Of a stretch of DNA of 64,000 nt, positions 1 through 64,000 are shown piece by piece. The notes beneath the pieces are model-generated. The model saw only the letters and a list, made by a program, of their open reading frames with translations. It ran no database searches and was not told the DNA's origin. Within the stretch, counting starts at the first letter, position 1. The number at the start of each line of letters is the position of its first letter. The DNA comes from Candidatus Saccharimonadota bacterium (GTDB lineage: Bacteria; Patescibacteriota; Saccharimonadia; Saccharimonadales; Saccharimonadaceae): positions 62,001-126,000 of the forward strand of contig JAFRAS010000008.1 of assembly GCA_017405265.1 (NCBI GenBank), given 5' to 3'. A program made the position numbers and the translations under genes.

Positions 1-2804
<2,804 letters not shown>

Positions 2805-2808
<4 letters not shown>

Positions 2809-3686
2809 TTTTTCAATCTCTCCAGGCGTTCGATACGTTTTTCAAGGGGCGGGTGAGTGGAGAAAAGTCCGGAGAAAATGGATTTTCGAAGCGGGGAGCT
2901 GATGAAGAGGGCTTCGGTCGCGGTGTTTTGTTGTTGCATGGGGCGGGAGTGGTCGGCGAGGTTTTTCAGGGCGGAAATCATTGGGTCGGGGGTGTTTAGG
3001 AGATTTGCGGCGGAGACGTCGGCCAAGAATTCGCGCTCGCGGGAGACAGCCATTTGGGCGAGGGCGGCGACGAAAGGCGCGGCAATGGCGGCGAGAATGA
3101 GGGCAACGACGCCGATAGGGCTGCGTTCTTCGCCGTTTTTGCTGCGGTTCCAGGCGCCGAAGTAAATCAAGCGAAAACCGAGGTCGGAAAAGACGCCGGC
3201 GATGGAAGTGAGGCCGAAGGCGATCATCGAGACGCGGATGTCGTAGTTTTTAATGTGAGAAATTTCGTGCGCCAGAACGGCTTTCAGTTCGGCGTCTGGC
3301 ATGACTTTCAAGAGACCGGTGGTCACGGCGACGAGAGAATGGTTCGGGTCGCGGCCGGTGGCGAAAGCGTTCGGAGCGGGGTCGTCAATGAGGTAGATTT
3401 TCGGGACGGGGACTTTGGCGAGATTGGCGACGTTGTTAACCATGTGGTAGAGCTTTGGCTCATCGGAGGCGGCGATAGGGCGGGCGCCAGAGACGAGAGT
3501 GCTAAAAGAGGCGGAAAAGTAGTATTGAAAAATGGCGTAGGCGAGGGCGGCGATAGCGAAAATGAGGGTGATGGACCAGTTTTTCGAGAGGGCGGAAATG
3601 AGGGCACCAAAAAGAGAGATTATTAGCGTAAAAGCAATAATAATATGGACAGTGCGACGCTTGTTCGCTAGAATTTGCTTTTGCAT
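2805..3686 (-). CDS. htpX: HtpX-like M48 zinc metalloprotease
   Basis: A membrane-bound protease that degrades misfolded membrane proteins in its family. The 293-residue protein has two N-terminal membrane segments (about 14-33 and 38-58), the zinc-binding HEISH motif at 140-144, further hydrophobic segments near 155-175 and 190-212, and a downstream SREREFLAD segment supplying the third zinc ligand. It starts 8 bases after the eno stop, and its own -10 box (3694-3699) overlaps that stop codon with 7 bases to the ATG, implying a leaderless transcript. It overlaps the following membrane-protein gene by 4 bases. Family assignment is firm; the exact substrate is not known. Confidence 0.93.
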
Positions 3687-3693
3687 CTATACT

Positions 3694-3699
3694 ATTATA
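3694..3699 (-). promoter_or_regulatory. -10 box of htpX (leaderless)
   Basis: TATAAT preceded by TGTGC, ending 7 bases before the htpX ATG. It overlaps the eno stop codon. No convincing -35 hexamer is visible at 16-18 bases. Confidence 0.6.
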
Positions 3700-4969
3700 G
3701 CACAGACGAGAGGCCGAGGGTAGAGTTTGCTTCGGCGATGCGAATGAGTTCGTTGTATTTCGCGATGCGCTCGGAGCGGGAGAGGGAACCGGTTTTAATC
3801 TGGCCGGCGCCGAGGCCGACGGCGAGGTGAGCAATTGAGGTGTCTTCGGTTTCGCCGGAACGGTGGGAGATGATGGTGTTGTAGCCGGCGTTTTTGGCGA
3901 CCAAGACAGCGGCGATGGTTTCGGTCAAGGTGCCGATTTGGTTCGGTTTTATTAAAATGGCGTTCGCGACTTTTTCGGTGATGCCTTTTCGTAGGAGCTT
4001 CGTGTTCGTCACGAAGAGGTCGTCGCCGACGAGTTGGGTGTTTTTTCCGAGGCGGTCGGTGAGTTTTTTCCAACCGTCCCAATCGTCTTCGCCGAGGCCG
4101 TCTTCGATGGAGACGACGGGGTAATTTTCGGTAATCCAGGTGTACCAGTTGATGAGGTCGTCAGAGGATTTCCAGTCGCCGTTGGTTTTTAGTTCGTAGT
4201 GGTCGCCGTTTTTGAATTCGGAGGCGGCGATGTCCATGGCGATTTTGATATCTTTGCCGAAGGCGAGGCCGGCGCGCTCGACAGCTTCTTTGATTAAGTC
4301 GAGCGGTTCGTTGTTCCCTTTTTCGAGTCTCGGAGCAAAACCGCCTTCGTCGCCGACGGTGGTGACGTAATTATGAGATTTCAAAACATTTTTCAAAGAA
4401 TGGAAAACTTCGGCGCCGAGGCGGACAGCGTCGGCGATGTTTTCGGCGGATGCCGGGATAATCATGTATTCCTGGAAATCGGTGGACCAGTCGGCGTGAG
4501 CGCCGCCGTTCATGACGTTCATCATCGGCATGGGGAGAGACGGGGTAGTGCCGGCGATTTCGGAAATGTAAGAGTAGAAGGGGATTTTTTTGGTGCGGGC
4601 GACGGCTTTCGCGACGGCGAGAGAGACGGCAAGAGTGGCGTTCGCGCCGAGTTTAGACTTGTTGTCGGTGCCGTCAAGCTCGATCATCAAGTGGTCAACG
4701 GTGGTTTGGTCGGCAGAGTTGTTGACGAGGAGGTCTTTAATTTTCGAATTAACATTCCAAACGGCTTTCAAGACGGATTTGCCACCGTAAAACTTCGGGT
4801 CGCCATCTCGGAGTTCGAGAGCCTCGCCGGAGCCAGTCGAGGCGCCGGAAGGGACAGCGGCGCGACCGACGGCGCCACTCGAGAGAAGCACGTCGGCTTC
4901 GACGGTCGGGTTGCCACGCGAATCTAAAATTTGTCTTGCGCGAATGTTTGAAATAGTTAAGTTATCCAT
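3695..4969 (-). CDS. eno: Enolase
   Basis: Converts 2-phosphoglycerate to phosphoenolpyruvate in lower glycolysis. The 424-residue protein is of normal family length. It has the N-terminal signature [23 protein letters not shown], the metal-binding DGxxNK-type segment, [25 protein letters not shown], the catalytic lysine segment [13 protein letters not shown] and [19 protein letters not shown]. The start is set at 4969 (MDNLT...) rather than the ATG two codons upstream, because a TATAAT box at 4977-4982 puts the likely transcription start at this ATG. pgk and pyk lie 2-5 kb away on the same strand, so three consecutive lower-glycolysis enzymes are loosely clustered around parAB. Confidence 0.97.
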
Positions 4970-4976
4970 AAGCATA

Positions 4977-4982
4977 ATTATA
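4977..4982 (-). promoter_or_regulatory. -10 box of eno (leaderless)
   Basis: TATAAT with an upstream TATGC (extended -10), 7 bases before the ATG at 4969. It would exclude the upstream ATG (4975) from the transcript. Confidence 0.6.
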
Positions 4983-4992
4983 GCATAACAAT

Positions 4993-5027
4993 TTCAAAAA
5001 ACAGCCCCGAGTTTTCGCTCGGGGCTG
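4993..5027 (-). terminator. Rho-independent terminator of the small gene at 5034-5285
   Basis: A 10-bp perfect stem (5002-5011 with 5018-5027, CAGCCCCGAG type) with a 6-base loop. On the minus strand it is followed by TTTTTTG. It sits directly after the stop of the small unknown gene and just upstream of eno. Confidence 0.85.
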
Positions 5028-5033
5028 AAACGG

Positions 5034-5285
5034 TCACGCGATGAGCGACCACGCCAGAGATTTGGCGTTGAACGCAAGGCGAAGTTTTTTCCCGAGAGCC
5101 TTGACGTCGAAGAGATGGATTACATCACTGCCGACGAACTTGATGCTCGAGCTCAAAAGCTCTTGCACTTCGATTTCTTTCGCATCGCTTTGGCGACGGA
5201 AAGAAAGGGGCTCGCAAGGTGTCATTTCATAGCCGAAAAGGGCCATGACCTCGACGCGTTCAGTTTTTTGGTTAGTAGTTTTCAT
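5034..5285 (-). CDS. Small protein of unknown function (83 aa)
   Basis: A short reading frame with a good Shine-Dalgarno site (GGAG, 7 bases before the ATG) and its own terminator, so I regard it as a real gene. The protein is hydrophilic with no signal or membrane segment. The C-terminal half (HLFDVKALGKKLRLAFNAK followed by W) alternates like a small beta-sheet domain. I do not recognise the family. The leader (5286-5430) carries several inverted repeats, one of which can pair with the ribosome site, suggesting translational control. It stands alone between parB and eno. Confidence 0.7.
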   Translation of the reverse strand: MKTTNQKTERVEVMALFGYEMTPCEPLSFRRQSDAKEIEVQELLSSSIKFVGSDVIHLFDVKALGKKLRLAFNAKSLAWSLIA

Positions 5286-5290
5286 AAATC

Positions 5291-5317
5291 AACTCCGTAA
5301 ATTAAATTTTTGGAGTC
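5291..5317 (-). promoter_or_regulatory. Hairpin that can mask the ribosome site of the small gene
   Basis: GACTCC (5312-5317 on the minus strand) can pair with GGAGTT (5291-5296), which contains the Shine-Dalgarno sequence. An inner AAAT/ATTT pairing lengthens the stem. Further upstream the leader holds CTATTC...GAATAG and GTGCC...GGCAC inverted repeats. The pairing is seen in the sequence; the regulatory role is inference. Confidence 0.4.
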
Positions 5318-5429
5318 ATTTATGCGTGCCCGATTTATTGGCACCTGGCTCAAACTATAAATGACGATAGTAAGAGCTATGGATAATCTATTCGGTGACC
5401 GAGGTATGAATAGACATTAACATTATACA

Positions 5430-6287
5430 TTATTTTAGGGTTTTTAAGAAGGATTTTAGGTCTTTCTCGGACTTGAAAGAGAAAGTCAGAGAGCGGGACT
5501 TGATTTTGACGCGGGTGGGGTGGAAAGTTTTTAGGGAGTTCATGAGGTGGAGCTCGGTGGCGGAGGATTCGCGGGATTTCAGGACGGCGTCGGAGCTTTT
5601 CGGCTTTTCAGACTTCACGGCGAGTTCGACCATGCGGACGTTGTAGCTGCCATCGATGATTTTCGGGAGGATTTTTTCGATAAGTTTTTCGTCGGCGGAG
5701 ACGAGGGGGCGCATGATTCCCTCGCTCAAGTGGTATTTTATCATGGTTTCTTTGGCAAAATCGGGGAGCCGTAGGAGCCGCATGGTGTTTTCGATAGTGA
5801 TTTTGTTTTTGCCGATTTTTTTGGCGATATCTTTTGTACTCAAATTGAACTGGGACTGGAGCTTCGCGTAGGCGGTGGCGAGTTCGAGGGGCGCGAGGTC
5901 TTCGCGTTGAGCATTTTCGATGACGGAGAGCTCGAGGCGGTGTTGGTCGTCGATTGTGCGGATGATGGCGGGGATGGTTTTTTGCCCGGCGAGGATGGAG
6001 GCGCGATAACGGCGTTCGCCGGCGACGATGAGATATTTTCCGCTGGCGGTTTTCGTGACGACGATGGGTTGGAGGACGCCGGAGGATTTAATGGACTCGG
6101 CGAGGAGATTCAGGGCTTCTTCGTCGAGGGTTTTTCGGGGTTGGTCGGGGTCGGGGAGGATGCTATCTAAAGGCAGTTCGGTCAGGGTCGAGACGGCGGA
6201 GTCTTCACTGGCGGTCGGGTCGAATTCGTCGTCGAATAAATTGTCGGGGATGAGGTCGGAGAAACCTCGGCCAAGGGCGTCTTTCAT
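5430..6287 (-). CDS. parB: Chromosome partitioning protein ParB
   Basis: Binds parS sites and spreads to form the partition complex with ParA. The 285-residue protein has a poorly conserved acidic N-terminus, then the ParB/sulfiredoxin-like domain from about residue 38: the DPDQPRK segment, the CTP-binding GERRYRA motif and ENAQREDL. A helix-turn-helix follows (STKDIAKKIGKNKITIENTMRLL, about residues 150-175), then a C-terminal dimerisation region. It overlaps parA by 4 bases (ATGA) and is cotranscribed with it. No convincing parS site was found nearby. Confidence 0.95.
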   Translation of the reverse strand: MKDALGRGFSDLIPDNLFDDEFDPTASEDSAVSTLTELPLDSILPDPDQPRKTLDEEALNLLAESIKSSGVLQPIVVTKTASGKYLIVAGERRYRASILAGQKTIPAIIRTIDDQHRLELSVIENAQREDLAPLELATAYAKLQSQFNLSTKDIAKKIGKNKITIENTMRLLRLPDFAKETMIKYHLSEGIMRPLVSADEKLIEKILPKIIDGSYNVRMVELAVKSEKPKSSDAVLKSRESSATELHLMNSLKTFHPTRVKIKSRSLTFSFKSEKDLKSFLKTLK

Positions 6288-7054
6288 TTTTGTCCTTTCG
6301 TTCTTTCGATGATTTCTTTGGTAAGATCGCGGTAGGCGCGAGCGCCTTTGCTGAAGTGGTCGTAGTCGCCGACAGGGACGGCGTGGGAGGGGGCTTCGGC
6401 GATGCGGACGTTTCTCGGGATGACGGTTTCAAAAACTTTGGACTTGAAGTATTTTTGGATTTCGGCGAGGACGCGAGTCGAGAGAGAGGTGCGGCGGTCG
6501 AACATGGTGGCGACGACACCGAGGAGTTTCAGATCGGGGTTGACCTTTTTTACGAGTTTCATGGACTCGAGGAGTTGGGCGACGCCTTCCAGGGCGTAAA
6601 ATTCGGTTTGGACGGGGAGGAGGAGGAAGTTTGAGGAAATCATCGCATTCACGGTGAGGAGAGAGAGGGAGGGCGGAGAGTCAATAATGATGTAATCATA
6701 AGAATCTTGGATGAATTTCAGGCGCTTTTTTAAGATGGTGAAGCGGGAGTCGAGTTTCGTCATTTCGACTTCGGCGTTGCTGAGTTCGGGGGTGGTGGGG
6801 GCGAGGTCGAGGTTTTTGTATTTGGTTTTTACGATGATTTCGGAGAAGGAGGCCTGATCGACCATGAGTTCGGTCATGGATTTTTTTAGGGTGGATTTGT
6901 CGATGCCGAGGCCGGAGGTGGAGTTTCCCTGGGGGTCGATGTCGATTAAGAGGACGCGGAATTTCGATTTGGCAAGATAATAGGAGACATTGACGGCAGT
7001 GGTGGTTTTTCCAACACCACCTTTTTGGTTGGTAATGCAAATAATTTTTGCCAT
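6284..7054 (-). CDS. parA: Chromosome partitioning ATPase ParA (Soj family)
   Basis: A 256-residue ATPase that drives segregation of ParB-bound origin regions. The deviant Walker A motif KGGVGKTTT is at residues 10-18, Walker A' near DIDPQGNSTSGLG, and the Walker B-like segment is YDYIIIDSPPSLSLLTVNA. It is close to family length with no additional N-terminal DNA-binding domain, matching chromosomal Soj proteins. Two promoters are visible upstream: a full sigma70-type one and a -10 box 6 bases from the ATG, so both leadered and leaderless mRNAs are possible. parB follows with a 4-base overlap. Confidence 0.96.
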   Translation of the reverse strand: MAKIICITNQKGGVGKTTTAVNVSYYLAKSKFRVLLIDIDPQGNSTSGLGIDKSTLKKSMTELMVDQASFSEIIVKTKYKNLDLAPTTPELSNAEVEMTKLDSRFTILKKRLKFIQDSYDYIIIDSPPSLSLLTVNAMISSNFLLLPVQTEFYALEGVAQLLESMKLVKKVNPDLKLLGVVATMFDRRTSLSTRVLAEIQKYFKSKVFETVIPRNVRIAEAPSHAVPVGDYDHFSKGARAYRDLTKEIIERTKGQK

Positions 7055-7060
7055 AAGGAA

Positions 7061-7066
7061 ATTATA
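7061..7066 (-). promoter_or_regulatory. Second -10 box of parA (leaderless)
   Basis: TATAAT ending 6 bases before the parA ATG, preceded by GTGT. The candidate -35 is weak. Confidence 0.5.
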
Positions 7067-7096
7067 ACACGGAAAAAGAAAAAAGGGTAATATTTA

Positions 7097-7125
7097 ATTA
7101 TAGCACACTTTCGAGAAAAAGTCAA
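7097..7125 (-). promoter_or_regulatory. Sigma70-type promoter of parAB
   Basis: TTGACT, 17-base spacer ending in TGTGC, TATAAT. It lies between the pgk stop and parA, giving a leader of about 35 bases. Confidence 0.8.
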
Positions 7126-7144
7126 GCTTAGGCCTAATGGAGGG

Positions 7145-8209
7145 CTAGGCTTCCTCGAGGGCAGCGAGGCCGGGGAGAGTGGGTTTCACGAGGAATTCAA
7201 GAGCGGCACCACCACCGGTCGAAACGAGAGAGAAGTTCAATTCGGGGTGCTTTTTCTGTTCGGATTCGACGAAAGAAGTGGTATCGCCGCCGCAGATGAC
7301 GGAGTTAATGTCGGGGTTCTCGCCGAGAACGCGGCAGATGATTTCGGAGGCGGTGGAGAAAGCGGAGTCTTCGACCTTGCCCATAGTGCCGTTCCAGATG
7401 ACGGTTTTGGCGGACTTTAAGGCTCCGACGAAGTCGGCGGTGGATTTCGGGCCGATGTCTAGTTTCGCGCCTTCGGCGTCTTCGTCGAAATCTTCGGCGA
7501 CTAAGACGTTTTTGTCGATTGAGCTGAAGCCATCGGCGGCGATTTTCCCGCCCACGAGGATTTTGTCGGCGACGGTTTTAAACTTGTCGATTAGAGGCTG
7601 TTTATCGTCAACTTTGGCGCCGCCAATGAGGATGACGAGCGGTTTTTTCGGGTTATTTTTCACGGCGGAGAGTTTTTCGACTTCGGACTCGACGAGAAGG
7701 CCAGCGTAGGACGGGACGAGACGAGTGATGGCGTCGGTCGAGGCGTGAGCGCGGTGGATAACGGCGAAACCGTCCTGGACGAAAGCGTCGGGGTGAATCG
7801 AATCGACGATTTCTTCGGCGAAAGATTCGGAGTTCTTCTCTTCTCCCGGGAAGAAGCGGAGATTTTCGAGGAGGAGAATGGCGCCGGGTTTCAGGCTCGC
7901 GACGGCGGATTCGACGTCGGGGCCAGAGACGTCGTCAACGAAATTCACGGGAGTGCCTTCGAGGAGTTCGGCGAGGCGTTTCGCCACGGGTTTCAGAGAA
8001 AGTTCGGGCTTTCTCGTTCCCTCGGGGCGACCGAGGTGGGAAATTAAAATGATTTTTTTCGCGCCTTTTTTCTTCAGGTATTCAATGGTCGGGAAAGAGG
8101 CGCGGAGGCGCAGGTCGCCGTCGACGGCGCCGTCTTTTATCGGCACGTTGTAGTCAGTGCGGACTAAAATAATTTTACCTTTGGGGTTAAGGGTATCTAG
8201 AGTTTTCAT
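7145..8209 (-). CDS. pgk: Phosphoglycerate kinase
   Basis: Transfers phosphate from 1,3-bisphosphoglycerate to ADP. The 354-residue protein is shorter than the usual 390-400, apparently through trimmed internal loops, since both ends align: RTDYNVP near residue 20, SHLGRPEG near 60, LLLENLRFFPGEE near 117 and the C-terminal GGDTTSF and STGGGAALEFL. It starts 7 bases upstream of the position where pyk ends on the same strand (pyk then pgk). A Shine-Dalgarno-like AATAGGA precedes the ATG. The stop lies in an imperfect hairpin that may act as a weak terminator. Confidence 0.96.
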   Translation of the reverse strand: MKTLDTLNPKGKIILVRTDYNVPIKDGAVDGDLRLRASFPTIEYLKKKGAKKIILISHLGRPEGTRKPELSLKPVAKRLAELLEGTPVNFVDDVSGPDVESAVASLKPGAILLLENLRFFPGEEKNSESFAEEIVDSIHPDAFVQDGFAVIHRAHASTDAITRLVPSYAGLLVESEVEKLSAVKNNPKKPLVILIGGAKVDDKQPLIDKFKTVADKILVGGKIAADGFSSIDKNVLVAEDFDEDAEGAKLDIGPKSTADFVGALKSAKTVIWNGTMGKVEDSAFSTASEIICRVLGENPDINSVICGGDTTSFVESEQKKHPELNFSLVSTGGGAALEFLVKPTLPGLAALEEA

Positions 8210-8215
8210 ATATTC

Positions 8216-9655
8216 CTATTCTTTTACTATTTGACGGACTTTGATGGTGTCGGTGCCGCCGATTTGGCTCTTGGCAGTGCCGGAAACGACGATGACGAGC
8301 GGGCCGTCTTCGCGAGCGGTCTTCAAGAAGCCAGATTTATAGAGCTCTTCGGCGAGAGCGATGCCGTAATCGGTGTCGTAGGGGCGGACGAAGGCGGAGG
8401 TGGCGTAGGACAGGGCGAGCTGGTTGGCGACGCGGGCGTTGCCGGTCACAGCGATAATCGGGGAGTGGGGGCGCTGGGCGGAAATGGCGGCGGCGGTGGC
8501 GCCAGAGGCGGTTTCGCAGATGATGGCGTCGGCGTCGAGTTCGTCGGCGAGGTGCGAGGCGGCGGCGGAAATGGCGTCGTAAGTCTCGGAGATGCCGGTC
8601 ACCATGGTGTCCAGAGGCGTTACTTCGGCGTTACTCTGAGTGTAGAGAATGATTTTCTTCATGGCTTTCACGGCTTCGACGGGGTATTTGCCGTTGGCGG
8701 TTTCGTCGGAGAGCATAACGACATCGGCGCCTTGGATGACGGCGTTGGCGACGTCGGAAGCTTCGGCGCGAGAAGGTTCGGGATTTTCGACCATGGAGCC
8801 CATCATCTGGGTCGCGACAATGCAAAGTTTCGAGTGCTTGCGACAGAGGGCGACGAGTTTTCGCTGGACAATCGGGACGACCTCGGTGCCGGCTTCGACG
8901 GCCATGTCGCCGCGGGCAATCATGATGCCGTCGGCGGTCTCGACGATGGCTTCGAGATTTTTCGGGGAAATGGCGGATTTGGTTTCGATTTTGGCGATGA
9001 TTTGGGCGGAGGAGCCGTGAGAAACGAGGATTTGGCGAAGCTTGTCGATGTCGTCGGCAGTCTGGATGAAGCTCATGGCGACGTAGTCGAAGTCGCGCGA
9101 GGCGCCGAATTCGATGTCGGCGAGATCTTTTTCAGTGATGATGTCGCCGCCGAAATCGGTGTCGGGGAGATTGAGGCCCTTGTGGCTCATTAGAAAGCCG
9201 TCGTTTTCGATTTTAATCTTTATCGCGGTGTCGGAGCAGATTTCGATGACGCTGGCTTTAATTTTGCCGTCGAAAAGCGAAATCGGCTCGCCGACTTTGA
9301 CTTTTTCGGCTAAGTTATATTGCACGGGGAGGAAATTCCCGCCGTCGTGTTCGGTGAGAGAGTAGTCCAGGATGATTTCGTCGCCGGATTTCACGTCAAA
9401 ATGGTTATCTTTCAAGTTCCCGAGGCGGATTTTGGGGCCTTGGAGGTCTTGGAGAATGGCGACGCTGCGGCCTTTTTTCTCGGCGGCAGCACGAATCCAG
9501 GAAATTTGGGCATCACGTTCTTCGTAGGAACCGTGGGAAAAATTGAGACGACAACCGTTCACGCCGGACATGATAATCTCTTCAATTTTTTCGGGAGAAT
9601 TGATGGCGGGACCGACGGTTGCGAGGATTTTGGTACGCTTAAAAATCTGATTCAT
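8216..9655 (-). CDS. pyk: Pyruvate kinase
   Basis: Makes pyruvate and ATP from phosphoenolpyruvate, the last step of glycolysis. The 479-residue protein is of normal length, with RLNFSHGSYEE near residue 35, LQDLQGPKIRLG near 67, the B domain, the catalytic IIAKIETKSA segment, IMIARGDMAVE, ATQMMGSM and SDETANGKYPVEAV, plus a C-terminal regulatory-type domain. It is the promoter-proximal gene of a pyk-pgk pair. An extended -10 box lies 6 bases upstream of the ATG, so the mRNA should be leaderless. Confidence 0.97.
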   Translation of the reverse strand: MNQIFKRTKILATVGPAINSPEKIEEIIMSGVNGCRLNFSHGSYEERDAQISWIRAAAEKKGRSVAILQDLQGPKIRLGNLKDNHFDVKSGDEIILDYSLTEHDGGNFLPVQYNLAEKVKVGEPISLFDGKIKASVIEICSDTAIKIKIENDGFLMSHKGLNLPDTDFGGDIITEKDLADIEFGASRDFDYVAMSFIQTADDIDKLRQILVSHGSSAQIIAKIETKSAISPKNLEAIVETADGIMIARGDMAVEAGTEVVPIVQRKLVALCRKHSKLCIVATQMMGSMVENPEPSRAEASDVANAVIQGADVVMLSDETANGKYPVEAVKAMKKIILYTQSNAEVTPLDTMVTGISETYDAISAAASHLADELDADAIICETASGATAAAISAQRPHSPIIAVTGNARVANQLALSYATSAFVRPYDTDYGIALAEELYKSGFLKTAREDGPLVIVVSGTAKSQIGGTDTIKVRQIVKE

Positions 9656-9661
9656 AATTTT

Positions 9662-9667
9662 ATTTTA
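9662..9667 (-). promoter_or_regulatory. -10 box of pyk (leaderless)
   Basis: TATGC followed by TAAAAT, ending 6 bases before the pyk ATG. It starts only a few bases after the T-tract of the terminator at the end of the ribosomal operon. Confidence 0.55.
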
Positions 9668-9671
9668 GCAT

Positions 9672-9707
9672 AAAAAATAGAACTTTTAGTCCAAAGTTCT
9701 ATTTTTT
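9672..9707 (-). terminator. Terminator of the ribosomal protein operon (after rpsH)
   Basis: A 15-bp perfect stem (9672-9686 with 9693-9707) with a 6-base loop. The 3' arm ends in six T on the minus strand. It starts 9 bases after the rpsH stop, so the operon ends with S8 and does not continue into L6. Confidence 0.88.
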
Positions 9708-9715
9708 CGTGGACT

Positions 9716-10117
9716 TTAGTAAATCTTGACTAAGATTTCGCCACCGAGATGCGCCTCTTTGGCGGCTTGGCCGGTCATGATGCCTTTCGAAGTCGAAATG
9801 AGGACGAGACCGCGGCCGGACTTCACCACGGGGATTTTTTCGGCGGAGCTGTAAACGCGGCGACCCGGTTTCGAGACGCGCTCGATGGAACCGATTTTGG
9901 CGTTTTCACCTTCAGAGTTAATTACGACGTGAAGAGTATTCCGGGGAGTAGTCTCTTCGACGTTGTAGTTCGTGATGTAGCCGGTGTTTTTCAGCTCTTC
10001 GACCACGGCGACTTTGAGTTTCGACGAAGGAAGGCGAATTTCGGTTTTGCCGACGGCAATCGCGTTACGAATGCGCGTGATTAAATCGGCGATTTGATCT
10101 GTGGGATTTGATATCAT
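9716..10117 (-). CDS. rpsH: 30S ribosomal protein S8
   Basis: Binds the central domain of 16S rRNA. The 133-residue protein has the N-terminal DQIADLITRIRNAI segment and the C-terminal signature GLVLISTSKGIMT. It is the last gene of the operon; in most bacteria L6, L18 and S5 would follow, but here a strong terminator does. Confidence 0.97.
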   Translation of the reverse strand: MISNPTDQIADLITRIRNAIAVGKTEIRLPSSKLKVAVVEELKNTGYITNYNVEETTPRNTLHVVINSEGENAKIGSIERVSKPGRRVYSSAEKIPVVKSGRGLVLISTSKGIMTGQAAKEAHLGGEILVKIY

Positions 10118-10131
10118 ATTCTTCCTTTCTC

Positions 10132-10401
10132 CTACCAGCTACTCTTAGTTACACCAGGAATTTCGCCACGGGAGGCTTTTTCCCGGAAGTTAATGCGAGA
10201 GAGGCCGAAACGACGCATGTAGGCGCGAGGGCGACCATCCAAGAGGTCGCGATTTTTAAGACGCGTGGGGCTCGAGTTGCGCGGAAGTTTCTGGAGAGCG
10301 TCGAGGTCTCCGGCGGCTTTCAGGGCAGCACGCTTGTCTTTGTATTTGTTGTAGAGTTTCTGGCGCTTCTCGTCGCGCAAAATAGCGGAAGTTTTGGCCA
10401 T
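10132..10401 (-). CDS. rpsN: 30S ribosomal protein S14 (zinc-independent long form)
   Basis: An 89-residue S14 of the long type, ending in [19 protein letters not shown] and W. It has no CxxC motifs, so it is the form that does not bind zinc. It starts where rplE stops (shared base at 10401). The order rplE-rpsN-rpsH matches the usual spc cluster. Confidence 0.96.
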
Positions 10402-10967
10402 TATTTATTCTCCTTTGCGAAAGGCATACCAAAGAGCTCAAGAAGCTTCCGGCTTCCTTCTTGGCTGCCATTTTTAATAATGAAAGTGATCTCAAGACCG
10501 TGTAAAACGGCGGCGTCTTCGAAGGAAATCTCCGGGAAGACGGTTTGCTCGGTGAGGCCGAGGCTGTAGTTGCCCTGGGCGTCGAAAGACGTGGTCGGGA
10601 CACCGTGGAAATCACGAACGTGCGGGAGAGCGACGGAAATAAGACGGTCGGCAAATTCGTACATCTTGTCATTGCGAAGAGTCACGAGATAGCCGAGCGG
10701 AGCGCCGAGACCTTTGCGAATCTTAAAGGTCGCGATGGACTTTTTCGCAATACGAGAGGTCGGAGCTTGGCCAGTGATGCGGGAAAGCGTCAATTCGACA
10801 GTTTCCATAAAACGCTTGTCTTCGCGTTTTTTGCCGACACCGGAGCTCACAACGATTTTTACAAGGCGCGGAACTTCGTTGACGTTTTTTAAGTTCAAAG
10901 ATTTTTGCAAATCTTTTTTCTTGTCGTTATAGAGCGTTTTTAAACGCGGTTCATAGGTTTCAGCCAT
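10401..10967 (-). CDS. rplE: 50S ribosomal protein L5
   Basis: Binds 5S rRNA in the central protuberance. The 188-residue protein has VVSSGVGKK, the [25 protein letters not shown] region, the [16 protein letters not shown] segment and the C-terminal [17 protein letters not shown]. It overlaps rpsN and rplX by single bases, typical of the tight packing here. Confidence 0.97.
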
Positions 10968-11197
10968 TATTTCTTCTCCGTTTTCTTCTCAATGAGTTTG
11001 AGATTAGAAAGATCGATGGTTGTTTTTAGCTCCTTTTTGCCACCCATGGGATTGAAACGGCTACGTTTCAAATTGCGGGTGATGGTCGGGAGGCCTTCGA
11101 CAGCGGCGCGGTTGGTTTTTCGGTTGACGGAGAGAATTTTCCCTTCGTGGCCTTTGTGGGCGCCGGCGATGACTTTGACTTTATCATTCGTTTTCAT
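10967..11197 (-). CDS. rplX: 50S ribosomal protein L24
   Basis: A short (76-residue) L24 consisting essentially of the KOW domain: KVIAGAHKGHEGKILSV near the N-terminus, then a brief basic tail. The usual bacterial L24 is about 100 residues, so the C-terminal extension is missing. It overlaps its neighbours by one base each. Confidence 0.95.
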   Translation of the reverse strand: MKTNDKVKVIAGAHKGHEGKILSVNRKTNRAAVEGLPTITRNLKRSRFNPMGGKKELKTTIDLSNLKLIEKKTEKK

Positions 11198-11565
11198 TAG
11201 AGGACCTCCGGAGCTAAGCTGATGATTTTGGAAAAGCCAAGATCGCGAAGTTCGCGCGGGATGGGCCCGAAGACGCGGGTACCACGCGGGGTCTTGTCGT
11301 CGTTGATTAAGACGGCGGCGTTCTCATCGAAACGAATCGAGGAACCGTCGGGACGGCGAATTGGTTTCACGCTGCGGACGATAACGGCTTTTACGACGGC
11401 TTTTTTCTTCACGCCGCCGGTCGGGGAAGCCTCTTTGACCGAGCAGGTAACGATGTCGCCAACGCGAGCGTAGCGAGCGCGGGTGCCGCCGAGGACGCGG
11501 ATAAGCCCCAGCTCTTTTGCGCCGGAGTTGTCGGCGACTTTGAGACGAGATTCTTGTTGTAACAT
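11197..11565 (-). CDS. rplN: 50S ribosomal protein L14
   Basis: A 122-residue L14 with the N-terminal [15 protein letters not shown] signature and the [25 protein letters not shown]-terminus. Normal length and position between rpsQ and rplX. Confidence 0.97.
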
Positions 11566-11861
11566 TACTCTTCCTCCTCTTTCTCAATGCCCAAGACTTC
11601 GTCTTTTAGTTCGACTTTGCCGTGAGCGTGCTCGAGAACTTTCACGAGACGGTAGGATTTAGTTTTGGAAACAGGACGGCAGGCAGCGATTTCGACGCGA
11701 TCGCCTTCTTTCGCCTCGTTTTTCGGATCGTCGGCAGAATATTTCCGGGTGCGAGTGTACTGCTTCCGATACAAGGGATGAGTTTCCCGTTCGACGACGG
11801 CGACAGTGATAGTTTTGTCGCGTTTGGCGGAGGAAACGGTCCCAATCAGAGTGTGGATCAT
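11565..11861 (-). CDS. rpsQ: 30S ribosomal protein S17
   Basis: A 98-residue S17: [34 protein letters not shown] and [25 protein letters not shown], followed by an acidic tail. It begins 2 bases after the rplP stop, where rpmC (L29) would normally lie between rplP and rpsQ. Confidence 0.96.
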
Positions 11862-11862
11862 A

Positions 11863-12282
11863 TTAAAACTCCTCTTTCTTAATTATTTTGGTACGAACGG
11901 GTAATTTGTGACCAGCGAGACGGAGAGCTTCTTTGGCGTCGGCCTCGGAGATGTCAGCAACTTCAAACATCACGGTGCCAGCTTTCACCTTCGCGACGTA
12001 GAACTGAGGTTCGCCTTTACCGGAACCCATTTTAACGTCGAGCGGTTTTTTCGAAACTGGGACGTGGGGGAAGATGCGAATCCAGAGCTTTCCGCCACGT
12101 TTTAAGAACTTGGTGATGGACTGGCGGGCGGCCTCGATTTGGCGCGAGTTCACGCGTTCGTTTTCGAGGGACATGAGCCCCCATTCGCCGAAGGCGACGG
12201 TGTTGCAGCGAGAAGCTGTGCCGGCGTTTTTGCCTTTTCTCACTTTTCTGTGTGCGACACGCGCAGGAAGTAAAATAGCCAT
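11863..12282 (-). CDS. rplP: 50S ribosomal protein L16
   Basis: A 139-residue L16 with the RGKNAG-like segment, FGEWGLMSLE, the RQIEAARQSITKFLKRGGKLWIRIFP signature and the KMGSGKGEP loop near the peptidyl transferase centre. It is 2 bases from rpsC and 2 bases from rpsQ; no L29 gene follows. Confidence 0.97.
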   Translation of the reverse strand: MAILLPARVAHRKVRKGKNAGTASRCNTVAFGEWGLMSLENERVNSRQIEAARQSITKFLKRGGKLWIRIFPHVPVSKKPLDVKMGSGKGEPQFYVAKVKAGTVMFEVADISEADAKEALRLAGHKLPVRTKIIKKEEF

Positions 12283-12283
12283 A

Positions 12284-12910
12284 TTATTTCTCTCCTTTGT
12301 AAATCCAGACCTTTACACCGATGATACCAGCGGTGGTGGGGGCGTGGTGACAGTGGAAATCGATGTCGGCGCGAAGAGTGTGAAGAGGCACAGAGCCCTC
12401 GATGAACTTTTCGCGGCGGCACATCTCGGCGCCGTTCAAACGACCAGCGACCTCGATGCGAACACCTTTGGCGCCGGCAGCCATCGTGGACTGCAGAGCC
12501 ATTTTCACGGCGCGGCGGTAGTTCATACGCTTGCCGAGTTCGAAACCGATGTTTTCGGCGACTAACTTCGCGTTCAATTCGGGTTTACGAATTTCTTCGA
12601 CGTTGACGCGGATGGCGCCGCTCACGATTTTTTCGAGGTCTTTTCTTAAAGCGTTGATTCCGGCGCCTTGTTTACCGATGACGGCACCAGCTTTCGCGGT
12701 CTCGATCGTGATGGTCGTGAGGTTCGGGCTGCGCTCGATGTTGATTTTCGCGACGGTGGGGCGGGATTTGAAGCGCTCCTCAATCAAGTCGCGGATTTTC
12801 GCGTCTTCGATGAGCCAGGTCTTAAAATCGGCTTTTCTGGAAAACCATTTCGAGGACCAGTTGTGGTTCACTTGGAGGCGATAAGAGACTGGGTTAACTT
12901 TCTGTCCCAT
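12284..12910 (-). CDS. rpsC: 30S ribosomal protein S3
   Basis: A 208-residue S3, slightly shorter than the usual 215-230. It has MGQKVNPVSYRL, the KH domain (AKAGAVIGKQGAGINALRKDLE) and the C-terminal RLNGAEMCRREKFIEGSVPLHTLRADIDF region. It starts at the rplV stop (shared base). Confidence 0.97.
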   Translation of the reverse strand: MGQKVNPVSYRLQVNHNWSSKWFSRKADFKTWLIEDAKIRDLIEERFKSRPTVAKINIERSPNLTTITIETAKAGAVIGKQGAGINALRKDLEKIVSGAIRVNVEEIRKPELNAKLVAENIGFELGKRMNYRRAVKMALQSTMAAGAKGVRIEVAGRLNGAEMCRREKFIEGSVPLHTLRADIDFHCHHAPTTAGIIGVKVWIYKGEK

Positions 12911-13293
12911 TATTTCTTCTCCTCTTTCTTAACTTTTTCTTCACCGGCAACTTCGACGAAGATGTTGCTTCGGATGAGTTCATACGGGAGGGCGCGACCG
13001 CGGGAAGCGGGGACGTAGCGGCGGAGACGCTTGCCGGCAGTAACAGAGATGCGGGCAATGCGGATGGTCTTCGGGTCAATCGAAACGCCGGAATTGTTCA
13101 AGAGATTCGCGTTGGCGGATTCGATAGCTTTTTTGACGTATTTCGCGGCGCGGCGCGGGGTGTTGTTTAAAATGACAACGGCGTCGGCGACATAGCGATC
13201 ACGGACGAGCGCGGCGACGATGGAAGTTTTGCGGGGCTGGGAGATAATTCCCTTTTCGTAAGCCACGGCAAAGTGGGTCTTAGTTTCGGCCAT
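12910..13293 (-). CDS. rplV: 50S ribosomal protein L22
   Basis: A 127-residue L22: GIISQPRKTSIVAALVRDRYVADAVVIL, the AAKYVKKAIESANAN helix and the beta-hairpin region that reaches the exit tunnel (VTAGKRLRRYVPASRGRA). A lysine- and glutamate-rich tail ends the protein. Position between rpsS and rpsC is canonical. Confidence 0.96.
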   Translation of the reverse strand: MAETKTHFAVAYEKGIISQPRKTSIVAALVRDRYVADAVVILNNTPRRAAKYVKKAIESANANLLNNSGVSIDPKTIRIARISVTAGKRLRRYVPASRGRALPYELIRSNIFVEVAGEEKVKKEEKK

Positions 13294-13592
13294 TACTTGC
13301 CTCCTTTCGCAGCGGCAGCGGCGGCTTCAGCAGCCTTTTTACCGCCATGGCGGCGGAATTTGCGGGTAGGCGCGAATTCGCCGAGTTTGTGACCGACCAT
13401 GTTTTCGGAAACAAAAACGGTGATGAAATCTTTACCGTTGTGGACGGCAAAGCTGTGACCGACCATTTCGGGAGAGATGGTCGAGTAACGAGCCCAAGTT
13501 TTGATGACCTTGCGGTCGTCCGGGGAGAGGGCGGCTACCTTCTTCGCGAGTTTAAGGTCAACAAAAGGACCTTTTTTCAGAGAACGACTCAT
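13293..13592 (-). CDS. rpsS: 30S ribosomal protein S19
   Basis: A 99-residue S19: [38 protein letters not shown] and [19 protein letters not shown]. An alanine- and lysine-rich tail follows. Overlaps rplB and rplV by one base each. Confidence 0.97.
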
Positions 13593-14428
13593 TATTTCCT
13601 CTTTCCTTCGTGGCGCGAGGTCACGATTAGACGATTAGTTTTCTTATTGTGACGAGTTTGATAACCCAAGGTGAGCTGACCCCACGGAGTGCGCGGAGGT
13701 TTACCAGAACCGTGACGGCCACCGTCACCACCACCGTGCGGGTGGTCACAAGCGTTCATCACGACACCGCGGACGGTCGGGCGAATGCCTTTGCGGCGGC
13801 GGCGACCGGCGGCACCGATTTGGACGTTCTGGTGCTGGAGGTTGGAGACGACGCCGAGGCTGGCTTCGCAAGTTTCGAGAACTTTACGAACTTCGCCAGA
13901 GGGGAGGCGGAGAGTAGCGTAGCCGTTTTCTTTCGCCATGAGTTGGGCGGAAGCACCGGCGGCGCGAATCATCTGGGCGCCTTTGCCAGGAGTGAGTTCG
14001 ATAGCGTAAACTTCGGAACCGACCGGGATTTGTTTCAGGGGAAGGCGGTTGCTCGCCTCGATCGGGGCTTTTTCGCCAGTCTTGAAAGTGGCACCTTTTT
14101 TCATGTTGGTGTCGGCAATGACGTAGTAATATTCGTCGTTTTCGTCTTTCACCCGAGCGATGCGAGCCGAGCGGTTCGGATCGTATTCGATTTCCATGAT
14201 GGTATAGGTCATGTTTTTCGGGAGGTTGTGGGTCAAGAGGCGATAGTGGCGTTTCACACCGCCGCCGCGATGGCGAACGGTAATGCGACCCTGGTTGTTT
14301 TTACCGGCTTGTTGTTTTTTCGACTTCAAGAGCGACTTCATGGGTTTCTTCGTCGTAATCTGGTCGAAATCCTGGGTCGTCTTTTGACGCTGAGCCGGAG
14401 TAGTGGGGCGATAAGCTTTAATACTCAT
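13592..14428 (-). CDS. rplB: 50S ribosomal protein L2
   Basis: A 278-residue L2 with [17 protein letters not shown], the central OB/SH3 domains and the peptidyl-transferase-proximal signature [16 protein letters not shown] near residue 230. Normal length; between rplW and rpsS as usual. Confidence 0.98.
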
Positions 14429-14853
14429 TACTTCTTCTCCTTCTTTTCAGCTTCCGTTTCGGTCTGTTCGGAGGATAATTTAATCTTCGAACCCTCTTTC
14501 AAGGTCACGTAAGCGTATTTTTGGTTCGCGTGAGTGGTAATCGCGGAAGCGCGGCGGGTCTTCATATAGAGCATCTTTTTGCCCTTGCGGTTTAAGACGC
14601 GGACTTTCGCAACTTTCACGTTGAATTCTTTTTCGATGAGGTCAGCGATGGACTGTTTCGAAATTGAAGAATTGACCGGGAAGACATAAGTGCGATATTT
14701 TTCGACGAGATAGGTTTTCTCGGTTTCGCGCGGCTCGATTAAATGGAGTTTAATCGGGGCGTTTTCGACTTTTTTCTCGGTCTTTTTCTCCGCGGGCTTC
14801 TCGGCTTTCACCGGTTTTTTCGCGGCTTCTTTGGTGGTAGTAATTTTAGCCAT
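14428..14853 (-). CDS. rplW: 50S ribosomal protein L23 with extra charged tails
   Basis: The L23 core (about residues 35-120: EPRETEKTYLVEKYRTYVFPV through KYAYVTLKEGSKI) is flanked by a ~34-residue lysine/alanine/glutamate-rich N-terminal extension and a ~20-residue charged C-terminal tail, giving 141 residues against the usual ~95. L23 sits at the tunnel exit, where SRP and trigger factor dock; whether the tails matter there is unknown. Confidence 0.94.
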   Translation of the reverse strand: MAKITTTKEAAKKPVKAEKPAEKKTEKKVENAPIKLHLIEPRETEKTYLVEKYRTYVFPVNSSISKQSIADLIEKEFNVKVAKVRVLNRKGKKMLYMKTRRASAITTHANQKYAYVTLKEGSKIKLSSEQTETEAEKKEKK

Positions 14854-15437
14854 TATTTATCCTCCTTGAGCCAGGTAGTCGTGGCTTTTAGGCCTTCGGC
14901 AGTAAAGATAACGACGTCGGCATTCATGATGTCGAAAACGTTGAGGTAAGTTGCGCGGACAAGTTTCAAGGTCGCGATGTTGTTCGAAGAGCGGAGATTT
15001 TCGTCGGTTTTTTCGGAAACGACGAGAAGAATGTTCTTGCCCTCGTAATCTTTCAAGTCAGTCGCGAGGTCTTTTGTCTTGCCGGTGAATTTCAGGTCTT
15101 TCATAACAACGGCCTTTTCGGCGTTTTTCAGAGAGAGAGCTTGGCGGATGGCGACGTGTTTCGCGGAGCGGCTCAAGTTTTTCTCGAAGTTTTCGTTGCC
15201 AGTGCGACCGCCGGCGATACCACCGTGGCGCCAGATGGGGTTACGAGTCGAGCCAAAGCGAGCGCGACCGGTGCCTTTCTGTTTCCAGGGCTTTTTGCCA
15301 CCACCGCGGACGTCGGCGCGAGTTTTCGTCTTCGCGTGGGCGGAGCGGGAGTTGGCAAGATAAGCGTCGTAGGCGACTTTGATGAGTTCGTGATTTTCGA
15401 CTTCTACGTTAAAGATGGATTTGTCAAGTTCAGCCAT
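14853..15437 (-). CDS. rplD: 50S ribosomal protein L4
   Basis: A 194-residue L4: the tunnel-lining loop GGGKKPWKQKGTGRARFGSTRNPIWRHGG region near residues 45-75 is intact. In E. coli L4 represses its own operon through the S10 leader; the long structured leader upstream of rplC makes an analogous loop possible, but this is not shown. Confidence 0.97.
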   Translation of the reverse strand: MAELDKSIFNVEVENHELIKVAYDAYLANSRSAHAKTKTRADVRGGGKKPWKQKGTGRARFGSTRNPIWRHGGIAGGRTGNENFEKNLSRSAKHVAIRQALSLKNAEKAVVMKDLKFTGKTKDLATDLKDYEGKNILLVVSEKTDENLRSSNNIATLKLVRATYLNVFDIMNADVVIFTAEGLKATTTWLKEDK

Positions 15438-15438
15438 A

Positions 15439-16053
15439 TTAGTCCTTTCCCTCGACGATTACGAGACCTTTGTTCGGGCCGGGGACAGCGCCTTTCAAAC
15501 CCAACAGGTTTTTCTCTTTGTCAATGAAAGCGACAACGAGGTTTTTCACGGTAACGCGATCACCGCCCATGCGGCCAGGCATGCGCTTGCCCTTGAAGAC
15601 CTTTTGGGGGTACATCGAACCGATCGAACCGACTTTTCGAATGTCGCCTTTGAAACCGTGCGTGTTACGAGATTCGTTGAAATTCCAGCGTTTCACAGTG
15701 CCGGCGAAACCCTTACCTTTCGAGGTGCCGGTGACGCTAACTTTGTCGCCGAGGTTGAACGATTCGACGGTGATTTGGTCACCGAGTTTCAGTTCGCCCG
15801 CAGTGCCACGGAATTCGCGGAGGAATTTCGGATTGATGTTTTCGCCGGCCTTTTTCGCGTGGCCAGCAACCGACTTGCTCAGATTCTTACCCGAACCGTA
15901 GCCCAGCTGAACAGCTTCATAACCATCGTTTTCGAGGGTTTTGATCTGAGTCACTGTGCAGGGGCCGGCAGCGAGGATTGTGACGGGCGTCACAAGACCA
16001 TCATCGCCGATGATTTGGGTCATACCAATTTTGGTGCCGAGAATGACTTGCAT
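15439..16053 (-). CDS. rplC: 50S ribosomal protein L3
   Basis: A 204-residue L3: LGTKIGMTQI at the N-terminus, GKGFAGTVKRWNF near residue 125 and the conserved MPGRMGGDRVTVKNL segment. It is the first gene of the operon here; rpsJ (S10), which normally precedes it, is absent. A good Shine-Dalgarno sequence (GGGAAAGGA) precedes the ATG. Confidence 0.97.
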   Translation of the reverse strand: MQVILGTKIGMTQIIGDDGLVTPVTILAAGPCTVTQIKTLENDGYEAVQLGYGSGKNLSKSVAGHAKKAGENINPKFLREFRGTAGELKLGDQITVESFNLGDKVSVTGTSKGKGFAGTVKRWNFNESRNTHGFKGDIRKVGSIGSMYPQKVFKGKRMPGRMGGDRVTVKNLVVAFIDKEKNLLGLKGAVPGPNKGLVIVEGKD

Positions 16054-16151
16054 GGTTCCTTTCCCATTTTTACATTAATAAAACCAGATTATCGAGAGTT
16101 CCTTTTTAGGCTTTTCGAGTCATCTGTATTCAAATTACGATGAATGACCAT

Positions 16152-16160
16152 ATTATATCA
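16152..16160 (-). promoter_or_regulatory. Second (internal) promoter of the rplC operon
   Basis: An extended -10 box (TGA followed by TATAAT) lies downstream of the attenuator-like hairpin, about 100 bases from the rplC start. The -35 match is weak (TTCCAT). Confidence 0.5.
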
Positions 16161-16222
16161 CAGGTTGAACAAAAATGGAAGAGGTTTTCTTCGTTTTCTT
16201 AGGAAATGCTCGAGAAAGCACC

Positions 16223-16307
16223 AAAAAACGCCCAGGGGGCGATTTTTGAACATAGAAGCTCTCAACTTTATGTGTTGGCTCGCAGTTAGCCTTGTTCAAA
16301 ATGAACT
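16223..16307 (-). ncRNA. Structured leader or small RNA with attenuator-like terminator
   Basis: On the minus strand the first ~85 bases after the upstream promoter can form a closing stem of 9 bp (16293-16301 with 16244-16252). This encloses a 4-bp hairpin (GGCT/AGCC, 7-base loop) and a second small arm with a 7-base loop. Immediately after it comes a GC hairpin (16229-16241, CGCCC/GGGCG) and six T. The layout fits either a cis-acting leader that regulates the ribosomal operon or a short independent RNA. No known Rfam family was recognised by eye. The rest of the 16054-16413 gap holds only promoters, the ribosome site of rplC and the 3' hairpin of the next gene. Confidence 0.5.
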
Positions 16308-16313
16308 GATATT

Positions 16314-16342
16314 AGTATAAGCGAGATTTTTACAATTGTCAA
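16314..16342 (-). promoter_or_regulatory. Strong sigma70-type promoter of the rplC operon
   Basis: TTGACA, 17-base spacer, TATACT on the minus strand. It gives a leader of about 250 bases before rplC. Confidence 0.85.
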
Positions 16343-16376
16343 GAGGGAGTTTTCCACAGGATTTTAGAAATGGTTA

Positions 16377-16398
16377 GGCCCCCGCGTAAACGGGGGCC
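16377..16398 (-). terminator. Hairpin after the unknown gene, weak terminator
   Basis: A GGCCCCCG/CGGGGGCC-type stem lies 16 bases after the stop of the gene at 16414-17028. The downstream T-tract on the minus strand is poor, so termination may be partial. Confidence 0.5.
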
Positions 16399-16413
16399 AT
16401 GGGGAGGAAAATG

Positions 16414-17028
16414 TCAGGCAAAGGGGTTTTCGGTGGTAGCGTGAGCGGGATGCCAGTCATCAGAGGCGAAGGCGGCGTTTTTTCCCTTCTCGAGGCGGAG
16501 CACGAGTGGCTGCCAGTCTTCGGGAGTGAAGCTGTAACACTTCGCGTCGCGGTCCCAGGTCGGGACCGGGCCCGCCATAGTCTTGTTATGGAGCGCCAGG
16601 TCGTAGTCGTCATAGGACTCGACGTGGGTAATTTCGTCGCCCTTGATGGTCCAGAACCTGACGTGCTCGCACAGAGTAACGGGGCCGTATTTCGCGTCCA
16701 GGTCCAGAGATTTCTCCAGGTCGGAGAGGCCCTCGCTCTCAATAGAGAGGAGCAACCATTTTCCGGACGGGTCTTCGACCGGATCGACGCGATACTTCGC
16801 GGAGCCGCTCCAGACCAGGAAGGCGGAAGGCACGATCAGGAAGCGACCGGCTTCTTCCTTATCTTCGGTGGAAGCGGCAAAGAGACGCCCAGATTCGGAG
16901 CGCATAACGGCGACGTTGTCGGAGATGACTCCGGCGGTGTGGAACAGGCGGTAGGACTCTTTACCTTCTTTTAGGTAAAGGAAGTTGCCTTCAATGGCGA
17001 ATTCGGTATTGGGTGCTAAGGTTTTCAT
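16414..17028 (-). CDS. Soluble protein of unknown function (204 aa)
   Basis: I do not recognise this family. The protein has no signal or membrane segment, is acidic, and is rich in aromatic and aspartate residues (YDDYDLAL, RFWTIKGDE, DDWHPAH near the end), suggesting a globular beta-rich fold. The start is well supported: a strong Shine-Dalgarno site (GAGGAGGG) 6 bases upstream and a near-consensus promoter. The leader contains two inverted repeats that could be operator sites. It is monocistronic, between the ribosomal operon and rpoC. Confidence 0.8.
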   Translation of the reverse strand: MKTLAPNTEFAIEGNFLYLKEGKESYRLFHTAGVISDNVAVMRSESGRLFAASTEDKEEAGRFLIVPSAFLVWSGSAKYRVDPVEDPSGKWLLLSIESEGLSDLEKSLDLDAKYGPVTLCEHVRFWTIKGDEITHVESYDDYDLALHNKTMAGPVPTWDRDAKCYSFTPEDWQPLVLRLEKGKNAAFASDDWHPAHATTENPFA

Positions 17029-17051
17029 GGGTTTCCCTCCTCTAATGTACT

Positions 17052-17081
17052 CTGATTTACTGAGAAATCAGGTTATGACCT
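17052..17081 (-). promoter_or_regulatory. Two inverted repeats in the leader of the 204-aa gene
   Basis: CTGATTT-N6-AAATCAG (17052-17071) and AGGT-CATA-ACCT (17070-17081) lie directly between the -10 box and the ribosome site. They could be operators or an RNA hairpin. Confidence 0.45.
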
Positions 17082-17082
17082 A

Positions 17083-17111
17083 ATTATACCACAAACGGAA
17101 TAAAAAGTCAA
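17083..17111 (-). promoter_or_regulatory. Sigma70-type promoter of the 204-aa gene
   Basis: TTGACT, 17-base spacer ending in TGTGG, TATAAT. The promoter lies inside the 3' end of the possible gene remnant at 17080-17433. Confidence 0.82.
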
Positions 17112-17137
17112 TAGGCAGAACACAAAATATAGAAAAT

Positions 17138-17157
17138 GACCCCTGATAACAGGAGTC
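17138..17157 (-). terminator. Terminator-like hairpin
   Basis: GACTCCTG-TTAT-CAGGGGTC (one G-U pair) followed on the minus strand by ATTTTCTATATTTT. It would mark the end of whatever was once encoded upstream. Confidence 0.5.
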
Positions 17158-17431
17158 AATGGTCGAGAGGATTAGAGGATACTGGACATCGAAGTTGCGA
17201 TTTTCGACGGGCATGCCGTCGTCGTCGCGGTTGTATTGGATGATGTGGTGGACGATGTCGGTCACAAGCAGAGTGTCACAGAGTGGAGTGTCGGCATATT
17301 CCAAGCTGGTTACGGAAGTGTTGAACCAGAGGCGACGCTCGGCGACGTCTTTGTGGTGAAGATATTCGCGGATGTCGGTGCCGATGCGTTCGACGTTACC
17401 GGGGAGGTCGAAGATGCAAGCATAAGGGCAC

Positions 17432-17456
17432 AAAAAAGCCCCCTTTCGGGGGCTTT
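17432..17456 (-). terminator. Terminator of rpoBC
   Basis: AAAGCCCCC-GAAA-GGGGGCTTT (17435-17456), ending in six T on the minus strand, directly after the rpoC stop. Confidence 0.92.
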
Positions 17457-17460
17457 GGGG

Positions 17461-20400
17461 CTACATTCCCTCGAGGTCGGCTTCGGTCGGGGCTTCTTCG
17501 CGCGGGAGCGGAGTAACGCCAGTACCGACGGGGATTTTCCGGCCGATGATGACGTTTTCCTTGAGACCACGGAGACTATCGACGCGACCGTTGATGGCGG
17601 CGTTGATGAGGACGCGGGTGGTGTCTTGGAAGGAGGCGGCGGAGAGGAAGGAGTCGGACCAGATCGAGACCTTCGTGATGCCGAGGAGGAGCTGGGAATA
17701 GGTACAGGGGGTCTTTCCCGCGATTTCAAGTTCCTCGTTTTCGTGGACGGCGGCGGCGGTCGAAACGATGTCGCCAGAGACGAAGCGAGAATCGCCGGCA
17801 TCTTCGATCATCACACGAGAGAACATCTGGCGGATGATGATTTCGAGGTGCTTCGGGGAGATTTCGTGGCCCTGGGCGGAATAGACCGAGAGGACGTCGT
17901 TCATAATGTAGCGTTCGGTGGCCTCGATGCCCTTGTATTTCAAGAGGTCTTGGAGGTTCAAGGAGCCCGTAGTCAGGCGGTCGCCAGCTTCGACGGAGTC
18001 GTTGCTCTTCACGACGAGCTCGGCGTCGCCCGGGATTTCGACGCGGACGGCGGAGTTCGCGGCGGCGACGAGGATAATCGCGTCGTCAACGAGCTGGACG
18101 TTGCCGTCGAAAGGAGCGATGATGGGCTCGGCACCTTTGGCCTTCGCGGCGAGGACGTCGCCGGTTTTCACGGTTTTACCGTCTTTTACCTTCGCCTTGC
18201 GACCGTCGAGAGCGAAACGGGTGGTTTCGCCGGCGGTCGGGGTGATTTGGACGATGTAGTGGTTGCCGTCTTCCCAGGCTTCGACTACGCCAGCAATCGG
18301 GGAGACCCAAGCTTGGCCCTTCGGCGGGCGAGCTTCGAGAAGCTCCTCGACGCGCGGAAGACCGCGAGCGATAGCACCGGAACCGGCGAGACCGGAGCCG
18401 TGTTTCGTATCGAGGGTGAGCTGGGTGCCAGGTTCACCGAGAGACTGAGCGGCGATGACGCCGACTGGTTCGTAAGCGGCGACGAGGGAGCGAGTGGACA
18501 TATCGATACCGTAAGCCTTCCTCGGGATGCCGTCAACGGCCTTGGTCGAGAGGACGGATTGGATTTTTACGGAGTCGATGTTCATGTCATTCGCAATTTG
18601 TTCGGCGATGGGCTTCGTGATGAGTTCGTCGTCGCCGACGTAGCCCGGGACGGGTTCGGCGGTGTAGCGGCCGGCGATGCGATCCTCGAAAGGAATACCG
18701 GAATCGTCGGACTCGGAGCGATAAACGGTGAAGCCGGGGTCTTCGACACCTTCTTCGTCGGTTGTGAAGACGTCTTGGGCGACGTCAACGAGACGACGGG
18801 TGAGGTAGCCGGAGTCGGCGGTACGAAGAGCGGTAGAAACCTGGCCTTGGCGGGCGCCTCGGGTGGCGATGAAGGATTCGAGAGTGTTCAAACCCTTTTT
18901 GTAACTCGATTTTACGGGGAGCTCGATTTCGTTGTTGTTAATGTCGACCATGATGCCGATTTCGGCGGAGGCGAGCTTGATGTTCGAAATCGAACCACGA
19001 GCGCCGGAGTTCACCATTACGGCGATGTCGGTGTCCATCGTGGAGAGTTTTTCTTTCAAGAAGTCGGAGATTTCGCCATCGATTTCGCGCCAGTTGTCCA
19101 CGGTCAAGCGGTAGCGCTCGTCGTCGGTGATAAGACCCTGGTTAAATTGGTCTTGAATCAGAGCGGTTTTCGCGTCGCCTTTCGCGATAAAGTCGGCAAT
19201 TTCGGGGTAGTCTGGGTAGTCGTCTTTGCAGGTCGAAACACTGGCTATCGTCTCGTATTCGAAGGCAAGATTTTTCACCTTGTCGGCGAGAGCGACGGTA
19301 GTTTCGGCGCCATAGAGGTCGTAAACGTCGGCCATGACTTTTTTCAGTTGTTTTGAAGTCTGGACCGAGTTGTCATAGGGGTAATCCTCGGGGAGGATTT
19401 CGTTAAAGATGACGCGGCCAAGAGTAGTGTTCCGGATTTCTTTCTTCGTGAAGACGCGGATTGGGGTTTGGAGTTCGATCAAGCCCTGGTCATAGGCCAT
19501 TTCGGCTTCGTAGATTGAGGAGAAGGCTTTCACGTCTTTCGTGTCGGTGCCAGGCTTGTCGTAAGTCAAGTAGTAGATACCGAGGACGACGTCCTGGTAG
19601 ATAGCGAGAACAGGGGCGCCATCGGCCGGTTTCAAGAGGTTTTTCCCGGCGGCCATGAGCTCGCGAGCTTCGTTCTGGGCATCTTCGGAGAGCGGAAGGT
19701 GGACGGCCATTTGGTCACCATCGTAGTCGGCGTTGAAGCCGGAAGCCACGAGCGGGTGAAGCTGGATGGCGCGACCATCAATCAACTTCGGCTGGAAGGC
19801 CTGGAGCGAAAGGCGGTGGAGCGACGGGGCGCGGTTTAAGATGACGTATTTACCCTTAATCACTTCGTCGAGACCGTCCCAGATAATCGACTCGCCAGTT
19901 TCGATGAGACGAGAGGCGGAGTGGATGTTCGTGGCGTGGCCGTTTTGGATGAGCCAAGAGACGACGAAGGGCTTAAAGAGTTCCAATGCCATCTGTTTCG
20001 GGAGGCCGCATTCGTTCAGTTTCAATTCCGGACCGACAACGATAACCGAGCGACCAGAGTAGTCAACACGTTTACCGAGGAGGTTCTGGCGGAAACGACC
20101 CTGCTTCCCTTTCAAGAGGTCGGAGAGGGATTTCAGTTTCCGGCGACCAGTGGTCGAGGAAGCGGCGCGAGAACCGTGGGATGCGGAGTTGTCAATCAGA
20201 GCATCAACGGCTTCTTGGAGCATACGTTTTTCGTTGCGGCAGATGACTTCGGGAGCGTTCAACTCAATGAGTTTTTTCAAACGGTTGTTGCGGTTGATGA
20301 TGCGACGATAGAGGTCGTTAAGGTCGGAAGTCGCAAAGCGGCCGCCAGGGAGCGCAATCATCGGGCGCAGATCGGGAGGAATCACCGGAACGACGGTCAA

Positions 20401-21282
20401 GACGAGATCGGTCGGCTTGATGCCGGCGGAATACATGCCCTCGAAGAGTTTCACGCGTTTCATCAAGCGTTTCTGTTTTTGGCCACGAGTTTCGGCGATT
20501 TCGGCACGCATGGCGTCAATCGCGGTTTTCAAGTCGATTTCTTCGAGCATCTTCAGAATGGCCGAGGCGCCCATTTCGACGGTAATCAAGTCTTCATATT
20601 CTTCGGGGAGTTCGTTGTAATCTTTTTCGGTGATGACGGCGCCCTTTCTAAGAGTTTCTAAAATACGCTTTTTGCTCTCGGTGTCGGCGCGGAGGTCGTC
20701 GAGCTCTTTACTTTCGGCTTCGGCGAGTTTTTTGTCGTCGGCGCCATCTTCTTTCGCGGCGGCTTCGTAGCGGAGGCGAATAGCTTCGCGGGCGGCGGAG
20801 TCGGTTTTTACGATTTCGTCGAGTTTTGCCTTAATTTCGTCTTCTTTTGCGTCGGTGATGAGGAAAGTGGCGAAGTAGGCGATTTTTTCGATGTTTTTTA
20901 CGGTCAAATCGAGCAGGGTGCCGATGGCGTTCGGGGTGCCACGCATAAACCAAGCGTGGACGACCGGGGTCGCGAGGGTAATGTGACCCATGCGTTCGCG
21001 GCGCACGATGGACTTCGTGACAGGGTTATTATCCTTGTCAACTGCGATTTCGCGCGAGCGAACACCGTGGAGACGAGCGTCGTGGGGATTCAAATCTTTC
21101 ACGGGTCCGAAGATGCGTTCGCAGAACAAACCGTCGCGTTCGGGTTTTTGGGAACGGTAGTTGATGGTTTCGGGCTTTGTGACCTCGCCATAACTCCAGT
21201 TCATGATGTCTTCTTTTGACGCAACACAGAGACGAATTGAGTCAAAATCGTTTGCCGAAATGAAATTATCCATCCAAGCCAT
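17461..21282 (-). CDS. rpoC: RNA polymerase subunit beta'
   Basis: Carries the catalytic magnesium site of RNA polymerase. The 1273-residue protein has RRERMGHI near 95-100, the clamp and lid region, NADYDGDQMAVH near residue 515, the bridge-helix region, and GVIAAQSLGEPGTQLTLDTKH near 940. The start at 21282 is chosen because GGAGAGGAGA lies just upstream and the ATG follows the rpoB stop by one base; an upstream in-frame start would overlap rpoB. Both zinc sites are degenerate: residues 62-90 (normally four Cys after FGPVKD) and about 905-930 (normally Cys-x6-Cys-x2-Cys before the GVIAAQS motif) contain none of the expected cysteines. Confidence 0.97.
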   Translation of the reverse strand: MAWMDNFISANDFDSIRLCVASKEDIMNWSYGEVTKPETINYRSQKPERDGLFCERIFGPVKDLNPHDARLHGVRSREIAVDKDNNPVTKSIVRRERMGHITLATPVVHAWFMRGTPNAIGTLLDLTVKNIEKIAYFATFLITDAKEDEIKAKLDEIVKTDSAAREAIRLRYEAAAKEDGADDKKLAEAESKELDDLRADTESKKRILETLRKGAVITEKDYNELPEEYEDLITVEMGASAILKMLEEIDLKTAIDAMRAEIAETRGQKQKRLMKRVKLFEGMYSAGIKPTDLVLTVVPVIPPDLRPMIALPGGRFATSDLNDLYRRIINRNNRLKKLIELNAPEVICRNEKRMLQEAVDALIDNSASHGSRAASSTTGRRKLKSLSDLLKGKQGRFRQNLLGKRVDYSGRSVIVVGPELKLNECGLPKQMALELFKPFVVSWLIQNGHATNIHSASRLIETGESIIWDGLDEVIKGKYVILNRAPSLHRLSLQAFQPKLIDGRAIQLHPLVASGFNADYDGDQMAVHLPLSEDAQNEARELMAAGKNLLKPADGAPVLAIYQDVVLGIYYLTYDKPGTDTKDVKAFSSIYEAEMAYDQGLIELQTPIRVFTKKEIRNTTLGRVIFNEILPEDYPYDNSVQTSKQLKKVMADVYDLYGAETTVALADKVKNLAFEYETIASVSTCKDDYPDYPEIADFIAKGDAKTALIQDQFNQGLITDDERYRLTVDNWREIDGEISDFLKEKLSTMDTDIAVMVNSGARGSISNIKLASAEIGIMVDINNNEIELPVKSSYKKGLNTLESFIATRGARQGQVSTALRTADSGYLTRRLVDVAQDVFTTDEEGVEDPGFTVYRSESDDSGIPFEDRIAGRYTAEPVPGYVGDDELITKPIAEQIANDMNIDSVKIQSVLSTKAVDGIPRKAYGIDMSTRSLVAAYEPVGVIAAQSLGEPGTQLTLDTKHGSGLAGSGAIARGLPRVEELLEARPPKGQAWVSPIAGVVEAWEDGNHYIVQITPTAGETTRFALDGRKAKVKDGKTVKTGDVLAAKAKGAEPIIAPFDGNVQLVDDAIILVAAANSAVRVEIPGDAELVVKSNDSVEAGDRLTTGSLNLQDLLKYKGIEATERYIMNDVLSVYSAQGHEISPKHLEIIIRQMFSRVMIEDAGDSRFVSGDIVSTAAAVHENEELEIAGKTPCTYSQLLLGITKVSIWSDSFLSAASFQDTTRVLINAAINGRVDSLRGLKENVIIGRKIPVGTGVTPLPREEAPTEADLEGM

Positions 21283-21283
21283 A

Positions 21284-24200
21284 TTAATTCTCCTCTCCGA
21301 AGTCGACAGAGCCGCCTTCATCAGTTTCTTTTATTTCTATACCTTGTTCATCTAAGAGTTCTTTCGTCTCGTTATCATCAAGTGCGAGACCTTCTTCGAC
21401 AGTTTCTTCGTGTTTTGAGGCGTAGATGACTTCGTCGTCAGTTTCCTTTTCGATTTCTTTGCTGGTCTTTTCGATGACGTCGCTGGCGTCGGCAGCTTTA
21501 CCGTGGTCAAGCAAATCCACTTTCAGGCCGAGACCCTGAAGTTCTTTTACGAGAACGTTGAAGCCTTCGGGGAGCTTCGGGCCTTCAATCGGAGTGCCCT
21601 TGATGATAGATTCGTAGGCTTTCGCGCGACCGTAAACGTCATCGGACTTAATGGTGAGCATTTCTTGGAGAATGGTGGAGGCGCCATAAGCTTCGAGAGC
21701 CCAGACCTCCATTTCTCCGAAGCGCTGACCACCGTTTTGGGCCTTACCGCCGAGAGGTTGTTGGGTAACCATGGTGTAGGGACCAGTGGAGCGAGCATGG
21801 ATTTTATCTTCGACCATGTGGTGAAGTTTGATGATGTGCATGACGCCGACAGAAGTTCTTTCGTTGAAAGGTTCGCCGGTTAAGCCGTCGTAGAGTTGGA
21901 CGCGACCGTCGCGGGCAAATCCGGCTTTTTCGAGTTCACCAGAGATGACTTCGTCGGGAATACCGTTGAAGGAGGGCGTTGCGACCTTGTAGCCGAGGGC
22001 GCGAGCGGCCATGCCGAGGTGGATTTCGAAGAGCTGACCGAGGTTCATGCGGGATGGCACACCCATTGGCGATAAGAGAATGTCAACCGGGGTACCGTCG
22101 GCCATGAAGGGCATATCTTCTTTTGGCAAGATGCGCGAGACGACGCCTTTGTTACCGTGGCGACCAGAAAGTTTGTCGCCGACGGAGATTTTGCGGAGTT
22201 CTGCGACGTAAATCTTAATCTGTTTCAAGACACCAGCTTTCAGGTCATTCCCGTTTTCGCGGGTATAGACGTTAATGCCGACGACTTTGCCAGTCGGGCC
22301 TTTCATGCGGACAGAAGTGTCGCGGACGTCTTTCGCCTTTTCGCCGAAGATGGCGCGAAGGAGACGTTCCTCGGAAGAGAGTTCTTGTTCGCCTTTCGGA
22401 GTAATCTTTCCGACCAGAATGTCACCCTCGGAGACTTCGGAGCCGATGGTCACGATACCGTCTTCGTCGAGGTGGCGAAGAGCGTGTTCGGAGACATTCG
22501 GGATGTCGCGAGTGATTTGTTCGGGACCGAGTTTCGTGTCGCGGACTTCGACGTCGAAATCTTGGATGTTAATGCTGGTCAATTCATCGTCTTCGACGAG
22601 GCGGGAGGAAATGACGATGGCGTCATCCATGTTGTAACCGCGCCAAGGCATGAAAGCGACGAGAAGGTCGCGGCCTAAGGCCAGTTCGCCGTCGTGGACG
22701 GAGGCGCCTTCGATTAAAATGTCGCCTTTTTTCACCTTGTCGCCACGTTTTACGACGGTGCGCTGGTTGTAGCAGCGATCGTCGTTGGTTTTTTCGAAGT
22801 GGATGAGTTTGTATTCTTTCTCTTCTTTGGCGTATTTCACAATGACGGAGTCGCCGTCGGCTTTCACGACGGTGCCATTGCCTTCAGCCTTGACGAGCTG
22901 AGAAGTGTTGTCGGCGATGTCTTTTTCTATGCCAGTGCCGACGATGGGGTTGTCGGTGTGGAGAAGCGGGACGGCTTGTTTCTGCATGGCGCAGGCCATG
23001 AGCGAGCGGTCAACGCGGTTCTTTTCGACGAAAGGAATGAGAGAGGCGGAGACGCCGAGAATTTCCTTGTGCGTGGCGTCGATATGGGTGACATATTTCG
23101 ATTCGACCTGGGAAGGTTTCCCGTGGACACGAGCAGAGACGCGCTCTTCGGCGAAGGAGCCGTCGGCGTTCAGTTTGCAGGAAGTGTCGGCGATGACCAT
23201 GTTGTCTTCGGCGGCGGCGTCAACATAAACGACTTCGTCGGTGACTTTGCCGTTTTTCACGACGCGATAGGGGGCTTCGATGAAGCCATATTCATTAATG
23301 CGGGCGTAAGTCGCGAGGTTCAACACGAGGCCGACGTTGCCACCTTCTGGGGTTTCGACGGTACAGATGCGGCCGTAGTGAGTCGGGTGGGCGTCGCGGA
23401 CGTCGAAGCCGGCGCGCTCGCGGGTCAAACCGCCGGGACCCATCGAGGAGAGACGGCGTTTATGCGCGAGTTCGGAGAAGGGGTTAGTCTCGTCCATGAG
23501 CTGAGAGAGCTGGGAGGAGGAGAAGAACTCTTTCACGGCAGCGACGACTGGGCGAGAGTTCAAAAGCATGGCTGGAGTGGCGTCGGCGGTCGAGGCCATG
23601 GACATACGGTCTAAGATGTTCCGCTGTAGGCGGAGCATACCGAGGCGGAATTGGCGCTGGACAAGTTCGCCGACCAATTTCACGCGACGGTTGGCGAGAG
23701 AGTCGATGTCGTCGGCGGGTTCTTGGGTGTTATTCAAACGAATAATTTCGCGGATGATGGCGACGACGTCGTCCATCTGGAGCGTGCGGTGCTCGGAGTC
23801 GTTCGGCGTGTCAAAACCAAGGCGCTGGTTGATTTTGTAGCGACCGACACGAGAGTAATCATAACGGCGATAGTCGAAGAAGGCGCGTTCGATCATCGAT
23901 TTTGCGTTTTCGACGGTGGCGAGGTCGCCGGGGCGCAAGCGGCGATAAACTTCGAGAAGAGCTTCGGACTGGTTCGCAGTGGTGTCCTTGTCGAGCGTGG
24001 CGTCGATGTATTTTACGTCGCCGGTGTCGATGTCTTCGAAGAGTTTTTTGATTTCGGTGTTTTTGCTGACGCCAAGGGCGCGAAGGAAGGTCGTGACCGG
24101 GAGTTTACGACGGCGGTCGATTTTCACGCCGATAACGCCTTTTTGGTCGGTCTCAAATTCGAGCCAGGAACCGCGGCCGGGGATGACTTTCGCACCGTAA

Positions 24201-24658
24201 TAATTATGGCCGGCGACATTGTCGGCGGTGAAAAAGACGCCGGCGGAGCGGATGAGTTGGGAAACGATGACGCGCTCGGTGCCATTAATAATGAAGGTGG
24301 CGCGGTCGGTCATCCAGGGGTAGTCGCCGAAGTAGATGTCTTGTTCTTTAATTTCGCCGGTGACTTTGTTCGTGAGCTCGACGTTGACGTGGAGCGGAGC
24401 CTCGTAAGTCGCGAGGTTTAATTTCGCTTCGTGCTCAGATTCCTTGGGTTCTTTGAAATAATAATCCTTAAAACGGAGAGAGAATTTTTTACCGGTGTAA
24501 TCGTCGATCGGGTTGACTTCGTTGAAGACTTCACGAATGCCGGATTTGATATATTCGTCCCAACTCTCGAGCTGGTGGCCGATGAGGTTGGGGATTTCGA
24601 GTGCCTGGTCGCCTTCGGTAAAGAAAACACGACCGGGGTTTTTTGCTGACTTTGTCAC
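21284..24658 (-). CDS. rpoB: RNA polymerase subunit beta
   Basis: The 1124-residue beta subunit begins with GTG at 24658 behind AAGGAAAGG. It has the expected conserved blocks: the rifampicin region (SSSQLSQLMDETNPFSELAHKRRLSSMGPGGLTRERAGFD), GRICTVETPEGGNVGL, SGRHGNKGVVSRI and the C-terminal TQQPLGGKAQNGGQRFGEMEVWALEAYGA region. The very C-terminus is an acidic tail. rplJL, which often precede rpoBC, are 22 kb away here; rpoBC has its own promoter. Confidence 0.98.
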   Translation of the reverse strand: MTKSAKNPGRVFFTEGDQALEIPNLIGHQLESWDEYIKSGIREVFNEVNPIDDYTGKKFSLRFKDYYFKEPKESEHEAKLNLATYEAPLHVNVELTNKVTGEIKEQDIYFGDYPWMTDRATFIINGTERVIVSQLIRSAGVFFTADNVAGHNYYGAKVIPGRGSWLEFETDQKGVIGVKIDRRRKLPVTTFLRALGVSKNTEIKKLFEDIDTGDVKYIDATLDKDTTANQSEALLEVYRRLRPGDLATVENAKSMIERAFFDYRRYDYSRVGRYKINQRLGFDTPNDSEHRTLQMDDVVAIIREIIRLNNTQEPADDIDSLANRRVKLVGELVQRQFRLGMLRLQRNILDRMSMASTADATPAMLLNSRPVVAAVKEFFSSSQLSQLMDETNPFSELAHKRRLSSMGPGGLTRERAGFDVRDAHPTHYGRICTVETPEGGNVGLVLNLATYARINEYGFIEAPYRVVKNGKVTDEVVYVDAAAEDNMVIADTSCKLNADGSFAEERVSARVHGKPSQVESKYVTHIDATHKEILGVSASLIPFVEKNRVDRSLMACAMQKQAVPLLHTDNPIVGTGIEKDIADNTSQLVKAEGNGTVVKADGDSVIVKYAKEEKEYKLIHFEKTNDDRCYNQRTVVKRGDKVKKGDILIEGASVHDGELALGRDLLVAFMPWRGYNMDDAIVISSRLVEDDELTSINIQDFDVEVRDTKLGPEQITRDIPNVSEHALRHLDEDGIVTIGSEVSEGDILVGKITPKGEQELSSEERLLRAIFGEKAKDVRDTSVRMKGPTGKVVGINVYTRENGNDLKAGVLKQIKIYVAELRKISVGDKLSGRHGNKGVVSRILPKEDMPFMADGTPVDILLSPMGVPSRMNLGQLFEIHLGMAARALGYKVATPSFNGIPDEVISGELEKAGFARDGRVQLYDGLTGEPFNERTSVGVMHIIKLHHMVEDKIHARSTGPYTMVTQQPLGGKAQNGGQRFGEMEVWALEAYGASTILQEMLTIKSDDVYGRAKAYESIIKGTPIEGPKLPEGFNVLVKELQGLGLKVDLLDHGKAADASDVIEKTSKEIEKETDDEVIYASKHEETVEEGLALDDNETKELLDEQGIEIKETDEGGSVDFGEEN

Positions 24659-24774
24659 GCGAACCTTTCCTTTAGTTTAGACTGTTTTAGCGCCGAAGAT
24701 TACTGCTATCTTTCTTCTCGGTTTTCGCCAGAACAGAGAATACATAAAAAATAGCACAGTCCTTCTTGTAGCTA

Positions 24775-24803
24775 ATTTTAGCACAGAAAAAAAGAAAGTG
24801 CAA
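24775..24803 (-). promoter_or_regulatory. Promoter of rpoBC
   Basis: TTGCAC, 17-base spacer ending TGTGC, TAAAAT. It lies about 115 bases upstream of rpoB; a second weaker TGTGC-TATTTT box follows about 25 bases downstream. Confidence 0.78.
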
Positions 24804-24814
24804 GAGGAATTTTT

Positions 24815-24836
24815 AAAAAAATAGCCCTATGGGGCT
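24815..24836 (-). terminator. Terminator of tRNA-Gln
   Basis: AGCCC-CATA-GGGCT followed by seven T on the minus strand, 14 bases after the CCA end of the tRNA. Confidence 0.85.
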
Positions 24837-24849
24837 TATTTTATTAGCT

Positions 24850-24924
24850 TGGCTGGAGCGGAGGGATTCGGACCCCCGAATGCTGGGACCAGAACCCAGT
24901 GCCTTACCACTTGGCGACGCTCCA
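24850..24924 (-). tRNA. tRNA-Gln (CTG)
   Basis: A 75-base cloverleaf with acceptor TGGAGCG/CGCTCCA, anticodon stem CTGGG/CCCAG with loop TTCTGGT (anticodon CTG), T-arm GGGGGTCCGAATCCCTC and an encoded CCA. Confidence 0.96.
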
Positions 24925-24934
24925 AGCTTATCTT

Positions 24935-24963
24935 ATTATACACCAAAACGGCAAAAAAGTCAA
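24935..24963 (-). promoter_or_regulatory. Promoter of tRNA-Gln
   Basis: TTGACT, 17-base spacer, TATAAT. It lies back-to-back with the divergent glucan phosphorylase promoter. Confidence 0.85.
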
Positions 24964-24968
24964 CCCGC

Positions 24969-24997
24969 TTGTGAAAATAAAATTGTTATGCTAAAAT
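24969..24997 (+). promoter_or_regulatory. Promoter of the glucan phosphorylase gene (leaderless)
   Basis: TTGTGA, 17-base spacer, TATGC-extended TAAAAT. The -10 box ends 7 bases before the ATG at 25005, and an in-frame ATG at 24996 lies inside the box itself. Confidence 0.65.
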
Positions 24998-25004
24998 GAG
25001 TTTT

Positions 25005-26756
25005 ATGGAAGAAGTGGGCAAAAATCAGCCGTTAGTTTACCATCCCCTGAGCGATATTGAGGATGTGGAGGAATTTTATGCGGCGATTAAGAGGAGCCAC
25101 TTAACGAAGGCGCTGTCGGAGGATAGACCTTATACTTATTGGACGATTGAGCTTTATGACCAGAAAAACGGGATTCGGGGCGGAGGAGGGCTCGGGGTCC
25201 TCGCGGCGGACACGCGGAGAGTGGCGGAGAGAATGAATGTGCCGCTCACGCTTATTACGCCGTTTTATCCGTTCGAGCCACATCAGTATATCGAGAACGG
25301 GGAGCTAAAAGACCGACATTTGGCCGTAAAATACGCGGATTTTGGATTTAATTTTATTGATAATGTGAATGTCAGGTGTAACGGGCAGATTTGTTCGCTT
25401 GATGTGGTGGAGAAAGTGATGGGGGCGACGAGGATACTCTGTATTACGGAGCCGAATTTCGGGGAGTTATATCAGGGGGAGTCGGGGTCGGATCACAGGT
25501 TGTATCAGGAAGTGGCGCTCGGGTTCGGGGGGTATCAGGCACTGAAAAGGGTGGGGCTCAAGCCGTCGATTATGCAACTCAACGAAGTCGCGACGTTCTT
25601 CGCGGCGCTGGCTCGGCTCGACGAACTCGCGAGTAACGGGATGGATTTTTATGAGGCGGTGGTTTATACCCGGAAACATACATTATATACGAATCATACG
25701 CTGGTGCAGGCGGCGGAGGCGGATTTTTCGCTCGATCAGTTTGAGAGGTTTGTGTTCCCGAATTTGAAGTCCAGGGCGGTCGCGAAGTGGCTCAGAGATA
25801 AGTTCGAAAATGGGCGGATTCGGCTGTCGTCGGTGACGATCGAGATTGCGGAGCTTCGGTCGGGGGTGTCGAAGTTGCACGCGAGAGTGGCGGATTATCA
25901 CGACCTCGCGGGGGACAAGGTGAAGTTCAAAGCGGTGACGAACGGGATTGATATTCCGACTTGGGTGGCGCCGGAGATTGTCGAATTTTATCAAGAGGCG
26001 GGGATTTTGGACAAGTTTTTCTTGCCGACTGGGGATTTCGAGGCGAAAATTGACGAAAATGTCAGCGCAGAGGCGATTCGGGGGTTGAAAAATCGGGGGC
26101 GGGCGGAATTAAATGAGGTATTGTCGGAGAGGGAGGACCAGAATGGGCGAAAGGTCACGTTCGAAAATAATGAGACGATTTTTGTGTTCAAGCGGAGGTT
26201 TGTGGATTATAAGCGGCCGTGGCTGCCGTTTTCGGACACGGAGAAGTTGAAAGAGATTTTGAGGAAATATAATGCGTATTATATTCTCACGGGGCGGGTG
26301 CATACGGGGGACGCGAGGATGTTTCGGGAGCTTCACAGGTTGCTCGAGCTGGTGCGCCGTGACGAGTTTTTGAGTAGGCACGTGCATTATTATGCGGATT
26401 ATGACGAAAAACTCGCGCGGGCGCTGTCGGTGGGGGCGAATGTGGCGGTGAATGTGCCGATTGTGGGGCTTGAGGCTTGCGGGACGTCGTGGATGAAAGA
26501 CGTGGCGAATCTTGATTTGCTCGTTTCGACGCACGACGGCGGGGTGGCGGACGCTTCTGTTGACTCTTATCTTTCAGTCGCGGGAGCTAATGAAACAGAG
26601 GAAATTGCTTCGCTTTACGAGCGGATGGAAGAGGCGGCGGCGGCGTGGAATTCGGATTTTGACCTCGAGTATTTGGTGAAATTGCAGCTCGAGCGGTATC
26701 TCAACGTGATTTCGGGGACGAGGATGCTGAAAGATTATTTGGAATATCTGTTCTAA
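25005..26756 (+). CDS. Alpha-glucan (glycogen/maltodextrin) phosphorylase, short form
   Basis: Releases glucose-1-phosphate from alpha-1,4-glucans with pyridoxal phosphate (GT35 family). The 583-residue protein has the N-terminal GGGGLGVLAADTRRVAE segment near residue 60, AVTNGID near 310, FKRRFVDYKRP near 390 and the PLP-lysine region EACGTSWMKDVANLDLL near 500. It matches the short, unregulated type (~550-600 residues) rather than the ~800-residue glycogen phosphorylases. The normally well-conserved NG of the PLP motif is altered. It is monocistronic and diverges from tRNA-Gln. With pgk, eno and pyk it suggests stored or scavenged glucan feeding glycolysis. Confidence 0.88.
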   Translation: MEEVGKNQPLVYHPLSDIEDVEEFYAAIKRSHLTKALSEDRPYTYWTIELYDQKNGIRGGGGLGVLAADTRRVAERMNVPLTLITPFYPFEPHQYIENGELKDRHLAVKYADFGFNFIDNVNVRCNGQICSLDVVEKVMGATRILCITEPNFGELYQGESGSDHRLYQEVALGFGGYQALKRVGLKPSIMQLNEVATFFAALARLDELASNGMDFYEAVVYTRKHTLYTNHTLVQAAEADFSLDQFERFVFPNLKSRAVAKWLRDKFENGRIRLSSVTIEIAELRSGVSKLHARVADYHDLAGDKVKFKAVTNGIDIPTWVAPEIVEFYQEAGILDKFFLPTGDFEAKIDENVSAEAIRGLKNRGRAELNEVLSEREDQNGRKVTFENNETIFVFKRRFVDYKRPWLPFSDTEKLKEILRKYNAYYILTGRVHTGDARMFRELHRLLELVRRDEFLSRHVHYYADYDEKLARALSVGANVAVNVPIVGLEACGTSWMKDVANLDLLVSTHDGGVADASVDSYLSVAGANETEEIASLYERMEEAAAAWNSDFDLEYLVKLQLERYLNVISGTRMLKDYLEYLF

Positions 26757-26766
26757 ATTGCGAAAA

Positions 26767-26777
26767 TGTGGTATAAT
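26767..26777 (+). promoter_or_regulatory. Promoter of rplK
   Basis: The extended -10 sequence TGTGGTATAAT, about 40 bases upstream of the rplK ATG; no clear -35. Confidence 0.7.
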
Positions 26778-26816
26778 AGGAAAGTTACGCGCTCATAAAT
26801 CATAAAGAAGGATTTT

Positions 26817-27242
26817 ATGGCAAAAAAAGTTATTGGCAACTTGAAGTTGCGCATCCCTGGTGGCCGAGCCACCGCGGGACCTCCAGTTGGCTCGACGCTC
26901 GGGCAGTGGGGGCTTAATATGATGGATTTTATTAATCCGTTCAATGAAAAAACGAAAGAATATGCCGGAAAGAATGTGATTGTGCACATTCAGGTGTTCG
27001 AGGACAGGAGCTTTACCTGGAAGTGCCTCGGGCAACCGGTGGACGACCTCATTCGCGAGGCGATTAAAATCGAGAAGGGTTCCGGGAAGCCGAACACTGA
27101 GAAAGTCGGAAAGATTACCCGCGCCGAGCTCGAAGAAATCGCGAATAAGAAGATGAGTGAGCTTAATGCGATTGACCTTGAGGGGGCGGTGAAGATTGTC
27201 GCCGGGACGGCACGGTCTATGGGTGTGGAAGTTACCGAGTAG
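26817..27242 (+). CDS. rplK: 50S ribosomal protein L11
   Basis: A 141-residue L11 of the GTPase-associated centre, with the N-terminal GNLKLRIPGGRATAGPPVGSTLGQWGLN proline-rich switch and the C-terminal rRNA-binding domain ending AGTARSMGVEV. A Shine-Dalgarno AGAAGGA precedes it. In most bacteria rplA follows; here a giant inverted repeat and metK do, and rplA lies 18 kb away. Confidence 0.97.
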   Translation: MAKKVIGNLKLRIPGGRATAGPPVGSTLGQWGLNMMDFINPFNEKTKEYAGKNVIVHIQVFEDRSFTWKCLGQPVDDLIREAIKIEKGSGKPNTEKVGKITRAELEEIANKKMSELNAIDLEGAVKIVAGTARSMGVEVTE

Positions 27243-27409
27243 GAACTTCTAAAACTCTTTTTTCTTATCTATAAAAAATAAATCTCTTTAAAAAATTCCT
27301 CTCAAGGCAGGCCTGCGCCGCGGACTATCGCGTGCTCGGCCTGTTTCGAGGAATTTTTTAAAATAGATTATTTTTTATACTTGCGAAAAAGTGAGTTTTA
27401 GAAGTTCCT
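27241..27409. repeat. 169-bp giant inverted repeat between rplK and metK
   Basis: Two arms of about 61 bases (27241-27301 and 27348-27409) are inverted copies. The outer 17 bp are perfect, the inner 12 bp (AAAAAATTCCTC) perfect, and TATAAAAAATA is conserved between them; roughly 50 of 62 positions match. The 46-base GC-rich centre (27302-27347) itself folds through CAGGCC/GGCCTG. The left arm starts inside the rplK stop codon. It could be a MITE-like element, a large bidirectional terminator or a structured RNA. No target-site duplication is obvious and no second copy was seen in the window. Confidence 0.8.
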
Positions 27410-27419
27410 TACATAAAAC

Positions 27420-27448
27420 TTGCCTTATTTTTGAACACGATGTATTAT
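27420..27448 (+). promoter_or_regulatory. Promoter of metK (leaderless)
   Basis: TTGCCT, 17-base spacer, TATTAT, ending 6 bases before the ATG at 27455. Confidence 0.65.
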
Positions 27449-27454
27449 GGGGGT

Positions 27455-28426
27455 ATGACTGATTTTATTTATAGGAGTGCGGAATCTGTATCTCCGAAAC
27501 ACCCTGATAAACTTTGTGACCAAATTTCGGATGCGATTTTGGACGCGTATCTTAAAAAAGACCCGAATTCGAGAGTGGCGGTCGAGACTTGTGGCGGGCA
27601 CGGGATTGTGTATGTTGTGGGGGAGGTGACTTCGACGGCCGGCGACGTTAATATTGAGGAAATTGTGCACCGGGTTGCGGGGGAAAACCTCGAAGTGCAC
27701 ACGAAGATCGTGCTGCAGTCGCCGGAAATTGCGAACGGGGTGGATCTCGGGGGCGCCGGGGATCAGGGGATTATGATTGGATACGCGACGGATGAGACGA
27801 TTGAGCTTTTGCCGCTCGAGGTGGTGCTGTCGCGCCGGCTTAACCAATATATTTATGAAAAATATCCGTTCGACGGAAAGACGCAGGTGACGCTCAAAGG
27901 TAGCGAACTGGTGTCGGTTGTGGCGTCGTTTCAGAATGTATCGAAGGATGACTTGACTTTCCGCGTGAAGAAGTTTCTCGAGGAAAATAATTTGAATACT
28001 GAGGTCGAGATGCATATTAATCCGGCGGGCGACTGGCAACAGGGAGGATTCGACGCGGACACGGGGCTCACGGGGCGGAAACTGATTGTCGATAATTATG
28101 GCCCCAGGATTCCGATCGGGGGTGGCTGTTTCTCGGGGAAGGACCCCTCGAAGGTGGACCGCTCGGCGGCGTATATGGCGCGAAGAATTGCGGTGGATTA
28201 TCTTAAAAATCGCAAGGCACGCGAAGTGTTCGTCCGACTCGCCTACGCGATCGGCGAGGCGGAACCGCTTGAAAAGACGGTGATTGTGGACGGGAAACCA
28301 GAGGAGATTTCGGGGTATAATCTCACGCCGCTCGGGATTATTAAATATCTCGACCTGAAACGCCCGATTTATGAGCCGACGGCGAGATATGGGCATTTCG
28401 GCGAGGGATTTAATTGGGATAAATAA
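27455..28426 (+). CDS. metK: S-adenosylmethionine synthetase, shortened
   Basis: Makes S-adenosylmethionine from methionine and ATP. At 323 residues it is much shorter than the usual ~380-400, yet both ends and the motifs are present: [10 protein letters not shown] near residue 10, [16 protein letters not shown] near 100, [13 protein letters not shown] near 205, [19 protein letters not shown] and the terminal [14 protein letters not shown]. Internal loops, chiefly after the GYATDE motif and before the C-terminus, are trimmed. The start at 27455 follows from the -10 box; an upstream in-frame ATG would lie in the promoter. It sits 8 bases upstream of rubrerythrin, probably in the same transcript. 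Confidence 0.95.
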
Positions 28427-28434
28427 GGAGAATT

Positions 28435-28977
28435 ATGACAGAGTTAAAAGGGTCAAAAACAGAGGCGAATCTGATGAGAGCTTTCGCGGGGGAGAGCGAG
28501 GCGAGGAATAAATATAGTTTTTATGCCTCGAAGGCGAAAAAGGAGGGGTTCGAGCAGATTGGGGCGATTTTCGAGGAGACAGCGAATAATGAAAAAGAGC
28601 ACGCGAAAATGTGGTTCAAGGAGCTTCACGACGGGGGCGTGCCCGACACGCTGACGAATCTGAAAGATGCGGCACGTGGCGAGCATTATGAGTGGACTGA
28701 GATGTATAAGGAGTTCGCGGAGACGGCGAGAGAGGAAGGTTTCGAGAGAATTGCGGAGCTTTTTGAGAAGGTCGCGACGATTGAAAAATCGCACGAAGAG
28801 AGGTATTTGAAGCTGGTCGGGAATATTGAGGAACACCTGGTCTTTGCCCGCGGGGAGGAGAAGGTGTGGATTTGCCGAAATTGCGGATATGTTTATACCG
28901 GGAAAGAGGCGCTCGAGGTCTGCCCAGTGTGCTCGCACCCACAAAGTTTCATGGAGATTAAGGCGGAAAATTATTAA
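28435..28977 (+). CDS. Rubrerythrin
   Basis: A non-haem iron peroxidase that detoxifies hydrogen peroxide in anaerobes and microaerophiles. The 180-residue protein has the diiron ferritin-like domain with two ExxH-type helices ([10 protein letters not shown] near residue 52, EKSHEERY near 120) and a C-terminal rubredoxin-like iron site ([13 protein letters not shown] ... CPVC). The Shine-Dalgarno site AAGGAGA is 5 bases before the ATG. Cotranscribed with metK and ended by the terminator at 28981. Confidence 0.95.
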
Positions 28978-28980
28978 AAA

Positions 28981-29001
28981 AGCGCCCCGTGGGGCGCTTT
29001 T
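28981..29001. terminator. Bidirectional terminator between rubrerythrin and the L,D-transpeptidase
   Basis: AGCGCCCC-GT-GGGGCGCT stem (28981-28998). The T-tract is 4 long on the plus strand and 6 long on the minus strand. Confidence 0.88.
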
Positions 29002-29006
29002 GGGGG

Positions 29007-29963
29007 TTAATCTTCATTTTCGTCGGTTTTTTCGGCGACGAGGTTCCAGGCGCGGTCGTCAACGACGATGGTGGTGCCGGCTTTGGCGAAACTCTGGAGC
29101 CACTTGGCGTTTTTCACCGCGAGACGGACGCAACCGTGTGTAACCTCTTTGCCGAGGACGGACTCGTCTTCGTAGACCCATTCGCCTTTTTCCGGGTGTT
29201 GCAGGATGCTATGGAAGCAGTCGCCTTTCGTGATCGGGACTTGGTAGTTCCCTCGCCAGTCTTCACCGCCGATGTAAGAACCGGGAGTCGGGGTCTTTTC
29301 GAGTGTCTTGTTACAGAGGTCAGTAAAGAGGCCTTTTTTCTGGTTACCGGTGGCGGCGAGCATGACGCGTTTTAAGTGCCAAGCGCCGTCGTCGCCTTTT
29401 TCCCAAGCTTCGACCTTGTGCGAGCCGAGATTCAGGTGGATGGCGCGACTCGAGCTACTTTTTTCGAAAGCAGTGCGGAGGTTCGGAGCGTAACGGGGAT
29501 AGACGCCGGCGTCTTCGAGGCCGAGGGCGGCGAGAGTTCGCTGGCCGACGATGCCGTCGATTGCGAGCTTTTTCTCGCGCTGAAAGCGTTTTGTCGCCAT
29601 GCCGGTTTTCGGGCCGAAAATGCCGTCAACTGGGATGTCGTAGCCGTGGCGCCTCAGGGCGCGCTGGATGTCTTTCACGATTTCGGGGTCGTAGGCTTCG
29701 TAGTCGTCGAGAATGGCGTCCTCGGGCAGAGCAATGAGATCTTCGTCGTCGTCCAAGACGATCCATTCTTCGATTTCGAGAATGTTTTCGTCTTCGACGA
29801 TTTCTTCGATTGTGAGATCGGGGTGGACCTCGGGGGTGGCGAGGTCTTCTTCGGCCTTCGCGGGGACGCGGATGCTACTGATCGTGACGATGACCGCGAT
29901 GGCCGCAACGATGAGTAACATAACGCCGATTAGCTCCAGGACGAACTTCGTGGACTTTTTCAT
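29007..29963 (-). CDS. Membrane-anchored L,D-transpeptidase (YkuD) with peptidoglycan-binding domain
   Basis: Cross-links peptidoglycan or attaches proteins to it. The 318-residue protein has one N-terminal membrane segment (about 8-28), an acidic stretch (about 38-90), a PG_binding_1 repeat (IQRALRRHGYDIPVDGIFGPKT near 99-120, GIVGQRTLAALGL to ~149) and a C-terminal YkuD domain with the catalytic THGCVRL (Cys278). Strong Shine-Dalgarno GAGGAGG. Monocistronic with its own promoter and terminator. Confidence 0.93.
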   Translation of the reverse strand: MKKSTKFVLELIGVMLLIVAAIAVIVTISSIRVPAKAEEDLATPEVHPDLTIEEIVEDENILEIEEWIVLDDDEDLIALPEDAILDDYEAYDPEIVKDIQRALRRHGYDIPVDGIFGPKTGMATKRFQREKKLAIDGIVGQRTLAALGLEDAGVYPRYAPNLRTAFEKSSSSRAIHLNLGSHKVEAWEKGDDGAWHLKRVMLAATGNQKKGLFTDLCNKTLEKTPTPGSYIGGEDWRGNYQVPITKGDCFHSILQHPEKGEWVYEDESVLGKEVTHGCVRLAVKNAKWLQSFAKAGTTIVVDDRAWNLVAEKTDENED

Positions 29964-30040
29964 GAGATTTTCCTCCTCTAAAGAACTGCGGCTTTTAAAT
30001 TGACCGAGCGGAAAAGCGCCCGGGTAAGCCGGATACTATA

Positions 30041-30069
30041 ATTATAGCACAAAAGACGAAAAAAGTCAA
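30041..30069 (-). promoter_or_regulatory. Promoter of the L,D-transpeptidase gene
   Basis: TTGACT, 17-base spacer ending TGTGC, TATAAT; leader about 70 bases. Confidence 0.85.
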
Positions 30070-30081
30070 TAGAGCTCAAGC

Positions 30082-33072
30082 TTATTCGCTACGGAGGGCT
30101 TCGACGGGGTCCTTTTTGGCGGCGGCGCGGGAAGGAATGAAGCCGCCAATGAGGGTCAGAATAACGCTCAAAATAATGAGGAGGAGGGCGGAAGAGACGG
30201 GGAGAGTGGCGGAGAGGGGGATGTCGCCGGTGAAATGGTGGAGGACGGCGTTGATGATGGGGATGATGATGTAAGAGAAAAGGATGGCGAAGAGGCCGGA
30301 AAGGAGGCCGATGATGAAGGTTTCGGCGGTGAAGATAGATGAGATGTTGCGCTTGCTGGCGCCGATGGCGCGGAGGATGCCGATTTCTTTGGTGCGTTCG
30401 TAAACGGAGATGTAGGTGATGACGCCGATCATGATGGAGGAGACGACGAGGGAGATGGAGACGAAGGCAATGAGGACGTAAGAGATGGCGTCGACGATGA
30501 TTTTGACGCTTTGCATGAGGACGCCGGTGGTGTCGGTGTATTCGATGACTTTGGTTTTTTCGCCTGCCTCTTTCATTTCTTCGTTATAGTGGTCGAGGAA
30601 AGAGAGGAAGGCGGTTTTGCCGTCGAAATTGTTAAAGTAAAAGAAGATGTAGGAGGGGTCGTCGAGGGGCTGGTAACCCAGAGAAATGAGGTTGGAGGAG
30701 TAGGTGGTTTTGTTTTGGGCGAGCATGGCGGTCATGATGCGGGCGAGTTCGTCTTTTTCGAAATTTAAGTGGAAGGCGGAGAGGAGGGCGGATTGGTCAA
30801 CATAGAAAGAGGAGGCAAGGGTGGATTTCAAGTAGGAGATGAGGCCGGGGAGTTCGGGGGCGAGGGTGCGCTCGACGACAGCGGCAACGGAGTCGCGGAT
30901 GAGGGATTTGGTCGCGTCGTCCAAGAGAGCGCTGGGGTCGAAAGTGGCGCGGAATTCGTCGAAGAAGGCGGGGTCTAAAATAGCAGTGGGGTCGGCGGGG
31001 TCGAGGTGAGTTTCGATGTAGGCTCTTAGGCTCGCGGTGAGGTCGGAGGTGAGGTCGGAGTATTTTTCGGTGAGGGCGGAGAGGATGGGGAGGATGTCGG
31101 TTTCGAAGTTGAGGTTGAGGCGGCTGCTGGCTCCGAGGAGGTAATTTTCGGTGTTTTTTAGAAGAGCATTTTGGTCGAGGTTGAGGCCGAAGGCGCGCGA
31201 GAGGGCGGCGGAGTCAACAGAGACGAAGTCGGAAAATTCGAGGTCCAAGGAGGATTTTTCGGTGCCGAAAACGGTGTTCGAGAAGACGTCAATGTTCGGG
31301 GAGGCGAGTTGGCGCTTCACGATGTCGGTTTCGGCGGATTTTTCAATAATGTGGGTGACGAGGGAGGGGAGGTAGAGGACGCCACTTCGGGCGGTCAGAG
31401 AGGAGTTGTCTTTCGGGGTGACGACGCCGACGATTTTTAAGGGTTCAGAGTTTTCATAAACGGATTTTAGGTAGTTTTCGTCGGCGCTCATATCTTCGTA
31501 AACATAATATCTGTCATTATATTTATAGAGGTCGGTCGCGGCGACGAGTTTCAGTTCGCGATTCAAGAGGTCGTCGTAGGTGAGCTCGAGGGAGGTCGGG
31601 TCGATTTCGGTTTTTTCGTTTGAGAGGATTTTGGTGATGAGGCTCGCGAGTTCTGACGTGTCGTGGAAACCGAGGGAGTAGGTCAAGAGGTCGGAGATGG
31701 AGCCGGGGTGGGAGAGCATGACGACGAGTTCGTTGTATTCCTCGGGGTAGCGACCGGCGAGGAGGGTGGTGTTTCTCTCGATGGTGCTGCGGTCTTGCTG
31801 GCGGAAGGTGGAGGTGAGAGAGGAGTAGGAGTTCAAGAGCGAGGAATCGCCGAGGATGGAGGAATAGAGGTTGCTCGGGTTTAATTTGGCGATTTTGTTG
31901 GTGGCGTCGATGGTGTAGATTAAGGGGTCAACGCTGTATTGGTATTCGACGAGGCGGAGGTCGTTTTCTACCTCGGAATAGTGGGAGTTTAGGTATTTAA
32001 TGAAGCTTTTCAAGTCGTTTTTGGCGACTCCGTCGAGCATGGAGGTTAAAACTTTATTTTCTTTAATTTTGCCGTCTTCGCTAGGCTCGACGTCGCTAGT
32101 CGCGGAGAGGAGGAGGCTGGTCATGTCGGTGGATTTTTCCATGAGAGTTAAGGGGTAGGAGGTGAGGGTTTCTTCTTCGATGTGGTCGATGTAGGACTGG
32201 AAGCCGGTCGAGATGGCGAGGATGAGGGCGATGCCGATAATGCCGATGGAGCCGGCGAGGGAGATGAGGAGGGTGCGGGTGCGCTTTGTCAAGAGGTTGT
32301 TTAAGGAAAGGGCGAGGGCGGTGAAGTAGGACATTTTGGTTTTTTTGGTCTTTTTTAGGGTGTTCTCTAAGTTTAGATTGGTATTCACTTTGCCGTCGTA
32401 AGGGTTCGAGTCGGAGGTGATTTCGCCGTCTTTTAGGGTAATAATGCGGGTGGCGTATTCGGTCGCGAGGTCGGGGTTGTGGGTGACCATGATGATGAGT
32501 TTTTTACTAGCAATGTTTTTCAAGAGGTCCATAATCTGGAGGCTGGTTTCGGAGTCGAGGGCGCCGGTCGGCTCGTCGGCTAAGAGAATGTCAGGGTCGT
32601 TCACGAGGGCGCGGGCGATAGCGACGCGCTGCATTTGGCCGCCGGAAAGCTGGGCGGGGCGCTTCTCAATGTGGTCTTTTAAGCCCACCTCTTCGAGGGC
32701 CTTTTTTGCGCGGCGAGTGGCCTCCTTTTTCGAGATGCCAGAGAGGGTGAGGGCGAGTTTGACGTTTTGTAAGATGGTTTGGTGGGGGATTAAGTTGTAG
32801 CTTTGGAAAACGAAGCCGATGCGGTGGTTGCGGTAGGCGTCCCAATCTTTGTCTTTGTAGTTTTTGGTACTGATTTCGTTGATTTTGAGGTCGCCGCTGG
32901 TGTATTCGTCGAGGCCGCCGATAATGTTCAAGAGAGTGGTCTTTCCGGAGCCAGAGGGGCCGAGGATGGCGGCGAATTCGGACTCGCGAAAATTAATTGA
33001 GACGCGCCTTAATGCGTGCTGCTTATGACCTGCAACGGTGTAATCCTTCGTGACCTTCCGAAGCTCTAACAT
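30082..33072 (-). CDS. ABC transporter, ATPase-FtsX permease fusion (MacB/LolD-type)
   Basis: A 996-residue fusion. The ATPase covers about residues 1-230 (Walker [10 protein letters not shown] near 38-46, signature [15 protein letters not shown], Walker [13 protein letters not shown]). A membrane segment follows at about 265-290, then a ~560-residue extracytoplasmic region, and three C-terminal membrane segments (about 865-985) of the FtsX/MacB permease type. Such transporters are usually mechanotransmission pumps for lipoproteins, peptides or antibiotics. With one ATPase and one permease per chain, a homodimer would be complete. The -10 box 6 bases from the ATG predicts a leaderless mRNA. 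Confidence 0.9.
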
Positions 33073-33078
33073 TGTAAT

Positions 33079-33084
33079 ATTATA
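33079..33084 (-). promoter_or_regulatory. -10 box of the ABC transporter gene (leaderless)
   Basis: TGA-extended TATAAT, 6 bases before the ATG at 33072. Confidence 0.6.
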
Positions 33085-33136
33085 TCATATAACGCGGGCC
33101 GGGCGCAAGGATAAACGGGATGAATTTTAGGTGTGG

Positions 33137-33142
33137 TATAAT
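33137..33142 (+). promoter_or_regulatory. -10 box of the CapA-like gene (leaderless)
   Basis: GTGTGGTATAAT, then GGGGGT, then ATG at 33149. No -35 visible. Confidence 0.62.
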
Positions 33143-33148
33143 GGGGGT

Positions 33149-34603
33149 ATGAAGGTGAAAAAGGAGCGAAAAGTCGGGCGGGTGATTGGGGTGATTTTGG
33201 TGTTTGTTATCGCGGCGGTAGCGGGCGTGTTTTTGGTGCAATATGTGACGAAAACTGGGGTGTTTCGGGTGCCTGGGAAGCTGATTTTTGAGGAGAGCGT
33301 GAGCGATGCGGAAAAAGAGGAAATTTCGCAAGTTTTTGCAAACGTGGAGCTCGAGAAAGATGTGGTGGTGGCGGCGAAAAGTGCGGAAGAATGGCCAAAA
33401 CTCGCAGAAGGGGAGTTTTTGACTGAGATTTTGGTGCCGGTGACGGATTTTTATGATGTGCGGGAGGAGGTGTCGGAGGTCGCGGAGGCGGAGTGGATCT
33501 CGCTTCGTGAGCTCGATTTTCGGCGGAAACTTCTCAAAGTCGACGGTGAGTATTTTTTGGAGACGTTTGACAAGGGGGCGAGGTATCGCGTGATTTCTTT
33601 TTCGTCAGAGAAATATGAGGAGATTTCCTCGCGGGTCGAAAAAGAGTTTTTCAAAGAGTGGCCGACGCGCGAGACGGTTTTAAGCTTTGCGCAGACGGGG
33701 GTGACGGCGTTTTCGAGGCGGATGAATGCGAAGATGAATGAGGTAGGAAACGGGGAGTATTTTGCGGAGAAAATTGGGGAGTTTCTCTCGAGGTTCGACA
33801 TTACGCATACGTCGAACGAGGCGTCGTTTTTCGCGTGGCCGTCCACGAGCGGGACGACGGGGACGCCGATTTGCGCGGATAATAGATTCCGTGACACTCT
33901 GATTGCGATTGGGTTAGATATCGTGGAGCTCACGGGCAATCATAACCAGGATTGCGGGGATGAGGCGGCGAGAGAGTCGGTTGATTTTTACCGGGAAAAT
34001 GGGATTTCTATTGTCGGGGGCGGGAAGACGGCGGAGGAGGCGAGGGAGCCGCTGTTAATTTCAAAAAAGGGGACGAATATTACATTTCTCGCGTATAACC
34101 AATCGACGGCGGGAGCAACGTATGACGCGACGCCGGGGGCGAATCAATATTATGAGGAGAATGCGCGGATGGAAATTGCGGCAGCGAAGGAGCGGGGGGA
34201 TTTCGTGGTGGTGGATGTGCAATATAACGAGTGCACGGTGTATGCGTCGGAGACGGAGGATGCGACGTGCGACAGGGCGGATTCGGCGGCGGGGGACCAG
34301 GTGGGGCTGTTTCGGAAGTTGGTTGAGATGGGGGCGGACGTAGTCGTCGGGACGAGTGCGCATCAGCCGCAGACCTTTGAGTTGTATCAAAACGGGGCGA
34401 TTTATTATGGGCTTGGGAATTTGTTTTTCGACCAGGTATATTGGCCGGGGACGACGCGGAGCCTGGTCCTCGCGCACTATTTTTATCAGGGGAAATTGTT
34501 GCAGACGAGGGTGATTCCGACGGTGTATGATGCGAGTTTTCAGACGCGAGTGATGGAAGATGCGCAGTGGTTTATTGAGCGACTTCTTTCAGTCCGGCCG
34601 TAA
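33149..34603 (+). CDS. CapA-like (PGA_cap) metallophosphoesterase-fold protein, membrane-anchored
   Basis: A 484-residue protein with a short basic N-terminus and one membrane segment (about 11-32). An unrecognised ~150-residue extracytoplasmic region follows, then a CapA/PGA_cap domain from about residue 185: SNEASFF, the metal-binding ELTGNHNQDCG, a GGGKTAEEA loop, DVQYNECTVY, GTSAHQPQTFE and GLGNLFFDQ. The family is linked to poly-gamma-glutamate capsule but is widespread in organisms without it, so the actual role is unsure; the histidine/aspartate set suggests an extracellular hydrolase. lysS begins 17 bases after its stop, with its own -10 box. Confidence 0.85.
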   Translation: MKVKKERKVGRVIGVILVFVIAAVAGVFLVQYVTKTGVFRVPGKLIFEESVSDAEKEEISQVFANVELEKDVVVAAKSAEEWPKLAEGEFLTEILVPVTDFYDVREEVSEVAEAEWISLRELDFRRKLLKVDGEYFLETFDKGARYRVISFSSEKYEEISSRVEKEFFKEWPTRETVLSFAQTGVTAFSRRMNAKMNEVGNGEYFAEKIGEFLSRFDITHTSNEASFFAWPSTSGTTGTPICADNRFRDTLIAIGLDIVELTGNHNQDCGDEAARESVDFYRENGISIVGGGKTAEEAREPLLISKKGTNITFLAYNQSTAGATYDATPGANQYYEENARMEIAAAKERGDFVVVDVQYNECTVYASETEDATCDRADSAAGDQVGLFRKLVEMGADVVVGTSAHQPQTFELYQNGAIYYGLGNLFFDQVYWPGTTRSLVLAHYFYQGKLLQTRVIPTVYDASFQTRVMEDAQWFIERLLSVRP

Positions 34604-34608
34604 TGTGG

Positions 34609-34614
34609 TATAAT
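34609..34614 (+). promoter_or_regulatory. -10 box of lysS (leaderless)
   Basis: TGTGGTATAAT, then 6 bases, then ATG at 34621. Begins within the few bases after the CapA-like gene's stop codon. Confidence 0.62.
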
Positions 34615-34620
34615 GTTGAC

Positions 34621-36075
34621 ATGGCAACGCTTGAAGAATACAGAGAAGAAAGATTGAAAAAACTCGCCGAAATTCGCGCGCGGGGGATTGAGCCGTATCC
34701 GTCGAAATCGTTTCGGGACACGGAAATCCGCGAGGTGATTGAGAATTTTACGGAAAAACAGGGTTCTATTGTGACGGTCGCGGGGAGGATTGTGGCGATT
34801 CGGTCGTTTGGAAAGCTCGCGTTTGTGAAAATTCGGGATGAGTCGGGGGAGGTGCAGATTTTTATGAAGAGTGAGAATGAGGTTCCCTCGGGGAGGCTCG
34901 GGGTTTCGGACATTAAACTGCTCGACCTCGGGGATTTTGTCGAGGCTTCAGGGACGGTAGATAAGAGCCAGACGGGGGAGATTTCGGTGTTTGCTAATTC
35001 GGTGAGACTGCTTGTGAAGTCGCTCAGGCCGCTCCCGGGGAGAGATGGGTTTACGAATAAAGAAGAGCGGTATCGCCGAAGATATGTGGATATGAATGTG
35101 AATCCGGAGGTGAGGGAGAGGCTCATCAGGCGCTCGAAGTTTTGGCAGGCGACGAGAGAGTATATGATTAAAAATGGTTTCACAGAGGTCAATATCCCGG
35201 TTTTGGAACACACGACGGGTGGGGCGGACGCGACGCCGTTCGTGACGCACATGAATGCACTCGACGAGGATTTTTATCTTCGGATTTCGCATGAATTGCC
35301 TCTGAAAAGACTTCTCGGGGGTGGATTTGAAAAAGTGTTTGATATTGGGCCGAGGTTCAGAAATGAGGGGGTGGATGATGAACATCTGCCGGAGCATATT
35401 GCGTTCGAGGCCTATGCGGCGTATCAAAATTTTGAGGACGGGATTCCGTTTTATGAGGAGATGATGAAATATGTTGCGAAAGAGACGTGGGGGACGTTGC
35501 AATTTAAGGTGGGTGGGTTTGAGATTAATTTAGATTGCGAATGGCCGAGAGTAAAATATGCGGACATTATGAAAAAAGAGTTTAATATTGATGTTTTTTC
35601 GGTGGATGAAAATACCTTATATGATATATTACAGAGAGAAAAAGTGGAAGTGAAACCGGGGCTTTCGAGAGCGAGGTTAATCGACCATCTTTGGAAAGTG
35701 GTCAGGAAACGTTCGGCGGGGCCGTTTTGGCTCGTCGAGGAGCCGCTGGAGCTCTCGCCGCTCGCGAAGACGTCGAGCGAGAATCCGCTGGTCACGGAGA
35801 GGTTCCATCCGGTGATTGCGGGGACGGAGATGGGCAACGGATTTTCGGAGCTAAATGATCCGGAGGATCAGCTAAATCGGTTCTTAGAACAACAGAGAAT
35901 GCGAGACAACGGGGACGACGAGGCGCAGATGCTGGACCGCGATTTTGTCGAGATGCTGGAATTTGGGATGCCGCCGGCCTGCGGTTGGGGGAATTCGGAG
36001 CGGAATTTCTGGTTGCTTGAGGGTGTTTCGGGGCGAGAGGCGGTGCCTTTCCCGATTATTCGCGCGAAAGAGTAA
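34621..36075 (+). CDS. lysS: Lysyl-tRNA synthetase, class II
   Basis: Charges tRNA-Lys. The 484-residue protein has the N-terminal anticodon-binding OB fold (VAGRIVAIRSFGKLAFVKIRDESGEVQIF) and the class II catalytic core: motif 2 region KVFDIGPRFRNEGVDDEH near residue 240, and motif 3 at the C-terminus (GCGNSERN-like segment ACGWGNSERNF). Near-normal length. An in-frame upstream start at 34603 lies in the promoter and is rejected. Confidence 0.96.
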   Translation: MATLEEYREERLKKLAEIRARGIEPYPSKSFRDTEIREVIENFTEKQGSIVTVAGRIVAIRSFGKLAFVKIRDESGEVQIFMKSENEVPSGRLGVSDIKLLDLGDFVEASGTVDKSQTGEISVFANSVRLLVKSLRPLPGRDGFTNKEERYRRRYVDMNVNPEVRERLIRRSKFWQATREYMIKNGFTEVNIPVLEHTTGGADATPFVTHMNALDEDFYLRISHELPLKRLLGGGFEKVFDIGPRFRNEGVDDEHLPEHIAFEAYAAYQNFEDGIPFYEEMMKYVAKETWGTLQFKVGGFEINLDCEWPRVKYADIMKKEFNIDVFSVDENTLYDILQREKVEVKPGLSRARLIDHLWKVVRKRSAGPFWLVEEPLELSPLAKTSSENPLVTERFHPVIAGTEMGNGFSELNDPEDQLNRFLEQQRMRDNGDDEAQMLDRDFVEMLEFGMPPACGWGNSERNFWLLEGVSGREAVPFPIIRAKE

Positions 36076-36082
36076 AATAAAC

Positions 36083-36111
36083 TTGTATTTGGTGATTTTT
36101 TGTGCTAAAAT
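36083..36111 (+). promoter_or_regulatory. Promoter of fusA
   Basis: TTGTAT, 17-base spacer ending TGTGC, TAAAAT. Just downstream the 12-bp palindrome ATAGACGTCTAT followed by six T covers the likely transcription start. Confidence 0.7.
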
Positions 36112-36155
36112 TATAGACGTCTATTTTTTATTATTTAAGGGAAAGGACTGCCAGG

Positions 36156-38258
36156 ATGGCAACCGACACTAAAGATTTATCAAAATTCCGAAATATTGGC
36201 ATTATTGCCCACATTGACGCCGGAAAGACGACGACCTCCGAGGCGATTCTTTACCGGACGGGCTTGAAACACAAAATTGACCTCGTGAAAGGCGACACCG
36301 GGGGCGCGACGACCGACTGGATGGACCAGGAAAAGGAGCGTGGGATTACGATTACTTCTGCGGCTGTGACGGCGTATTGGAAGGGATGCCATATTAATAT
36401 TATTGATACCCCAGGGCATATTGACTTTACGGCTGAGGTGGAGCGGTCTTTGCGCGTGCTTGACGGCGCGGTGGTGGTGTTTGATGGGAAGATGGGGGTC
36501 GAGGCGCAGTCCGAGACGGTGTGGCGCCAGGCGACGAAATATGGCGTGCCGAGGATTTGCTTTATTAACAAGATTAATCAGATTGGTGGCGATTTTTATA
36601 AGTCGCTCGACTCGATTCATAAGCGTCTTAGCAAAAATGCGGTTGCGATTCATCTTCCGATTGGTTTTGAGAAAGATATTTGTGGGGTCGTCGATCTCGT
36701 GGATATGAAAGCTTATACTTATAAAGATTACGCGGACCACGAGCTCACGGTGGGTGAAATTCCGGCTGATATGCTCGAGAAAGCGAAAAATGCGCGCTCG
36801 ATGTTAATTGAGGAAGCGGTACAAGCTGATGAAAAGTTGATGGAGAAATTCTTCAACGAGGGCGAAGAGGCGATTTCTGAGGCGGAACTCAAGGCCGCGC
36901 TCCGAAAACGCATTATTGATGGTGATTTCTATCTCGTCACCGGTGGGGATGGACGTGGGGTGATTGTCGAGAAGGTGCTTGATCTTATCGCTGATTATCT
37001 TCCCTCGCCACTCGATCGCGACCAGGGTAAAATCGTCGGGACAAACCCGAAGACGGGCGACGAAGAAATTCGTGAAGCGAAGAATGAAGAACCGCTCGCG
37101 GCGCTCGCGTTCAAGATCGCGACGGATCCCTTTGTCGGAAAATTGATTTTCGTGCGGGTGTATTCTGGGAAACTCACGACTGGGAGCACGATTATGAATG
37201 CTTCGACTCGGAATAAGGAGCGCGTGGGACGGCTGGTTCGGATGTTTGCGGATAAGCGCGAAGATATTACGGAAATTACGGCGGGCGACATCGCGGCGAT
37301 CGTCGGGCTCAAGGATTGCACGACTGGGACGACGCTTTGCGACCCCATGAAACCGATTCATCTCGAGTCGATTGAATTCCCGGAGCCGCCGGTGTCGATT
37401 GCGGTGGAGCCGAAAACGAAGTCGGATCAGGAAAAGATGGATCTTGGGCTCTCGAAATTGGCCGAAGAGGACCCGACTTTCCGCGTTCGGACTGACGAAG
37501 AAACTGGCCAGACGATTATTTCGGGTATGGGTGAGTTGCACCTCGAGATTATTATCGACCGTTTGAAACGGGAGCATGGCGTCGAATGTAATACTGGCGC
37601 GCCGCAGGTGGCATATCGTGAAACGATTCGGGCGACGGCCGAGGCACAAGGTAAATACATTAAACAGACTGGTGGTCGCGGTCAGTACGGGGACGCTTGG
37701 ATTAAGTTTGAACCGAATGAACCGGGCAAGGGCTTTGAATTCATCGACCAGATTAAAGGTGGCGTGGTGCCTCTCGAGTTCCGCAAGCCGGTCAGAGAAG
37801 GTGTTGAAGAAACTTTGAATGGAGGCGTGATTGCCGGGTATCCGGTGGTGGATATTAAAGCGACGCTTTATGATGGTTCTTACCACGACGTGGACTCCTC
37901 GGAGCTCGCCTTCCACATGGCCGGGGCGCTCGCGACCAGAGACGGTATTAAGAAAGCACGTCCGGTATTGCTCGAGCCGGTGATGAAACTCGAGGCGACG
38001 ACGCCGGAAGAGTTCATGGGCGACATTATTGGCGACCTTAACTCTCGTCGCGGTCGGATTGATAAGATGGAAGATTTGAGCGGTGGCGCGAAGCTAATTG
38101 TGGCGTATGTGCCGCTTGCGAACCTCTTTGGTTACACTTCTGACCTGCGCTCGATGAGCCAGGGTCGGGCGGCTTCGACGATGGAGCTCTTCGGGTATGA
38201 AGAAGTTCCGCCGAACGTCGCGCAGGAGATTATCGAAAAGCGTAACGCTGGGAAATAA
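36156..38258 (+). CDS. fusA: Elongation factor G
   Basis: A GTPase that drives ribosomal translocation. The 700-residue protein is full length, with the P-loop AHIDAGKTTTSE near residue 17, DTPGHIDF near 85, NKIN near 140, domain II, and the C-terminal domains IV/V with YPVVDIKATLYDGSYHDVDSSE. Its codons are less strand-biased than neighbouring plus-strand genes, as expected for a highly expressed gene. It has its own promoter, leader and terminator and is not part of an rpsL-rpsG cluster here. Confidence 0.98.
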   Translation: MATDTKDLSKFRNIGIIAHIDAGKTTTSEAILYRTGLKHKIDLVKGDTGGATTDWMDQEKERGITITSAAVTAYWKGCHINIIDTPGHIDFTAEVERSLRVLDGAVVVFDGKMGVEAQSETVWRQATKYGVPRICFINKINQIGGDFYKSLDSIHKRLSKNAVAIHLPIGFEKDICGVVDLVDMKAYTYKDYADHELTVGEIPADMLEKAKNARSMLIEEAVQADEKLMEKFFNEGEEAISEAELKAALRKRIIDGDFYLVTGGDGRGVIVEKVLDLIADYLPSPLDRDQGKIVGTNPKTGDEEIREAKNEEPLAALAFKIATDPFVGKLIFVRVYSGKLTTGSTIMNASTRNKERVGRLVRMFADKREDITEITAGDIAAIVGLKDCTTGTTLCDPMKPIHLESIEFPEPPVSIAVEPKTKSDQEKMDLGLSKLAEEDPTFRVRTDEETGQTIISGMGELHLEIIIDRLKREHGVECNTGAPQVAYRETIRATAEAQGKYIKQTGGRGQYGDAWIKFEPNEPGKGFEFIDQIKGGVVPLEFRKPVREGVEETLNGGVIAGYPVVDIKATLYDGSYHDVDSSELAFHMAGALATRDGIKKARPVLLEPVMKLEATTPEEFMGDIIGDLNSRRGRIDKMEDLSGGAKLIVAYVPLANLFGYTSDLRSMSQGRAASTMELFGYEEVPPNVAQEIIEKRNAGK

Positions 38259-38268
38259 TCTTTTCCTA

Positions 38269-38296
38269 AACCGGGGTCTCATCGCCCCGGTTTTTT
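38269..38296 (+). terminator. Terminator of fusA
   Basis: AACCGGGG/CCCCGGTT stem, 8-base loop, then T-rich tail. It lies 10 bases after the stop. Confidence 0.9.
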
Positions 38297-38300
38297 GTGA

Positions 38301-38306
38301 TATAAT
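38301..38306 (+). promoter_or_regulatory. -10 box of the 545-aa gene (leaderless)
   Basis: TGTGATATAAT directly after the fusA terminator, 6 bases before the ATG at 38313. Confidence 0.6.
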
Positions 38307-38312
38307 TATTTT

Positions 38313-39950
38313 ATGCAAAATAGTGGAGAACGGTTTGACGAGGGGGAATCTGGGGCGGAAAAACCGCGTGAAAATATCTGGCAGAGGACACTTTCGAAAA
38401 TACGCTTTCGGGGGGACAAAAACAGGGGTGAAACGGCCAAAATCTCGGAGACCCCGAGGGCGCTCCAATCGGCGACAGAAGAGGCATCAAAACGGGAGGA
38501 AGTGGAGGCGCCAAAAAAGGAAGCTTGGGAGGCTTGGGCGGAGGAAAGAGGGGTGAAAATAGCGGAGGAGGTGGTAGAAAAATCGGGGTCGGAGGAAATC
38601 CGTGAGCCGTTTGTGCGAGAATACGTGGAGCTTCAGAGGGGGATTCATGATGCGCCGAAGCGGGGCGAGGGGGTGGAGATGGACGCGGTGTATGAAAATA
38701 TATCGAAACAGTTGTCCACGGCGCTATCAAAAGAGGCAGTGTTCGTGAATTATGCGCGGAGGTTTGGGATGGATGAGGAGAAAATGGAGCTGTTTCGGGA
38801 TAGAGTGTATCCGGCGATTGAACGGAGGGACCCGGAGGCCAGGCCGCTTTGGGGGATGATGGCGGCGTGGGCTGGAGACGAGGGGGATTGGTATGGAGTG
38901 ACGGAGTTTATGGTCGAGACGATGGTGACAAAAGCGACGCCGGCGAATCTCGCGAAGCTCGGGATGATTGAGAAAACAGTGCCGGCGAGTGCGGAAAAAC
39001 ACGCGAAAAACAGGGGCGATTCGCTGGATATTGAGGGGATTTTGATATTAAATCATGATTTTATTCATAATGAGGTGCCAGGGGCGCACGAATATGTGCA
39101 TATGATGGTCGAGTATCACGACGCGGCGGAGGCTTATCGGGCAGCGAAGCGAGAAGGGCGAGAGAGTGAGGAGCTAAAGGCGCGAAAGGAGGAGGCGAAG
39201 GAAAAGTTGAGGACGCTGCATCATGATTTGAGCGAGAAATATGAGTATTATGGGAAAGGGGAGAAGAGGTTTGCGGAGTATATGGGGTTTGATTTTGACG
39301 AGGACTTGGAGCGGCCGCTGGGGAATTTTTCGGTGGCGACGCATCGGAATGAAGAGGCGGCGATTGAGGTGCTTCGGAGGCTTGATAAAAATACGGAGCC
39401 AAGTGAGCTCACGAGACCGGCGACGGGAGACGCGGAGCTCGACAAGGCGATTCTTGAAGCGGAAGGCAGTTTCGAGGCGGCGGGGAGGCTGATTTCGCTC
39501 GTGAATGAGCGGTTGTCGGGGCAGCTTGGGAAGGCGGAGCTTGAGGTGCTCGACATTCAGCTTATGAATTATACGGACAGAGTGGCGACGCTCGTCATGC
39601 GGAAGATTTCGAAAAAGGACTGGGCGGAGCTGATGTATGACCCGGGATTTAAGGAGATGTGCCGGTTTCTCGAGATTACGTCACAGACAGGAGAATATCG
39701 TTCAAAGGAATTTGAGGAATTCTGGGAGAGGACGCGGAAGGTGAATATTGATGAGCCGGAGGTGATCAGAGAAGCGTATCGGAAGGTGGCAGAGAGGCGA
39801 CTTTCGCAGATTAGCGGGTTTTCGAGGTCGGAGTCGAAATTTGTGCGGGAGAATGTCGGGATGATTTGGTCTGGGAATTTGAATAATGAGATTTTGCGCC
39901 TGCACGAGGGACCGGCCGCGGAGCGCGGAAAGAGTGAAAAATCTCGGTAA
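38313..39950 (+). CDS. Large helical protein of unknown function (545 aa)
   Basis: I do not recognise the family. The first ~80 residues are charged and low-complexity (E, K, R, A). The rest is predicted largely helical and hydrophilic, with no signal or membrane segment. A histidine-rich stretch (HDFIHNEVPGAHEYVHMMVEYHD, given here only as residues ~250-272 with His at about eight sites including a later LHHD) could bind metal or form a hydrolase active site. A coiled-coil-like charged segment lies near residues 275-305. It has its own leaderless promoter; gltX follows with another. Confidence 0.8.
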   Translation: MQNSGERFDEGESGAEKPRENIWQRTLSKIRFRGDKNRGETAKISETPRALQSATEEASKREEVEAPKKEAWEAWAEERGVKIAEEVVEKSGSEEIREPFVREYVELQRGIHDAPKRGEGVEMDAVYENISKQLSTALSKEAVFVNYARRFGMDEEKMELFRDRVYPAIERRDPEARPLWGMMAAWAGDEGDWYGVTEFMVETMVTKATPANLAKLGMIEKTVPASAEKHAKNRGDSLDIEGILILNHDFIHNEVPGAHEYVHMMVEYHDAAEAYRAAKREGRESEELKARKEEAKEKLRTLHHDLSEKYEYYGKGEKRFAEYMGFDFDEDLERPLGNFSVATHRNEEAAIEVLRRLDKNTEPSELTRPATGDAELDKAILEAEGSFEAAGRLISLVNERLSGQLGKAELEVLDIQLMNYTDRVATLVMRKISKKDWAELMYDPGFKEMCRFLEITSQTGEYRSKEFEEFWERTRKVNIDEPEVIREAYRKVAERRLSQISGFSRSESKFVRENVGMIWSGNLNNEILRLHEGPAAERGKSEKSR

Positions 39951-39956
39951 AAGTGG

Positions 39957-39962
39957 TATAAT
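39957..39962 (+). promoter_or_regulatory. -10 box of gltX (leaderless)
   Basis: GTGGTATAAT, then AGGGGT, then ATG at 39969. Confidence 0.62.
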
Positions 39963-39968
39963 AGGGGT

Positions 39969-41426
39969 ATGAAAGAAGAAATTGTGACGAGGTTTGCGCC
40001 GTCGCCGACGGGGTATATTCACCTTGGGAATGTCAGGTCGGCGATTTATCCGTATTTGATTGCGAAACAGGCGGGCGGGAAATTTATTTTGAGGATTGAG
40101 GACACGGATCAGGCGCGCTTTGTCGAGGGGGCGACGGAGCTTATTGAGGAGACACTGTCGTGGCTTGGGATGAAATGGGACGAGGGGCCGGAAGTCGGGG
40201 GTGAGCACGGGCCGTATTTTCAGTCGGAGCGTCGCGAAATTTATAAAAAGTGGGCGATGAAGCTCATTTCGGCGGGGAGGGCTTATGTTGATGATACGCC
40301 GGAGGAGGAAATTCAGAAATATCGCGAGGAGTGTAACGCTCGGAAAGTTCCGTTTTTGTATCGGAATTTTCGCCCCGAGAAGCTCAAGTTCGAGTGGGTG
40401 GAGGGGAAGCCGATTCGGTTTTTGTCGGACCCCAAGAGACGCGAGTGGAAAGACGAGGTGATGGGGGAGCTTTCGGCGGGGCCGGAGGTGCAGGATGATA
40501 TTATTTTGATTAAGAAAGACGGGTTGCCGACTTATAATTTTGCGCATATCGTGGATGATGCGGAGATGGGGGTGACGCACATTGTGCGCGGAGTGGAATA
40601 TCTGTCGTCGATGCCGAATTATCTCGCGATTTATGAGGCTTTGGGGCTACCTCGCCCGAAATTCGTGTCGCTCCCGCACGTTCTCGCGCCGACTGGGAAT
40701 AAAAAGTTGTCGAAGAGGGACGGGGCGAAGTCGGTGACGGGATATAGAGCGGACGGGATTTTGTCGGAGGCGATGCTGAATTATCTCTGTTGTCTCGGGT
40801 GGAATGACGGAACGGAGCAGGAAATTTATACGATGGATGAGCTCGTTTCTCGGTTTTCGGTCGAGAAAATTCAGAATTCGGGGGCGAGGTTCGACGAGAC
40901 GAAACTTTTATGGTATAGCGGGCAGTGGATTCGGAAGATTTTTGATGAACGGGGAGTGGATGCGCTGTACCTGCGGACGGAAGGGTTTTGGCCGGAGGAG
41001 GCTGAGGGGGCGTCGGAGGAGTATAAAAAGCAAGTACTTTCGATTATTTATGATCGACTCAGGGTGCTTGGTGATTTGAAGACTATGACGGGGTATTTCT
41101 TCCGCGACCCGGAGATTAAGATTGAGATGATTGAGAATAATAAATTCGTGAAGAAAATGAGCGAATTGGAGCGCGCTCTGAGTCTCCGAAAAACGGCGGA
41201 AATTCTCGGGGAAATCGAGGAGTGGAATGCGGAAAATATTCAGGCGGGGCTCAACCGGGCACTCGAGGAGACGGGGAGGAAGCCGGCGGAGTTGTTCTCG
41301 CTTGTGCGGATTTCTTTGAGCTTTGCGGAGTTTTCGCCGGCTTTGAATCTCACGATGGAAGTACTGGGAAGAGAGACGAGCCTCGCTCGCATTCGCAAGG
41401 TGATTACGGCGATTTCGAATGAATAG
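39969..41426 (+). CDS. gltX: Glutamyl-tRNA synthetase
   Basis: A class I synthetase of 485 residues, with RFAPSPTGYIHLGNVRSA at the N-terminus (HLGN as HIGH), RIEDTDQAR, and KLSKRDGA (KMSKS-type) near residue 245, followed by the helical anticodon-binding domain. The segment corresponding to the zinc-binding part of some bacterial GluRS (around residue 100-125) has only one or no usable cysteine cluster, as in many family members. No separate glutaminyl-tRNA synthetase is visible here; whether this enzyme is non-discriminating cannot be told. It overlaps the sortase gene by 8 bases. Confidence 0.96.
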   Translation: MKEEIVTRFAPSPTGYIHLGNVRSAIYPYLIAKQAGGKFILRIEDTDQARFVEGATELIEETLSWLGMKWDEGPEVGGEHGPYFQSERREIYKKWAMKLISAGRAYVDDTPEEEIQKYREECNARKVPFLYRNFRPEKLKFEWVEGKPIRFLSDPKRREWKDEVMGELSAGPEVQDDIILIKKDGLPTYNFAHIVDDAEMGVTHIVRGVEYLSSMPNYLAIYEALGLPRPKFVSLPHVLAPTGNKKLSKRDGAKSVTGYRADGILSEAMLNYLCCLGWNDGTEQEIYTMDELVSRFSVEKIQNSGARFDETKLLWYSGQWIRKIFDERGVDALYLRTEGFWPEEAEGASEEYKKQVLSIIYDRLRVLGDLKTMTGYFFRDPEIKIEMIENNKFVKKMSELERALSLRKTAEILGEIEEWNAENIQAGLNRALEETGRKPAELFSLVRISLSFAEFSPALNLTMEVLGRETSLARIRKVITAISNE

Positions 41427-42156
41427 ACGCTGGATTTTCGGGGTAGTTTTGTTATTTCTCGGGTCGGTTTTGGCGGGGTATGCTGGGATTAATTTTGTTG
41501 TTTGGAAGGTCGATTCGGAGCGGACAAATGAGGCAATAACGGAACTGAAGAAAATCGCAATAACAGAGGAAAATGGCGATCAGAGCGCGTTTTCCGTCTC
41601 CGAGAAAATGACAGTAAATTTTTCGGAACTTTTGCGTCAGAATAACGACACGGTGGCGTGGGTGGAGTTTCTTTCTACGGAAGTGTCGTATCCGGTGGTA
41701 CAGACGAGCGACAATGAATTTTATCTTCGGCATAGTTTTGATAAGCGCGGAAATTCGGCGGGGTGGGTGTTTATGGATTACCGAAATCGGGCGGATTTTT
41801 CGGATTTTAATACGATATTTTATGCGCACGGGCGGCTTGATAATACGATGTTTGGGAGTCTCAATGAGGCGTATAAAAATAAGAAATTTTCGCGGGGACA
41901 GAAGATTCAGGTTTATACTGCGCGGGAGAATTTTGAATATGAAATTATTTCGGTGTATTTGACGGCGCCGACGGATGATTATATAAAAACGAATTTTTCG
42001 GACGAGAAGGAGAAAAAAACGTTTATTAATATGATTCTCGGGCGGGATGAGTTGGGGCTCACGAGCTCGGCGACAGAGGAAGATGAGATTTTGACGCTTT
42101 CGACGTGTTATGATTCGAGCCGAAGATTGGTGGTTCACGCGAAAAAGGTGATATAA
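41419..42156 (+). CDS. Class B-type sortase
   Basis: A membrane-anchored transpeptidase of 245 residues. It has an N-terminal membrane segment (about 6-28), then the sortase domain: NDTVAWVEF and VSYPVVQTSDNEFYLRHSF (SrtB-type N-terminal part), catalytic His in FYAHGRL (His137), catalytic Cys in TLSTCYD (Cys230) and Arg236. Class B sortases act in surface protein or pilus anchoring. No LPXTG or NPQTN-like sorting motif was found in the visible exported proteins, so its substrate is unknown. Translationally coupled to gltX. Confidence 0.9.
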   Translation: MNRRWIFGVVLLFLGSVLAGYAGINFVVWKVDSERTNEAITELKKIAITEENGDQSAFSVSEKMTVNFSELLRQNNDTVAWVEFLSTEVSYPVVQTSDNEFYLRHSFDKRGNSAGWVFMDYRNRADFSDFNTIFYAHGRLDNTMFGSLNEAYKNKKFSRGQKIQVYTARENFEYEIISVYLTAPTDDYIKTNFSDEKEKKTFINMILGRDELGLTSSATEEDEILTLSTCYDSSRRLVVHAKKVI

Positions 42157-42157
42157 T
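42152..42157 (+). promoter_or_regulatory. -10 box of the methyltransferase gene (leaderless)
   Basis: TATAAT overlapping the sortase stop codon, 6 bases before the ATG. The gap also contains GGAG, so a coupled Shine-Dalgarno start is an alternative. Confidence 0.45.
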
Positions 42158-42163
42158 CGGAGA

Positions 42164-42901
42164 ATGAGTAGAAAAGTGTTGGCCGATTATAATGGCTATG
42201 ACTATAAAAAGATTTTTTGGGAGGATGCTGACCGGGAATATGAGGATGCGGCGGACCGGATGGCGATTCGGAAATTGTTGCCAGAGAAAATGGGGGAGTT
42301 TGCGGACCTTTGCGGGGGGTATGGGCGGCTGGCGGATGAGTATCTTTCGCGGGCGAAGCATGCGACGCTGTTTGACTATTCGAAAACGGAGCTCGAGCAG
42401 GCGCAAGAGAAGTATCACGGAAAACTTTCGACAGTGGCAGGGGATATTTATGAGATGCCGTTTTCGGACGGGAATTTTGACGCGGTGATGATGATTCGGG
42501 CGACGCACCATTTTGAGCATCTCGATCGGGCGATGAGGGAGATTCATCGGATTTTGAAGACAGATGGAGTGGCGGTCGTGGAAGTCGCGAATAAAAAGAC
42601 CTTACCGAAGAAAATTCGCTATATTTTGCGGCGGTCGAAGGTGAATCCGTATTCCTTGGAGCCGCAAAAAATTGATGGGTATAATATTATTAATTATCAT
42701 CCGAAATATGTCGAAAAAGTGTTTAAGGAGGCCGGGTTTAAGATCGATAAGGTGCTTTCGGTGTCGAATTTTCGAAGTGGGAAGCTCAAGAAGATGTTCG
42801 GGACGAAGAGGCTCATTCGGATGGAAAATCGAGCGCAGGGAGGGCTGCTTGCGAAGATGCGATTTGCGCCGTCGATTTATTATCGGCTTATTAAAATATA
42901 A
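42164..42901 (+). CDS. SAM-dependent methyltransferase (class I, Methyltransf_11-like)
   Basis: A 245-residue methyltransferase: SAM-binding motif I FADLCGGYGRLADEYL near residue 46, motif II FDYSKTELEQAQ, AGDIYEMPFSDGNFDAVMMIRATHHFEH near 95-120 and a LKTDGVAVVEVANK post-motif. The C-terminal third is basic. The substrate is unknown; lipid, quinone or small-molecule methylation are all possible. It sits between the sortase and ftsH. Confidence 0.88.
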   Translation: MSRKVLADYNGYDYKKIFWEDADREYEDAADRMAIRKLLPEKMGEFADLCGGYGRLADEYLSRAKHATLFDYSKTELEQAQEKYHGKLSTVAGDIYEMPFSDGNFDAVMMIRATHHFEHLDRAMREIHRILKTDGVAVVEVANKKTLPKKIRYILRRSKVNPYSLEPQKIDGYNIINYHPKYVEKVFKEAGFKIDKVLSVSNFRSGKLKKMFGTKRLIRMENRAQGGLLAKMRFAPSIYYRLIKI

Positions 42902-42910
42902 AGGAGTATT

Positions 42911-44794
42911 ATGGGAGCAAATGTGAAGAAAACTGAGTCTAATTCGAACACGATTCGGAGTATTTTGTTTGCGATTTTGGGAATTTTGTGTCTTGTGGCG
43001 CTGATTAATTCCCTGACTTTCCGGAAAAATCTCGAAGAAGTGCCGATTTCGGATGTGATTCAGCGTGCGAATGATAAAAATGGGAATATCAAAAAGATTT
43101 CAGTAACGGGGTCGAAGCTCGAAATTACGCTGAAGGGCGAAGAGGTGGCGACGCAAACTTCGCGGAAAGACGGGGCGGGGACGCTGTATGAACAGGGTTT
43201 GATTAATTATTGCGAGGGGATGACGGGGGCGGCGCTCGAGAATTGCCAGAAGGATTATCCGGTGATTGAGTATCTCGAGGTGACGGATGTTTGGGGGACA
43301 GTGCTCGACGTGGCGCTGATTATTGTGCCGGTTGGGGTGATTATTTATTTCTTCTCGAGGATGATGAGCCAGGCGGCGGCGATTAATAATCAGTCGATGG
43401 GGTTCGGGAAGTCGAGGGCGCAGGTTTATGGCGCGGATAAAAAACGGGTGACTTTTTCGGACGTGGCGGGAAATGAGGCGGCGAAACAGGATCTCGAGGA
43501 AATCGTGGATTTTTTGAAAAATCCGCGGAAATACGAGAAACTCGGAGCGAAAATTCCGAGAGGGGTGCTACTCGCCGGGGATCCTGGGACGGGAAAAACT
43601 TTGATGGCGCGAGCGGTGGCGGGAGAGGCGAATGTGCCGTTCTTCTCGATTTCGGGGTCGGAATTTGCAGAGATGTTCGTCGGGGTGGGGGCGTCGAGGG
43701 TGCGCGATTTATTCTCGAAGGCGAAGAAAAATGCGCCGTCGATTATCTTTATTGATGAGATTGATGCGGTGGCACATAAGCGTGATGCCAGGGGTGGCGC
43801 GGGGCGCGAGGATGAGCAGACCTTAAATCAGATTTTGGTCGAGATGGACGGGTTTGATAATGAGACTGGCGTGATTGTGATGGCGGCGACGAACAGGGTG
43901 GATATGCTCGACAAGGCGTTGCTTCGCCCGGGGCGCTTCGACAGACACGTGAATGTCACTCTGCCGGAGCGAAAAGACAGAGTCGAGATTTTGAATCTGC
44001 ATTTTAAGGGGAAGCCGGTGGCGAGCGGAGTGGACATTGAGGCGCTCGCGGCGAAGACGGCGGGGTCGTCGGGGGCGGATCTTGCGAATATTGCGAATGA
44101 GGCGGCGATTACGGCGGCGCGCGAGGGACATAAGGAGATTGCGAATTCTGACCTCACGGAGGCATTCGAGCGGGTGGCAATTGGACCGGAGAGGAAGAGC
44201 AAGGTAATGACAGAGGAAGAGCGGAAAATTACGGCGTATCACGAGGCGGGGCACGCGATTGTGGGGACGGCGTTGCCGGATTCGGACCCGGTGCACAAGG
44301 TGACGATTATTCCGCGTGGTTCGACGGGGGGCGTGACCTGGTTCTTGCCGCCAGAAGACCGGTCATATAAGAATATTCCGGAGCTCAAGGCAGTGCTGGC
44401 GCGGGCGATGGGCGGACGGATGGCCGAAAAAGTGATTTTCGGGCCGGAAAAGATTACGACGGGGGCGTCGTCGGACTTGAAACACGTGGCAGAGCTCGCG
44501 AAAGAGATGGTGGTTGAGGAGGGCATGGGGGCGAAGACGCGGAATTTGGTATTCCCGGATGAGGAAGCGGGATATTACACGATTTCGACTGGGAAACCGT
44601 ATTCTGAGAAAACGGCCGAGGTGATTGACGCGGAAATTGCGGAGTTGTCGGAAGAGGCGAGTAAGACGGCGGAAAAGATTTTGCGGGCGAATTTGAAGCC
44701 GCTCGAGGAATTGGCCGAAGAGTTGCTCAAAAAGGAGAGTCTGGACGAGAAAGAGCTTGAGCCGATTTTGAAGAATGTGCGGATGCCGGCGTAA
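42911..44794 (+). CDS. ftsH: ATP-dependent zinc metalloprotease FtsH
   Basis: A membrane AAA+ protease of 627 residues: two membrane segments (about 17-36 and 128-150), an extracytoplasmic domain between them, Walker A GDPGTGKT near residue 223, Walker [11 protein letters not shown], the SRH region RPGRFDR and the catalytic zinc motif HEAGH near residue 443. Good Shine-Dalgarno AAGGAG. Normal length and complete active sites. Confidence 0.97.
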
Positions 44795-44823
44795 TTGACA
44801 ATTTGTTCAAAATAGAGTAAAAT
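44795..44823 (+). promoter_or_regulatory. Promoter of rplA
   Basis: TTGACA, 17-base spacer, TAAAAT, starting immediately after the ftsH stop. Confidence 0.82.
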
Positions 44824-44840
44824 ATTAGTATTAAATAATC

Positions 44841-44866
44841 GTGGGAGGGGAGACCCGTTTGAACCA
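44841..44866 (+). promoter_or_regulatory. Hairpin in the rplA leader, possible L1-binding site
   Basis: GTGG...CCAC enclosing GGG-GAGA-CCC with an asymmetric internal loop, two short helices like the L1-binding sites known in 23S rRNA and L1 mRNAs. Autoregulation is inferred from shape only. Confidence 0.4.
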
Positions 44867-44879
44867 CAGAAAGGATTTT

Positions 44880-45800
44880 ATGGCTGAAGAAGAAGCCAAA
44901 AAAGTTTCGGAGCCAGCTGACGCGCTCCAGAACGAAAAAACAGAGGTGGATGAAAAAGCTGAGTTCGCGAAAGCGGGCAAAAAATCGAAAAAACACGTCG
45001 AAGAAGTGAAGGCGGAAGAAGAACGCCAAGCTCGCAAAATTGAGACTCAGAAAGCCGAAAAAGAAGCTGCTGAGAAGCCGAAAGGCGCAAGGCCGGTGAC
45101 GAGACCACTCATTGAGCGCCGTGGTAAAAAATACCAAGAGGCGTATAAATTGGTCGAAAAGGGCAAGGCCTATTCCCTCAAGGAAGGAATCGAGACTGCG
45201 ATTAAGGCTTCTCCTGCCAAATTTGACGCGACAGTGGAGCTTTCGGTGCGCCTCGGGGTGGACCCAAGACAAGCTGACCAAAACATCCGCTCGACGGTGG
45301 TGCTCCCGGAAGGGACTGGTAAAACTGTGAAAGTGGCGGTGTTTGCGCCGCTCGACGAGGCTAAAAAGGCCGTAGCGGCGGGGGCGGATATTGCTGAAGA
45401 TGCAGAATTCCTCAATCGGCTCGAGAAGGGCGATATTGAATTCGACGTTCTCATTTCGACGCCGGCTTATATGCCGAAACTCGGTAAATATGCGCGCTTG
45501 CTTGGTCCGAAAGGATTGATGCCGAACCCGAAAGCCGGGACGGTGACGACTAATATTGAGAAGGCCGTAAAAGAAGCAAAGGCTGGTAAGGTTGAATTTA
45601 GGGTCGATAAGCAGGCTATTATTCACCTCGGAATTGGTAAGGTTTCGTTCGGAGCCGAGAGAGTGGCGAAGAATGCGGAAGTGTTTCTCGACGCCTTGAA
45701 GTCGCTTCGCCCAGCTTCGCTCAAAGGCCAATACGTCGTTTCTATCTTCGTTTCGACGACGATGGGGCCGAGCGTGAAGCTTGAAAATCTTTACAAATAG
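44880..45800 (+). CDS. rplA: 50S ribosomal protein L1 with charged N-terminal extension
   Basis: A 306-residue protein. The L1 domain occupies about residues 82-306 (RGKKYQEAYKLVEKGKAYSL, the PEGTGK segment, GPKGLMPNPKAGTVT, and the C-terminal VSIFVSTTMGPSVKL). It is preceded by ~80 residues very rich in Lys, Glu and Ala, absent from most L1 proteins. The start at 44880 has a Shine-Dalgarno AGAAAGGA; an in-frame GTG 39 bases upstream falls in the leader hairpin. rplK, rplJ and rplL, its usual neighbours, are elsewhere. tRNA-Ser follows 17 bases later. Confidence 0.95.
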   Translation: MAEEEAKKVSEPADALQNEKTEVDEKAEFAKAGKKSKKHVEEVKAEEERQARKIETQKAEKEAAEKPKGARPVTRPLIERRGKKYQEAYKLVEKGKAYSLKEGIETAIKASPAKFDATVELSVRLGVDPRQADQNIRSTVVLPEGTGKTVKVAVFAPLDEAKKAVAAGADIAEDAEFLNRLEKGDIEFDVLISTPAYMPKLGKYARLLGPKGLMPNPKAGTVTTNIEKAVKEAKAGKVEFRVDKQAIIHLGIGKVSFGAERVAKNAEVFLDALKSLRPASLKGQYVVSIFVSTTMGPSVKLENLYK

Positions 45801-45809
45801 TAGTAAAAT
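45781..45809 (+). promoter_or_regulatory. Promoter of tRNA-Ser, inside the end of rplA
   Basis: TTGAAA, 17-base spacer, TAAAAT, ending 8 bases before the tRNA. Confidence 0.65.
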
Positions 45810-45817
45810 AGGGTGGT

Positions 45818-45903
45818 GGAAGGATGGCCGAGTGGTTTATGGCACTGGTCTTGAAAACCAGCAAGCGCAAGCTTCACAGGTTCGAATCCTGTTCCTTCCG
45901 CCA
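45818..45903 (+). tRNA. tRNA-Ser (TGA)
   Basis: An 86-base class II tRNA with acceptor GGAAGGA/TCCTTCC, anticodon loop CTTGAAA (anticodon TGA), a long variable arm (AAGCGCAAGCTT) and encoded CCA. Confidence 0.96.
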
Positions 45904-45907
45904 TTAG

Positions 45908-45922
45908 CAAATTAAGAATTTG
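45908..45922 (+). repeat. Small hairpin after tRNA-Ser
   Basis: CAAATT-AAG-AATTTG, a 6-bp perfect stem starting 4 bases after the CCA end. It is not followed by T residues and is probably part of the hairpin series in this spacer. Confidence 0.5.
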
Positions 45923-45924
45923 GC

Positions 45925-45961
45925 TTTGGCACCGTATTGCTTCGCAATTCGGTGCCGGCAC
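45925..45961 (+). repeat. 37-bp palindromic repeat, copy 1 (tRNA-Met acceptor mimic)
   Basis: A 37-base unit that folds as GGCACCG-T-ATTGC-TTC-GCAAT-T-CGGTGCC (12 pairs and one T-T mismatch). Its first 12 bases are the same as the 3-base flank plus first 9 bases of the downstream tRNA-Met. Confidence 0.9.
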
Positions 45962-45978
45962 AAGTGGACGCTAAAATG

Positions 45979-46015
45979 TTTGGCACCGTATTGCTTCGCA
46001 ATTCGGTGCCGGCAC
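45979..46015 (+). repeat. 37-bp palindromic repeat, copy 2 (tRNA-Met acceptor mimic)
   Basis: Identical to copy 1, separated from it by 17 bases of unrelated sequence. Confidence 0.9.
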
Positions 46016-46020
46016 TCGTC

Positions 46021-46048
46021 CGAAAAGAAGAGCGAGCTCTTCTTTTCG
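46021..46048 (+). repeat. 28-bp palindrome with 13-bp perfect stem
   Basis: CGAAAAGAAGAGC-GA-GCTCTTCTTTTCG. It lies between repeat copy 2 and tRNA-Met. No T-tract follows, so it is not a standard terminator. Confidence 0.85.
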
Positions 46049-46057
46049 TCCTCGTTT

Positions 46058-46134
46058 GGCACCGTAGCTCAGTTGGTTAGAGCGTGGGACTCATAAGCCC
46101 AAGGTCACTAGTTCGATCCTAGTCGGTGCTACCA
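46058..46134 (+). tRNA. tRNA-Met (CAT), elongator type
   Basis: A 77-base tRNA: acceptor GGCACCG with CGGTGCT (G1-U72 as in some elongator tRNA-Met), D-arm GCTCAGTTGGTTAGAGC, anticodon loop CTCATAA, T-arm CTAGTTCGATCCTAG and encoded CCA. The lack of a C1-A72 mismatch argues against initiator. A CAT-anticodon tRNA-Ile2 (lysidine-modified) cannot be fully excluded from sequence alone. Confidence 0.93.
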
Positions 46135-46143
46135 GAATTATTC

Positions 46144-46172
46144 AAAAACTCCCCCGAGCGGGGGAGTTTTTT
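46144..46172. terminator. Bidirectional terminator between tRNA-Met and rplL
   Basis: AAAAACTCCCCC-GAGC-GGGGGAGTTTTTT, symmetric with A- and T-tracts, serving both the plus-strand tRNA and the minus-strand rplJL operon. Confidence 0.92.
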
Positions 46173-46194
46173 ATTCCAGTTTGGGTGATTAAAA

Positions 46195-46572
46195 TTAAGC
46201 GAGTTCGACGGTTGCGCCGGCGTCTTCGAGGGTTTTCTTGATTTGCTCGGCTTCGTCTTTTTTGGCTTTTTCCTTGATGGTGGCGGGAGCGCCATCAACT
46301 TTGGCTTTGGCTTCGCCAAGACCAAGGCCGGTGATTTCTTTCACGGCTTTGATGACGGCGATTTTTTGAGCACCGGCGTCTTTCAAGACGACGTCGAATT
46401 CAGATTTTTCTTCGGCAGCTTCGCCACCAGCGGCGGGGGCAGCAGCAACGGCAACAGCGGCCGCAGCGGGCTCGATGCCGTATTCGTCTTTGAGGGTGTT
46501 TTTGAGGTCGTTAACTTCGAGAACGGTGAGGTTCACGAGGGTTTCGGCCAATTTCTTGATATCTGTAGCCAT
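46195..46572 (-). CDS. rplL: 50S ribosomal protein L7/L12
   Basis: A 125-residue stalk protein: N-terminal dimerisation domain ([26 protein letters not shown]), an alanine-rich hinge (about residues 36-52) and the C-terminal factor-binding domain ([39 protein letters not shown] region). Follows rplJ by 23 bases with a Shine-Dalgarno AAAGGAG. Confidence 0.97.
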
Positions 46573-46595
46573 AATAGACTCCTTTAAAATTGAAG

Positions 46596-47120
46596 TTAAT
46601 TAGATGCTTTGTTTTCGAGTCCCGAAATAATTCCGGAAAGTCCACCAGCGAGGGCGGAAACGGAATCGTTGAGTGGCGAAAGAAGACCAGCGACGACTTG
46701 CGCGATGAGTTCGTCTTTCGTCGGCAATTTCGAGAGATCGGTGATTTCGGCTTCATTCAGAGCGTGCCCAGAGTCGGAGAAGCCGCCGAGAAGATGCAAG
46801 GCGTCGTGCGTCTTGGCAAATTCAGCGAGGACTTTCGCGGGGGCAACTTCGTCAGAATCGGAAATCGCGTAGATGAGTTGGCCAGTTAAACCAGTAGTAT
46901 CAGTGTCTTTATAGACGGCGATCTGGTTCATGGCAACTTTCACAAGGCGGTTTTTCACCACCTTGATTTTTACTCCTTGTTCCCGAGCGGCGTGGCGCAG
47001 ATCTTGGAGATCGGCGACAGTTAAGCCCTGGTAGTTAGCGTAAGCGGTGAGCTTCGCAGACTCAAGAAGGGCGGTAAGGTCGGAAACGAGAGTATCTTTC
47101 TTTGCTTTGGAAATAGCCAT
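46596..47120 (-). CDS. rplJ: 50S ribosomal protein L10
   Basis: A 174-residue L10: SALTALL-type N-terminal helix, [34 protein letters not shown], and a C-terminal helix that carries L7/L12 dimers. Preceded by a recognisable L10 leader, so autorepression by the L10-L7/L12 complex is likely. Confidence 0.97.
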
Positions 47121-47221
47121 AATACTCCTTTACCCAAACTGGAAAGTTACGTCACCAAATATCAGAAGATAACCTCGGTGGCATGATTAAAGGAAAAACC
47201 TCGCCACTGTCTTTGGTAACT
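47121..47221 (-). ncRNA. L10 leader (ribosomal protein autoregulatory leader)
   Basis: On the minus strand the leader contains ACCAAAGACAGTGGCGAGG ... CATGCCACCGAGGTTA, matching the conserved pattern of bacterial L10 leaders (AAAGACAGCAGG ... CCTGCCGAGG). The GTGGC/GCCAC stem and the kink-turn-like flanks are seen in 47171-47218. L10-L7/L12 binding there is known for the family. Confidence 0.85.
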
Positions 47222-47227
47222 TCTTAT

Positions 47228-47256
47228 ATTATATATCTCTTGGCGCAGAATGTCAA
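47228..47256 (-). promoter_or_regulatory. Promoter of rplJL
   Basis: TTGACA, 17-base spacer, TATAAT; the -35 overlaps the dnaB stop codon. Confidence 0.88.
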
Positions 47257-48653
47257 GATTGTTCTTGGTGTTCTTTGTCGAGGGACATGAAACGGAGGAG
47301 TTCGGGGTGGAAATAGAGTTCGATTTTTCCGACGCTGCCGTGACGGTGTTTTTGGATGAGGAGTTCGGTGATATGAGTTTCCTCGTAGCCTTCTTCGTTT
47401 TGGTGGTAGTAGTCGGGGCGGTGGAGCATCATGACGAGGTCGGCGTCTTGCTCGATGGAGCCGGATTCACGGAGGTCAGAGAGGACTGGGCGGGGGTCGT
47501 CGCGGCCGGTGACGGAACGAGAGAGCTGAGCGAGGGCGACGACAGGAACTTCAAGTTCGCGCGCGAGGGTTTTCAAACCGCGGGAGATTTCGGTTACTTC
47601 TTGGACGCGGTTGCCAGCGTAGCGTTCGGAACCCTGGAGGAGCTGGAGGTAGTCGATAATAATGAGACCGATGTCTTCTTTATTGGCGGCGCGACGGGCG
47701 CGATTTCGGAGCTCCAAAATCGTCATTGAGGAAGTGTCGTCAATAAAAATCGGGACTTCGTCCATTTCACCTAATGCATCGCCGATTCTCGAAAAGTCGT
47801 CGTCACTAACGTTGCCGGTGCGGATATTCCAGTTATTAACGCCGGAGACGTCGGAAATCATACGGTCAACGATCTCGTTTTTACTCATCTCCATGGAGAA
47901 GAAGAGGACGCCGCGATGGTTGACAGAGGCGATGTTGTAGGCCAAGTTTTGGGCCAAAGTAGTTTTACCCATGGCCGGGCGGGCACCGATGATGATTAAA
48001 TCGCCTTTTTGGAAGCCGGCGGTCTTTTTGTCGATGTCGCGGAAGCCGGTTTTGAGGCCGCGCAGGGCGCCGCGGTTTTTCTGGAGCTCTTCGAGACGGT
48101 CGAAGGCGTCGACTAAGAGGTCTTCGAGCTTCGAATATTCGGTTTTTTGTTCTTTGTTTGAGACGGAAAAGAGGGTTTTTTCGGCTTCGCCGACGAGTTC
48201 GTCGATGTCAGCGGAGTCGGAGTAGGATTTTTCGGCGATGGTGGTGCCGGCAGTAATCAAACGGCGACGGACGGCGGTTTTTTCGACTAGTTCGGCGTAA
48301 GCCTTGGCGTGGGAGGCGGTGGGGACGAAGTTCGAAAGGTCGGTTAAATATTTCGCGCCACCGACGGTTTTGAGGTTTTTGTGTTTTCTGAGGCCGGCAG
48401 TGACAGTCAAGAGGTCAATCGGAGAATGTTCGTCATAGAGCGTGAGCATTTCTTTGAAGATTAAGGCGTGGCGCGGGTCGTAAAAGTCGGCAGGAGAGAG
48501 AGTGGCGGAAATTTCGGGAAAAAGTTCTTCGGAGAGCAAAATGGCGCCGAGCAGAGATTTTTCGGCGACGATGTCCTGGGGCGGAACACGACCGCCCGAG
48601 CGGGATTCGGTATTATCGGGAATATCGATGTTAGAAAGGGTTTCCTCCGGCAT
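47253..48653 (-). CDS. dnaB: Replicative DNA helicase DnaB
   Basis: A 466-residue hexameric helicase: N-terminal primase-interacting domain (QDIVAEKSLLGAILLSEELFPEIS near 25-50), Walker A GARPAMGKTTLAQN near residue 210, Walker B LIIIDYLQLL, and the ISRGLKTLARELEVPVVALAQLSR motif near 370. Complete, no intein. Overlaps the end of dnaX by 23 bases; Shine-Dalgarno GGAGG lies inside dnaX. Confidence 0.97.
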   Translation of the reverse strand: MPEETLSNIDIPDNTESRSGGRVPPQDIVAEKSLLGAILLSEELFPEISATLSPADFYDPRHALIFKEMLTLYDEHSPIDLLTVTAGLRKHKNLKTVGGAKYLTDLSNFVPTASHAKAYAELVEKTAVRRRLITAGTTIAEKSYSDSADIDELVGEAEKTLFSVSNKEQKTEYSKLEDLLVDAFDRLEELQKNRGALRGLKTGFRDIDKKTAGFQKGDLIIIGARPAMGKTTLAQNLAYNIASVNHRGVLFFSMEMSKNEIVDRMISDVSGVNNWNIRTGNVSDDDFSRIGDALGEMDEVPIFIDDTSSMTILELRNRARRAANKEDIGLIIIDYLQLLQGSERYAGNRVQEVTEISRGLKTLARELEVPVVALAQLSRSVTGRDDPRPVLSDLRESGSIEQDADLVMMLHRPDYYHQNEEGYEETHITELLIQKHRHGSVGKIELYFHPELLRFMSLDKEHQEQS

Positions 48654-50037
48654 TTTCTGTAACCTCCGTAATGTCTGTTCCCATTATAGAGGAAATCGTG
48701 GAAAATGTCGAGGGGGCGTTTTCCACATTTTGGATTTTTTCGGTAGAATCGGAGATTTTTATGGTGAAACTTTCGTGAAATTCGGCGAAAATGGCCTGAT
48801 TTTTAGGGTCGTCGAGAAGCTTTTTGATGATTTTGTTGTTCGGAATAATGGTCAGGACGTTATTTTCGAAGCTGTGGGTGGTTTTTTCGAGTTTAAGACG
48901 CAGAGAATCGGGGACGCGAGAGAGGAAGTCGCTCCAATTAAAAGAGGCGGGGGCGGAGTTTTCGCGCGGAGTAGGAGTGGGGGCGGTCGGTTTTGGCGAT
49001 TCTGGAGTGGGAGTGGTTAGTTTCGGGGGCGTTGGAATGGGGGCGGAAGTGACGGAAAAACTGCGGGTTTGGCTAATCGTAGCCGAAGAAGTATTTTCGT
49101 TGGAGCCAGTGAGCGCCAGGAGTAATTTTGCGGAAGCGTAAGGAGGTTTCACGTTGACGAGGCGAGAGAGGAGGGGCAAAAGTTCGGGAGCGGGGGAGTC
49201 AACTATGGACTGGATGAGGTCGCTCGCGATAGTTTCGGGCTTTGCGCCGGAGGAAAGGGCGGATTTCAAGCTCGCGGAGACGGCGGAAAGATCGGAGACG
49301 GTGACCGCGCTCCGAATGTTATTTATCAGAGTGGCGGAGGGGAGGCCAAGAGAGGATTCGATGAGTTCGGGGGTGATTTTTTCGTCGCTCAAAGTCGAGA
49401 TTTGGTCGAGAAGCGAGAGAGAGTCACGAAAAGAACCGCCACCGAGTTTCGCGACGAGCTCGAGGGCGGATTTTTCGATTTTAATTCCCTCTTTTTTGGC
49501 GATTTCACCCAAAAATTCGGCCAAAACAGCCGGTTCGGCGAGGCGGAAAGTGAAAAGTTCGGAACGGGAGACAATGGTCGCGGGGACTTTGTCAAGGTCG
49601 GTGGTGGCCATAATAAAAATGACATGAGCGGGGGGTTCTTCGAGAGTTTTTAGAAGTGCGTTAAAAGCCGAGCGGGAAAGCATGTGGACTTCGTCGATGA
49701 TATAGACTTTGTATTTTCCCTTTGTCGGGGCAATGATGGCGGTTTCTCTAAGGTCGCGGATGTTGTCAACGGAGGTGAAAGTGGCGGCATCGATTTCGAC
49801 GATGTCAACATAAGAATCTTCGACTTCGTAGGGGAAACCGTTGACTTCGTGGGCAAAAATGCGAGCGACGGTGGTTTTACCGGTGCCACGAGGGCCGGTG
49901 AAGAGGTAAGCATGAGAAAAACGACCGGATTTTAGGGCGTTTTTTAAGGGCGTCGTAACGCCGTCTTGAGCTACGACATCGTTCAGCGTCGTTGGACGGT
50001 ATTTTCGGTAGAGTGTCTTTTTCGGAGAGGAAGGCAT
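48631..50037 (-). CDS. dnaX: DNA polymerase III subunit gamma/tau
   Basis: The clamp-loader ATPase, 468 residues. It has YRKYRPTTLNDVVAQDGV at 10-26, Walker A GPRGTGKTT at 48-56, Walker B YIIDEVHMLS, the SRSELFTFRLAEP SRC-type motif and a proline/threonine-rich linker (about 335-375) before a shortened C-terminal domain. The zinc module that normally follows the Walker A helix (four Cys within ~25 residues) is entirely missing and replaced by a short loop at residues 64-76. No programmed frameshift signal was sought in detail. Confidence 0.95.
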   Translation of the reverse strand: MPSSPKKTLYRKYRPTTLNDVVAQDGVTTPLKNALKSGRFSHAYLFTGPRGTGKTTVARIFAHEVNGFPYEVEDSYVDIVEIDAATFTSVDNIRDLRETAIIAPTKGKYKVYIIDEVHMLSRSAFNALLKTLEEPPAHVIFIMATTDLDKVPATIVSRSELFTFRLAEPAVLAEFLGEIAKKEGIKIEKSALELVAKLGGGSFRDSLSLLDQISTLSDEKITPELIESSLGLPSATLINNIRSAVTVSDLSAVSASLKSALSSGAKPETIASDLIQSIVDSPAPELLPLLSRLVNVKPPYASAKLLLALTGSNENTSSATISQTRSFSVTSAPIPTPPKLTTPTPESPKPTAPTPTPRENSAPASFNWSDFLSRVPDSLRLKLEKTTHSFENNVLTIIPNNKIIKKLLDDPKNQAIFAEFHESFTIKISDSTEKIQNVENAPSTFSTISSIMGTDITEVTENAGGNPF

Positions 50038-50052
50038 CGCGGCCTACCTTGA

Positions 50053-50571
50053 TTATATCGCGGATTCGATGGCGGCCCAGGCGGCATCGGGGTTATCGGC
50101 GGGGATAATGACGGAAGCTTCGTCGCCTTCGCGAAGGTGGAAGTAGGTCACAGAAGCGTAGAGGACTTCGTATTCGTGGCCGGCGACTTCAACGTAGTAT
50201 TTTCCGTCGCGAGTGAAGAGCTTTCCGATGGCAGTGCGGCGTTCGACGGGGCCGATTTGTTTAAACACAGAGCGGCCGTCGGGGGCGATGATAAGTTTCA
50301 TGAGGTCGCCTTCGACCAGTTTCGATTTCGAAGCGTAGTTCGCGGGAACGGAGTAAACTTTTCCGTCGGGGCCAATCATATTCTGGCCGTCGAAGATACC
50401 TTCGATGATTTTTCCATCGGGAGCTTCAGAAACGGCATCGCGGGGAGCGGAGATGGACTCGCCGTCGCCAAGAATAGAAAATAGCATTTCTTTCGCGGCA
50501 GCAAGATTAGTCTCGGCTTCAGTAATGAGGCTACGTAAACGTTTTATTTGTTTTTCTGGAATTTCAGACAT
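50053..50571 (-). CDS. Conserved-looking protein of unknown function (172 aa)
   Basis: A coiled-coil-like N-terminal helix (PEKQIKRLRSLITEAETNLAAAKEML, about residues 5-32) is followed by a beta-rich domain (GKIIEGIFDGQNMIGPDGKVYSVPANYASK, KLVEGDLMKLIIAPDG) that reads like a small OB/SH3-type fold. Proteins of this kind occur next to dnaX/dnaB in related genomes as far as I recall, but I cannot name a function. The start at 50571 (behind GAGG) is preferred; an in-frame ATG at 50586 is an alternative. First gene of a three-gene operon with dnaX and dnaB, so a role around replication is possible. Confidence 0.75.
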   Translation of the reverse strand: MSEIPEKQIKRLRSLITEAETNLAAAKEMLFSILGDGESISAPRDAVSEAPDGKIIEGIFDGQNMIGPDGKVYSVPANYASKSKLVEGDLMKLIIAPDGRSVFKQIGPVERRTAIGKLFTRDGKYYVEVAGHEYEVLYASVTYFHLREGDEASVIIPADNPDAAWAAIESAI

Positions 50572-50602
50572 CCTCGCAATTCCCATTTAGTATTTCAATT
50601 CT

Positions 50603-50630
50603 ATTTTACTCCGTTTTTTTAACATGTCAA
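50603..50630 (-). promoter_or_regulatory. Promoter of the 172-aa gene-dnaX-dnaB operon
   Basis: TTGACA, 16-base spacer, TAAAAT on the minus strand. Confidence 0.7.
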
Positions 50631-50682
50631 CAATGAAATTCGAAAGTTTTCCACGGAGTTTTAAGATTAAACATAAAAATGT

Positions 50683-50695
50683 TGTAAAAAAAACA
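50683..50695. promoter_or_regulatory. Third copy of the TGTA-N5-TACA-like element
   Basis: TGTAAAAAAAACA, one base off the 13-bp palindrome found upstream of the two giant secreted protein genes. It lies between the divergent 172-aa gene and smpB, within a longer ATGTTGTAAAAAAAACATTTT context. Confidence 0.4.
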
Positions 50696-50721
50696 TTTTG
50701 GACAAAAAGAGAGAAGTAGAG

Positions 50722-50727
50722 TAAAAT
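50722..50727 (+). promoter_or_regulatory. -10 box of smpB (leaderless)
   Basis: TAAAAT, 6 bases before the ATG at 50734; a TTGGAC at 18 bases may serve as -35. Confidence 0.55.
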
Positions 50728-50733
50728 ATAGAT

Positions 50734-51144
50734 ATGAGTAAAAATGGCGAGAAGAATGTGGTTTTGAACCGGAGAGCGGGGTTTGATTATCAGCTCATCG
50801 ATTCTTTGACGGTCGGAATGGCGCTTTCGGGGGCGGAAGTGCGGCAGATTCGCGACCATCACGCGCAGCTTAAAGGAGCTTATGTCGAACTCAGGAGGGG
50901 GCAACTTTCGCTAAATCGCTTAACGCTCGGGTCGGAAACGGCGAGGAATATTCCGCTGCTCGCCACGAAAAAACAGATTATTGGGCTTGAGAGAGCGAAA
51001 GTGGACGGGGTGGCGATTGTGCCAGTAAAAATAATTGCGAGTGGGAGATATATTAAATTGGTGATTTCGACCGGAAAAGGTAAGAAAAAATATGATAAGC
51101 GGGCGACGATAAAAAGCCGCGATATTGACAGGGGGAGGTTCTGA
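50734..51144 (+). CDS. smpB: SsrA-binding protein SmpB
   Basis: Binds tmRNA for ribosome rescue by trans-translation. 136 residues: NRRAGFDYQLIDSLTVGMALSGAEVRQIRDHHAQLKGAYV at the N-terminus, the OB-fold core and the C-terminal KGKKKYDKR segment. The tail is shorter than in E. coli. No tmRNA gene is seen in the window. Overlaps exoA by one base (TGATG). Confidence 0.96.
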   Translation: MSKNGEKNVVLNRRAGFDYQLIDSLTVGMALSGAEVRQIRDHHAQLKGAYVELRRGQLSLNRLTLGSETARNIPLLATKKQIIGLERAKVDGVAIVPVKIIASGRYIKLVISTGKGKKKYDKRATIKSRDIDRGRF

Positions 51145-51929
51145 TGAAGCTTGTGTCGTGGAACGTGAATGGACTGCGGGCGGTACTGAAAAAAGGCGCA
51201 CTGCTCGCGCTTCTTGAGGCGGAAAATCCGGATATTTTGTGTTTACAGGAAATCAAGTCGCGGCCGGAACAGGTCGCGTTTGATGTCGAAACACAGATTT
51301 GGATGCAAAAAAATGGAATGAAATACTTGAATTGGAATCCGGCGAAGCGAGCGGGGTATTCGGGGACGGCGATTTTTGCGAAAGTGCCGGAGACGCGACG
51401 CGTGGAGCTTCCGTTTTCGTCTCGTGATGACTACGGAGAACTCGCGGACGAGGGGAGAGTGCTTACGCTCGAATACCCGGAGTTTTTTCTTGTCGATTGT
51501 TACACGCCGAACTCGAAGCCGGATTTGTCGCGGCTTTCGCTTCGACACGAGAGCTGGGACCCGGAGTTTTTCGGGGCGATGCGAAAACTCGAGAATGAAA
51601 AACCGGTGATATTTTGTGGCGATTTCAATGCGGCGCATAAAGAAATTGACATTGCGCGGCCGCGCGAGAACGAACATTCGGCGGGATTCACGAAAGAGGA
51701 GCGCGAGGGGGTGGACAGGATTACGGAATTTTTCATTGATTCATTTCGAAAAGTGCACCCGACGGAGGTGAAATATTCGTGGTGGTCGATGAGAGGAGGG
51801 GCGAGGGAGAGGAATGTCGGGTGGAGAATTGATTATTTCTTTGTGTCGCCGAAAATTAAGATTGTTGACGCGGATATTCGCGAGAAGTTTCTCGGGTCGG
51901 ACCACGCGCCGATTATTTTGGAGATTTAA
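51144..51929 (+). CDS. exoA: Exodeoxyribonuclease III / AP endonuclease (ExoA family)
   Basis: Repairs abasic sites. 261 residues: SWNVNGLRAVLKKG at the N-terminus, the metal-ligand LCLQEIKS near residue 35, CYTPNSKPD near 110, CGDFNAAHKEID near 155, the substrate-binding GWRIDYFFVSPK region and the C-terminal SDHAPII. All catalytic motifs of the xth family are intact. Cotranscribed with smpB and the following two genes. Confidence 0.96.
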   Translation: MKLVSWNVNGLRAVLKKGALLALLEAENPDILCLQEIKSRPEQVAFDVETQIWMQKNGMKYLNWNPAKRAGYSGTAIFAKVPETRRVELPFSSRDDYGELADEGRVLTLEYPEFFLVDCYTPNSKPDLSRLSLRHESWDPEFFGAMRKLENEKPVIFCGDFNAAHKEIDIARPRENEHSAGFTKEEREGVDRITEFFIDSFRKVHPTEVKYSWWSMRGGARERNVGWRIDYFFVSPKIKIVDADIREKFLGSDHAPIILEI

Positions 51930-52699
51930 TGGAAGCGAAATATTGGATAAAACAAGAAAAAGCACTGTTTCCGGAGACGGAGTGGAATTTGCCGGAGCAA
52001 AAAATGGGGAAAATTGAGGTCGTAGGGGGGAGCAAGGGCGCGTTTTCGAATGAAATTAGGATAGCGGAATATATTGCGCGAGAATTACGCTTTTCGGACG
52101 TTGAAATGTGCTTCCCGGAGAGCGTCAGGGCGAACCTCCCGAATCTTCCGAACGCGATTTTTGGAGAGGCGACGAGTAATGGGAGTTTTTCGTCATTTCC
52201 GAAGATGAAGGCGGATTATATTCTGTTTCTCGGCGAACTTACGAAGAACGCCGAGACGAAAAAGACATTGGATAACAAAATTAAAGACGAAACGACGCTG
52301 TTTTTGTTGACGAGAGACGCAGTTGACATCGTTAATCCGGAAAGCTATTTGGACAAGGAAAACGCGACGGTGGTCGCGAGCCTCGTGCAGGTGCAAAAAA
52401 TTTTTAGAGAAGTGTATTATCCGAAAGTCATCACACTTTCACAGCCGATTTTGCCGATTGTGGAGGCGATACATAAGTTTACATTGAGTTACAAAATTAC
52501 GCTTGTGACCTTTTACGAGGGGCTGATTTTGGTGGCGAGGGACGGAAAAGTGGTTTCGACGGCGATTTCGAAGACGGGTTATTCCCCACTCTCGCTTTGG
52601 AGTGGGCAACTGGCGGCAAAAATTGCGATGTTTCAGTATTTTAATCCCGGAAAGATGCTCGAGGCAACGAGCTTTGCGGTGATTTGGGAGGAGAAATGA
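51929..52699 (+). CDS. Degenerate NnrD-like (ribokinase-fold) protein
   Basis: A 256-residue protein whose N-terminal part (KIEVVGGSKGAFSNEIRIAEYI, followed by an MCFPESVRANLP strand) and general layout resemble ADP/ATP-dependent NAD(P)H-hydrate dehydratase. The catalytic GTGD motif expected near the C-terminus is absent; the aligned position reads WSGQ. It may therefore be an inactive or altered family member. Overlaps exoA (TAATG) and rsmD (ATGA), so it is translated within the same operon. Family call is tentative. Confidence 0.6.
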   Translation: MEAKYWIKQEKALFPETEWNLPEQKMGKIEVVGGSKGAFSNEIRIAEYIARELRFSDVEMCFPESVRANLPNLPNAIFGEATSNGSFSSFPKMKADYILFLGELTKNAETKKTLDNKIKDETTLFLLTRDAVDIVNPESYLDKENATVVASLVQVQKIFREVYYPKVITLSQPILPIVEAIHKFTLSYKITLVTFYEGLILVARDGKVVSTAISKTGYSPLSLWSGQLAAKIAMFQYFNPGKMLEATSFAVIWEEK

Positions 52700-53229
52700 G
52701 AATTTTGTCGGGAAAATGGGGTAACAGAAAGATTATTTTCGAGAAGAACGCGGCGACGCATCCGATGGGGGAGAGGGAGAAAAATGCGATATTTAATATG
52801 GTGGGGGAGGTGTCGGGGCTTTTTGTGCTCGATTGGTTTGCCGGGTCGGGGCAGCTGGGGCTTGAGTGCTTGTCGCGAGGGGCCTTGAAGACAGTTTTTG
52901 TTGAAAAAGATAAGAAAAATCGGGCGAATATTAAGCGAAATCTTGCGGAGTTTGGCGGAGAAGCGGAGATGGCGGAAATTGTGCCGACAATTACTGACAT
53001 TGTCGTTCCCTCGGATGGGTTTGATTTAATCTTTGCGGATCCGCCTTATGATAAGTTCTTCGAGTTCGACTTCTCCGAAGTGTCAGATATGTTGAAGGAG
53101 GAAGGGCTATTCGTATTGTCGTCGCCGGGTAATGAGAAAATACCAGGGGTTCCCGGAACGGCGCTGATAAAATCGAAAACTTATGCTGGGGCGAGGATTA
53201 CGATTTATCGAAAATATGATATAATTTAG
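52696..53229 (+). CDS. rsmD: 16S rRNA (guanine966-N2)-methyltransferase RsmD
   Basis: A 177-residue SAM methyltransferase: N-terminal MRILSGKWGNRKI, SAM-binding VLDWFAGSGQLGLECLSRGA near residue 45 and catalytic FADPPYDKFF near 115. The start at 52696 overlaps the upstream gene by 4 bases with a ribosome site GGAG; the in-frame ATG 12 bases upstream is less likely because RsmD proteins begin MRI. Confidence 0.93.
   Translation: MRILSGKWGNRKIIFEKNAATHPMGEREKNAIFNMVGEVSGLFVLDWFAGSGQLGLECLSRGALKTVFVEKDKKNRANIKRNLAEFGGEAEMAEIVPTITDIVVPSDGFDLIFADPPYDKFFEFDFSEVSDMLKEEGLFVLSSPGNEKIPGVPGTALIKSKTYAGARITIYRKYDII
53220..53225 (+). promoter_or_regulatory. -10 box of tRNA-Leu
   Basis: TGA-extended TATAAT overlapping the rsmD 3' end, with TTACGA 16 bases upstream. 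Confidence 0.6.
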
Positions 53230-53233
53230 ATAA

Positions 53234-53318
53234 GCCCGGATGGCGGAATTGGTATACGCGCATGCCTTAGGAGCATGTACCGAAAGGTGTACAGGTTCAA
53301 GTCCTGCTCCGGGCACCA
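53234..53318 (+). tRNA. tRNA-Leu (TAG)
   Basis: An 85-base class II tRNA: acceptor GCCCGGA/TCCGGGC, anticodon stem CATGC/GCATG with loop CTTAGGA (anticodon TAG), long variable arm and encoded CCA. Confidence 0.96.
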
Positions 53319-53329
53319 AGTTGAGATTC

Positions 53330-53359
53330 AAAACTCCGAGATTAAACTCGGAGTTTTTT
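53330..53359. terminator. Bidirectional terminator between tRNA-Leu and the giant secreted protein gene
   Basis: AAACTCCGAG-N6-CTCGGAGTTTTTT. Six T on the plus strand, four on the minus strand. Confidence 0.88.
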
Positions 53360-53374
53360 AACGCATTATGTTCC

Positions 53375-56300
53375 CTAATATCTCGGCGGGAGCGAGACCT
53401 GGTAAGTCGAAGTGACGACGGCGGAGTGGTGAGCAGACTGGGCGTAGCCCCAAAGATAAGTCAGACCGTTGTAATCGATAGTTTCGGCGGGAATGGAAGC
53501 GTAGTCCGGATCGGTATTCATCGAAGTGCCGGAGCCGTAGGCACGGTATGGCAGGATGGATTGAGTGAGGACGGAGCCGGTAATCTTGAGACCGGTAGCT
53601 TTACAGTTATTAAGTCCGGTGACGAGGCCGACGCTGTTTGTTCCAAGATTACCATCAACGCAAGTATTGACATGGCCATTCGGAGCGATGAGCCAGGCGT
53701 CGATGTTTCCGACATTGTTCTTAATGTTAATGTTGCCGTTTTTCGAGACGATCAAGTATTGCGGAATGCTGTCGATGGAACTGTGGCCGAGGGATTCGTA
53801 GCTTAAGTTGCCGGCAATAGTGATGTCGCCTTCGGCTACGACGATGTGAGTGGTGCCGTGGGGGAGCCTGCTCGAGGCGGAGACGGTGAGAGTGGATGGA
53901 GAGTAAGTGTAGCGGGCGTCGCCATAGGCGGAGCTTTTAACAGTATATTGGCCGGGGTTGCTGAGGTCGACGGAGCCAGTGCGGTTGCCGGAGGCCTGGG
54001 AGGTGGCGATGTAGCGAGCAGAGAGGGCGGAGTAGGGGCCGGAGCGGTAGAGCGGGATGTAGCCGTTTAACTTATAAGTGGAGCTGTCGCAGGAGGCGTT
54101 CGGGATGGAGAGCGGAGTTGCGAGTCTGAAAGTTTTGCTGCCCGAAGTGACGTCTCTACAGAAGATGCTGTCTTCGGTGGTGCGGCCGGAAGTGCCGGTC
54201 AAAGAGGGCGAAGCGCCTTTTCGCGCGGAAGAGTAGCCGAGCGAAGCACCAGAGGCGAAGCCGATGAGAGTCGGGGTATTGGTGCCGACGCTACCCATGA
54301 TGGTCGAGAGCTCGGCCCAGGAGCCGTAGGTCTTGTTCGGGGCAGCGGCGCTGTTAATGTTGGTGCCGTTGGTGGTGCGGTGGGAGAGCGGAGTGGTGAC
54401 GTTGCCAGCGGAGAAGAGGGAGCCACCCCAGATTTGGAGGTTGAAATGTTTGCCGTAGTTTGAGTTGCAAATCGGGTCGGAGTAGCGCCAGCGTTTTAAG
54501 GAATCGTAGTTGATGTAGCCATTGGCGCTCGCGGAGGCGGATTCGCCGGTTTGGTTACCGTAGTTGTAGGCTGCGGTGGCGTTGAAGCCGTTGGTGCCGC
54601 CACCAGGCGAGCCGGCGTTGCCGAGGTTGTCGTAGTTCACGGCGACGACGTAGCAGAAGACTTTTTTGCGGTTCGAGGTGGAGTTAATGTGTTCTTCGGC
54701 GGGGTTGGCGAAGGACGTAGTGTATTTATGAGTTTCATCGGGGGTTAAAGTAGTATTTTCGGTGATGGTTTTACAGTTGTTCTTGGTCTGGTAGGGGCCG
54801 ACGAGGGAGTTGTTTGAGACACTCTTAAAGTAATTTTCGAAGTAAGTGCAGGGGTCGCCAGTGCCGGGGACAGTGGTGCCGGCATAAACGGTGGCATCTT
54901 CGTAGGCGACGTAGGGGATGACGACGGCTTTAATGTCGGGGGTGGTCATGGTTTCATAAGTGGTTCCCTGGCTGCCGGTGGTCGGATTGTAATCGGTGAC
55001 TGGGTTCGTGGTCGGGTCGATGCGGACTTCGACGGTGGTGTCGGTACTGCCGTTTAATTCAATAATTTTATCATCATAGGTCGGATCGGTGATCGGGGTA
55101 GTTTGGAAGTTGTAAGGGTTATAGACGATTTTGCAGACCTTCGAGTAGCCAGTAGCGGCGACGCCTTGGCCAGCGAGAGTGAGTTTTTTCGTGTAGTAGT
55201 TAATATTCTCGCAGAAGCGGCGGAAGTTACCGACGGCGGTTTGGTTAGACGAGTTAGTGTTATATTCGCGCGATTCGAGGGTGGTAGTTGAGGTCGAGTT
55301 GGGTTTTTCGAGGGTGAAGAAGGTAGAAGTGATGCTCTGGAAACCGCCGACGGCGTAGTTGATGCGGAGGGGATAATTATAGCGATCTTCGCGCATCGGG
55401 TCTTCGCGCTGGAGGCGGTGGCGGAATTGGATGGTGAAGGGAGAGTTCGAAGTGTAATAGACGCTGGCGTTACGAGTGGAGTTACCCGGGTAGCTGTGGC
55501 CAGTAAATTCGAAGCCAGTGTCATTAGTATTATTCGGTTCGAGACAGGTGTAGCGAGAACCGGTGGCGCTGGTGCAGTTTTGGGGAGTGGGGACGCCAGG
55601 TTTTACCATGACGCCGGAGTTGGAGCTCGAGAGGAGGTCGATGAGTTGGACATGGACGGAACCGGTGCTGCTGCCGGAGCCGGAGTTCGTCGCGTCGTTA
55701 TAGAAATATTTTGGAGAGTAGCTGACGGTGTCCTTGAGGTCATATTCGCCGGGGGTAGTGTCGCCAGGGACGGTGTAGCCGTTTGCGGCATTTAAGGTGT
55801 AGTTATGCGGGGCGTCGGTCGCGACGTTGAAATTGGCGGTGTAATTTTCTTTGATGCCGGCGGACTGGAAGACGGACCAGGAGCCCGGGAAGTTGATGGC
55901 TGGGCCGGTCGAGAAATTGGTTTTCAAGAGGTGATAGGTCGGGGCCTTCGGGTAGTTGCCCATATTACCGGCGAAGTGAAGGTCGTGGGTGTAGCCGACG
56001 GAGACACGGTAGTTATAGGGGAGAATGTACCAGGTTTGACTGTTCATGTCGATTTGGCTACTGGCGGAGCCCACCTTCGAGCCGACTTGGGAGCCGGGGT
56101 CGAGGATGGAATAATAAGTCTGGAAACGAGCGGACGAGGTCGAAGTGAATTCGCCGTTACTCGCGTGGACGACGACGGTGGCGCAACGTTTCGAGGGATT
56201 GCTCGTGAAGGTCAGTTCGGTGAAGGCGTCGGAGGCGGTGGCAGTGGTCGAGAGAGTAAAGGTTTCGCAGATTTGGTAGGTGCCGGGTTTTTTGAAGGTT

Positions 56301-58912
56301 AAGTTGTGGTTGTGGGCGGAGATTAGATTATAGGTTCCGGAGGATTTTATCTCGTAGGAGGTGGTTCTGGCGTGGCTTTGGACAGCGGAATTTAGGTAAG
56401 TAGTGTTATTACAATCCGTCGAGAAGTTGGTGGCGCCGGAGGTGGCGGAGTTGTGGCCGCAGGTGAAGTCGGCTTTATAATCGACTTTGACGTAGTTCGC
56501 AGCGTTCAAAACAAGATTTTTTAACTCGACATCGTGGCGGAAGGAGAGGTTCTGGGACTCGCCGGCGTAAGTATAGGATTTTCCTGAGGCCCAGCCGAGG
56601 CTGTCGGCGCCGAGGTCGGATTCCGCGAGAGAGCTGGTGGATTTGCCGATGTATGAGTGTGGAGTGAAGTCGCCTTGGGGCTTTTCGACTTTCACTTCGG
56701 CGCAAGCTTCGGCTTCGGAGGGGTCGGCTTTCAAGTTAGCCGTGGTGCGGTTCGAGTCGAAGTAGGGGGTCGCAAGAGTGAGTTTTTCGCAGACATTATA
56801 AGTGCCGTAGCGGGTGAATTGGTAACGGCGGGTGCGGGTGTTCGTCGTAACGGTGTTCGCGGCGGTATCGGAGGTGAAGGAGAGGGTGCCGCTCGTCGAG
56901 GTGCCGTAAGGATGAGAATCGGAAGGAGTGGTGTAGCTCGCGTTGGAGAGGGCGTAAGGGAGGCTGGCGGTGAAATTTTCGGTGACGGAGTTCGCGGAGT
57001 GGAGAGTGATGGCGGTGTAGGAGATTTTATGAGTGAAGGCAAAATCGAGAGTGTTGGTGTAGCCAGTTTCATAGATTTTTATGTCACCGCCGGAAATAGA
57101 GGTCGGAGAGACGGAAACCGAGGGCGAGAAAGTGCCTTCGGGGTCAACGGTAGTGACGGTGGTGCAGGCGGAGGAAGGGTTCGAGGAGCTGATAGACATA
57201 CCGGTGGTGGCGCTACTTAGAGTGAAGGTTTCACAGATGGTATAAGTGCCGGGGTCGTGGAATTTATAGGTGTGGGTATGAGTGTTCGCCGTGGTGCTGC
57301 CGTTCGCAGTCTGACCAGTCCAGGAGCCGGAACTCGGGCTCACGGCGTTCGAGGTGAGGTTGGCACAATCGTAGGCGGCGCTGTCTTTTGTACAAGAGCG
57401 GGAGACGGACCAGCTCACGCCGACGGAGTTCGCGGAGTGGAGAACGAGGTCAGAAAGAGTAATAGAGTGGGTAAAGGTGATGGATTGGCCGGAATCGTAT
57501 TTTGGTTCGGAAATGGAGGTTGGGGAGACGGAAGAGGAGGGAGTGAAAGTCCCCGTCGGATTTTGGACGGTGAAGGTCGAGCAAGCCGAGGAGGGGTTCG
57601 AGCTCAAAGTAGTGCCGGAAGAGTTGCCGGAAAGCGTGAGGGTTTCGCAGATGACATAAGTGCCAGCGGAAGAGAAGGTATAAGTATGAGTATGAGAGCT
57701 CGCGGTAGTGCTACCATCTGCGGTTAGACCAGTCCAGGAGCCGGTTGAGGGGCTCACGACGCTCGGAGTGGGACAGGAGATGGCAGAACCGTCCTTTGTG
57801 CAAGAACGGGAGACGGACCAGTCTACGCCAACGGAACTCGCGCTACCCAGGTTTAAGCTAGACAGAGTGATGGAATGAGTAAAAGCAACAGATTGGCCAG
57901 CGCCGAATTTCGGGTCGGTGGTGCTGGTCGGAGTAACCGAAGAGGAAGGCGTGAAAGTACCAGAGGGAGCAGTGTAAGTAACGGAGACGCAGGCGGTGTC
58001 GGAAGTGAAGGAATAACTGCTCGAGGAGATAGTTTCGCAGAATTTATAGGTACCGTAAGAGTCGGCGGTATGAGACAGAGTGCTAGTATTGACGGTTTGG
58101 GAAGTGGAGCTCGTGAAAGTGGCGGTACCGGAAGCGGAATTGCCGGTACAGGAAATAGCGGAATCGTTCAGGTAGCAGGCGCGGGAAACAGACCAACCGG
58201 CGGAGACAGAGCTCACTGCGAGAGAGCCGGTACCCCAGCTATAAATAGAAGCGGAGACGGAGTGACTGAAGTTGACTTTCATGGTGCCGCCGAGGACGTT
58301 ATTAGTGTCGCTGGCCCAGCTCGCGGAGGCGTCGGCGGAGAAAGAGTAGGAGGGGGGTTCATCTTCGGGCTCGTCGGGCTCATCATCTTGATAGTCGTCC
58401 CACGTAGAGTCGTCGCTGGAGGAGCCGCCGAGGCTGACTGTAGCGTAACAACCGTTACCACTGTAAGCGTGCCAAACTTTAACGGTGCCGCTGGTACAAT
58501 TGCCGGAAAGGGAAAAGCTAATAGAACCGCCGGACATGGAATACCAGGCGACGCCGGAGCCCCATTGGTTCATGTTCGTAGGGCTACCTATCGAAGTATC
58601 TACGCTGTTAGTAGTGACGGAACAGCCAGACGGAGCTCCTTCCAATTCGGCATTACCGATTTGGTTATTGCCGCTGTCGTAGCCAGTATGGCAACTTTCG
58701 AAAGATTTACTACCGCCACCGGACGAGCCGCTCACCCAGAGATCCAAGCTACCGATGGGACCACGATTAGGGGCGTTTTTACAAGCTTGGCCATCCACTG
58801 CCCAGTCCACGCAACGGCCGGCGAAGGCGGGAGAGGTGAAGAGAAAAATGGAGACGAAGGAAAAAGACAGGGCTAATAAACCAAGAACTTTTGACCTCCG
58901 TGCGATAAACAT
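53375..58912 (-). CDS. Giant secreted repeat protein (1845 aa), paralogue 1
   Basis: A surface or secreted protein of unknown family. Signal peptide at residues 1-31 (cut after AFA). A cysteine-containing N-terminal domain runs to ~165, then an Asp/Glu/Pro-rich linker (~165-188). Five divergent Ig-like repeats follow (about 189-313, 314-449, 450-590, 591-742, 743-915). Each begins like GTFTPSSSV and ends with GTYxICET and a second Cys (SNPSSAC), suggesting one disulfide per repeat. From ~916 to 1845 it aligns with paralogue 2, ending in a beta-solenoid-like domain (~1690-1845, GNINIKNNVGNIDAWLIAPNG). No LPXTG motif or C-terminal membrane segment. Thr/Ser-rich throughout. Confidence 0.85.
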   Translation of the reverse strand: MFIARRSKVLGLLALSFSFVSIFLFTSPAFAGRCVDWAVDGQACKNAPNRGPIGSLDLWVSGSSGGGSKSFESCHTGYDSGNNQIGNAELEGAPSGCSVTTNSVDTSIGSPTNMNQWGSGVAWYSMSGGSISFSLSGNCTSGTVKVWHAYSGNGCYATVSLGGSSSDDSTWDDYQDDEPDEPEDEPPSYSFSADASASWASDTNNVLGGTMKVNFSHSVSASIYSWGTGSLAVSSVSAGWSVSRACYLNDSAISCTGNSASGTATFTSSTSQTVNTSTLSHTADSYGTYKFCETISSSSYSFTSDTACVSVTYTAPSGTFTPSSSVTPTSTTDPKFGAGQSVAFTHSITLSSLNLGSASSVGVDWSVSRSCTKDGSAISCPTPSVVSPSTGSWTGLTADGSTTASSHTHTYTFSSAGTYVICETLTLSGNSSGTTLSSNPSSACSTFTVQNPTGTFTPSSSVSPTSISEPKYDSGQSITFTHSITLSDLVLHSANSVGVSWSVSRSCTKDSAAYDCANLTSNAVSPSSGSWTGQTANGSTTANTHTHTYKFHDPGTYTICETFTLSSATTGMSISSSNPSSACTTVTTVDPEGTFSPSVSVSPTSISGGDIKIYETGYTNTLDFAFTHKISYTAITLHSANSVTENFTASLPYALSNASYTTPSDSHPYGTSTSGTLSFTSDTAANTVTTNTRTRRYQFTRYGTYNVCEKLTLATPYFDSNRTTANLKADPSEAEACAEVKVEKPQGDFTPHSYIGKSTSSLAESDLGADSLGWASGKSYTYAGESQNLSFRHDVELKNLVLNAANYVKVDYKADFTCGHNSATSGATNFSTDCNNTTYLNSAVQSHARTTSYEIKSSGTYNLISAHNHNLTFKKPGTYQICETFTLSTTATASDAFTELTFTSNPSKRCATVVVHASNGEFTSTSSARFQTYYSILDPGSQVGSKVGSASSQIDMNSQTWYILPYNYRVSVGYTHDLHFAGNMGNYPKAPTYHLLKTNFSTGPAINFPGSWSVFQSAGIKENYTANFNVATDAPHNYTLNAANGYTVPGDTTPGEYDLKDTVSYSPKYFYNDATNSGSGSSTGSVHVQLIDLLSSSNSGVMVKPGVPTPQNCTSATGSRYTCLEPNNTNDTGFEFTGHSYPGNSTRNASVYYTSNSPFTIQFRHRLQREDPMREDRYNYPLRINYAVGGFQSITSTFFTLEKPNSTSTTTLESREYNTNSSNQTAVGNFRRFCENINYYTKKLTLAGQGVAATGYSKVCKIVYNPYNFQTTPITDPTYDDKIIELNGSTDTTVEVRIDPTTNPVTDYNPTTGSQGTTYETMTTPDIKAVVIPYVAYEDATVYAGTTVPGTGDPCTYFENYFKSVSNNSLVGPYQTKNNCKTITENTTLTPDETHKYTTSFANPAEEHINSTSNRKKVFCYVVAVNYDNLGNAGSPGGGTNGFNATAAYNYGNQTGESASASANGYINYDSLKRWRYSDPICNSNYGKHFNLQIWGGSLFSAGNVTTPLSHRTTNGTNINSAAAPNKTYGSWAELSTIMGSVGTNTPTLIGFASGASLGYSSARKGASPSLTGTSGRTTEDSIFCRDVTSGSKTFRLATPLSIPNASCDSSTYKLNGYIPLYRSGPYSALSARYIATSQASGNRTGSVDLSNPGQYTVKSSAYGDARYTYSPSTLTVSASSRLPHGTTHIVVAEGDITIAGNLSYESLGHSSIDSIPQYLIVSKNGNINIKNNVGNIDAWLIAPNGHVNTCVDGNLGTNSVGLVTGLNNCKATGLKITGSVLTQSILPYRAYGSGTSMNTDPDYASIPAETIDYNGLTYLWGYAQSAHHSAVVTSTYQVSLPPRY

Positions 58913-58918
58913 AAGTTA

Positions 58919-58924
58919 ATTATA
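58919..58924 (-). promoter_or_regulatory. -10 box of giant paralogue 1 (leaderless)
   Basis: CGTGC-extended TATAAT, 6 bases before the ATG at 58912. Confidence 0.62.
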
Positions 58925-58947
58925 GCACGGCGTTTTTAAATGTGTGT

Positions 58948-58960
58948 TGTAAAAAATACA
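58948..58960 (-). promoter_or_regulatory. TGTA-N5-TACA element upstream of giant paralogue 1
   Basis: The 13-bp palindrome TGTAAAAAATACA ends 23 bases before the -10 box and lies right after the stop of paralogue 2. Same sequence and same distance as at paralogue 2. Confidence 0.55.
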
Positions 58961-58963
58961 TTT

Positions 58964-61900
58964 TTAATAGCGGGGCGGGAGAGAGACCTGGCAAGTCGAG
59001 GTGACCACGGCGGAGTGGTGGGCAGACTGGGCGTAGCCCCAGAGATAAGTTAGACCGTTATAATCAATCGTTTCGGCGGGGATGGAAGCGTAGTCCGGAT
59101 CGGTATTCATCGAAGTGCCGGAGCCGTAGGCGCGGTAAGGCAAGATGGACTGGGTGAGGACGGAGCCGGTAATCTTGAGACCGCTCACTTTACAGTTATT
59201 GAGTCCTGTGACGAGGCCGACGCTATTCGTTCCGAGGTTGCCATCAATACAGGTGTTGACATGGCCATTCGGGGCGATGAGCCAGGCGTCGATGTTTCCG
59301 ACATTGTTCTTAATGTTAATATTGCCGTTTTTCGAGACGATTAAGTATTGCGGGATGCTGTCGATGGAGCTGTGGCCGAGAGATTCGTAGGTTAGGTTCC
59401 CGGCGATGGTGATGTCACCTTCGGCTACGACGACATAAGTCGAGCCGGCGGAAAGAGGAGAGGAGGCATAAATTTCGAGGTTAGTCGCGCTATAAACATA
59501 GCGCGCGGAGCCGTAGGAGGTGGTGATTTCGGTGGAAGAGCTCGGCTCGGAAAGGTCGAGGGCGCCCGAACGGAGGCCAGCGCCGGCGGCGAAGGCGATG
59601 TAGCGCGAGGAAAGGGCGAGATAGGGACCGGAGCGGTAGAGCGGGATGTGTCCAAAGAGTTTTGTACTACTATTACCACAATTGTTGTTCGGGACGGAGA
59701 GAGGAGTGAGAGAGTTGCAGAAGAGAGTGCTTTCGGTCATGCGACCGGAGGGAGCGGTGAGGGAGGGCGAGGCGCCTTTTCGCGCGGAAGAGTAGCCGAG
59801 GGAGGCGCCGGAGGCGAAGCCGATGAGAACGGGGTCGGAAGTGCCGACGCCGGAGAGGACGGTCGCGAGCTCGGCCCAGGAGCCATAAGTCTTATTCGGG
59901 TTTCCGAAAGTTTCGCTGACGGCGCCACTCGTAGTGCGGTGGGAAAGCGCGGTCGAGACATTTCCTCCCGAGAAGAGAGAGCCACCCCAGATTTCGAGAT
60001 TATAATATTTTCCGAAGTTCGAATTGCAGACGGGGGCGGAAAGGCGCCAGGATTTCAGCGAGTCGAGGTCAAGATACGCGGAGGCGGAAGTTTCATTGCC
60101 TTTCTGGTCCCCGGAGGCGGCCGCCGCGCTCCAATTGAAGCCGTTATTGTCATTCACGACAGAATAATTCACGGCGACGACGTAGCAAAAAGTTTTTTCG
60201 CCAGAGAGTTGACCCTCGGTCGGGGTGGCGAAGGAGGCAGTGTAATCGTGAGAGCCGGGAGAGAGGGGAGAGGTGCCACTCAAAATACGGTTGCAGTTTT
60301 CGCGAGTTTTATAAGAGGAGCCGATCGACGCGTCATAGGACACGGAGGAGAAATAATTTTCGAAAGCGACGCAAGGGTCGGCGGTGCCGGCGACAGTACC
60401 GGCGAAAGTAGTGTGGTCTTTTTCGGCGACGTAAGGGATAACGACGGCTTTGATATCGGAAGGAGTGAGAGTGGCATAGCTTCGGCCGACGGCGGGGCCG
60501 GTCGGGTCGCGATCGACGACGGAATTGTAAACTTCGTTGATGTTGATTTTTGCGCTGGCGCTGGTGCTACTATTTAATTCAATAACTTTATTTTCGAAAC
60601 TCGGGTCGGATTTCGGGTCGGTTTGGAAATTGTAGGGAGAGTAAACGAGTTGGCAAATCTTCGAGTAGCCAGTATTGTCCACGCCTTCGCCGAGCAAAGT
60701 GAGTTTTTTGGAATAATAATTGATGTTTTCGCAGAAGCGGCGAAAAGTGCCGACGGTGGTCGAGGAATAGCCGCCGGCGGAGAGAGTAGTGGTAGAAGAG
60801 GAAGTGTTGGTTTCTAAGGTATAGAAGGTAGCGGGGACGGATTGGTAGCCGCCGACGGAGTAGTTCACGCGGAGCGGGAAATCGTAATTATCTTTGCGTG
60901 AGAGGTGGTGACGGAATTGGATGTAGAAAGGCTGGTCTTGGGAGACGTAGTAGGGAGTCGCGACTTTCGCGGTGTTGTCGGGGTAGCTTTTGGCCGTGAA
61001 TTCAAAATTGTCGTCGCTGTTCGGTTGGAGACAGAGATAAGTCGAGCCGTCAACGCCGGTGCAGCTTTCGGGAGAGGGGGAGGTGCCGGTGCCGGGGCTC
61101 ACCATCACGCCGGAGGAGGACTGGGCGAGGAGGTCAACGAGGTGGAGCGTGACGCTGGCGCTACTTTCGCCGGAGCCGGAACTTTCGCCGTCGGAAGTGA
61201 AAGTTTCGGGTGCGAAGGAGATGGTGTTTTTTAGGACGTAATCGGTGGGGGACTGGTCGGAGGTGACGGAGAAGCCGTTATTACTATTCAAAAAATAATT
61301 TTTGACATTGTTCAAAACTTCGGTCGAGGTGGCGTAGTTCTCGCTGGCGCCCCAGGGGGAGGAGACGGACCAGGAGCCAGACGTGGTAAGTTCGGAGCCG
61401 ACAGAGTAATTAGTTGTGAGGGTGTTCTGCTCGGATTCCGAAGAATCTTCGAGATTGCCAGTGAAGCTCAGGCCGTGGGTGAAATTTACGGTCACGCGGT
61501 AATTGTAGGGGAGAGTGTATTCGGTTTTGCCGCCGATTTTCGTGAGACTGCTTTGTTCGGAGGCGTAGGAGCCGAGACCGGCGAAGAGAGCGGAGGAATA
61601 TTTTACGAAGTGGGCGCTCGAAGTGGCGGCGAAGACGCCGCTACTCAGGGGCTCGGGCTCATCGTCGTCATCATAATCGTCATCGTCGTCGTGATCATCG
61701 TCATAATCGTCGTCCGAGCCGCCGCTGACTTCGTAAGTGTCGGTGGAGCAGCCGCCACCGTAGCAGTGAGTGATGGTGAAAGTTTGGCCGGAGCAACTGG
61801 CGGGGATTTCTAGGGTGATTGAGCCGCCGCTCGCCCAATATAGCCGGCCACTACCTTTTTTCTCGGAGCCGTCCCAGACGCCACCGTTACTGTCGAAACT

Positions 61901-62215
61901 GCCACTTTTTGTGATGCCGCAGGGGCTAGTCACGGTGCCTTCGCTACTGTTGCCGGCGTCGAGATTGTTAGAACAGGAGTAAATCGTACGATAGATGGTC
62001 TGAGTACCAGAATCAATACTCGTGACAGCGCCAGTGACGGCTCCGCCACCCGGGCTGAGGTAGCCGAATGGCCCGCCGGTTGCACCGTCGCAATAATTAC
62101 CAGTGATGCTACTTTCGAGCGGGCGACCAGCGTCGGCGAAAGTAGAAGAAGCAAGCAAAAAACAGGAGATTAAAGACAGAGCGACTATGCCAAAAAATTC
62201 GGACCTCCGTAGCAT
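58964..62215 (-). CDS. Giant secreted protein (1083 aa), paralogue 2
   Basis: Signal peptide at about residues 1-27 (TFA). A Cys-containing N-terminal domain leads to an almost pure Asp tract (about 168-186), then a region that is paralogous to residues ~916-1845 of the neighbouring giant protein, without the five Ig-like repeats. The last ~155 residues are nearly identical between the two (beta-solenoid-like, ending SLPPRY), with mostly synonymous DNA differences. The start at 62215 is set by the signal peptide and the -10 box; a longer in-frame reading is rejected. No sorting signal. Function unknown; adhesion to a host cell is a reasonable guess. Confidence 0.85.
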   Translation of the reverse strand: MLRRSEFFGIVALSLISCFLLASSTFADAGRPLESSITGNYCDGATGGPFGYLSPGGGAVTGAVTSIDSGTQTIYRTIYSCSNNLDAGNSSEGTVTSPCGITKSGSFDSNGGVWDGSEKKGSGRLYWASGGSITLEIPASCSGQTFTITHCYGGGCSTDTYEVSGGSDDDYDDDHDDDDDYDDDDEPEPLSSGVFAATSSAHFVKYSSALFAGLGSYASEQSSLTKIGGKTEYTLPYNYRVTVNFTHGLSFTGNLEDSSESEQNTLTTNYSVGSELTTSGSWSVSSPWGASENYATSTEVLNNVKNYFLNSNNGFSVTSDQSPTDYVLKNTISFAPETFTSDGESSGSGESSASVTLHLVDLLAQSSSGVMVSPGTGTSPSPESCTGVDGSTYLCLQPNSDDNFEFTAKSYPDNTAKVATPYYVSQDQPFYIQFRHHLSRKDNYDFPLRVNYSVGGYQSVPATFYTLETNTSSSTTTLSAGGYSSTTVGTFRRFCENINYYSKKLTLLGEGVDNTGYSKICQLVYSPYNFQTDPKSDPSFENKVIELNSSTSASAKININEVYNSVVDRDPTGPAVGRSYATLTPSDIKAVVIPYVAEKDHTTFAGTVAGTADPCVAFENYFSSVSYDASIGSSYKTRENCNRILSGTSPLSPGSHDYTASFATPTEGQLSGEKTFCYVVAVNYSVVNDNNGFNWSAAAASGDQKGNETSASAYLDLDSLKSWRLSAPVCNSNFGKYYNLEIWGGSLFSGGNVSTALSHRTTSGAVSETFGNPNKTYGSWAELATVLSGVGTSDPVLIGFASGASLGYSSARKGASPSLTAPSGRMTESTLFCNSLTPLSVPNNNCGNSSTKLFGHIPLYRSGPYLALSSRYIAFAAGAGLRSGALDLSEPSSSTEITTSYGSARYVYSATNLEIYASSPLSAGSTYVVVAEGDITIAGNLTYESLGHSSIDSIPQYLIVSKNGNINIKNNVGNIDAWLIAPNGHVNTCIDGNLGTNSVGLVTGLNNCKVSGLKITGSVLTQSILPYRAYGSGTSMNTDPDYASIPAETIDYNGLTYLWGYAQSAHHSAVVTSTCQVSLPPRY
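61669..61718 (-). repeat. Trinucleotide (GAT/GAC)n tract coding for polyaspartate
   Basis: About 17 codons, nearly all Asp, in paralogue 2. The tract is repetitive enough for slippage. It occupies the same linker position as the Asp/Glu/Pro-rich stretch in paralogue 1. Confidence 0.75.
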
Positions 62216-62221
62216 AAGCTT

Positions 62222-62227
62222 ATTGTA
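62222..62227 (-). promoter_or_regulatory. -10 box of giant paralogue 2 (leaderless)
   Basis: CGTGC-extended TACAAT, 6 bases before the ATG at 62215. Confidence 0.55.
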
Positions 62228-62250
62228 GCACGCGAAGGAGAAAAAAGTGT

Positions 62251-62263
62251 TGTAAAAAATACA
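62251..62263 (-). promoter_or_regulatory. TGTA-N5-TACA element upstream of giant paralogue 2
   Basis: TGTAAAAAATACA, 23 bases from the -10 box, just after the stop of the solute-binding protein gene. Confidence 0.55.
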
Positions 62264-62268
62264 TTTTA

Positions 62269-63963
62269 TTACGGGGTGCGGGAGCGGAGGGATTTTTGGA
62301 CAGACCAAGTCGAGAGGTCGGCGAAGCGGTCGGTGGGATAAATCAGGGTGTTATCTTCGGAGAAGACGCGGGCGCCAGAATGATAATAATAAGAAAGCTC
62401 GGTCTGGGAAATGGCGAGGGCGGGGGCGTCGTTTACCCATTGCTTCAGGAAAGCTTCGTATTTTGTCGCGCGGAGTTTCGGGTTCGAGTTGGTGCGGGCG
62501 GCGAGAATGAGGTCGTCGGTCAGGACGGAGGAATAATTCGAGAGGTTGAGGCCGGAGGAGCCGACACCGGAGGAATGATAATAGGCGAAAAGATCGGGGT
62601 CGGCACCGAGGTCAATTTCGTAAAGCAAAAGGTCGTAGTCACGAGCGGAGAGGACATTTAAGACGAAATCCTGGGTCGGCTCGAAGATGGTGAGGTTCAC
62701 GGCGAGACCGAGATTTTCGAGTTCGGATTCGAGTTTTTGGGCTAGCTCCGGGAAAGGAGCGGTGGAAATTGTCACAAGACGAAGAGCTTTCGGGGAAAGT
62801 TCGGTGATTTTGTCGCGAGCGGCGGAGAGGTCGAGCTCGGGGAGGGCAGGCCAGTTTTCGAGAGAAAGTTGACTTTTTAAAATTGGGTAGTCGAGGGCGG
62901 GGGCGTCACCTAAGACGGAGCGGAGATTTTCCATATTTACGCCTTTTTGGATGGCACGGCGAAGTTCGACGTTATTCAGAGGCTCTGTCGTGGTGTTCAT
63001 AAAAATGAAAATGCCGGAGGAGAGGGCGGTTTTTCGGAGTTTCAGGCTCGAGGGGGCGAGGGAGGAGTCGGAGAGCATGGCGGTGCCGGTGACGGCGCCA
63101 CGCGAGAGAGCGGAGGCGAGGGATTTTTCGTCGGGATAAGTGTGGACGGCGAAGGAGGCGAGATTCGGCGGGGTGAGATAATAATTTTCGTTCGGGGAGA
63201 GGTAATAGACGGATTCGCTCGAGGAGATGGTCTGGGAGGCTTTAAAGAAGAAGGGGCCAGAGCCGACGGGTTTCATCGAGAATTCGGACTCGAGGAGGAC
63301 GGCTGGATTGACGTTCTCGAGGATATGTTTCGGGAGGATGGGAAAGTTCAGGGCGGAATAAAAGTCGGCGTAGGCGTTATTCAGAGTGAAAATAGCAGAG
63401 TTCTCGGTGATTTCGACTTTTACGCCGGAGAGGTTCGAGGAATAAGAGGATGAGACGAGGGGGTTTTGGATGAGTTCGACGGTGAAGAGGAGGTCGTCTA
63501 AGGTAATCGGTTCGCCGTCGGACCATTTCAGGTCTTTTCGGAGGGTGACGGTCCAGATTTTTGAGGTGTTATCGACGGTAACGGAGGAGGCGAGGCCGAG
63601 ACCCATGTGGCCGGAAAAGTCCGGCTCGGTGAGCGAGGCGAAGAGGAGACGGGCGAGGATTTTTTCGCTTTCGGTGCTCGCAAAGAGCGGGTTTAAGGAT
63701 TCGACCTTGTCGGTCGTTCCCTCAATGAAGGAGCCGCCAGCGCCGTAGGCGGTGGTCGAGTAATCGTCGCGGTACCAGAAAAGTTGAGTAAGGGCGAGCA
63801 AAATCAAGAGGGTAAACATGAGTGCCCATTCGAAAACCTGGAGACGGACGAGGCGGAGACGTTTCAAGCGCGCAAAAAAGTTCACGCGCACGTGTTTCGC
63901 GCTTTTTTCGGCGACAGTTTCGGCGTTTTTTTTGATTTTTTCGATGGAGCGGAGTTTTTTCAT
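62269..63963 (-). CDS. Membrane-anchored family 5 extracellular solute-binding protein (peptide/nickel type)
   Basis: A 564-residue protein. A basic N-terminus and one membrane segment (about 43-63) anchor the SBP_bac_5 domain: VESLNPLFASTESEKILARLLFASLTEPD near 88-115, WTVTLRKDLKWSDGEPITLDDLLFTVELIQNP near 138-168, the FPILPKHILE region, VGSGPFFF near 250 and a C-terminal lobe ending YPTDRFADLSTW. Family members deliver oligopeptides to Dpp/Opp permeases; the permease genes would be expected upstream, outside the window. Having a membrane anchor instead of a lipobox is notable. Ribosome site is weak. Confidence 0.9.
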   Translation of the reverse strand: MKKLRSIEKIKKNAETVAEKSAKHVRVNFFARLKRLRLVRLQVFEWALMFTLLILLALTQLFWYRDDYSTTAYGAGGSFIEGTTDKVESLNPLFASTESEKILARLLFASLTEPDFSGHMGLGLASSVTVDNTSKIWTVTLRKDLKWSDGEPITLDDLLFTVELIQNPLVSSSYSSNLSGVKVEITENSAIFTLNNAYADFYSALNFPILPKHILENVNPAVLLESEFSMKPVGSGPFFFKASQTISSSESVYYLSPNENYYLTPPNLASFAVHTYPDEKSLASALSRGAVTGTAMLSDSSLAPSSLKLRKTALSSGIFIFMNTTTEPLNNVELRRAIQKGVNMENLRSVLGDAPALDYPILKSQLSLENWPALPELDLSAARDKITELSPKALRLVTISTAPFPELAQKLESELENLGLAVNLTIFEPTQDFVLNVLSARDYDLLLYEIDLGADPDLFAYYHSSGVGSSGLNLSNYSSVLTDDLILAARTNSNPKLRATKYEAFLKQWVNDAPALAISQTELSYYYHSGARVFSEDNTLIYPTDRFADLSTWSVQKSLRSRTP

Positions 63964-64000
63964 GTTAGCTCGGGATTAAAAGCAAGCCTAAAATCGAGAG

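Follow-up and report, generated by a model that had tools for sequence, protein, structure and literature searches.

Short two-hairpin elements at tRNA-gene ends: an apparently undescribed family in a Saccharimonadota genus

Introduction

tRNA genes are classic insertion sites for integrase-carrying elements. The attachment scars of such integrative elements resemble the element described here in being partial tRNA-end duplications that adjoin a tRNA gene; unlike them, it is a conserved two-hairpin unit without an internal integrase gene, and it is found at tRNA 5' ends too.

In integrons, attC is a boundary-core hairpin with a cassette-internal complementary arm, in which an unpaired spacer separates an outer 7-bp stem from an inner stem of 4–6 bp. 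The first hairpin of our element (SL1, in 35 aligned copies) is likewise built from a boundary core and an internal complementary arm with an unpaired spacer, and, as with integron cassettes, units accumulate in tandem at one site and the site is restored. In contrast to those cassettes, the boundary core is a tRNA end that differs from tRNA to tRNA, a second hairpin is present, the units are non-coding (bar one ambiguous insert, in L209), and the integron integrase IntI is above cut-off in none of 170 genomes. In Y1 elements, a guide dinucleotide on the 5' side of a hairpin base-pairs with the element end that lies 3' to it, and to our knowledge these elements make no target duplication. The palindromic MITEs derived from IS200/IS605 (PATEs) share with our element a short, non-coding, two-hairpin form and guide-like dinucleotide pairing. 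It differs from them in having a tRNA-end repeat of 7–11 nt (36 of 41 cases, and a filled/empty pair of sites), and Y1 transposase is present in just two of 22 genomes. By the IntI and Y1 results, our element is not an integron cassette, nor does it derive from IS200/IS605, although SL1 is attC-like.

RtT repeats are structured, lie downstream of a tRNA gene and carry a duplicate of its 3' end. RtT is described as a structured repeat of the E. coli tyrT operon (PMC8250186). Our element is also a structured repeat carrying a tRNA-end copy beside a tRNA gene; it differs in occurring at many tRNAs and at both ends, in its length of ~76–80 bp, in its tailored closing arm, and in having no Rfam match other than to tRNAs across 20 element loci.

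The element came to light in a 64,000-nt stretch of DNA (the window) of a Candidatus Saccharimonadota genome (G000, the host genome). The window holds one complete and one truncated copy of a genus-wide, non-coding tRNA-end family. The family appears to be undescribed: in the open-access literature consulted, we found no description of it. What sets it apart is the occurrence of tiny non-coding units at the exact ends of many tRNA genes, on both sides, each unit matched to its own tRNA.

A complete and a truncated copy ahead of tRNA-Met

The features of the locus are listed below in window coordinates. R1 is a covariance model derived from a pair of units (the Met unit of the window and a Lys unit of the host genome), and R2 is a refined model.

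45818–45903, + strand: tRNA-Ser (TGA), first of the tRNA pair (ARAGORN and Rfam)
45925–45936, + strand: direct repeat TTTGGCACCGTA, copy 1
45928–45956, + strand: truncated first copy, SL1 only, with GGCACCG arm, inner stem-loop and closing arm CGGTGCC (repeat and fold; partial R1 match, L003 1611–1656)
45979–45990, + strand: direct repeat TTTGGCACCGTA, copy 2
45982–46057, + strand: complete 76-nt element, its last base being position -1 of tRNA-Met (R2 match, 86.9 bits)
45982–46010, + strand: SL1, acceptor-mimic hairpin of 7 bp, a T.T mismatch and 5 bp, with loop TTC (folds; covariation over 35 copies)
46011–46020, + strand: linker GGCAC-TCGTC (RY/RY covariation)
46021–46048, + strand: SL2, A/T-rich hairpin of 12 bp with a 4-nt loop (inverted repeat, folds, helix 2 covariation with 95.2% of cells paired)
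46049–46057, + strand: right end TCCTCGTTT, adjoining tRNA-Met (right-end motif CTCRYTT conserved in the alignment)
46055–46066, + strand: direct repeat TTTGGCACCGTA, copy 3, made up of 3 nt of flank and tRNA-Met +1 to +9
46058–46134, + strand: tRNA-Met (CAT), the gene whose 5' end is copied (ARAGORN and Rfam)

A preliminary description of this DNA had reported two identical 37-bp units that share 12 bases with the flank and 5' end of tRNA-Met, each closing with CGGTGCC as an acceptor-like hairpin. Coordinates and shuffles confirm the units (45925–45961 and 45979–46015, spacing 54 bp), and each folds as described (GGCACCG-T-ATTGC-TTC-GCAAT-T-CGGTGCC). With as many as 3 mismatches allowed, a 32-mer has two occurrences in the window and none in 100 shuffles, which excludes chance for it, and the remaining 20 GGCACCG/CGGTGCC 7-mers of the window are scattered, none of them forming a comparable unit. 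The spacer between the Ser and Met genes folds with far higher stability than shuffled versions of it (z -6.2; none of 200 equally stable). The same description had pictured a minihelix with a hairpin in place of the tRNA body. The acceptor mimic, SL1, stands; the single minihelix does not, since a second hairpin at 46021–46048 had been overlooked.

The second copy thus reads SL1, linker GGCACTCGTC, SL2, TCCTCGTTT and then tRNA-Met, and the dinucleotide AC of its linker (46014–46015) is complementary to GT at 46054–46055. The first copy lacks SL2, and its remnant extends to 45978. At E ≤ 0.5, the complete copy is all that R2 matches in the window; its score is that of a unit that itself trained both R1 and R2. 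Neither ARAGORN nor Rfam calls a tRNA over the units, so that a recognisable tRNA body is absent; the Rfam matches in the window are tRNAs and a ribosomal protein L10 leader, and no family covers the unit. The leader (RF00557, 47109–47234, - strand) is expected upstream of L10/L7-L12 genes. The genes surrounding the repeats are ordinary: upstream lies an ORF that we take to be L1-like ribosomal protein, and downstream a convergent one that we take to be L7/L12-like.

Distribution in the host genome, genus and order

In the host genome, tRNA-Arg (TCG) and tRNA-Lys (CTT) are each preceded by a 78-nt unit of the same plan and other sequence. SL1 of these units opens with the 5' end of its own tRNA (GCACTCG and GGTCCGG, respectively), has a closing arm altered to match, and carries two mid-stem mismatches. 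The preliminary description had proposed a search for further copies beside other tRNA genes, and R1 has matches in 60 of 170 genus genomes at E ≤ 0.1 (37 of the 108 of good quality), the best match outside the host genome being at 8.7e-15. With R2 at E ≤ 0.01, 50 of 294 genomes of the order have matches: 30 (of 43) belong to the host genus, many of them with strong matches, 10 come from the rest of its family and 10 from outside that family, both of these groups with weak matches. We did not take the weak matches beyond the genus as members, except in G354, a genome of another genus of the same family, which has units at two tRNA-Glu genes, both in the expected orientation. An exact-sequence search with the window unit returned its own genome only (one genome among 60 and one among 174). 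No autonomous version of the element was seen.

The pattern of the inner hairpin occurs at seven palindromic loci besides the window in a public genome collection, and at none in viral contigs. Such tRNA-less occurrences bear on the earlier proposal that the repeats derive from tRNA, as six of the seven have no tRNA in the fetched stretch (up to 8 kb) and the seventh has a tRNA-Lys ~85 nt away. The sequence around all seven lacks the other parts of the element; we therefore set them aside as members, and they do not count against a tRNA origin.

Fold and covariation

We aligned the 35 R1 matches at E ≤ 1e-6 by fitting them to the model. Pairing was seen in 91.6% of 825 cells, a fraction that leans towards the model because the alignment was fitted to it, compared to 63.8% in shuffled and 45–54% in slid alignments. 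Both helices covary: 22 of 24 pairs vary on both sides, with a score of 0.690 as opposed to 0.184 when shuffled and at most 0.130 when slid. A third pairing, which the first model did not contain, links the two bases that follow GGC with the two that precede the final TT (2 bp, RY/RY). The combinations seen are GT-AC (13), AT-AT (8), AC-GT (4) and GC-GC (3), and both pairs are standard in 28 of the 35 copies. A T.T mismatch lies next to the outer SL1 stem in 26 of 35. Wobble pairs occupy 7 of 419 SL2 cells (1.7%) and 206 of 2,443 cells in tRNA acceptor stems at the same loci (8.4%), as raw counts, and this scarcity in SL2 favours pairing at the DNA level.

By inspection, the two ends of the unit (A7-GTA... 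and ...CTCRYTT) do not form an inverted repeat, and we rejected a terminal-inverted-repeat transposon (a MITE of a DDE transposon) on that ground. SL2 as an intrinsic terminator was rejected because 5'-side copies have no U-run behind it.

Placement at tRNA ends and copying of the adjacent tRNA

We classified 69 matches by position, namely 67 R2 matches, the Met unit of the window and the Arg unit of the host genome; 3 overlapping or weak matches were excluded. In 32, all in forward orientation, the end of the element is at most 8 nt (in one subset mostly 0–1 nt) from a tRNA 5' end; these include L196, which is 0 nt from tRNA-Met though a tRNA-Ser lies 7 nt upstream. Nine reach a tRNA 3' end in reversed orientation, 5 are tandem copies upstream, and 1 has the opposite orientation. 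The other 22 do not abut a tRNA; most lie within 150 nt of one, and 4 are in tRNA-less loci. By simple arithmetic (46 tRNAs in 0.8 Mb), a random position would be equally near a tRNA end in ~0.2% of cases. A held-out set of 20 further loci, unused for R2 except for repeated genomic units in L282 and L284, gave 27 matches, of which 25 were counted and 2 in L285 excluded. Here, 10 point forward at a 5' end (in one case judged from the sequence at a contig end) and 3 are reversed at 3' ends, while 3 are tandem, 7 reversed at 47–242 nt past a 3' end, 1 opposite and 1 tRNA-less.

tRNAs with 5'-side units include Lys, Met, Arg, Glu, Ala, Ile and Cys; those with 3'-side units include Gly, Gln, Pro and Leu. 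In 3'-side copies the linker, T.T mismatch, TTC/TAC loop and RY motif are all on the antisense strand. At two loci (L207 and L280), tRNA-Glu (CTC) has units on both flanks, each pointing at the gene. Where a TATAAT was found in fetched loci, it was usually 7–10 nt ahead of the tRNA, so that 5' leaders would be very short.

SL1 is a copy of the adjacent tRNA end paired with a closing arm internal to the element, and the tRNA-proximal end of the element is set by SL2 and the 2-bp RY/RY pairing. The first 9 nt of SL1 are identical to the adjacent tRNA end at all nine positions in 23 of 40 units (0.1% in a foreign-tRNA control) and at eight or more in 32 of 40 (control 3.5%), which bears out the earlier claim that the acceptor mimics derive from the neighbouring tRNA. 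The repeated stretch starts at +1, and its upstream extension is chance-like.

Copying at the 3' side is seen more widely. Among 244 tRNAs in fetched loci, a sample biased by being drawn partly with a tRNA-Ser 3' end, 48 have their 15-nt 3' end (CCA included) recopied downstream and none has it copied upstream (foreign-end control 0.35%). Some of these copies are full acceptor minihelices with terminal CCA. In a sample of RF00005 tRNAs from G034, a strict 3' copy was found at 1 of 33. When matching was relaxed, 5' copies appeared as well, at Cys, Lys and Arg; overall it gave 15 matches among 277 tRNAs where 6.9 were expected, so that single relaxed matches are weak.

Filled and empty sites

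A filled/empty pair was found at tRNA-Arg TCG in two loci ~92% identical over 1.5 kb. The promoter TATAATAATGGCAT is common to both; in L127 it is directly joined to GCACCCGTAGCTCAG, and in L206 a 76-bp unit is interposed and GCACCCGTAGC is duplicated as an 11-bp tRNA-end repeat. The pair shows gain or loss of one 76-bp unit, and either direction is compatible. Units behave as if gained or lost with duplication of a tRNA end, which supports part of the preliminary description. At tRNA-Arg TCT, one unit is present in L239 and two in tandem in L236, and there is none in 10 other genomes.

A larger insert of ~1 kb lies at tRNA-Gly TCC (L209:1581–2540), bounded by copies of the tRNA-Gly end, and is missing from L205, which is 97.8% identical. 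It encodes a 268-aa ORF bearing an HExxH motif, for which the sole Pfam match is below cut-off. Relatives of this ORF occur in 21 of 170 genomes, and a tRNA is present in the fetched stretch at 3 of 19 other loci. The insert may be cassette-like. However, a second copy of the ORF in the same genome lies directly at the 3' end of tRNA-Gly CCC without an element, and exchange between two tRNA-Gly loci explains the insert too.

Explanations considered

We see about an even chance that the elements are DNA-level insertion units, probably mobile. A single strand would fold into SL1 and SL2, and a recombinase or transposase would join the folded strand to a tRNA end, with the acceptor-arm sequence as the shared core. 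As the tRNA end is restored, the host would retain a working tRNA. Strict orientation, with inversion on the 3' side, favours such a DNA-level element over an RNA decoy; the RNase P decoy of the preliminary description would not predict inverted copies at 3' ends. Weighing against the DNA reading, the copies are bounded by mature tRNA ends, and RNA processing defines the same ends. Further points against it are the outcome of the enzyme searches (Y1 transposase in two of 22 genomes, IntI above cut-off in none of 170), the lack of any autonomous version among the units seen, and the 22 of 69 matches that abut no tRNA. A serious rival, which we rate as somewhat unlikely, is an RNA-level function: SL1–SL2 would be a pre-tRNA leader (5') or trailer (3'), excised by RNase P or 3' processing, and would help to process the tRNA, control transcription or act as a small RNA; its boundaries look like mature tRNA ends. 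Such a function agrees with the strong covariation of both helices, with copies that start and stop at mature ends, with a unit length near that of a tRNA, and with the TATAAT near 5' elements, which where found is upstream of the element, so that element and tRNA would be co-transcribed. It agrees less well with the scarcity of G-U pairs in SL2, with the patchy presence of units among related genomes, or with the inversion at 3' sides, which puts the reverse complement of linker, loop and mismatch in the sense RNA.

Repeated integration and deletion of ordinary integrative elements at tRNA attachment sites could also leave tRNA-end copies as scars. Many genomes do have further copies of the tRNA-Ser 3' end behind the gene, a 7.8-kb serine-recombinase island occupies one tRNA-Ser site, and L209 has its extra gene-bearing insert between tRNA-Gly-end copies; but over many tRNAs and species the unit is conserved in its size, its two-hairpin fold, its RY pairing and its linker motif, as random leftovers would not be, 5' ends are used too, and the SL1 closing arm fits each tRNA, which makes scars improbable as the explanation. 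More doubtful still is a collapsed tandem duplication of the tRNA, its body lost and its acceptor stem left. Although both SL1 arms resemble acceptor arms of the adjacent tRNA, the D, anticodon and T arms leave no trace, SL2 and linker are shared between unrelated tRNAs, the T.T mismatch hardly varies, and the whole unit is either present or absent in a near-identical pair. Chance palindromes or an assembly artefact are barely credible: the assemblies are mostly multi-contig, but the element occurs independently in many genomes, covaries, and is strictly placed at tRNAs.

Within the DNA-level reading, we tentatively entertain, at clearly less than even chances, a cassette system in which the mature ends of tRNA genes would serve as attachment sites for single-strand-folding DNA units, with the tRNA restored, tandem stacking, mirror-image insertion at either end of the acceptor stem and an undescribed recombinase. 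Mobility of the units would imply an undescribed enzyme able to recognise tRNA ends at the DNA level, and perhaps a means by which bacteria with small genomes capture genes. Should the units instead act as RNA, they would be a new and widespread kind of pre-tRNA leader and trailer.

Recombinases and other structures near tRNA genes

At E ≤ 0.001, Y1 transposase (PF01797) was detected in the two genomes noted above, in 1 of them above cut-off, and there was none in the host genome. The integron integrase model (TIGR02249), above cut-off nowhere in the genus set, had sub-threshold matches in 159 of the 170 genomes, which are presumably Xer-type; five element-bearing genomes (G182, G207, G028, G136 and G124) had no match to it even at E ≤ 0.001. 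At least one Phage_integrase match is present in each of 22 genomes, and the element-rich G137 and G116 have one only.

The serine-recombinase island at tRNA-Ser (L130:6461–14308) encodes a large serine recombinase and has a two-hairpin unit at its far end. In the host genome, a tyrosine-recombinase gene lies ~440 bp from tRNA-Leu (C7:91243–92203), possibly as part of an integrated element.

Larger structures were also seen behind tRNA genes. In L092, L105, L106 and L131, a three-way-junction block of more than 100 nt, with apparent compensatory changes, lies downstream of tRNA-Ser and ahead of its copied 3' end. In the host genome, larger structured blocks lie downstream of tRNA-Glu, Lys, Ala, Lys, Glu and Arg (L042, L041, L049, L036, L054 and L052, respectively). 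In some of these host-genome blocks, three hairpins are enclosed by a closing stem, after which come variants of TGGAAGGGC...GCGAAGCGATAC or TGGAAGGGCAAACTCGCGAGC...CCTACC; the blocks probably represent a second class of element trailing tRNA genes.

Follow-up and report, generated by a model that had tools for sequence, protein, structure and literature searches.

Two giant secreted proteins of a Saccharimonadota bacterium and their possible place in a pilus-linked adhesin family

RESULTS AND DISCUSSION

Tandem genes for two giant secreted proteins

The window, i.e., the whole 64,000-nt stretch analyzed here, comes from Candidatus Saccharimonadota bacterium (assembly GCA_017405265.1, contig JAFRAS010000008.1, positions 62,001 to 126,000 of the forward strand). 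Two tandem genes on its minus strand encode giant secreted proteins, paralogue 1 (P1; 1845 aa) and paralogue 2 (P2; 1083 aa, counted from the ATG). In both proteins a signal sequence is followed by an N-domain (~140 aa), an acidic linker, a shared body, and a shared end, with five repeats placed between linker and body in P1. The features of the locus, in window coordinates, are as follows.

53330 to 53359, no strand assigned: inverted repeat and T-run between tRNA-Leu and the end of P1, likely a two-way transcription terminator (inspection of the sequence)
53375 to 58912, minus: gene of P1, a secreted protein of 1845 aa (open reading frame and translation)
58820 to 58912, minus: P1 Sec-type signal sequence, residues 1 to 31, ending AFA|G (hydropathy scan and inspection, predictor-free)
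58405 to 58816, minus: P1 N-domain, common to P2 and to a CHAP/NlpC-like protein elsewhere in the genome; species-private
58349 to 58404, minus: P1 acidic linker (DDEPDEPEDEPP) (sequence)
57971 to 58348, minus: P1 insert, Ig-like repeat 1 (repeat profile/alignment)
57560 to 57970, minus: P1 insert, Ig-like repeat 2 (repeat profile/alignment)
57137 to 57559, minus: P1 insert, Ig-like repeat 3, modeled, pLDDT 81 (repeat profile and model)
56675 to 57136, minus: P1 insert, Ig-like repeat 4 (repeat profile/alignment)
56156 to 56674, minus: P1 insert, Ig-like repeat 5 (repeat profile/alignment)
54509 to 56155, minus: P1 shared middle body, with blocks 40 to 70% identical to P2
53378 to 54508, minus: P1 C-module, residues 1469 to 1845, family-wide, predicted capped beta-solenoid
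53378 to 53842, minus: last 155 codons of P1, homogenized with P2
58964 to 62215, minus: gene of P2, a secreted protein of 1083 aa (open reading frame and translation)
62132 to 62215, minus: P2 Sec-type signal sequence, residues 1 to 28 (hydropathy and inspection)
61711 to 62131, minus: P2 N-domain, residues 29 to 168
61649 to 61710, minus: P2 acidic linker (DDDYDDDHDDDDDYDDDDE) (sequence)
60068 to 61648, minus: P2 shared middle body
58967 to 60067, minus: P2 C-module, residues 717 to 1083, the construct used for modeling
58967 to 59431, minus: last 155 codons of P2, homogenized with P1

Both N-termini are hydrophobic and of the Sec type, with AxA-like ends, as judged from hydropathy and inspection. 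A lipobox-like string (LISC) within the hydrophobic stretch of the P2 signal was judged spurious. Beyond the N-terminus, the hydropathy and motif scan found neither a further TM-like segment nor an LPXTG motif nor a C-terminal anchor in either protein, in agreement with the sequence-only reading that the two lack sorting signals; LPXTG-type sortase anchoring was rejected, there being neither a motif nor a C-terminal hydrophobic segment. Searches by sequence returned nothing from Pfam (up to an E value of 1) or PDB, and the single NCBIfam match, TIGR03769 (P_ac_wall_RPT), was below threshold at 18.2 bits against a cut-off of 30.9, so that the statement that the proteins have no known domains holds for sequence searches. 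P2 is acidic overall (pI 4.6).

Among 36 genomes searched, the N-domain was found in this one alone and is private to the species. A third protein of the same genome carries it (L003:1489-2700, contig C2 of G000; 403 aa). In this protein, the N-domain is followed by a Pro-Ser-Thr linker and a weak CHAP/NlpC-like end, and its gene follows a one-TM open reading frame.

Ig-like repeats of P1

The five repeats, which lie between the N-domain and the shared body of P1, measure 126, 137, 141, 154, and 173 aa and have pairwise identities of 20 to 66%, with G-T-Y..C-E and C positions that are invariant across them. A repeat profile gives exactly five matches in P1 and zero in P2, which together with the coordinates confirms the earlier description of P1 as P2 plus five inserted repeats. 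Modeled alone from the five-row alignment, a single repeat is predicted with fair confidence to be a beta-sandwich (pLDDT, 81), and the structures it matches are integrin-leg Ig-like domains, CARDB, and adhesin domains, including one fibrillar adhesin domain (9ifr); the Ig-like nature assigned to the repeats from the letters is thus upheld by the model. The motif that marks the repeats, F-[TSR]-H (F-T/S/R-H), is also found twice in the shared body of P1 and twice in that of P2. Because of this recurrence, the insert appears to have expanded a theme that the shared body already contains.

Homogenized tails of P1 and P2

The end region of P1 and P2 belongs to a module of ~360 aa, here called the C-module, with invariant D-A-W-L-I, T-C, C, G, R, E, and W positions. 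Over its last 155 codons the two proteins are 97% identical (dN, 0.017; dS, 0.47), whereas the remaining 687 aligned codons show 55% identity, with a dN of 0.39 and a dS of 1.05, which is near saturation. The near identity of the final ~155 residues, noted from the sequence alone, is therefore confirmed against an identity of ~55% in the rest of the shared part. The dN/dS ratio is about 0.37 in the body and 0.04 in the tail. Where the two proteins share a residue, they also share its codon in 74% of cases in the tail and in 57% in the preceding region (Fisher P = 3e-4); saturation would give 48%. The breakpoint that best fits the synonymous differences falls ~13 residues from the boundary in protein identity. 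Given this synonymous pattern and a breakpoint that nearly coincides with the protein boundary, the tails would be best accounted for by an older gene conversion followed by purifying selection. Strong selection and gene conversion had been offered as alternatives in the sequence-only reading; both are supported here, by dN/dS and by the codon-match test, but not as an either/or.

A pair in another genome shows 96% identity over the last 150 residues versus 45% before, with DNA that is near-identical at the very end. Similarly, tandem C-module genes in a distant Patescibacterium (L120; G064:C1:703000-721000) are 99.9% identical over the 3' 1350 nt and have N-ends that are 17% identical. The combination of a conserved C-end and a divergent N-end recurs in unrelated tandem or duplicate pairs.

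Distribution of the C-module family

BLAST with P2 found relatives in 21 of 60 genomes, mostly via the last part of the protein. A profile of the last ~155 residues was more widely matched: the search for homologues across Saccharibacteria that had been suggested as a check found the C-module to be near-universal in the order, with matches in 35 of 36 genomes and in all 23 of those of good quality. Across the phylum, the same profile matched 85 of 241 genomes, often through just the first ~130 of its 155 positions. A search of a named collection gave 33 loci, nearly all from Candidatus Saccharibacteria and many from ruminant guts. In the recovered assembly of the window's own genome, P1 and P2 are the sole C-module proteins found by the profile search.

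The sequence-only reading had taken wide occurrence of homologues in free-living bacteria, with a known role, as evidence that would count against its proposal. Within the Patescibacteria and one contig pattern scan, no such spread was seen; that scan matched Saccharibacteria, bacterial bins in which the operon is the same, and a Streptococcus record that is presumably contaminated. The last is a contig of Streptococcus suis AP_SS21 (L063; NZ_WCJE01000039.1) that carries a Saccharibacteria-type C-module protein. It is probably contamination or a co-sequenced episymbiont and could hint at an unrecognized partner. Elsewhere in the same class as the window's genome, a C-module domain (G148:C2:316144-316497) lies inside an open frame that was reported as 25,343 aa, exceptionally large for bacteria.

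A quick tree of 89 nonredundant C-modules pairs P1 with P2 as sisters (support, 100) and places them inside the pilus-linked family, in a group with copies found at radA. Sorted by site, these 89 comprise 34 at pilM, 15 at minor pilins, 7 at radA, 2 at rpsL, the 2 of the window, and 29 that lie elsewhere or are cut by a contig end. The suggestion of a possible new family with a beta-solenoid end domain stands insofar as Pfam, NCBIfam, and PDB searches identified none known by sequence, and literature searches returned no description of the C-module family, of its link to pili, or of an experiment on any of its members. The family thus appears new by family and fold, and its proposed kind, a pilus tip adhesin, is already known.

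Linkage to pilus operons and minor pilins

In each of the 16 other families of the order that were examined, the C-module gene heads the type IV pilus (T4P) operon. The operon order in these families is a small one-TM open reading frame, the C-module protein, pilM, pilN, pilO, a short open reading frame, pilB, pilT, pilC, the major pilin, pilD, and minor pilins; pilM is the next gene in 14 families and the next but one in 1, and the order is scrambled in the last, with pilB and pilC next. The arrangement differs in the window's genus, where the pil cluster begins at pilM without a C-module gene (L037, L047, and L050) and the C-module gene occupies other sites: ahead of four minor pilins, in the interval from murC to radA, or in that from tig to rpsL. 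In this genus and others, C-module genes lie directly before or close to a four-gene minor-pilin cassette (L052, L060, L061, L072, L074, L077-L079, L107, and L109). The minor pilins are of the FimU, PilV, PilW, and PilX kinds, and the last pilin of the cassette lacks Glu5. Outside the order, pilM or other pil genes adjoin the C-module gene in several relatives (L111, L118, L119, L126, and L127). At the window locus itself there are no pilin genes, and the small one-TM gene that in most cases lies ahead of a family member is absent.

The linkage of the C-module gene to pil genes is kept at about 30% protein identity, in families that share descent and are not independent trials. Because retention of linkage at such divergence would otherwise be unlikely, a functional tie of the C-module protein to the T4P is suggested by the gene order. 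The sequence-only reading was right about secreted modular proteins, repeats, and a solenoid, but it missed this tie of the end domain to T4P operons and minor pilins.

Pilus machinery in the window's genome

The window's genome is a MAG of 519 kb that is 85.6% complete, and PilC and PilM have no match in this assembly. PilC is present in 57 of 60 relatives, including all 42 good ones. Since the ribosomal gene rpsR and efp, which in relatives lie on either side of the pil cluster, are also absent from the same assembly, the missing pil stretch is most likely an assembly gap. Loss of the T4P in this species was rejected, as rpsR and efp are otherwise near-universal and minor pilins of all four types are present in the genome, on contigs C2 and C3, where no C-module gene adjoins them. 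A T2SS-type ATPase on contig C7 (L034:8808-11842 of G000) was rejected as evidence of a pilus, because it adjoins, and is paired with, a secreted LTD-like protein rather than pil genes. Similar T2SS-type ATPases occur in the two other genomes of the genus that have no PilC match.

Predicted fold and comparison with known systems

The predicted fold of the C-module is a capped beta-solenoid. The model of P2 residues 717 to 1083 has a mean pLDDT of 63.6, with values of about 80 to 97 in the core (model residues ~151 to 270) and weak flanks. VIA-align gave DUF3494 ice-binding proteins as the best matches (Z, 11 to 12), followed by ComZ (6QVI; Z, 9.2 over 202 residues; rmsd, 4.2), which stood above the next rows. 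Foldseek alone gave no E value below 1.4, so the likeness depends on VIA-align, a second-look aligner, and on a model that is in part of low confidence. The C-module profile had no sequence match to any solved structure in the PDB. The beta-solenoid end domain suspected in the sequence-only reading is nonetheless supported by the predicted structure. The DUF3494 likeness is one of predicted fold: P1, P2, and their relatives have no Pfam DUF3494 match up to an E value of 1, and the operon context of the family is that of pili, not ice.

ComZ is a tip-associated competence pilin of Thermus thermophilus that binds DNA and whose authors argue for a position at the pilus tip (PMC6561018). Judging from the VIA-align match, it may resemble the C-module in its solenoid fold, in the likeness of that solenoid to the ice-binding protein FfIBP, a related fold with which the same paper compares it (PMC6561018), and it shares the tie to the T4P. 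However, ComZ is a pilin with an inserted solenoid, whereas P1 and P2 contain neither a prepilin motif nor a pilin-like N-terminal helix, and no sequence similarity to ComZ was detected.

The closest parallel in overall plan is PilY1, a Sec-exported non-pilin whose variable N-region faces outward and whose conserved C-domain faces the pilus; it is encoded with four minor pilins, of which PilX lacks Glu5, and the complex primes and caps the pilus (PMC7541494). The C-module family matches PilY1 in Sec export, in the polarity of a conserved C-end and a variable N-end, and in its gene neighborhood, with a gene beside four minor pilins, the last without Glu5, and several paralogous clusters per genome (PMC7541494). 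P1 and P2 themselves have a single N-terminal hydrophobic segment and no pilin motif, as expected of such a Sec-exported non-pilin. Many family members show clustering of the FimU-PilV-PilW-PilX type. The window locus does not, and this genome has its four pilin types on other contigs. The C-module family differs from PilY1 in having a predicted beta-solenoid in place of the PilY1 beta-propeller and in that most families place the gene at the head of the core pilM-N-O-B-T-C operon. No PilY1/PilC-type domain was matched in Pfam, up to an E value of 1, in P1, P2, or six full-length relatives.

Within Saccharibacteria, PilX2 of Nanosynbacter lyticus TM7x has likewise been proposed as a pilus adhesin, but it is described as a pilin with a beta-propeller and as the adhesin candidate of T4P-2 (PMC12206443). 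The main text of that paper does not mention the C-module family. In cultivated Saccharibacteria it is T4P that drive binding to the host (PMC12206443), and in S. epibionticum these pili are essential (PMC10633639).

A candidate role at the pilus tip and its alternatives

The tie of the end domain to T4P operons and minor-pilin cassettes suggests a mechanism for P1 and P2. Based on the match to the PilY1 plan in export, polarity of conservation, and gene neighborhood, we consider it fairly probable that the two represent variants of one secreted T4P tip adhesin of a PilY1-like type, in which a docking end stays constant and a recognition end varies. From this plan we infer the tip location, the docking on minor pilins, the recognition of a host, and the retained pilus role of the relocated P1 and P2 copies. 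The proteins would be exported by Sec, and the beta-solenoid of the C-module would dock on the complex of minor pilins by which the pilus is primed and capped. A stalk would be formed by the Ig-like repeats, and the N-terminal domain would extend and recognize the host cell. A pair of copies that differ in stalk length and front end may yield pili of differing reach or specificity, with gene conversion holding the docking end uniform in both while the front ends diverge. The earlier suggestion that the pair are candidates for host-contact factors is plausible for secreted modular proteins with a pilus-linked end domain. Weighing against the tip-adhesin reading are the lack of a pilin at the window locus, the missing one-TM companion, the absence of PilC and PilM from the assembly, which is likely due to a gap, the dependence of the fold likeness on VIA-align and a model in part of low confidence, and the occurrence of several family members at radA, rpsL, or elsewhere away from pilus genes.

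The main rival to a position at the tip is that P1 and P2 are general surface adhesins that bind the host at close range from the cell body, the C-module serving for retention or anchoring at the cell surface and the T4P linkage in relatives reflecting no more than joint expression for attachment to hosts. It remains the main rival because P1 and P2 lie off the pilus loci and have no one-TM partner. The many C-module copies outside T4P loci (radA, rpsL, and the window) would fit such a role, as would the Ig-like repeats and the long S/T-rich stalk, which are typical of fibrillar adhesins (cf. the repeat match to 9ifr), and the small one-TM partner gene kept by distant lineages, a possible membrane anchor. 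However, P1 and P2 lack this partner, and the position at the operon head in 16 of 16 families, together with the minor-pilin linkage, exceeds what general coexpression would give; we therefore regard the surface-adhesin reading as unlikely.

We consider it improbable that the solenoid at the tip binds DNA for natural transformation, as ComZ does, rather than a host cell. The fold likeness to DNA-binding ComZ (PMC6561018) and the natural competence of Saccharibacteria (PMC10633639) are in line with such an uptake receptor, but ComZ is a pilin that carries its solenoid as an insertion, P1 and P2 lack a pilin N-terminus, and their acidic linkers, the low pI of P2, the large and variable front ends, and the repeat expansion favor recognition of a ligand or host. 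Even less probable is that the pair are decaying or neutral paralogues that lost a pilus role once they had moved away from the T4P loci and now survive as divergent surface proteins. The large dN between them outside the tail and the lack of T4P genes at the window locus would be expected of such copies; however, their frames of 1845 and 1083 codons are open, with the dN/dS ratios given above for body and tail, and signal sequences and cysteines are conserved.

A broader form of the tip-adhesin proposal is held more tentatively. The C-module proteins could be an unnamed, near-universal family of pilus-tip adhesins of Saccharibacteria, with relatives across the Patescibacteria, that replaces PilY1 and sets host range. 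In such a family, a constant beta-solenoid docking module would be combined with interchangeable recognition ends, the front ends being diversified and copied to new loci and the docking end being kept uniform by gene conversion.

Pili are known to matter for how ultrasmall episymbionts find and hold their hosts. The C-module family is a concrete, genetically testable candidate for the host-recognizing part of these pili, as it is present in essentially every good genome sampled from the order, is fixed at the head of the pilus operon, and combines a constant end with a species-specific front. The giant proteins of the window would then be no isolated oddities but modified versions of a core protein linked to the pilus.

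Other features of the window

The gene directly upstream of P2, at 62269 to 63963, encodes a solute-binding protein of family 5 that has a membrane segment at its N-terminus. A class B sortase gene is found at 41419 to 42153 (157.5 bits, just over the curated cut-off of 153.75), and a ribosomal protein L10 leader lies on the minus strand at 47109 to 47234, over the Rfam cut-off.
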